DNA from: a virus
DNA length: 20,809 nt
Strand: one strand, 5' to 3'
Virus record (IMG/VR): IMGVR_UViG_3300047548_000572
Location: 1 to 20,809 of that record
Part shown: positions 1 through 20,809 of the stretch, in pieces
Numbering within the stretch: position 1 is the first letter of the stretch
Layout: every line of letters starts with the position of its first letter
Program-made: the position numbers and the translations under genes
Notes under the pieces: model-generated
Told to the model about the DNA's origin: nothing
Databases searched by the model: none
What the model saw: only the letters and a program-made list of their open reading frames with translations

Positions 1-78
1 GTTAGGGCCTACCCGGCAGGGGCTGGCGCAGGGGGAGATAGTGCCTACCGGCGCGGGAGGGCGGGTGAGGCTAGTTAG
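1..78 (+). CDS. possible C-terminal end of an upstream gene (partial)
   Basis: Frame 1 is open from the window edge to a TAG at 76-78 and would encode a Gly/Ala/Arg-rich tail ending RRGRAGEAS. A second frame is also open, from base 2 to a TAA at 89-91, so the correct frame cannot be decided from so short a stretch. The G-rich sequence could equally be non-coding. No function can be assigned; sequence upstream of the window would settle it. Confidence 0.25.
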   Translation, partial: VRAYPAGAGAGGDSAYRRGRAGEAS

Positions 79-101
79 TGCCGCTAGTTAACTTCTAACT
101 A
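72..101. promoter_or_regulatory. nested dyad upstream of first gene, operator-like
   Basis: TAGTTAG (72-78) and CTAACTA (95-101) are perfect inverted repeats. Between them lies the 8-bp palindrome AGTTAACT (86-93). The dyad sits directly upstream of a TATACT hexamer (108-113), where an operator or activator site would be expected. That it binds a protein is inference; only the symmetry is seen. Confidence 0.4.
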
Positions 102-113
102 TTAGGGTATACT
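85..113 (+). promoter_or_regulatory. weak sigma70-like promoter for first gene
   Basis: TATACT at 108-113 is a good -10 match (5 of 6). The -35 at the right distance, TAGTTA at 85-90 (17-bp spacer), matches only 3 of 6 positions. A start near base 120 would give a leader of about 30 nt before the ATG at 150. The poor -35 overlapping a dyad would suit an activator- or repressor-controlled promoter. Tentative. Confidence 0.3.
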
Positions 114-149
114 TATGTTACGCCCTGCGGTGGGGCGATGGAGCCTATT

Positions 150-857
150 ATGAGTACCCAGTTTCCCGGCAACTTCAAGCCTGTGGCTAGCCCTAAGAGC
201 ATCGACGAGATCATGGACGTGTGGACCGACGAGGACGACACCCCTATCAGGGTCCCTGCATCGGCCCCTGCACAGCCGCAGCGCATCGCGCTGCCTGATG
301 TAGTCCTAACCCCCTACGACCCGTCTGCGCGCCCCGCAGCGGTCGCAAAACGGGCCTCTGCGCCCGTAGCTACCCCCCGCCAAGAAGATACGAGTGTGCG
401 CGCCCGCAAGCAGTGGCCGTTCAAGGATATCGGGTCAGGCGGGTCGCTCATGGTCTACGAGGAGGACTACGGGCCAGCAGCGTTGATCTGTCAGCGAGCG
501 CACATCTACGGGTATAACACCGGTAAGCAGTTCAGGACTCGGGTCGGCGTGGACAGCGCAGGGCGCAAGTATGTGCATGTCATGCGTGTGGGCGTGACCC
601 GCAATGACGAGACGGGGGAGCCGGTCAAGGTAGATCGCAGGTCGTTACGTCGTGTTAAGTATGCATATGAGGACCTATCGGTTGGGGAGTACGTAGAGTA
701 CCGCGACGGGGCAGAGGCGCAACGGGCGGTGTCCAGCATCGCTAACCGGCAGAGGAAGCTCGGGATGCGGTTCGCGGTCAAGCGAGTTAGGGTCCCGGTC
801 AAAGTCGGCGGAGCTACGGTGGACGGGATCATCACCCAGATACACCGCGTAGAGTAA
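150..857 (+). CDS. phage protein with two related C-terminal modules, function unknown
   Basis: 235 aa from ATG 150, which has GGAG at 140-143 six bases upstream; the in-frame ATG at 138 lies next to that site and is a poorer start. Residues 1-85 are Pro/Ala-rich and probably disordered. Residues 88-145 begin WPFKDIGSGGS and residues 171-218 begin YAYEDLSVGEY, then run into an Ala/Arg helix and a GMRFAVKRV strand. Both fit the pattern aromatic-Pro/Ala-aromatic-(K/E)-D-(I/L)-x-x-G followed by a basic strand, so the C-terminal half looks like a degenerate duplication. I recall similar short domains in many phage hypothetical proteins, where the Ala/Arg helix is followed by KF-x-x-R. No catalytic motif is visible and I cannot assign a function. 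It is followed by the long gene-free region, so it may close the upstream transcription unit. Confidence 0.85.
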   Translation: MSTQFPGNFKPVASPKSIDEIMDVWTDEDDTPIRVPASAPAQPQRIALPDVVLTPYDPSARPAAVAKRASAPVATPRQEDTSVRARKQWPFKDIGSGGSLMVYEEDYGPAALICQRAHIYGYNTGKQFRTRVGVDSAGRKYVHVMRVGVTRNDETGEPVKVDRRSLRRVKYAYEDLSVGEYVEYRDGAEAQRAVSSIANRQRKLGMRFAVKRVRVPVKVGGATVDGIITQIHRVE

Positions 858-873
858 GTGCCCCTATAAGTAC

Positions 874-924
874 GTACCCTATCACACGTACTAATAAAAA
901 ACTAATTAAGTGTGATACGGGTAC
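874..924. repeat. long inverted repeat after first gene
   Basis: GTACCCTATCACAC (874-887) is repeated in inverted form as GTGTGATACGGGTAC (910-924): a 14-bp stem with one bulged C (918) and a 22-nt A/T-rich loop. It starts 16 bp after the stop codon at 857. No T-run follows, so it is not a standard intrinsic terminator. It could be a factor-dependent terminator, an RNA 3'-end stabiliser, a binding site for a dimeric protein or an origin element. Only the symmetry is directly seen. Confidence 0.6.
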
Positions 925-956
925 TTCTAGCTCTGCACGGGGCGCCCAGAGGGAGA

Positions 957-1018
957 AACGTGAAGAAGAAGAAGAATAATAATATATATTTTATATAGAT
1001 TACATATATAACAGGTCT
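957..1018. repeat. A/T-rich simple-sequence tract
   Basis: A GAA-triplet run (about 960-975) passes into AAT triplets and then an almost pure A/T stretch to about 1012, in sharp contrast to the GC-rich genes on both sides. Such easily melted DNA next to an inverted repeat is compatible with a replication origin or a promoter region, but no iterons or DnaA boxes were recognised. Confidence 0.45.
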
Positions 1019-1470
1019 TAAACTGAGCGCCTGCCTTTTTGCCCTCGCTTGCTCGCCCTTTTGTGGGTTTTTAGGCGCGTACGCACCCCTTCAGGCTTTC
1101 CCTTATTTCCCCGCTCGCCTTTTTTACATGTTATATACGCAGCCTACATAGCCTATATACTTAACTCCCTCCACTCACGGGCTACAACCCGGCACTATTA
1201 AAGTTTGTAACTAGAGCATAGCTATTAAAACTAGCGTAGTTTAGGCCCTATTCCGGCCCGTATATATACTATATCCGAGCTCTTTTATGACTTAACTACG
1301 TACTACTAGCCATACTACCCGTTCCGGTTTCTAATCCTTCCGTTTAATAGTTATCCGCCTACTTCTAAGCACTACAACCTACACCTATGTTTATATGCTT
1401 TATAGCTTACCCCTTCTACTTAACCTCCCAAGTTAATAGTCTAGTCATCGGAAACACCCCGACTACGATT
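1019..1470. other. gene-free, G-depleted pyrimidine-rich region
   Basis: There is no open frame of useful length on either strand. The + strand is strongly pyrimidine-biased (16 purines among 60 bases at 1081-1140 and 20 among 60 at 1321-1380), rich in CTA/TAC words and dense in stops in every frame. The heptamer ACTTAAC occurs at 1159-1165, 1290-1296 and 1418-1424, spaced about 130 bp; the last copy also forms a TTAAC/GTTAA dyad with 1432-1436. TATATAC-type words recur at 1153-1161 and 1261-1272. GCGCCT (1027-1032) can pair with AGGCGC (1073-1078) across a T-rich loop. This may be an origin or a regulatory region; nothing decisive is seen. Confidence 0.5.
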
Positions 1471-1479
1471 GCCTACTAC

Positions 1480-1508
1480 TTGACATGGGAACTACTATGG
1501 GGTAAAAT
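1480..1508 (+). promoter_or_regulatory. strong sigma70-type promoter
   Basis: The -35 hexamer TTGACA (1480-1485) is a perfect consensus. It is followed by a 17-bp spacer and the -10 hexamer TAAAAT (1503-1508, 5 of 6). Transcription would start near 1514-1516, immediately before the first of a long series of hairpins. It is the best host-type promoter in the window and should drive the candidate structured RNA and possibly the gene at 1946. Confidence 0.8.
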
Positions 1509-1514
1509 AATGAA

Positions 1515-1926
1515 CATGGGGTCGAGAAAGCCACTCGACAAGTCTGGCCAGTAGCAACTAGGTTGCGTGGTTAGACTATAAACTCCCTTGCTCTTTACAA
1601 CTTATCAACCAGCGTTGGCTACAGTTAGTACCTAACCCCTTGCGTCGTGAGACGTGCGGGTGGTGCTAGCCATGCCTATGTCCGGCTCGCTGCCGGTAAG
1701 CTGCGGCTCCCGTGGTAGCCGTTATCTACTACGTTGACTGCACGTTGTAAGTGCAGGTGCAAGATTGCGTTCGCTCTGGGCGACCGACCTTACCCGCCAG
1801 CACCATAGCTAGGTGCCACCTGCGGGGCGCGATGACTGCACGCCATACCTCTCGGCAAGAACAGACAAGAGAGGTCAGCCTATAGGGCATGGGTATCCCG
1901 TGCCTTATGTGCTGTCATGTGACAGC
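1515..1926 (+). ncRNA. candidate large structured RNA or structured 5' leader
   Basis: About 410 nt between a consensus promoter and the gene at 1946, with no credible reading frame and closely packed hairpins: GTCGAG/CTCGAC (1521-1539); AGTCT/AGACT enclosing CCA/TGG and GCAAC/GTTGC (1541-1577); CAAC/GTTG (1606-1617); GTTAG/CTAAC (1624-1636); CGTC-GTGA-GACG with a GNRA-type loop (1643-1654); GCTA-g-CCATG paired with CGTGGTAGC (1665-1674 with 1711-1719) enclosing CCGGC/GCCGG (1682-1696) and AGC/GCT (1699-1708); CTGCAC/GTGCAG (1738-1756); AGGT/ACCT (1811-1821); ACCTCTC/GAGAGGT (1847-1875); GGCATGGG/CCCGTGCC (1886-1904); GCTGTC/GACAGC (1911-1926). I recognise no tRNA, tmRNA, RNase P or known riboswitch core. 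Large phage RNAs of unknown role (GOLLD, ROOL) are a precedent for the size class only; no homology to them is claimed. The 3' end is uncertain because no T-run follows the last hairpin. Confidence 0.55.
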
Positions 1927-1945
1927 TATTAACCACACACATACC

Positions 1946-2704
1946 ATGCTCAAGCTCGTCAACTACAACCCCGACACCACCGCCCATGCCCTCCTGTCCC
2001 GTCATCTGGAGCGGCACCAGTACACGAAGGGCGCCTACAAGGGCGATGCCCCTGCCGACTCGTCACGCCGTGGCAAGACTCACTTCCGCGTGGTGCGCCG
2101 AGGTGAGGCCCTTGCGGTGCTGTTCCACCGCACCGAGATCCTGATCGCCTACCCTGATGGCACCGTGCAGCTCTACACGAACGGCTATCACATGAACCCA
2201 ACCACGCGACAGGCCATGTCGCATGCCCTCACCAGATTCACGCCGTGGCGTGGTTGGCTCACGACCCTCGCGGTCAACCGCTACAAGAACGAGGCGATCT
2301 ATTTCATGGCCGCCCACCCAGACGCCCCGTCCAAGACCATTGCGTTCTGTGAGGGGCTGACCATCAGCCCCGAGGGCGAGGTCGACAACTACGGTGCGTG
2401 CCTGTACCGCTACGAGTCCGACCGTGCTGCCCGTAAGGAGTGGCTCAACTCCGAGACCGTGCAGGAGTTCCGCTCGCTGCTGCCTATCCTGTGGTCGGGT
2501 GCCGAGGACCGTCGTCGTGCCGGCACACCTCTACAGCGCAAGGTCTACAACATGTCGAGCTGGCGCCGTGAGGTGAAGTTCGACCGTGGCCAGTGGCCTG
2601 CGTTCGTCGAGCGTGCGACCTACCAATACGCCACGTGGGAGGCGTTCTGGACTGTCTTCCGCACTGAGCACACCCGCGACATGAACGTGAAGGTGGAGAT
2701 CTAA
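1946..2704 (+). CDS. conserved phage protein of unknown function
   Basis: 252 aa from ATG 1946. The frame is open back to an ATG at 1889, but that ATG lies inside a strong hairpin and the extra 19 residues (His/Cys/Thr-rich) do not look like protein, so the start MLKLVNYNPD is preferred. No Shine-Dalgarno sequence is visible (upstream is ACCACACACATACC), which is unusual here. The protein is soluble, with an N-terminal helix, then beta-rich sequence around IAYPDGTVQLYTNGY and PTTRQAM; I recall this 'PDG-x-x-x-L-x-x-x-G-(Y/W)-x-x-x-x-TT' pattern in phage hypothetical proteins of unknown role. The C-terminal half is Trp/Arg-rich. It directly follows the structured RNA candidate and probably shares its promoter. 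No enzyme motif was recognised. Confidence 0.85.
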   Translation: MLKLVNYNPDTTAHALLSRHLERHQYTKGAYKGDAPADSSRRGKTHFRVVRRGEALAVLFHRTEILIAYPDGTVQLYTNGYHMNPTTRQAMSHALTRFTPWRGWLTTLAVNRYKNEAIYFMAAHPDAPSKTIAFCEGLTISPEGEVDNYGACLYRYESDRAARKEWLNSETVQEFRSLLPILWSGAEDRRRAGTPLQRKVYNMSSWRREVKFDRGQWPAFVERATYQYATWEAFWTVFRTEHTRDMNVKVEI

Positions 2705-2727
2705 ATGGCGGCGGGCATCCCCAGTAG

Positions 2728-2756
2728 GTGATATACTTACAGTCTCTCTGTAAAAT
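2728..2756 (+). promoter_or_regulatory. promoter with overlapping dyad in front of first HNH gene
   Basis: GTGATA (2728-2733, 4 of 6 to -35), a 17-bp spacer and TAAAAT (2751-2756, 5 of 6 to -10) lie between the stop at 2704 and the ATG at 2771. A perfect dyad TTACAG-N5-CTGTAA (2737-2753) fills the spacer and overlaps the -10, as an operator would. Transcription would start near 2763, only a few bases before the start codon. An own promoter fits a freestanding mobile gene. Confidence 0.55.
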
Positions 2757-2770
2757 ACTAAGGATTTTGT

Positions 2771-3358
2771 ATGCCCGCTTTCATTGATAGAACCGGAACG
2801 CGATATGGACGCTGGGTGGCTACCCAATATGAGGGGGGTAGCAGATGGCGCTGTATATGCGACTGCGGCACTGAGCGGGTAGTGATCGGGAAGGATTTGA
2901 CTACGGGCAAGTCCGTCTCGTGCGGTTGCTACCGAGATGAAGTACTGCGTGATCATGTCAAGACGCACGGGAAAAGTGAGACCCGCGTGTACGGCATATG
3001 GCTGCACATGCGCGGGCGATGTTTAGTTCCAACTAACCACCGCTATCCGCTGTACGGCGGGCGCGGCATAACAATCTGCGAGCGCTGGATGACGTTCCAG
3101 AATTTCTACGAAGACATGGGCGACCCCCCGCCTGGTATGTCTTTGGACAGGATAGACAACAGCCGTGGGTATAGCCCTGACAACTGCCGATGGGCTACGC
3201 AAAGGCAGCAGGTCCACAACTCTCGTAGCACAAAACTAACCGATGCTGATGTTGCAGCTATACGCTTAGACACACGCCCGCTAAAGGTTATCGCAACTGA
3301 ATACGGCGTGGGCCATACGTATATATGCAACATACGAAAAGGTAAACTCAGAAACTAA
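2771..3358 (+). CDS. HNH endonuclease, probable freestanding homing enzyme
   Basis: 195 aa; AAGGA sits seven bases before ATG 2771. Residues 26-53 carry a zinc-binding pattern (C28, C30, C32 and C51-G-C53). The HNH-type core is LDRID-N (125-130) followed by YSPDNCRW (134-141), preceded by YGGRGITICERW (95-106). This arrangement is common in phage HNH proteins. Residues 154-193 look like a helix-turn-helix for DNA recognition. The expected role is to nick or cut DNA lacking the gene and so promote its own spread. It has its own promoter-like sequence, and its codon use (AGA, ATA, TTA, AAA) differs from the GC-rich genes around it, which fits transfer. No interrupted host gene or intron was recognised, so it is freestanding. 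It ends 9 bp before the MoxR-type gene. Confidence 0.85.
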   Translation: MPAFIDRTGTRYGRWVATQYEGGSRWRCICDCGTERVVIGKDLTTGKSVSCGCYRDEVLRDHVKTHGKSETRVYGIWLHMRGRCLVPTNHRYPLYGGRGITICERWMTFQNFYEDMGDPPPGMSLDRIDNSRGYSPDNCRWATQRQQVHNSRSTKLTDADVAAIRLDTRPLKVIATEYGVGHTYICNIRKGKLRN

Positions 3359-3367
3359 GGACTCATC

Positions 3368-4417
3368 ATGCAAATCAATTTTCAACAAGCAGTCAACCTC
3401 GTCAAGACTTGCGGGCACAATGTAACTTTCCTGTTTCAAGGTAGCCCCGGGCAGGCTAAAAGTTCTATCCTGTCCGCACTCGCATCGCATATGCCTGACT
3501 ACCTACCATGCTACATTGACATGGCAAACATCGACCTTGGTGATTGCGCAATGCCAGTAGTTGATCGCGATCGCATGGTTACCAACTATGCACCTAACGC
3601 GCGCTTCGGTATCTACCCCGGGCAGACTCGGCCTGTCATCATCATGCTCGATGAACTCGGTAAAGCGGCGCGTCCGATCATGAACCTGATGCTCCCCCTG
3701 ATTCTTGAGCGCCGCTTGGGCGATGTGGCCCTGCCCCCGGGCTCGATCGTATTCGCTACTACTAACCTAGCAACAGATGGTGTCGGTGATAATATCCCAA
3801 GCCACGCAATGAACCGCATGACTGTGCTCGACTATGCCAACATCGACTGCGACTCGTGGCTCGTCTGGGCCGCAGCTAACGACGTCGCGCCCGAGGTGAT
3901 GGCGTTCGCCAAGCAGTATCCGCAGTGCTTCGACCGCTACGACCAAGCCGACCACGACAACGGCTACATCTTCAACCCCCTGCGTGGTCAGACCAAGGCG
4001 TTCACCAGCCCCCGCTCGCTGGCCAAGGCGTCACACCTGATCGCTGCCCGTGACGTGCTCGGTGAGGCCCTGCTGCCTGCACTGACCGGCACGATCGGTG
4101 AGTCCGCTGCCCGCGACCTCGACGCCATGGTGCGGCTCGGCGACAGCATCCCGTCGTTCGAGTCCATCATCCGCAGCCCCGAGACAGCCAAGCTGCCCGA
4201 GGGTGTAGGTGCATCGTTCCTGATGGCCTACATGTGCGCTGGCCGCGTCAAGGAAGACACGATGGACGCCGTCATGACCTACGTCGGCAGGTGGACCAGC
4301 TTCGAGTCCGTCGCGCTGTTCATCTCCACCATCGCAGCCAACGCCACCAAGGTGCGCTTCGCTATCAAGAACAGGGCGTTCACCCAGCAGGCAGCCAAGC
4401 TGGGCAAGTATTTCTAA
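3368..4417 (+). CDS. MoxR-type AAA+ ATPase
   Basis: 349 aa, ATG 3368 with AAGGA at 3356-3360. Walker A is GSPGQAKSS (25-33, K31), Walker B is VIIMLDE (90-96) and a sensor-1-like FATTN follows at about residues 129-133. No membrane segment. MoxR-type ATPases act as chaperone-like remodelling machines with VWA-domain partners, and a VWA protein follows at 5996, with a probable DUF3150 protein at 9373; these three families are often neighbours on phages and plasmids. The substrate is unknown. Codon use is mosaic: 26 of the first 50 codons end in G/C against 44 of 50 from residue 159, a sharp change near 3840. The low-GC3 part lies next to the HNH gene, which suggests a recombination or gene-conversion tract. 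Family assignment is firm; physiological role is not. Confidence 0.9.
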   Translation: MQINFQQAVNLVKTCGHNVTFLFQGSPGQAKSSILSALASHMPDYLPCYIDMANIDLGDCAMPVVDRDRMVTNYAPNARFGIYPGQTRPVIIMLDELGKAARPIMNLMLPLILERRLGDVALPPGSIVFATTNLATDGVGDNIPSHAMNRMTVLDYANIDCDSWLVWAAANDVAPEVMAFAKQYPQCFDRYDQADHDNGYIFNPLRGQTKAFTSPRSLAKASHLIAARDVLGEALLPALTGTIGESAARDLDAMVRLGDSIPSFESIIRSPETAKLPEGVGASFLMAYMCAGRVKEDTMDAVMTYVGRWTSFESVALFISTIAANATKVRFAIKNRAFTQQAAKLGKYF

Positions 4418-4431
4418 CCAAGGAGTCAATC

Positions 4432-4701
4432 ATGCAATTCGAGATCCACACCCACACTATCGCCGACCACTATCTGCCGGCGCTCATCAACGGCGACTAC
4501 ACAGGCCTCGACGATGGCGAGGAGGCATACCTGTTGAGCTGGCTCGACTGGGCTTGCGACGACTGGGAGGACAGCGACGGCAACCGCTGGGCGTTCGCCC
4601 ACTACGGCAACTACGAACCCAACGACTTTGCCGAGTGCGAGGTCACATGCCTGCAGGCCATGACCGCCAAGCTCGACATCGTATTCACCCTGAAGAAGTA
4701 A
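4432..4701 (+). CDS. small acidic phage protein, unknown function
   Basis: 89 aa from ATG 4432 with a consensus AAGGAG at 4420-4425. The frame is open further upstream inside the MoxR-type gene, but the good ribosome site and the change to protein-like sequence fix this start. The protein is acidic and Trp-rich (LSWLDWACDDWEDSDGNRW), with an N-terminal ALINGDYTGLDD motif I vaguely associate with small plasmid/phage proteins. There are no catalytic motifs. It lies 14 bp after the ATPase and leads the run of small genes between the ATPase and its probable VWA partner, so it may be an accessory of that module. Confidence 0.8.
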   Translation: MQFEIHTHTIADHYLPALINGDYTGLDDGEEAYLLSWLDWACDDWEDSDGNRWAFAHYGNYEPNDFAECEVTCLQAMTAKLDIVFTLKK

Positions 4702-4710
4702 GGAGTAACC

Positions 4711-4917
4711 ATGAACACCAACGAACTGCGCAGGAAGATGGACGAGTACCTAGACACGCTCGACGATCTCAACGAGGAGGAATGGCGCGGAGCCCAATAC
4801 GACCGGCACTTCGAGGCGCTCAGCGCCTTTGTCGAGTGGCTCGACAAGCCAGCCCGTGAGAAAGAAGCCCGCCGCCAACTGTATGAACAACTGAAGAAGG
4901 AGTTCGGTGATGCCTAA
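4711..4917 (+). CDS. small helical phage protein, unknown function
   Basis: 68 aa, ATG 4711 preceded by AAGGAG. Almost entirely charged, predicted helical sequence (repeated E, K, R, D with Leu spacing), probably a helical hairpin or coiled coil. It overlaps the next gene by 8 bp, which implies translational coupling. No family is recognised. It belongs to the ATPase operon by position only. Confidence 0.75.
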   Translation: MNTNELRRKMDEYLDTLDDLNEEEWRGAQYDRHFEALSAFVEWLDKPAREKEARRQLYEQLKKEFGDA

Positions 4918-5137
4918 GAAGCCCATCCCTAAAGTCAGCAAGCACGCTGCCTGCGTGCTAGTGCAGCGCTCCGATGGCGTCGATGTGATCGACCCCATGA
5001 CGGGCAGGTGGTCGCACTTCCCGACCATGCGCCAAGCCCGCTGGTCAGCCACGGTCTACACCCGCCTGTCGTGTGCGTTCGGTCGAGCCGTTGCCGACGA
5101 CGCCACTATCCACAACACCCTCATCACTACGAAGTAA
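4910..5137 (+). CDS. small phage protein, unknown function
   Basis: 75 aa from ATG 4910. A GTG three bases earlier is in frame, but the AAGGAG at 4897-4902 is better spaced for the ATG. The product starts MPKKPIPKVSKHAACVLVQR, then a short beta-like VIDPMTGRWSHFPTM segment and a helix with AFGRAVADD. It is basic at its N-terminus. I recognise no domain. It overlaps the previous gene by 8 bp and lies in the run of small genes between the ATPase and VWA genes. Confidence 0.7.
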   Translation: MPKKPIPKVSKHAACVLVQRSDGVDVIDPMTGRWSHFPTMRQARWSATVYTRLSCAFGRAVADDATIHNTLITTK

Positions 5138-5141
5138 CACC

Positions 5142-5342
5142 ATGCTCAACATCTTCAAACCCAAAGACGCCCCCATCTCCGACGACAGTCTCACCCATGC
5201 CATGCTGGCCGAGCTGCAGCAGCACACTGCCGAGCTGCACTACCAGAACCAAGAGCTGCGCCGCTCCATCGTGCGGCTGGAGACCAAGCTGCACAAGATA
5301 GCGATCGCCCTTGGCGTCGGCGACGCCGTGGCTAGGAGCTGA
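5142..5342 (+). CDS. short coiled-coil protein, unknown function
   Basis: 66 aa from ATG 5142, 4 bp after the previous stop. The ribosome site is weak (GAAG). An upstream in-frame ATG (5073) would sit deep in the preceding gene and add Ser/Thr/Pro-rich frame noise, so the short start is chosen. Residues 20-55 (LAELQQHTAELHYQNQELRR onward) have a clear leucine heptad pattern, giving a likely coiled coil for oligomerisation. The stop lies immediately before the next ATG at 5344. Function unknown. Confidence 0.7.
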   Translation: MLNIFKPKDAPISDDSLTHAMLAELQQHTAELHYQNQELRRSIVRLETKLHKIAIALGVGDAVARS

Positions 5343-5343
5343 C

Positions 5344-5541
5344 ATGACCCAACCGACCCAGCCCCCGCGCTGGTTCGCCATCCTCTCCAACCATGCAGTG
5401 GCCGACGTGGGTCGGCACTGGGATGAGCACGAGGCGTGGTACGTAGCCGGCAAGCAGTGCGCTTGGAATGAGGAGGTGCTCACCGTCCTCAACGAGATCG
5501 ACGCACAGCATATCTATGAACGACTAAAGGAACTACTATGA
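5344..5541 (+). CDS. small phage protein, unknown function
   Basis: 65 aa from ATG 5344 with TAGGAG at 5333-5338. Trp/His-rich middle (RHWDEHEAWYVAGKQCAW) and a C-terminal helix. It overlaps the next gene by 4 bp (ATGA), so the two are probably translationally coupled. No recognised family. Confidence 0.72.
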   Translation: MTQPTQPPRWFAILSNHAVADVGRHWDEHEAWYVAGKQCAWNEEVLTVLNEIDAQHIYERLKELL

Positions 5542-5999
5542 CTATCGACATCAAGAAGCTGCGTGCTGACCACGTGGCCAAGCTGCAAGAGGGGTTCACC
5601 AAAGCCCTCGATGAGTTCAACCCGGATCAGGCCCTTGAGACCTTGACTGCACGCCTGAGCGACGCCCAGCAGCAGGCTGTGTGGAATGCGTTGGGGTTAC
5701 AGGATAGGTGGGGCAGGTGGGAGGTCAACACCGTGTCTGGGAAGGCATCCCCTATCGGGCAGTGGATCACCGCCGAGATCCAAGACAAGCTGCGTGCCTT
5801 CATGCAGGAGCTAGTCAAGGATGAGATCGACAACATCAAGGCGGGCATGCGTACCAAGATCAAGACCCTCATCATCAAGGAGATCAAGGCGCAAGCCGAG
5901 TGGCAACTAGAGAAGCTGGTAGAGAGCACGGTCGAGGATGTAGCCAAGAAATTGATAGACGAAGTACGTGAAGAGATTGAACAGGAGTTAGGACTATGA
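5538..5999 (+). CDS. helical phage protein, unknown function
   Basis: 153 aa. The start overlaps the previous stop as ATGA and the stop overlaps the next start as ATGA, so it is tightly coupled to the VWA gene. From about residue 80 to the end it is a long Lys/Glu-rich amphipathic helix (DEIDNIKAGMRTKIKTLIIK and onward) ending in Glu-rich sequence, suggestive of a coiled coil. The N-terminal half is also helical. No enzyme motif is visible. Its place next to the metallopeptidase/VWA gene suggests an adaptor or partner of that protein, which is inference. Confidence 0.8.
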   Translation: MTIDIKKLRADHVAKLQEGFTKALDEFNPDQALETLTARLSDAQQQAVWNALGLQDRWGRWEVNTVSGKASPIGQWITAEIQDKLRAFMQELVKDEIDNIKAGMRTKIKTLIIKEIKAQAEWQLEKLVESTVEDVAKKLIDEVREEIEQELGL

Positions 6000-7162
6000 A
6001 CGCACAAGACAGGGTCAAGAAGGCCCACATCAGCATCATGCGACACAAGGTGTTCTGCGCCTTCAGCGGCGTGCTGGCGTGTGGCAAGGTGGAGGTCAAC
6101 GACACCACACCCACGGCATGCACCAACGGCTGGGACGTCAGCTACGGCACCCAGTTCGTCGACTCGCTCGACGACGCCGAGCTGCGCTTCGTTGTGCTGC
6201 ACGAGACTATCCACAAGTCCTATCAGCACCTCAACGTGTGGCGTAACCTGTGGGATGAGAACAAGCAGCTTGCCAACATTGCCTGCGACCACTTCGTCAA
6301 CTTGTCCCTCGTCGACACCGACAACGGCGAGGGGTTCCTCAAGATGCCCAAGGTCGGTATCCAACCCGAGCCGCAGTTCCGTGGCTGGTCGGTCAAGCAG
6401 ATCTATGACCACCTCAAGGACGAGCAAGACTCGGACGACGAGTCAGGTCAGGGCCAAGGTGACGGTCTCGACGACCACGACTTCGAGGGCGCCGGCCAGC
6501 AGTCTGCTGCCGAGCAGGCCAAGCAAGCCGACGAGATACAGCGTGCGCTGCGCCAAGGCGAGCAGGTCGCCCGTGCCCGTGCCCGTGGCGCCGGCAAGGG
6601 TGGCAGCTCCGCACTCATCGGCGATCTGCTCAAGCCGCAGGTCAACTGGCGCGAGCAACTGCGCGACTTCGTGCAGGCCACGTGCTCTGGCCGTGACGAG
6701 TCTACGTGGGCTAGACCTAACCGACGCTTCCTCGCCGACGACATCTACCTCCCAAGTATGGAGAGCACCACGATTGGCGAGCTCATCGTAGGCATCGACA
6801 CCAGCGGGTCCATCGGAGGTACGGTCATTACGCGCTTCGCGTCCGAGCTCGCAGCCATCGTCGAGCAGGTGCGCCCCGAGCGCGTGCGTGTCGTGTACTG
6901 GGACTGGGAGGTTCAGGGCGAGCAGGTGTTCGAGGATGGCCAGTTCGCCGTGACACAGCTCAAGGTCAAGGGCGGCGGTGGCACCGACGGCTCCGTGCTG
7001 TTCGACTACGTGCGCTCCAAGGGCTACAAGCCCGCTGCCATTGTGCAGTTCACCGATGGGCTCGTGGGTTCGTTCGGGCAGTCCGATGTACCCGTGCTGT
7101 GGGCCATCACCGAGCGCAGCATCCATGCGCCGTACGGTGTAACAGTGCACATCACTGACTAA
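5996..7162 (+). CDS. putative metallopeptidase with VWA-like domain (DUF2201 type)
   Basis: 388 aa. The N-terminal domain has an HExxH zinc-peptidase motif (HETIH, 69-73, with H78 close by). The middle (about 140-200) is an Asp/Gln/Ala-rich low-complexity linker. The C-terminal VWA-like domain has MIDAS-type elements: D268-T-S-G-S272, a GGGGTDGS turn (T330, D331) and FTDG (352-355). This domain order is that of the DUF2201 family (putative metallopeptidase plus VWA-like). Such proteins usually work with a MoxR-type AAA+ ATPase, here the gene at 3368. The metal-binding residues look complete. Whether it cuts a substrate, and which, is unknown. It is followed by a two-hairpin leader for the next gene. 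Confidence 0.9.
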   Translation: MNAQDRVKKAHISIMRHKVFCAFSGVLACGKVEVNDTTPTACTNGWDVSYGTQFVDSLDDAELRFVVLHETIHKSYQHLNVWRNLWDENKQLANIACDHFVNLSLVDTDNGEGFLKMPKVGIQPEPQFRGWSVKQIYDHLKDEQDSDDESGQGQGDGLDDHDFEGAGQQSAAEQAKQADEIQRALRQGEQVARARARGAGKGGSSALIGDLLKPQVNWREQLRDFVQATCSGRDESTWARPNRRFLADDIYLPSMESTTIGELIVGIDTSGSIGGTVITRFASELAAIVEQVRPERVRVVYWDWEVQGEQVFEDGQFAVTQLKVKGGGGTDGSVLFDYVRSKGYKPAAIVQFTDGLVGSFGQSDVPVLWAITERSIHAPYGVTVHITD

Positions 7163-7228
7163 CGAGTCCAGCTTTATGCCCATCACGGTGGGCATATGGA
7201 TGCGCTCCGCATCGACAAGGAAACAATC
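7163..7228 (+). promoter_or_regulatory. two-hairpin leader element, copy 1
   Basis: It begins directly after the TAA at 7160-7162 with CGAGTC and CTTTATGCCCATC. Hairpin 1 is TATGCCCA/TGGGCATA (7175-7182 with 7189-7196). Hairpin 2 is GATGCG-CTC-CGCATC (7199-7213). AAGGA follows before the ATG at 7229. A second copy at 9298 keeps the first 22 nt and the fold but changes the hairpin 2 sequence on both arms, which points to selection for RNA structure. It could be a terminator/antiterminator, an RNase processing site or a translational regulator. Confidence 0.6.
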
Positions 7229-7822
7229 ATGGACATTCACGAACTACGAAAGACTGACCCGCATCGCTTCGAGCTCGAGTACCGGCAATGGGTCGAGCAC
7301 GACTTCCACTACGAGTGGTGGGACACCGTGTATGAGGACTTCAAGAAAGACATGGCCAAGGTTGGCATGTGGGTAAACGACATCTCGTTCAGCTTGAGCT
7401 ACTGCCAGTCTGACTACGCTGCGTTCGAGGGCCGACTGAACATGGCTACATGGATGCGCGACCAAGGCTACGACGAGAAGTACCTGCCGCTCGTGCTGGA
7501 CTTCGAGGAGTACGTTACCCTGGCCAGGGTGAGCATCGCCATGCGAGGCGGGTACAGCTACTGTGCCGACATAGACTACTGCGCAGGTATCACCTACCCG
7601 CCGGGCATCTTCGCTGACATGCCAGATGATGACTGGACTACGCTGTGCGTAGAGATGTTAGACGCCGAGCCATGGGATGAGCACGTCGACGAATGGTTGC
7701 GCGATCAGTGTAAAGAGCTATACAATAGATTGCAGGAAGAGTACGAATACCTCAGCAGTGAGGAGTCGTTCATCAACGCATGTGACGCTAATGACATACA
7801 GTTTGAGGAGATTGATGACTGA
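7229..7822 (+). CDS. conserved phage protein of unknown function
   Basis: 197 aa from ATG 7229, preceded by AAGGA (7217-7221). The frame opens earlier at 7196, but that ATG lies inside the leader hairpins and lacks a ribosome site. Residues about 45-70 contain DISFSLSYCQSDYAAFEGRL. I recall a phage protein group with the comparable pattern FSGF-x-x-QGDGA-x-F-x-G, so this may be a divergent member; its role is not known. The rest is acidic and aromatic-rich with a Glu-rich C-terminus. It overlaps the next gene by 8 bp. Confidence 0.8.
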   Translation: MDIHELRKTDPHRFELEYRQWVEHDFHYEWWDTVYEDFKKDMAKVGMWVNDISFSLSYCQSDYAAFEGRLNMATWMRDQGYDEKYLPLVLDFEEYVTLARVSIAMRGGYSYCADIDYCAGITYPPGIFADMPDDDWTTLCVEMLDAEPWDEHVDEWLRDQCKELYNRLQEEYEYLSSEESFINACDANDIQFEEIDD

Positions 7823-8000
7823 CTACGTACTCATACGCATGCCAACCAAGCAGGCGTTACACAAGGCACTCTACAAGGCGGGGTCGAGCACGGCTCTAGC
7901 TGAGCACTTCGGTATCAGTCAGCAGGCAGTCCACAAATGGTTCGAGCGCGGCGTACCGCCCGCCCGCTGGGCCGACATTATCAACTACATCAAGGAATAA
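7815..8000 (+). CDS. Cro/YdaS-like helix-turn-helix DNA-binding protein
   Basis: 61 aa from ATG 7815, with GAGGAG at 7805-7810. An internal ATG (7839) is a possible alternative start. Residues 15-45 (ALYKAGSSTALAEHFGISQQ, then AVHKWFERG) form a compact helix-turn-helix of the Cro/YdaS type: a Gly-containing first turn, LAEHFGISQQAV across helices 2 and 3, then W-x-x-RG-x-P. Such proteins are single-domain dimeric regulators. Likely targets are the operator-like dyads in this window (72-101, 2737-2753), but no direct link is visible. It overlaps the previous gene by 8 bp and is followed 3 bp later by the repeat gene. Confidence 0.8.
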   Translation: MTDYVLIRMPTKQALHKALYKAGSSTALAEHFGISQQAVHKWFERGVPPARWADIINYIKE

Positions 8001-8003
8001 TAG

Positions 8004-8459
8004 ATGCATACAGAATTATCACAGTTACCCAACGCACAATGCATAAGTTGGGTACTGCGTTCAGTAAGAGAACATGGGGATAGATGGTACGCTGCTTGGG
8101 ACGCTACTCGTGCCGCTGTTTGGGACGCTACTCGTGCCGCTGTTTGGGACGCTACTCGGGACGCTGCTTGGGACGCTGCTCGGGACGCTGCTCGGGACGC
8201 TACTCGTGCCGCTGTTTGGGACGCTACTCGGGACGCTGCTTGGGACGCTGCTCGGGACGCTGCTCGGGACGCTACTCGTGCCGCTGCTTGGTACGCTACT
8301 CGGGACGCTACTCGGGACGCATTGATCGCATTGGTCGCATGGGACCACGCTGCGGACTACTTAGAGCTACCACCGGACGCAATAAAGCTATTGGCCGCCA
8401 GCGGGGACTTCATAGCCATCCTTCTATACCCCGCAGTAGTCGTCAAGTCACAGGAGTAA
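8004..8459 (+). CDS. Ala/Trp/Asp/Arg four-residue repeat protein
   Basis: 151 aa, ATG 8004 with AAGGAA at 7993-7998. Residues 1-31 are a unique N-terminus. Residues 32-107 are 19 consecutive four-residue units of the types WDAT, RDAA, RAAV and WDAA. The C-terminus (LIALVAWDHAADYLELPPDA onward) is unique, partly hydrophobic and resembles the ends of other phage proteins with such repeats. Each unit is 12 nt, so unit gain or loss keeps the frame. The repeats should form a long Ala-rich helix with alternating D and R charges and Trp every 4 or 8 residues. No function is known to me. Other frames across the repeat are also open, an effect of the stop-free 12-nt unit; this frame has the ribosome site and sensible termini. 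Confidence 0.8.
   Translation: MHTELSQLPNAQCISWVLRSVREHGDRWYAAWDATRAAVWDATRAAVWDATRDAAWDAARDAARDATRAAVWDATRDAAWDAARDAARDATRAAAWYATRDATRDALIALVAWDHAADYLELPPDAIKLLAASGDFIAILLYPAVVVKSQE
8097..8324. repeat. 12-nt tandem repeat array, 19 units, with a 72-nt duplication
   Basis: Units follow YGGGACGCTRCT or CGTGCCGCTGYT from 8097. Units 4-9 (8133-8204) and 10-15 (8205-8276) are identical copies of a 72-nt block, so the array has grown by duplication recently enough to lack differences. The only clear variants are at the end (TGGTACGCTACT, CGGGACGCATTG). Slippage or unequal recombination would change protein length in steps of four residues. Confidence 0.95.
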
Positions 8460-8461
8460 CC

Positions 8462-8728
8462 ATGAAGTTCACTATCAACATCCAAGGCTACAAGGTCCTG
8501 CTGTCCGCGCAGCAGCTTGAGACGATCATCGACGCGCTCGGCACTCCCGAGTACATCGGAGAGGAGCACGTGGGCAGGGGCAATGGCGACTGCGGCTACG
8601 ACATGCAGTACCGCATGGTGTTGCGTCAGTTCAGCACGGTCGAGAAGTTGCAACTTAACGTAGTAGCTGACGATACGGTCGAGACCATCCGACTGTCGAC
8701 CAAGATGTTTGACGAGTCCAAGAAGTAA
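8462..8728 (+). CDS. small phage protein, unknown function
   Basis: 88 aa from ATG 8462 with AGGAG at 8451-8455. The frame is open back through the repeat array, but that extension is Arg/Cys/Gly noise. The sequence MKFTINIQGYKVLLSAQQLE at the start, a Gly-rich loop near residues 37-46 and a beta-rich second half look like a small alpha/beta phage protein; I recall similar short proteins without known function. It lies 2 bp after the repeat gene and is the last gene before the second HNH insertion. Confidence 0.78.
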   Translation: MKFTINIQGYKVLLSAQQLETIIDALGTPEYIGEEHVGRGNGDCGYDMQYRMVLRQFSTVEKLQLNVVADDTVETIRLSTKMFDESKK

Positions 8729-8778
8729 CTATGCTGTAGAATAGTTCGCACCGGGTGGACGCGCCAACGCCCACCCGG
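8727..8778 (+). promoter_or_regulatory. dyad and stem-loop in leader of second HNH gene
   Basis: AACTAT (8727-8732) and ATAGTT (8741-8746) form a dyad enclosing a -10-like TAGAAT (8737-8742). An 8-bp perfect hairpin follows, CCGGGTGG/CCACCCGG (8751-8758 with 8771-8778, 12-nt loop), then AAAGGAA and the ATG at 8815. A TTGACG at 8709-8714 is badly spaced for a -35, so the promoter is uncertain. No T-run follows the hairpin, so it is not a clear terminator. The layout resembles the first HNH gene, which also has a dyad over its -10. Confidence 0.45.
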
Positions 8779-8814
8779 CACTTCACAGAACTTCGTTTGA
8801 AAGGAACGACAGCC

Positions 8815-9297
8815 ATGCGCGAACTCGATCTTACCACCCTGCTCGAATACTTGAGCTACGACCCGGAGACGGGTGTGTTTATGTGGCTCAAGCAAGCCGC
8901 TCAGTGCGTAAAGGTAGGCACTGAGCCCGGTTGGACATCATCAAAGGGTTATAAGCAAGTCCATATCTTAGGTAGAACCTACCCAGCGCATAGGCTAGCT
9001 TGGTTTTATGTGTATGGAGTATGGCCTACATATACAATAGACCATATCAACGGCATAAAAGACGACAATAGAATATCCAATCTACGTGACGTACCACAAG
9101 CGATAAACAACCAAAACCATCGCAAGGCTAGGCAGAGCAGTCCGTACATCGGTGTATATAAAGCTAGGGACAAGTGGAGAGCTACCATCCGTCTTAACGG
9201 TAAAGCGATCCACATCGGGTACTTTCAATACCCAGAAGATGCCCATGCAGCCTACGTAGAGGCTAAGCGCAAACTGCACGCAGGCTGCACGATCTAA
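8815..9297 (+). CDS. HNH-AP2 endonuclease, probable freestanding homing enzyme
   Basis: 160 aa from ATG 8815 (AAAGGAA upstream); an in-frame ATG at 8755 lies in the leader hairpin and is rejected. The HNH core (about 50-101) shows AHRLAW (58-63), IDHINGIKDDN (75-85) and ISNLR (87-91). Residues 109-157 are an AP2/ERF-type DNA-binding domain (YIGVYKARDKWRATI, then GYFQYPEDAHAAYVEA). This fusion is typical of phage and intron homing endonucleases. It should cut a specific site in alleles lacking it. Codon use is AT-rich (ATA, AGA, TTA) unlike its neighbours, a sign of transfer. The flanking genes appear intact, so it sits in an intergenic gap. It is the second of three HNH genes here. Confidence 0.9.
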   Translation: MRELDLTTLLEYLSYDPETGVFMWLKQAAQCVKVGTEPGWTSSKGYKQVHILGRTYPAHRLAWFYVYGVWPTYTIDHINGIKDDNRISNLRDVPQAINNQNHRKARQSSPYIGVYKARDKWRATIRLNGKAIHIGYFQYPEDAHAAYVEAKRKLHAGCTI

Positions 9298-9372
9298 GCG
9301 AGTCTGACTTTATGCCCATCCAGTGTGGGTATAGGGGCACGCTCGTGCCTGTTCAATCCTAAAGGAATCATC
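9298..9372 (+). promoter_or_regulatory. two-hairpin leader element, copy 2
   Basis: Directly after the TAA at 9295-9297 it repeats CGAGTC and CTTTATGCCCATC from 7163. Hairpin 1 is TATGCCCA/TGGGTATA with one G-U pair. Hairpin 2 is GGCACG-CT-CGTGCC in place of GATGCG-CTC-CGCATC. AAAGGAA (9361-9367) follows before the ATG at 9373. Conserved lead sequence, changed but still paired stems and the same position between a stop and a start argue for one functional RNA element used twice. Confidence 0.6.
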
Positions 9373-10263
9373 ATGCAATCTATTGACACCACCGCAGGTA
9401 TCGCCCGCGCAGCAATGATAGTCACTATGAACGTCAGCCTCTACTCTGGACGCAAACAAGACAAACGAACGCAGGCAGAAGTTGTTGCTGCGAAAGGATC
9501 GGGGTCCACACGCGCTGCGTCTGTCTATCGCAACTTGTTCGCGGACTGTAAAGAGCTTGAGGACATTACGAAGTTTCAGGCTAGGGCGCGTAACAAACAC
9601 TACGCTATGACTCTGCCTTGGTCGGATAACGGGCAGCGGCTTCTCCCAACCAAGAGTTTTATGGACTACACAGCCGAGATGGACAAGTGCAGGCAGCAGT
9701 TCGACTTTCTGGTTGATGCCTTCTTGGCTAAGTATGAAACGCTCGTAGCCGCCGCTGCGTTCAAGTTGGGCGCATTGTTCGACAGGGATGAATACCCCAC
9801 AAAAGAACATATAGCTAAGCGGTTTACATTTACTATTGATTACACTCCAGTGCCTTTGGCTAACGACTTCCGCGTCGACATCGAGCATGAAGTGCAGCAA
9901 GACCTTGTGCGAAAGTACGAGGACCGCATGGCCCAGCAGCTCGCCTCTGCCCAGCAGGAATCGTGGACCCGCCTGTATGAGGTGCTGACCCAGCTCAAGG
10001 ATCGGTTAACCCTTAACGAAGACGGCACCCGCAAGATCTTCAAGGCCAGCACCGTGACCAACGCGGTCGACCTGTGCGAGGCGCTGACCAAGCTCAACGT
10101 CACCAATGACCCTGCGCTGGAGTCAGCCCGCCGCAAGCTCGAAGACGCCATGATGGGCGTCGAGGCCGAGGAGCTGCGCAAGGAGGAGGGTGAGCGCCTC
10201 GTCCTCCTGCAGAAAGTCGACACGATCCTCGACTCCTACAACTTCGGAGACATAGATGAATGA
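9373..10263 (+). CDS. probable DUF3150-type protein of MoxR/VWA module
   Basis: 296 aa from ATG 9373 (AAAGGAA at 9361-9367); the in-frame ATG at 9325 lies in the leader. The N-terminus (AMIVTMNVSLYSGRKQDKRT) followed by a long mostly helical protein rich in K, E, Q and A resembles DUF3150 proteins, which I know as frequent neighbours of MoxR-type ATPases and VWA proteins on phages and plasmids. No catalytic motif is visible; a structural or adaptor role for the ATPase is plausible. Codon use is mosaic: 25 of the first 50 codons end in G/C, whereas after about 9865 G/C endings dominate (38 of 50, then nearly all). The low-GC3 part adjoins the HNH-AP2 gene. Overlaps the next gene by 8 bp. Confidence 0.7.
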   Translation: MQSIDTTAGIARAAMIVTMNVSLYSGRKQDKRTQAEVVAAKGSGSTRAASVYRNLFADCKELEDITKFQARARNKHYAMTLPWSDNGQRLLPTKSFMDYTAEMDKCRQQFDFLVDAFLAKYETLVAAAAFKLGALFDRDEYPTKEHIAKRFTFTIDYTPVPLANDFRVDIEHEVQQDLVRKYEDRMAQQLASAQQESWTRLYEVLTQLKDRLTLNEDGTRKIFKASTVTNAVDLCEALTKLNVTNDPALESARRKLEDAMMGVEAEELRKEEGERLVLLQKVDTILDSYNFGDIDE

Positions 10264-10501
10264 ATGCCACGTGTGGCGATTCTCACAACAGGGGAGGCAC
10301 TGGCTGCTGACGCCTATCGACCCGTCCGGAGGCAGCATTTTCGGGGGGTCCGACGAGGGCTACCCCGAGTGGTTCCGGCCCATCCTCGACGTTGCCAAGC
10401 TGGCCGGCGAGGTGCACTATTTCGACGACGACCACGCCATACTATGGCTGGAAGTCGATGAAGAGTTCAACCTGTTGAGGTTCCCACCATGGATAACGTA
10501 A
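10256..10501 (+). CDS. small phage protein, unknown function
   Basis: 81 aa from ATG 10256 with GGAG seven bases upstream. Acidic and aromatic, with an N-terminal beta-like MNECHVWRFSQQGRHWLLTP and a C-terminal HAILWLEVDEEFNLLRF. Another frame is open from 10264 to 10461, but its product is Arg/Pro/Ala-rich frame noise. It overlaps its neighbours on both sides (8 and 13 bp). No known family. Confidence 0.7.
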   Translation: MNECHVWRFSQQGRHWLLTPIDPSGGSIFGGSDEGYPEWFRPILDVAKLAGEVHYFDDDHAILWLEVDEEFNLLRFPPWIT

Positions 10502-10848
10502 GGAAGCAAATAGATGACTGGCGCGAGGGCGTGCACGACCGCGTGGACAACCTTTGTGCCATCTACAAGTGCGCCGACCTGCGCGGCGTGGTCGACATCG
10601 TCATGACGGCAGACAGCATGGTCATGTGCCTCTACCGCCTGCTATGCGAGGCTGCGGATGATGACGACGAGCGCAGCACCAAGGCCCTCGACGACTTGGG
10701 CGACCGGGTGTCCGAGGCGCTGACGGCCATCGTAGTAAGTGCGATAGACCTAGTGTGTGTCGAGGACAAAGACACACTGACTGACGATATAATGCGTATC
10801 ATCAACACGCGATACCAACTGGAGGACAAGCTAAATGGACATCCTTAA
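10489..10848 (+). CDS. helical acidic phage protein, unknown function
   Basis: 119 aa from ATG 10489, overlapping the previous gene by 13 bp and the next by 14 bp, which suggests coupled translation. The product is predicted all-helical and acidic, with a DDDDER stretch near residue 60 and three Cys in the first two thirds. No domain recognised. It is part of the chain of small genes downstream of the DUF3150-like gene. Confidence 0.75.
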   Translation: MDNVRKQIDDWREGVHDRVDNLCAIYKCADLRGVVDIVMTADSMVMCLYRLLCEAADDDDERSTKALDDLGDRVSEALTAIVVSAIDLVCVEDKDTLTDDIMRIINTRYQLEDKLNGHP

Positions 10849-11026
10849 AATCTTCAAGAAACCTACGGTGCAGGACGAGTGCACGCAGAAACTGCGCGAG
10901 GCAGAGTTCGCCCTGATGGACGCCCGCAACAAAGCGGACTACTATGTATCCATGATTCGCTACCACGAGCAGGTGGTGCGTCGACTGCGGGAGGCTGCCC
11001 ATGGCGGTGATCAAGTTCGTTCGTGA
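10835..11026 (+). CDS. small coiled-coil protein, unknown function
   Basis: 63 aa from ATG 10835. Residues 14-53 form a charged helix (KLREAEFALMDARNKADYYV, then VVRRLREAA), likely a coiled coil. It overlaps the upstream gene by 14 bp and the next small membrane-protein gene by 26 bp. Function unknown; it may pair with that membrane protein. Confidence 0.7.
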   Translation: MDILKIFKKPTVQDECTQKLREAEFALMDARNKADYYVSMIRYHEQVVRRLREAAHGGDQVRS

Positions 11027-11126
11027 CTTGTTCTCCCTACTGGGTTACCTGTGCGTGCTAGCCATGCTGCTCGTGATTGCATCGTTCTTAGCATGGTGTC
11101 TCGTCCATGTTATGCCCAAAATGTGA
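11001..11126 (+). CDS. 41-aa single-span membrane protein
   Basis: ATG 11001 with an excellent GGGAGG at 10989-10994, six bases upstream. The product starts MAVIKFVRDLF, then a hydrophobic span of about 24 residues (residues 11-36, Leu/Val/Ala-rich) and ends VMPKM. The basic N-terminus before the span suggests it stays inside. It overlaps both neighbours (26 and 20 bp), in keeping with the operon. Possible roles include a small lysis or membrane-targeting protein; there is no direct evidence for either. Confidence 0.7.
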   Translation: MAVIKFVRDLFSLLGYLCVLAMLLVIASFLAWCLVHVMPKM

Positions 11127-11322
11127 TGGTCGCATGAAGGTGTTGGAGACGCGCTGCGAGCCGGAGAGCGTCTACCGCCGCCACTACTGCGCCGCTTGTG
11201 ATGAGCGGTTCATCACACAGGAGGTCATCACTGACCTCCCTCACATCCCCTACGGGGGAGTGCTACGCCCGAGAGGGCGCCCCAAGAAAACCATCAACGC
11301 ACACAATCCATTCGGACTATGA
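11107..11322 (+). CDS. zinc-ribbon protein with AT-hook-like tail
   Basis: 71 aa from ATG 11107. C3-P-K-C6 and C28-A-A-C31 form a zinc ribbon spaced like the N-terminal domain of NrdR regulators (CPxC, then an Arg-rich loop, CxxCxERFxT). The ATP-cone domain of NrdR is absent, so it is not NrdR itself. Residues 54-61 (RPRGRPKK) match an AT-hook minor-groove binding motif. The combination suggests a small DNA-binding regulator, perhaps for the A/T-rich regions of this genome, which is inference. It overlaps the next gene by 4 bp. Confidence 0.75.
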   Translation: MLCPKCDGRMKVLETRCEPESVYRRHYCAACDERFITQEVITDLPHIPYGGVLRPRGRPKKTINAHNPFGL

Positions 11323-11660
11323 CCCGGGACAAGATCCTGCAGCATCTCAAAGAGGTGGGTCCGGCTACGGCCCAAGACATAGCCGCCTACACAGCTACCA
11401 ACGTACACACGGTGCGAACCGCTATCCAAAAGCTCCGCAAGGAGAAAGCCATCTTCATCAATAGCTGGCCATACACCGGGCAACACCGTAGCGCACAGTG
11501 GGCGTTGCGTACCCACCGGCAGGCTAATGCGGTGAAGCCCCCACCCATGACCGCAGCAGACATCTGCCGCGAGTGGCGCCAGCGCAACAAAGCGCTGCTC
11601 AAGGTCAAGCGTAGTGCCTACGCCGCCAAGGGCAACCCGTTTGCAATGTTGATCTATTGA
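11319..11660 (+). CDS. winged-helix DNA-binding protein, paralog A
   Basis: 113 aa, ATG overlapping the previous stop. Residues 3-45 read as a winged helix-turn-helix: ILQHLKEVGPATAQDIAAYT, then NVHTVRTAIQKLRKEKAIFI. The wing continues with SWPYTGQHRSAQWALRT. The tail (MTAADICREWRQRNKALLKVKR) is basic. A paralog lies at 14729 with the same order: GP-x-TA-x-(D/E)I, LR-x-x-KAI-(F/Y)-(I/V), W-x-x-x-G, AWRT/ALRT and a basic W-x-(R/Q)-R tail. Likely a phage transcription regulator; its target is unknown. Confidence 0.75.
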   Translation: MTRDKILQHLKEVGPATAQDIAAYTATNVHTVRTAIQKLRKEKAIFINSWPYTGQHRSAQWALRTHRQANAVKPPPMTAADICREWRQRNKALLKVKRSAYAAKGNPFAMLIY

Positions 11661-11669
11661 GGAGCAAGC

Positions 11670-11780
11670 ATGACCACCACCGACAAGGACTACGCCGAGC
11701 TGCTGGCCCGGCTGGGTATCCGCCCGAAAGCACCGACTGCAGCGGAACTGCTGGAAGAACTTGGAGAAGCGACATGGTGA
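11670..11780 (+). CDS. 36-aa protein, unknown function
   Basis: ATG 11670 follows TGAGGAGCAAGC, giving a good GGAG ribosome site. The product is helical and acidic (YAELLARLGIRPKAPTAAEL, then LEELGEATW) and ends by overlapping the next ATG by 7 bp. The clean ribosome site and coupling support a real gene despite its length. No family recognised. Confidence 0.55.
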   Translation: MTTTDKDYAELLARLGIRPKAPTAAELLEELGEATW

Positions 11781-12097
11781 CATTACGAGAAGCCGCCGAG
11801 CAGGCGCTGGAGGTTTTAGGCCGGTACAGAGAAAGCGACGAGGATAGACTGTCCACAGCGATGTTCATCCTGCGCCAAGCCCTTGAGGCTGAGCAGCAGC
11901 TCGACAAGCCGATGGCCGAAATCTGGTGGGATGACTCGAAGGACTGCGACTGGCAGTTGAAGATGCTGGTCGAGCCGGCAGTCGCTCGAGGCGTTCGCAT
12001 TCCGCTCTATGCGGGTGACTACGAGGCAATGCCGGTCATGTATGTCAATCAGGACGGGTCTTTCACCGTCAAAGCGCCAAATGAGGAACTCGAATGA
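11774..12097 (+). CDS. modular phage protein of ALRQALEA type
   Basis: 107 aa from ATG 11774, with GGAGAAG just upstream. An earlier in-frame ATG (11657) would give an Arg/Gly-rich non-protein extension. The N-terminal helices TLREAAEQALEVLG and LSTAMFILRQALEAE match a motif common in small phage proteins, repeated in the next gene (MKQALEALKAF, ITALRQALEA). The C-terminal half (MPVMYVNQDGSFTV) is variable. Such proteins are mosaic and of unknown role. It overlaps the next gene by 4 bp. Confidence 0.75.
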   Translation: MVTLREAAEQALEVLGRYRESDEDRLSTAMFILRQALEAEQQLDKPMAEIWWDDSKDCDWQLKMLVEPAVARGVRIPLYAGDYEAMPVMYVNQDGSFTVKAPNEELE

Positions 12098-12630
12098 ACG
12101 CCATTACCTTGTCGCATGAAGCAATGAAGCAGGCGCTGGAAGCGCTCAAGGCATTTCAATACCGCAGCGAAGGTTGCGTGCAGCCCGATTTTGTCGATGA
12201 CGCCATCACCGCCCTGCGCCAAGCCCTTGAGGCCAATATCGGAATCACGATATCGGAAACCTGCAAAGCCTGCGGGGAAGGCCAAGCCGATCTGGTCGTG
12301 CTGCGCATCTGCGACAAGTGCGGCAGCGAATATTTCAGTCAGGCTGAGTTCGATCTGGCAATGCGGTTGCAGGCCGAGCGGCAGGATGAGCCGGCGGCAT
12401 GGTGTCGTTTGGCTTACAACACGGACGGAAGCGTTTATGTTGACAGCCTCACATTCACGAAAGACCGCTACTGCAACGTGCCGCTCTACACCGCACCGCA
12501 GCCAGCGCAGCAGCCGCTGACGGAGGAGCAGATCGACGCACTTGCTATTGATGGCGATGGATTGCCGAATAGCCATCTTGAATTCGCCCGCGCCATTGAG
12601 CGCTCACACGGCATAGGAGAAACGAAATGA
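12094..12630 (+). CDS. modular phage protein with zinc-ribbon-like segment
   Basis: 178 aa, coupled to its neighbours by ATGA overlaps at both ends. Residues 8-49 carry the MKQALEALKAF and ITALRQALEAN helices. Residues about 57-82 contain C-K-A-C and C-D-K-C, a zinc-ribbon arrangement. A later part has VPLYTAPQPAQQPLTEEQID, a linker-like motif I associate with phages and prophages of betaproteobacteria. It looks like an assembly of exchangeable modules. Function unknown. Confidence 0.78.
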   Translation: MNAITLSHEAMKQALEALKAFQYRSEGCVQPDFVDDAITALRQALEANIGITISETCKACGEGQADLVVLRICDKCGSEYFSQAEFDLAMRLQAERQDEPAAWCRLAYNTDGSVYVDSLTFTKDRYCNVPLYTAPQPAQQPLTEEQIDALAIDGDGLPNSHLEFARAIERSHGIGETK

Positions 12631-12905
12631 GCAACACACAACACACGCCGGGGCCGTGGTTTCAATGGTCTGACAACAACGGACGCCTACAAGTTGGGTC
12701 ATCAACAAATTACACGGTGGCTCAGATGATGATTACCCCGCTGCATGGTCAGCTCGCCAACGCCCGCCTGATCGCCGCTGCGCCGGATCTGCTGGAGGCG
12801 TGCATCAAGACCGTAGAGCAAAACAAGCACCTCGCCGATGGCGACAACTGCACATTGATTTATCTGGTGCGCGCCATCGCCAAAGCGACTGGAGAAACGA
12901 AATGA
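12627..12905 (+). CDS. HTPGPW-type phage protein, copy 1
   Basis: 92 aa, GGAGAAACGAA upstream of ATG 12627. It begins MSNTQHTPGPW and has NARLIAAAPDLLEA in the middle and AIAKATGETK at the end, a very common small phage protein type of unknown function. The next gene is a tandem paralog with the same start, middle and end but different sequence between. It overlaps both neighbours by 4 bp. Confidence 0.85.
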   Translation: MSNTQHTPGPWFQWSDNNGRLQVGSSTNYTVAQMMITPLHGQLANARLIAAAPDLLEACIKTVEQNKHLADGDNCTLIYLVRAIAKATGETK

Positions 12906-13210
12906 GAAACACACAACACACGCCGGGGCCGTGGCGATATGACTATGAGCTTGACTACTGCGGGGAAATAATTGCCTCAAATGGCACTTCAATTTGCAGT
13001 TTTACAGACGAGCCGTCCACCAATGACGCCCGCTTAATCGCCGCTGCGCCGGATCTGCTGGAGGCGCTGGAAAGTGTATGGCTGTGGATGGAGAACCAAG
13101 CTGATGGACAGAGCAAAGGCGGCCACGCCACGTTCGACCTGATGATGCTTAGAGAGCAGCGCGACATTGCCCGCGCCGCCATCGCCAAAGCGACTGGAGA
13201 AACAAAATGA
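12902..13210 (+). CDS. HTPGPW-type phage protein, copy 2
   Basis: 102 aa from ATG 12902, which overlaps the previous TGA; earlier in-frame sequence is frame noise. It begins MRNTQHTPGPW, contains DARLIAAAPDLLEALES and ends AIAKATGETK. The segments between the shared blocks are unlike copy 1, so the pair has diverged by module exchange between conserved patches. GGAGAAAC serves as the ribosome site, as for its neighbours. Confidence 0.85.
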   Translation: MRNTQHTPGPWRYDYELDYCGEIIASNGTSICSFTDEPSTNDARLIAAAPDLLEALESVWLWMENQADGQSKGGHATFDLMMLREQRDIARAAIAKATGETK

Positions 13211-13419
13211 GCAACACCAATAACGGCGGACCGGCGTTTCCAACGGCTACTTTGGCGCAAAAGACAGAAGGCGGCATGACCCTGCGCGACTACTTTGCGG
13301 CCAAGGCGATGCAGGCGCTACTGTCCAGCCCCAACTGCCCGAGGCAAGTCAATGACGAGGAGCTTGCGCGGCAAGCGTATGAGGTTGCCGACGCTATGCT
13401 GAAAGCGAGGGGCGCATGA
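13207..13419 (+). CDS. small conserved phage protein, unknown function
   Basis: 70 aa, ATG overlapping the previous TGA. It carries GGPAFPTATLAQ, then GMTLRDYFAAKAMQALL and a C-terminal ELARQAYEVADAMLKAR helix. This G-M-(T/S)-LRDYFAAKA(M/L)Q signature is widespread in phages and prophages, with no known role. Coupled by 4-bp overlaps to the genes on both sides. Confidence 0.85.
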   Translation: MSNTNNGGPAFPTATLAQKTEGGMTLRDYFAAKAMQALLSSPNCPRQVNDEELARQAYEVADAMLKARGA

Positions 13420-13520
13420 CCTGCGGAACAGCTTTCCTTATCTTCGCTGCCTTCATGGCAGCCATCGGAGTCACCGGGCTGCTGGCAGTGATCTGGCTGG
13501 CGATGGAGATGGACAAATGA
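13416..13520 (+). CDS. 34-aa single-span membrane protein
   Basis: ATG 13416 overlaps the previous TGA and the stop overlaps the next ATG, leaving no intergenic bases. After MTCGTAF the protein is hydrophobic to about residue 29 (LIFAAFMAAIGVTGLLAVIW), then ends with the charged tail MEMDK. A single membrane helix is expected. The tight ATGA coupling on both sides is the main support for its being a gene. Function unknown. Confidence 0.65.
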   Translation: MTCGTAFLIFAAFMAAIGVTGLLAVIWLAMEMDK

Positions 13521-13861
13521 GCACCGACCGAGAACTGCTGGAGCTGGCTGCGAGGGCTGAAGGCTACAAGCATATTGACTTTCTCAGCTTCGATGTGGAT
13601 GGCTACGCCAATGTCTACGACGCAGATGGGCGGCAGTACCATTGGAACCCGCTCGACGACGACGGCGATGCGCTGCGGCTGGCGGTGAAGCTGAACCTGA
13701 CCATCAAGATCATGGGCGACCATGTGAAAGTGGGTTGGCGCGGGTGTGGTGAGCAGTGGCCTGGCGAAGACGTGCCCGTCAACGCTAACCAAGTTATGCC
13801 GATTGCCACCCGCCGTGCCATCGTTCGCGCTGCTGCTGAGATTGGGAGGAGTATGAAATGA
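13517..13861 (+). CDS. conserved small phage protein, unknown function
   Basis: 114 aa. Residues 1-20 form a helix (STDRELLELAARAEG), then DVDGYANVYDADGRQYHWNP, LDDDGDALRLAVKLNL and a C-terminal ATRRAIVRAAAEIGR helix. This order (ELLELAAKAAG, W-N-P-L-x-D-DGDALRLA, RRAIVRAAAEIG) recurs in many phage genomes as a protein of unknown role. Overlaps on both sides by 4 bp. Confidence 0.85.
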   Translation: MSTDRELLELAARAEGYKHIDFLSFDVDGYANVYDADGRQYHWNPLDDDGDALRLAVKLNLTIKIMGDHVKVGWRGCGEQWPGEDVPVNANQVMPIATRRAIVRAAAEIGRSMK

Positions 13862-14226
13862 CCCGCGACGACATCATTGCAATGGCGGAGAAGGCTGGGC
13901 TTCAGCCTTACTACGACGCGCAACAAGGAGCAATCGAACAGTTCGCAGCCATAGTCGCAGCAGCCGAGCGCGAACGCATCGCCACCAGCCGACCTGAAGG
14001 ATGTCGCGCAGCCATTGCCAGAGCGAGGGAGGAAGAGCGCAAAGCCTGTGCCGAGCACTACCTCGGCATCATGCGTGAGGCCATCAAGGAGGAACGTGAG
14101 GCTTGTAGATCGATTGTCATGGAAGCATTTGATGACACTTGGAGCGGTACAAAAGAGAACGATATTCTCTATGAGATCGCGGCCGCCATCCGAGCAAGGA
14201 GCACCACATGTGGCAGCGATTCCTGA
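13858..14226 (+). CDS. helical phage protein, unknown function
   Basis: 122 aa from ATG 13858. It begins MTRDDIIAMAEKAGL and continues with long Ala/Glu/Arg helices (AAERERIATSR, AIKEEREACRSIV) of a kind often seen in phages, where a short N-terminal module is joined to AAERE-type helices. Four Cys are scattered. Its end overlaps a 31-aa Cys-rich gene by 19 bp. No function is known. Confidence 0.8.
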   Translation: MTRDDIIAMAEKAGLQPYYDAQQGAIEQFAAIVAAAERERIATSRPEGCRAAIARAREEERKACAEHYLGIMREAIKEEREACRSIVMEAFDDTWSGTKENDILYEIAAAIRARSTTCGSDS

Positions 14227-14303
14227 ACATCGTGCGCGCCCTGACGCGCTCATCGTGCACCGGCACATGTAACCAAGGGAGGAACTGCACATGCCGACGC
14301 TGA
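14208..14303 (+). CDS. 31-aa Cys-rich protein with CNQGRNCTC motif
   Basis: ATG 14208 with AAGGAG at 14196-14201 and six bases of spacing. An N-terminal amphipathic, basic helix (MWQRFLNIVRALTR) is followed by C17-T-G-T-C21-N-Q-G-R-N-C27-T-C29. I recall short phage proteins ending in CTG-x-C-(N/D)QGR-x-C-x-C, so this is likely a real member. The four Cys could bind one metal ion. It overlaps both neighbours (19 and 13 bp). Confidence 0.7.
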   Translation: MWQRFLNIVRALTRSSCTGTCNQGRNCTCRR

Positions 14304-14491
14304 CCAACTCACTACCCTACGACTACTCGCGCTGTGATCCAGAGCAGCCGGACTTCTTCTGCGCCCAGTGCGTTCGCTGGGCGAAGCTGCCCGGGCAGAC
14401 GTGGGGGTCGTGGACGCCGGTGATCATGGCGCTCGAAGACAGCACAAGCGAGCACTGTATGTATAAGGAGGCAACGTATGCCAGTGATTGA
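14291..14491 (+). CDS. small Cys-containing phage protein
   Basis: 66 aa from ATG 14291 with GGGAGGA upstream. C15, C24 and C27 (SRCDPEQPDFFCAQCVRW) and C56 could bind zinc, and the tail VRWAKLPGQTWG has a pattern I recall from small betaproteobacterial phage proteins. It overlaps the next gene by 14 bp. Function unknown. Confidence 0.75.
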   Translation: MPTLTNSLPYDYSRCDPEQPDFFCAQCVRWAKLPGQTWGSWTPVIMALEDSTSEHCMYKEATYASD

Positions 14492-14732
14492 ACAGAACTC
14501 GCAGGACTACACCAGCCGCAACGCAGACGACCCATACGGCTGCCACAACAGACTGCCGTTCAACCCCATCGTGCGTAGCAGTGGCCCCGGCGCCGTTACG
14601 TCGTGGCCCAACCGGTTCAGCCAAGAGTGCCGGTACGACCGATCGCTCACCGACCTGCGCTGCAGCGGCTGCAGGCACGCCGGCTCGGGTGAGGCCTACG
14701 TCGCAGCGCAGGAAGCCCGAGGTGCCAAGTGA
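14478..14732 (+). CDS. small Cys-containing phage protein
   Basis: 84 aa from ATG 14478 with AAGGAGG at 14466-14472. It contains DDPYGCHNRLPFNPI, WPNRFSQECRYDRSLTD and RCSGCRHAG, a Cys pattern that suggests a small zinc site. Similar Cys/Arg-rich small proteins are frequent in this kind of phage module. The stop overlaps the next start as GTGA. An alternative frame over the same DNA is Thr/Arg-rich noise. Confidence 0.75.
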   Translation: MPVIEQNSQDYTSRNADDPYGCHNRLPFNPIVRSSGPGAVTSWPNRFSQECRYDRSLTDLRCSGCRHAGSGEAYVAAQEARGAK

Positions 14733-15145
14733 CATTCGAGTTCCCCGCCACGGTCAAGAAGGGTCGGGTGGCCTACGCGGTAGCCAAGACCGTGTACGAG
14801 CACGGCCCCCTCACGGCGTTTGAGATCCGGCAGTACGTAGACTCCAACCGGTCAGTCATCGGTAAGGTGCTAGACCGACTACGCACTGCCAAGGCTATCT
14901 ACGTCATGGAGTGGACGCACCCGGGCGACAGCAACGCGAGGGCTGCCGTGTGGGCTTGGCGCACCAGTGACAAGCAGAGGAACGCCCCTCGACCTAAGCC
15001 CAAGACCCGCACCGAGATCAACATGGACTGGAACCGCAGGCATGCGGCCCACCGCGCCACACAGCAACGCCTCAAGCGAGGCACCCAGATCGGAATCTGG
15101 GCCGGACTACTTACAGGATCAACACAGAATGCCAACGTCAACTAA
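14729..15145 (+). CDS. winged-helix DNA-binding protein, paralog B
   Basis: 138 aa from GTG 14729, overlapping the previous TGA; GAGG at 14719-14722 is the likely ribosome site. Residues about 12-58 form a winged helix (VAYAVAKTVYEHGPLTAFEI, then SVIGKVLDRLRTAKAIYVME). A wing with W-x-H-P-G and AAVWAWRT follows, and a basic tail KTRTEINMDWNRRHAAHR. It parallels the gene at 11319 in domain order and key residues, so the two are paralogs about 3 kb apart. Likely a phage regulator. Confidence 0.75.
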   Translation: MTFEFPATVKKGRVAYAVAKTVYEHGPLTAFEIRQYVDSNRSVIGKVLDRLRTAKAIYVMEWTHPGDSNARAAVWAWRTSDKQRNAPRPKPKTRTEINMDWNRRHAAHRATQQRLKRGTQIGIWAGLLTGSTQNANVN

Positions 15146-15623
15146 ACCCCGTCGCAAGTACAAGCCCCGCGCCCGTTTTGTCAACCCGATGGAGTACGTG
15201 CTGGAGGGCATGGCCCCGCTGTCCAAGGCGGGCTCCTACCTGACGGACCTGAAGATCCACAACCATTCAGCCATGTCTGACCTGCTGGCCGGTCGCGCCA
15301 AGAAGAAACAGATGGACACTCTGATAGCCATGAGCAACATCTGCGAAGCTCTGCAGCGTCTGGGGCACGGCAAGGAGTACCCGGACGTGACGGTCGAGGG
15401 AAGGTTCGCACTTCTATCAATCATATTTCGTGCAGTCGAGAAGCTCAAGTTCCTGCCAACCGGCACGGAGATCAACCAACTTAACCTGTTGATGGAGCTA
15501 CACGACGCGCAAATGGATACAATCACTGTGCTAGACATGGAGAAAGCCATTAAGCTAGCAATGAAAGAGCTTCGCGGAAAGCGTTCCGTGATGTTACCTG
15601 CTGTACCGGAGAGTCTGAAATGA
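15129..15623 (+). CDS. conserved phage protein of unknown function
   Basis: 164 aa from ATG 15129, overlapping the previous gene by 17 bp. The N-terminus is very basic (MPTSTKPRRKYKPRARFVNP), followed by VLEGMAPL, then mostly helices with DLKIHNHSAMSDLLAGRAKK and INQLNLLMELHDAQMDTITV. I recall this pattern (K-x-N-H-x-A-(L/M)-x-x-L-x-x-GRA and LHDAQLD) in phage hypothetical proteins near replication genes. The basic N-terminus suggests nucleic-acid binding, which is inference. It ends 4 bp into the MazG-like gene. Confidence 0.82.
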   Translation: MPTSTKPRRKYKPRARFVNPMEYVLEGMAPLSKAGSYLTDLKIHNHSAMSDLLAGRAKKKQMDTLIAMSNICEALQRLGHGKEYPDVTVEGRFALLSIIFRAVEKLKFLPTGTEINQLNLLMELHDAQMDTITVLDMEKAIKLAMKELRGKRSVMLPAVPESLK

Positions 15624-16069
15624 ACACCATCCAATCCATCTGCGACTGGCACGCCGCCGCGCGACCGCAGCCTACCTCGCGAGACTTCAACGTGCAGCTT
15701 GGCTGCCACTTCGAGGAGGTGGCCGAGATGATCGACGACCTCACTTTTCACGTTGGGAGCTTCGAGCCCTTGCCGGGCGGGTTGACCGTGCTGGCTGCAT
15801 GTCTGAAACTGTTCGCGGACCAGCTCAAGTCAGGCGAGACCGTCGCCACCGTCAACGACCCCGAGAACTTCCTCAAGGAGCTCTGCGACCAAGTCGTCAC
15901 CGCTGCGGGCGTGGCGCACTGCGCTGGCATGGCCTTCCCCCGGGCGCTGAGCGAGGTCCATCGCAGCAATTTCTCCAAGATGGAGAACGGCAAGTTCCTG
16001 CGCGACGAGAACGGCAAGATCATCAAGGGCGAGCACTACCGCAAGCCTAACCTAGAGGGGATGTACTGA
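15620..16069 (+). CDS. MazG-like nucleotide pyrophosphohydrolase
   Basis: 149 aa. The all-alpha NTP-PPase signature is present: E32-E33-V-A-E36 (EExxE) and E87-L-C-D90 (ExxD), the Mg2+-binding acidic residues of the MazG/HisE superfamily. The C-terminus EVHRSNFSKMENGKFLRDEN, then GKIIKGEHYRKP, is the usual end of phage members. It should hydrolyse nucleoside triphosphates to monophosphate and pyrophosphate, perhaps to cleanse or shift the dNTP pool or lower alarmones. Exact substrate cannot be read from sequence. Overlapping starts and stops tie it to the genes on both sides, within the replication block. Confidence 0.88.
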   Translation: MNTIQSICDWHAAARPQPTSRDFNVQLGCHFEEVAEMIDDLTFHVGSFEPLPGGLTVLAACLKLFADQLKSGETVATVNDPENFLKELCDQVVTAAGVAHCAGMAFPRALSEVHRSNFSKMENGKFLRDENGKIIKGEHYRKPNLEGMY

Positions 16070-16530
16070 TGGTTGAAGAACAAAAGGTGCCTAGCTGCTA
16101 TGGCAGCAACCCAACGGCGCAAGAGGCTGCGGAGAACGACTGCGAACGATGCGTCCACGTATTCAACTGCGCTTTAAACTCTAGGAAAAAGATGGACCGC
16201 CAGATCAAGCAGAACATCGTGAACACCTTGAAGGCGCAAGCGATGCCCACCCCTACCTCTACCGACACCATCCTGCAGGAACGTGCAGGGCGCTACGGCA
16301 CGTTCACGGGGCAGGCCGAGATCTCGCAGCGCCTCAAGGGCGTCGTCCGGGAGTTCATGATCCGACGCAACTGCGAGGTCGCCCCCGACCAGATGGAGTC
16401 GTTGGAGATGATGTGCCACAAGATCGCCCGCATCATCAACGGTGACCCGGACTACCACGACTCGTGGGCCGACATCGCAGGATACGCCAAGCTGGTCGCC
16501 GACAGGCTTGAGACGGGGGTGGAGAAGTAA
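16069..16530 (+). CDS. DUF6378-like phage protein with N-terminal Cys cluster
   Basis: 153 aa; the ATG shares its A with the preceding TGA. Residues 10-34 hold C10, C25, C28 and C34 (C-Y-G and DCERCVHVFNC), a probable small metal site. Residues 66-147 carry TILQERAGRYGTFTGQAEIS, MMCHKIARIINGDPDYHDSW and DIAGYAKLVADRL, the signature I associate with DUF6378. Its function is unknown, but it is frequent near replication genes. It shares one base with the start of the VRR-NUC gene. Confidence 0.82.
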   Translation: MVEEQKVPSCYGSNPTAQEAAENDCERCVHVFNCALNSRKKMDRQIKQNIVNTLKAQAMPTPTSTDTILQERAGRYGTFTGQAEISQRLKGVVREFMIRRNCEVAPDQMESLEMMCHKIARIINGDPDYHDSWADIAGYAKLVADRLETGVEK

Positions 16531-16874
16531 TGGCGACCACGCCCGAGGGCGCTGTCAAGAAGGCAGCGCGTAAGATCATCGACGCCTCGGGTGCCTTCAG
16601 CTTCATGCCGGTGTCTAACGGCATGGGGCGCATGGGTATCCCGGACATCATCGGAGTCCTGCACGGGCGCTTCCTAGCGGTGGAGTTGAAAGCGGGCAAG
16701 GGCAAGCCTACCCTCCTGCAGCTCAAGGCGCTGCGCCAGATCGACGAGGCGGGCGGGCTCGCCCTCATCATCAACGAGACGAACTTAGACTACCTTCAAG
16801 GATGCCTTTGCGATGTCAGACAAGCCCGATCCAATTACAAACTTTTTGAACGCCCACAAGAAACCCTTGACTAA
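16530..16874 (+). CDS. VRR-NUC nuclease
   Basis: 114 aa, close to the usual length of stand-alone phage VRR-NUC domains. The PD-(D/E)XK core is visible: G-I-P38-D39-I-I-G, then F-L-A-V-E52-L-K54-AGKGKPTLLQ64-L-x-A-L. The family cleaves branched or flapped DNA structures and is related to the FAN1 nuclease domain. Its position just before the polymerase suggests a role in resolving replication or recombination intermediates. The start codon follows GGAG within the end of the preceding gene. It overlaps a possible 62-aa gene by 62 bp. Confidence 0.92.
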   Translation: MATTPEGAVKKAARKIIDASGAFSFMPVSNGMGRMGIPDIIGVLHGRFLAVELKAGKGKPTLLQLKALRQIDEAGGLALIINETNLDYLQGCLCDVRQARSNYKLFERPQETLD

Positions 16875-17001
16875 GGACGAAGAGTTCAAGCTCAAGGACC
16901 GGCTACGACACCGCAAGTCGTACGCCAAGAAAACACAACTGCCATGGAAGGATGGGGAAGATGCCAAGGATATGCGTACTGGACCTAGAGACGCGATATG
17001 A
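16813..17001 (+). CDS. probable small basic protein overlapping VRR-NUC and polymerase genes
   Basis: 62 aa from ATG 16813 with AAGGA at 16798-16802. The product is Lys/Asp-rich and helical (DKPDPITNFLNAHKKPLTKD, then KLKDRLRHRKSYAKK) and looks like a genuine soluble protein. It fills the gap between the VRR-NUC stop (16874) and the polymerase start (16961) and overlaps both. Overlaps of 62 and 41 bp are longer than others here, so it could still be chance. No family recognised. Confidence 0.6.
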   Translation: MSDKPDPITNFLNAHKKPLTKDEEFKLKDRLRHRKSYAKKTQLPWKDGEDAKDMRTGPRDAI

Positions 17002-18850
17002 CCGCGAGTATTCGCTATCGAAAATGACTACCGAGGCGTACTGTCGTGACCCTCGGTTTGAGACCATCGGTGTAGCGATCAAGTTCGATGACGACAAGAC
17101 ATTCTGGTTGGAGCAGCCAGACGTTGAGCAATACATCAGACAAGTGGATTGGAGTGACACGATCATTGTGTGCCAGAACACGGCATTCGACGGGTTTATC
17201 CTACGCCACTACTTTCAGGTACAACCACTCGCGTGGCTGGACATCATGGGTATGTCCCGTGCCTTGTTCCCGCACGAGAAGTCGCACAGCCTCAAGGCTC
17301 AGGCCGAGCGTGCCGGCGTCGGTGTCAAGGGCGACGAGGTGGTCAACGCGATGGGCAAGCGGTACACGGACTTCACCCCCGCAGAGCTAGTGAGATATGG
17401 CGAGTATTGCGTAAACGACGTAGAACTTACCTACGCGCTGTTCCAGCGTTATATGGGCATGGGCTTCCCCAAGAAGGAGCTCAAGCTCATCGACCTCACC
17501 CTGCGCATGTTCATCGAGCCCGTGCTGGAGCTGGATCCGGGGATGCTGCAGCAGCATCTGGTCGAGGTACGGTCACGCAAACAAACGCTGTTGGAGCAAG
17601 TGCGAGACAACATGCTGGCCGGCGCCGACGTGGACTACGTGCATACAGTCTTCACCGAAGGCACCGACGGTATCAAGAAGCTGCTGATGTCGAACGACAA
17701 GTTCGCCGCCTCCCTGCGCAGCCTAGGGGTCGAGCCACCAACCAAGGTCAGCCCCACCACCGGCAGGGAGACCTATGCCTTCGCTAAGACCGACGAGGCG
17801 TTCAAGGAGTTGGAGGAGCACCCCGACGAGCGCGTGCAGACGCTGGTCGCCGCTCGACTAGGCAACAAGACGACGCTGGAGGAGACCCGCACGGAGCGGT
17901 TCATCGACATGGCCCGCCGAGGCGCGTTCCCCGTGCCGCTGCGCTACTATGGGGCGCACTCGGGTCGCTGGTCGGGTCAGGACAAGATCAACCTGCAGAA
18001 CCTACCGTCGCGCGGCCCGAACGCAGGCCAGATCAAGAAGGCCATCCTCGCACCGGAAGGACACGTCATCATCGACTGCGACTCGGCACAGATCGAAGCG
18101 CGGACACTGGCGTGGCTGGCCGGGCAGACGGAGTTGGTCGAGACCTTCCGCAACAGGGGCGACGTATACAAGCTCATGGCGTCCAAGATCTACAACGTGC
18201 CTATCGACCAAGTAGACAAGACCCAGCGTCAGGTTGGAAAAACCGTGGTGCTCGGTGCAGGCTACGGCGTCGGCCATCAGAAGCTCCAGCTATTCCTGAA
18301 GAACCAAGCCGGTGTTGTGGTGACTATCGAGGAGGCCAAGCGGATTATTGATACCTATCGGCAGGCATCCGACAAGATCGTGGACTTCTGGTCCCGCGCC
18401 GGCATGGCGCTGCGATACCTCCTACAAGGGCAGTCGTTCGAGATCGACGCCGTGGGCATCTGCACCGCCGTGCCCGGCAAGGGGATCACCCTGCCGAACG
18501 GGCTGCACATCCAGTACCCGGGCCTGCGCAACATCACCAACGAGAGCGGCAAGTCCGAGATGGTGTACTACTCCAAGGGACTGCCCGTGCGGATATACGG
18601 CGGCAAGGTGGTCGAGAATCTTTGCCAGTCAGTCGCCCGCCAGATCGTAGCCGAGCAGATGCTGCGGGTGTCCAAGCGGTACCGGGTGGTGCTGACCGTC
18701 CATGATGCCGTAGCTATCGTGGCCCCCGAGGCAGAGGCCGCAGAGGCTCAAGCCTATCTCGAAGAGTGCATGAGCTGGAACCCGGCGTGGGCAAGGGGCC
18801 TCCCCCTCGCCTGTGAGTCGGGAGTAGGCAAGAGTTACGGCGACTGCTAA
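16961..18850 (+). CDS. polA-like: family A DNA polymerase with 3'-5' exonuclease
   Basis: 629 aa from ATG 16961 (AAGGA at 16948-16952, eight bases away); the ATG at 16952 is possible but its ribosome site is too close. The proofreading domain is intact: D8-L-E10 (Exo I), CQNTAFDGF (Exo II) and YCVNDVELTY (Exo III). Polymerase motif A is D372-C-D-S-A-Q-I-E379, motif B is RQVGKTVVLGAGYG and motif C is VLTVH581-D582-A583. The usual Glu after HD in bacterial Pol I is Ala here; I believe HD-(A/S) variants occur in phage members. No 5'-3' exonuclease domain. It should be the phage replicative polymerase. The primase is not in the window. Confidence 0.95.
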   Translation: MPRICVLDLETRYDREYSLSKMTTEAYCRDPRFETIGVAIKFDDDKTFWLEQPDVEQYIRQVDWSDTIIVCQNTAFDGFILRHYFQVQPLAWLDIMGMSRALFPHEKSHSLKAQAERAGVGVKGDEVVNAMGKRYTDFTPAELVRYGEYCVNDVELTYALFQRYMGMGFPKKELKLIDLTLRMFIEPVLELDPGMLQQHLVEVRSRKQTLLEQVRDNMLAGADVDYVHTVFTEGTDGIKKLLMSNDKFAASLRSLGVEPPTKVSPTTGRETYAFAKTDEAFKELEEHPDERVQTLVAARLGNKTTLEETRTERFIDMARRGAFPVPLRYYGAHSGRWSGQDKINLQNLPSRGPNAGQIKKAILAPEGHVIIDCDSAQIEARTLAWLAGQTELVETFRNRGDVYKLMASKIYNVPIDQVDKTQRQVGKTVVLGAGYGVGHQKLQLFLKNQAGVVVTIEEAKRIIDTYRQASDKIVDFWSRAGMALRYLLQGQSFEIDAVGICTAVPGKGITLPNGLHIQYPGLRNITNESGKSEMVYYSKGLPVRIYGGKVVENLCQSVARQIVAEQMLRVSKRYRVVLTVHDAVAIVAPEAEAAEAQAYLEECMSWNPAWARGLPLACESGVGKSYGDC

Positions 18851-18881
18851 AATCACGGACCCAAAACGAAGGAACCGTACG

Positions 18882-19544
18882 ATGCGTCTAAGCCACAGCT
18901 ATTCCAGCCTCAAGCAATTTGATAACTGCTCAAAGCAGTATTATGAGGTGCGAATCCTCAAGAAATACAAGTCGCAGGAGACAGAAGCAACGCAGTATGG
19001 GACCCTCGTACATTCTGCATTCGAGGAGTACATCCGTGATAAAAAAGAACTACCAGAAAGTTTTAGCCACTACGCAAAGTATGTGGAACCACTCGCCCGA
19101 ATCGAGGGAGACATCTACTGCGAGCACAAGCTCGGACTCAGGCCCGACTTCTCACCGTGCGGCTTTTTCGACAAGGATGTCTGGTTCCGAGGAGTTCCGG
19201 ACTTTCTTGCTGTTAATCGGGAGACTGGCGTCGCACGAGTGGGGGACTACAAGACGGGCAAGTCCAGCCGCTTCGCTGATACCGACCAACTAGAGCTCAT
19301 GGCCGCGATGGTGATGCAGCACTTCCCCGAGGTCAACAAGGTCAAGGGGGCGCTCATCTTCGTCGTGGCGCAAGACATCGTCAAGGCAGAGTTCACACGG
19401 GAGCAGCTTCCTGAGATACTCTCCAAGTGGGGCGGCAAGGCCAGCATGATCGAGAAGGTCATCGAGAAGGGCGTGGTGAGCGCTAGGCCAAGCGGCCTCT
19501 GCAAATTCTGCCCATGCGAATGTCCGCACAACTCGAAAGGCTAG
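18882..19544 (+). CDS. PD-(D/E)XK exonuclease with Fe-S-type cysteines (Cas4/RecB-like)
   Basis: 220 aa, ATG 18882 with AAGGAA upstream. The nuclease core is H44-S-A-F-E-E, G-V-P-D107-F, G-D122-Y-K124-T-G-K and T-D-Q136-L-E-L, the order of the RecB/Cas4 type. C16 and the C-terminal cluster C207, C210, C212 and C214 are placed like the Fe-S ligands of Cas4 and AddB. There is no CRISPR array or other cas gene, so it is a phage replication or recombination nuclease. Codon use changes from AT-richer to GC-rich near 19200, another mosaic gene. It lies 31 bp after the polymerase gene. Confidence 0.9.
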   Translation: MRLSHSYSSLKQFDNCSKQYYEVRILKKYKSQETEATQYGTLVHSAFEEYIRDKKELPESFSHYAKYVEPLARIEGDIYCEHKLGLRPDFSPCGFFDKDVWFRGVPDFLAVNRETGVARVGDYKTGKSSRFADTDQLELMAAMVMQHFPEVNKVKGALIFVVAQDIVKAEFTREQLPEILSKWGGKASMIEKVIEKGVVSARPSGLCKFCPCECPHNSKG

Positions 19545-19548
19545 CAAA

Positions 19549-19806
19549 ATGCCCCGTAATCCGAGACGGTATGACCTTGAATACAAGGCATACGACGGTA
19601 CCCCAGAAGTGAAGAAGAAGCGTGCCGAGCGTAACAAAGCACGGCGCGACTACGAAGCCAAGAACGGCGACCTGCCGAGCAACGTGGACGTAGACCACAA
19701 GAAGCCGCTAGCCAAGGGCGGCAAGACTACGATGAGCAATCTGCGGGCTGTGCCGGCATCGAAAAATCGCTCGTTCGCACGTACCAAAACGGCGCGGATG
19801 AAGTAA
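19549..19806 (+). CDS. small HNH endonuclease
   Basis: 85 aa. A Lys/Arg-rich N-terminal half is followed by the HNH core V-D49-H50-K-K-P-L-A-K-G-G-K-T-T-M-S-N64-L-R and N73. The spacing is that of compact phage HNH proteins such as those near terminase genes; in this position it may be a small endonuclease or nickase of the replication module or a mobile gene. The ribosome site is weak (AAAGG). A terminator follows 50 bp downstream, so it ends the transcription unit. Confidence 0.85.
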   Translation: MPRNPRRYDLEYKAYDGTPEVKKKRAERNKARRDYEAKNGDLPSNVDVDHKKPLAKGGKTTMSNLRAVPASKNRSFARTKTARMK

Positions 19807-19813
19807 CATAGCG

Positions 19814-19838
19814 CTACCAGATTCTCCCTGTCTGGTAG
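19814..19838 (+). other. stem-loop after HNH gene
   Basis: CTACCAG (19814-19820) pairs with CTGGTAG (19832-19838), a 7-bp perfect stem with an 11-nt loop, starting 8 bp after the HNH stop. No T-run follows directly. It may stabilise the 3' end or support the terminator just downstream. Confidence 0.6.
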
Positions 19839-19855
19839 TGTGTGTTGATCTTTGA

Positions 19856-19886
19856 GCCCGGCGGTGAAAGCCCCCGGGCCCTTTTT
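19856..19886 (+). terminator. intrinsic terminator
   Basis: GCCCGG (19856-19861) pairs with CCGGGC (19874-19879), extended by two more G-C pairs inside, and is followed by TTTTT at 19882-19886. This is a standard rho-independent terminator for the polymerase-nuclease-HNH unit. The helicase gene starts 13 bp after it, so its mRNA needs readthrough, antitermination or an unseen promoter. Confidence 0.8.
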
Positions 19887-19898
19887 CCTATCCTTCCT

Positions 19899-20809
19899 AT
19901 GCAAATCGTTGACGACCGTGCCCTCATGTTCGTGACCAAGAAGCACGAACAAATCACTGCGCTCATCCCTAAGTCGCAGATTCTTGAGACCAACGGCGAC
20001 AAAGCTCGCATGCTGGTTAACTGGGGTTTGGATGAGTGGCGGCTACTCAAGAACCTCGGTATCAAGGACCCGCCGCATCCCATCATCGGCAAGTACCAGT
20101 GGCCAGGTGTCTACACACCGTTCGACCATCAGCGGAAAACAGCGGCATTTCTTGTGGCTAATAAACGGTGCTATGTACTGAATGAGCAAGGCACGGGGAA
20201 GACTTCAGCAGCAGCGTGGGCTGCGGACTACCTTTTAACTAATAAAAAGATACGCAGGGTACTAATCGTCTGCCCGCTCTCCATCATGGACACGGCATGG
20301 CGTGCCGATCTGTTTCGCACGGTCATGCACCGTAGCGTAGGCATCGCCACTGGCAGCCGCAAGCAGCGGCTCGACGTCATCACCAGCAAGTGCGAGTTCG
20401 TCATCATCAACTTCGACGGGGTCAAGGTAGTCACCGATGCGTTGGCGTCTGGTGGGTTCGACCTGATCATCATAGACGAGGCTACAGGGGTTAAGAACGT
20501 ATCCACGGATCGTTGGAAAGCGATGAACGCACTGGTGAAGCCTGACACATGGATATGGGCCATGACCGGCACGCCCGCTGCCCAGTCGCCCGAGGACGCC
20601 TACGGTATCGCCAAGCTCGTGCGTCCCGACTCCGTGCCTCGCTATGCCGGCTCGTGGCGCGACAAGGTCATGGTCAAGATCACGCAGTTCAAGTGGGTGC
20701 CCAAGCAGAACGCCCAGCAGATCGTGTACGACACCCTGCAGCCGGCGATCCGCTTCACCAAGGAGGAGTGCCTCGACCTGCCGGACATCCTCTACACCAC
20801 CCGCGAGGT
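19899..20809 (+). CDS. SNF2-family DNA helicase/ATPase (partial, runs off window)
   Basis: At least 303 aa from ATG 19899; the C-terminal half lies beyond the window. Motif I (Walker A) is NEQGTGKTS (95-103, K101), motif II is IIIDEAT (D193-E-A-T196) and motif III is MTGTP. FDHQRKTAAFL upstream of motif I acts as the Q-like motif. Phage SNF2 proteins of this kind start with a short domain like this one (MQIVDDRALMFV), which supports the start although no Shine-Dalgarno sequence is seen (upstream is TATCCTTCCT). It probably remodels or translocates on DNA during phage replication or recombination. Codons around 20138-20270 are AT-richer than the rest. Confidence 0.92.
   Translation, partial: MQIVDDRALMFVTKKHEQITALIPKSQILETNGDKARMLVNWGLDEWRLLKNLGIKDPPHPIIGKYQWPGVYTPFDHQRKTAAFLVANKRCYVLNEQGTGKTSAAAWAADYLLTNKKIRRVLIVCPLSIMDTAWRADLFRTVMHRSVGIATGSRKQRLDVITSKCEFVIINFDGVKVVTDALASGGFDLIIIDEATGVKNVSTDRWKAMNALVKPDTWIWAMTGTPAAQSPEDAYGIAKLVRPDSVPRYAGSWRDKVMVKITQFKWVPKQNAQQIVYDTLQPAIRFTKEECLDLPDILYTTRE

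Follow-up and report, generated by a model that had tools for sequence, protein, structure and literature searches.

What does the genome make from the ~1.1 kb of gene-free DNA, running from the end of an open reading frame at 857 to a gene at 1946, that stands at the head of its plus-strand gene block? The window, i.e., the whole stretch analysed here, is a linear IMG/VR virus record of 20.8 kb whose main genes lie on the plus strand (Table 1), and which also encodes a PD-(D/E)XK nuclease and a helicase. A first-pass annotation, made from the letters alone, had placed an undescribed structured phage RNA (ornate, or a long leader) in this gap; the absence of a matching Rfam family, the folding, and the covariation described below support that proposal.

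The first gene behind the RNA region encodes a 252-residue protein for which a protein search in phages returned no match. Its homologs stand directly behind the RNA in four relatives (L009, L012, L074, and L078) and further downstream in two others (L004 and L006). Two HNH endonuclease genes are present in the window (2771-3358 and 8755-9297), the former between the 252-residue gene and the AAA ATPase gene, where L078 has a short stretch only. Positions 8004-8459 encode a repeat protein of (WDATRxA)-type units, with short tandem repeats at ~8085-8320, and a stretch similar to this repeat region is found at 8479-8781 of L078. Upstream of the promoter lies AT-rich noncoding DNA, in the window (960-1480) as well as in L004 (2620-3170) and L006 (1740-2260); in L004 and L006 it is rich in GTTACA repeats and also contains a GAGAGA-TATA stretch, so that it resembles a replication origin.

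Promoter, fold and parts of the window RNA

The promoter reported in the first-pass annotation (TTGACA-17-TAAAAT) is present, matches the consensus at 11 of 12 positions, and ranks at the top of four promoter-like sites in positions 1-5000, where the chance expectation for looser sites (9 of 12) is 3.0 +/- 1.7. The promoter in the window is backed by relatives, where a near-consensus promoter occupies the corresponding position. The reported lack of a credible reading frame also holds, as 1515-1888 contains no protein-like frame; an extension of the downstream frame starts at 1889, the start that aligns with L078 is 1946, and the Shine-Dalgarno site said to be missing there is indeed absent. 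We rejected a conserved small open reading frame within the RNA, because the peptide matches between the window and L078, which occur in several frames and on both strands, are forced by a conserved 40-nt block of DNA. No terminator was found between the RNA and the gene at 1946.

The RNA (1515-1945) folds with -175.3 kcal/mol, better than its dinucleotide shuffles (z of -3.7 to -3.9), which was one of the checks proposed for it. This z is the lowest among 53 stretches of the genome tested; five other 400-nt segments also fall below -3, and fold energy alone is therefore weak evidence. Many hairpins are indeed predicted, about ten where at least eleven had been counted. The compound stem at 1541-1577 (probability 0.98) and the GNRA-type loop, a GUGA tetraloop capping the stem 1641-1656, are confirmed, whereas the long-range stem proposed between 1665-1674 and 1711-1719 is unsupported: 1662-1670 pairs with 1624-1632, and 1711-1718 pairs with 1726-1733. 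At the place of the 5' hairpin (1521-1539) relatives have a covarying hairpin, in which six of eight consensus pairs are compensated, and the 3' terminal hairpin (1881-1909) resembles the terminal hairpin of the main family of relatives. Keeping the boxA single-stranded costs the fold just 1.7 kcal/mol, so this element can be free.

Table 1. Features of the RNA locus and of selected genes in the window, with equivalents in relatives
Feature	Position	Strand	Remarks
Sigma70-type promoter TTGACA-17-TAAAAT	1480-1508	+	Expected transcription start ~1515; near-consensus counterpart in ~50 relatives
Structured untranslated leader / ornate RNA, whole element (~430 nt)	1515-1945	+	Fold z, no ORF, structure kept with L078, no terminator before gene
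5' hairpin GUCGAG/CUCGAC	1521-1539	+	Probability 1.0
Compound hairpin just 5' of boxA	1541-1577	+	boxB position of rrn leaders; probability 0.98
rrn-type boxA TGCTCTTTACAAC	1589-1601	+	10/11 to GYTCTTTAANA
Long compound hairpin, GUGA tetraloop tip (1641-1656)	1612-1681	+	Equivalent to L078 4499-4559
Hairpin CCGGC/GCCGG	1682-1696	+	Equivalent to L078 4565-4578, GUGCC/GGCAC
40-nt block with hairpin CGUGGUAG/CUACUACG (1711-1733)	1699-1738	+	92.5% identity to L078 4580-4619
Hairpin CUGCAC/GUGCAG	1738-1756	+	Equivalent to L078 4619-4636, CGACCA/UGGUCG; both bases differ in 4/6 pairs
Hairpin of two tiers (5 bp + 5 bp) with a 7-nt loop	1793-1826	+	Equivalent to L078 4673-4706, same geometry
Hairpin ACCUCUC/GAGAGGU	1847-1875	+	Probability 0.98
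3' terminal hairpin UAUAGGGCAUGGG/CCCGUGCCUUAUG	1881-1909	+	84% over 32 nt with L012
Last hairpin ahead of gene, GCUGUC/GACAGC	1911-1926	+	
First gene behind the RNA, 252 aa, unassigned function	1946-2704	+	No Shine-Dalgarno site
MoxR-like AAA ATPase	3368-4417	+	
DUF2201 VWA/metallopeptidase-like protein	5996-7162	+	
Family A DNA polymerase	16952-18850	+	

Covariation in the closest relative and in the main family

The AAA protein of L078 is the closest to that of the window (70%). L078 is laid out in the same way and is the single close relative found for the window variant of the RNA, with ~60% identity around the 40-nt block. The same helices recur in register in both, i.e., the GNRA-tipped hairpin and those at 1682-1696, 1738-1756, and 1793-1826; in the last of these, ten pairs include four double changes and no single one. 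Taken together, 26.5 pairs are shared and 17.7 of them are changed on both sides. In the corresponding null, in which alignment columns were shuffled so that identity stays, the maxima were 19.5 and 10.3, and none of 400 shuffles reached the observed values. This two-sequence comparison offers direct evidence that the RNA structure of the window itself is under selection. Over the final 100 nt ahead of the gene no base-by-base match was obtained between the two, no equivalent of the hairpin at 1847-1875 was established, and a search for further copies of the window variant by exact pattern returned L078 only. L105 was rejected as a copy, since the 18-mer it shares lies inside a seemingly coding gene and was taken as chance.

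Relatives were gathered through the AAA ATPase, giving 80 IMG/VR loci, many of them on 60-68 kb contigs of uncultured phages. About 50 have a near-consensus promoter, a boxA, an ornate RNA of 400-700 nt with few or no substantial open reading frames, and then early genes; the window shows this layout, with the AAA ATPase among the early genes downstream. The aligned cores of this main family share four helices with consistent compensation. RNAalifold on the MAFFT alignment found that in 17 of 28 pairs both bases vary while pairing is retained. For the 19-pair named structure in a plain MAFFT alignment of 12 sequences, 15 pairs have double changes and 91.7% of cells are paired, a count that no shuffle matched, and slid controls stay at ~40%. 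When 49 sequences were aligned to the model, which leans that alignment towards the structure, 18 of 19 pairs were compensated, the doubly changed cells numbered 190 as compared with 60 for shuffles, and slid controls scored about fivefold or more below. Under a home-made, R-scape-style, tree-aware null, whose E-values are rough, pairs from the helices P1, P2, and P4 head the list of column pairs (E of 0 to 0.07, several at 0-0.02), together with a pair in P5 (E of 0) and a pair outside the helices, in the loop of P4 (E of 0.02), that is probably an alignment artefact. The m2/m3 long-range pairing of the main family (E of 0.39) is only suggestive, and no partner for it was found in the window. 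Covariation in homologs had been named in the first-pass annotation as a check on the RNA, and compensated pairs are present both in the main family and between the window and L078.

We note that the internal loop of P5 (e.g., ~3520-3550 of L036) swaps G.A for A.G across relatives (20 to 11, E of 0), which suggests, from the alignment, a noncanonical motif.

Two covariance models were used with shortened calibration, so that their E-values are rough: R1, for the main-family core, and R2, built from 49 diverse members. R1 finds one copy each in 11 of 15 large contigs, and no R1 core in the other large contigs, L071, L075, L078, and L085. With filters off, the P1-P2-P4 core scores at background in the window and L078 with both models. 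The main-family model was therefore rejected as an account of the window core, the window RNA is not assigned to the main family, and knowledge of the main family transfers to the window by position and layout only. The central domain of the window RNA is a divergent or replaced version, common to L078 only.

boxA and the proposed synthesis of the RNA

The window boxA, GCTCTTTACAA, matches at 10 of 11 positions, i.e., with one mismatch, the published gamma-proteobacterial consensus GYTCTTTAANA (PMC5725501). Among the 52 RNA-bearing loci the match is perfect in 34 and within one mismatch in 48, at 40-150 nt behind the promoter; in a random control, 56 of 5000 stretches of 110 nt match that well. 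Counted from the first base of the promoter, the boxA usually lies 86-95 nt downstream in the relatives and ~110 nt downstream in the window, a distance longer than most. Three RNA-bearing loci (L009, L012, and L074) have a degenerate boxA with three mismatches. In the loci where the model finds no RNA, no near-consensus boxA stands behind any promoter-like site (0 of 10), and in RNA-less L071, L090, and L104, whose DNA was read, promoters run straight into genes. The boxA thus goes with the RNA and not with the operon.

The rrn leader is ordered boxB, boxA, boxC, and its boxA is described as necessary and sufficient for recruiting factors (PMC10250234). Both the window (1541-1577) and L078 (4441-4467) place a hairpin, of differing sequence, in the boxB position just upstream of boxA. 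Of the features found, boxA, which was absent from the earlier description, best explains how the window RNA is made: its linkage to the RNA points to the rrn logic, in which boxA keeps Rho from interrupting the production of a lengthy untranslated RNA.

Host RNA polymerase would start at ~1515 from the strong promoter and produce ~430 nt of untranslated, folded RNA, from which two hairpins and the boxA would emerge first, in the order of an rrn leader. The boxA, assuming that it suits the Nus factors of the host, would then load NusB-S10 and the Nus complex and so spare the polymerase from termination by Rho in the untranslated stretch. The ornate domain that follows boxA would be the actual product; transcription would continue from it into the early genes, and it may be released by cleavage. 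That NusB-S10 is recruited and Rho evaded is put forward here by analogy with established Nus biology. On balance we think it likely that the locus encodes an untranslated ornate RNA at the head of the early operon, made under rrn-style, Rho-resistant transcription; sequence comparison shows the promoter, the fixed position of boxA, the selected RNA structure, its single copy, its independence of the next gene, and its linkage to boxA, and from there we infer the transcription, the Nus binding, and any processing. More tentatively, and with somewhat less than even confidence, we propose that these ornate noncoding RNAs form a new class that plays a part of its own in infection and borrows the antitermination of host rRNA, so that a long untranslated transcript evades Rho. 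In the lineage of the window, the ornate domain behind the common boxA leader would have been exchanged or reshaped, giving a second fold.

If this is true, rrn-style antitermination extends to phage noncoding RNA, and mutation of boxA together with inhibition of Rho becomes a testable handle on an ornate RNA. The compact family, absent from Rfam, has unusually strong covariation support, and a boxA whose presence tracks the RNA is a clue to how an ornate RNA is made. The covariance models and the ~50 genomes can be used for finding a cultured host system.

Known RNAs and competing explanations

The first-pass annotation recognised none of the common RNA classes, and this was borne out. At gathering thresholds Rfam (GOLLD, ROOL, OLE, and group I/II introns included) gave no match in the window, L004, or L006, and up to an E-value of 10, in 900-2000 of the window and in L055, its matches were all at chance level. 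The window has no tRNA or tmRNA, GenBank phage DNA searched with the window region and the L004 RNA gave no match, and no description of such an RNA was found in the open-access papers searched.

Like GOLLD and ROOL, the window RNA is a large ornate phage RNA; unlike them, it is smaller, sits in an early leader, carries a boxA, matches no Rfam family, and has no tRNA nearby. GOLLD and ROOL are often, but not strictly, near tRNA genes. Neither of these two has a known function (PMC12286853). With rrn leaders the window RNA shares a strong promoter, a hairpin followed by boxA, and a long untranslated structured RNA (PMC10250234), whereas its product is not rRNA, its ornate domain is phage-specific, and it runs into protein genes. 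With lambda nut it shares a boxA and a stem-loop, both close to the 5' end of an early phage transcript. In lambda nut, protein N binds a boxB that comes after boxA, whereas the hairpins of the window precede boxA, as in rrn. Compared with HK022 put, the window RNA bears a boxA and is presumably several times larger. The put RNA, likewise a structured RNA in a phage early transcript, is thought to act without a phage protein and is described as acting alone (PMC9378689). Its hallmark is to bind RNA polymerase and modify it independently of host factors. As a kind, the new RNA is between rrn-type leaders and GOLLD/ROOL, with features of both.

The main rival to a Rho-protected ornate product is operon-wide processive antitermination, in which boxA and the folded RNA would convert the polymerase across an early operon of at least 18 kb, as in rrn or HK022 put, and the RNA would have no other job. 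The RNA stands first in a long early region that runs in one direction, with its main genes on one strand; this position, the independence of the RNA from the first gene, the lack of a terminator between RNA and genes, and the rrn type of the boxA all agree with such a leader. We nevertheless regard it as rather unlikely, since relatives that have the same early genes and lack the RNA also lack the boxA, so that the early operon can be transcribed without either, and a conserved domain of 300 nt goes far beyond the known needs of boxA antitermination, for which boxA by itself is described as necessary and sufficient (PMC10250234). Another proposal, that the RNA is a decoy whose boxA titrates host NusB-S10 and thereby lowers host rRNA synthesis, draws on the strong promoter and the near-consensus boxA at the start of the early transcript; it leaves the large conserved domain unexplained, would demand very high abundance with one boxA per transcript, and strikes us as very improbable.

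Control of the 252-residue gene itself by a very long structured leader had been offered in the first-pass annotation as one option; a regulator specific to this gene could be a riboswitch, a thermometer, or an autoregulated leader. The end of the RNA 20 nt before a start codon that has no Shine-Dalgarno site, and the presence of the same gene directly behind the RNA in the four relatives named above, speak for such a 5' UTR regulator. However, the genes that come first after the RNA represent 33 unrelated families across the 52 main-family loci, being unrelated in most relatives, so the RNA is not a regulator of one particular gene, and the option becomes improbable. The RNA could instead be linked to replication, by serving an origin in the AT-rich, repeat-bearing DNA beside the promoter as its transcript or primer. 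In favour of this, AT-rich DNA with iteron-like GTTACA repeats precedes the promoter in L004 and L006, and the window is AT-rich there too; yet many relatives have the RNA but none of this DNA, as the end of a coding gene lies no more than ~20 nt from their promoter, and transcription runs away from the AT-rich DNA, which makes this very improbable. A role of the ornate RNA that is independent of the neighbouring gene, either in trans or for the whole operon, fits best.

A pattern scan of genome contigs gave 20 matches, of which the covariance model confirms one alone: main-family RNA on the minus strand of L114 (1611-1796, 69 bits). This contig, 4.4 kb long and assigned to a Rhodobacteraceae MAG by binning, is possibly of phage origin and a hint to a host. 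Before the same early genes, RNA-less L068, L071, L075, and L104 have two strong promoter-like sites 350-480 nt apart.

In rrn-type leaders boxC, UCUGUGUGGG, lies 3' of boxA. Near-palindromes (AAGTTCTAACCTTAGAACTT, AAGTTATAAGGTTATAACTT, CATCTAATATTAGATG, and CCAACTAATATTAGTTGG) occur ~30-40 nt past boxA and ahead of genes in L004, L006, L012, L013, L034, L043, L055, L071, L076, and others, and the window has one copy of a counterpart, GTTAGTACCTAAC, at 1624-1636. Their sequence is common to the copies within one genome and different between genomes, as might be expected of sites for a diversifying regulator.
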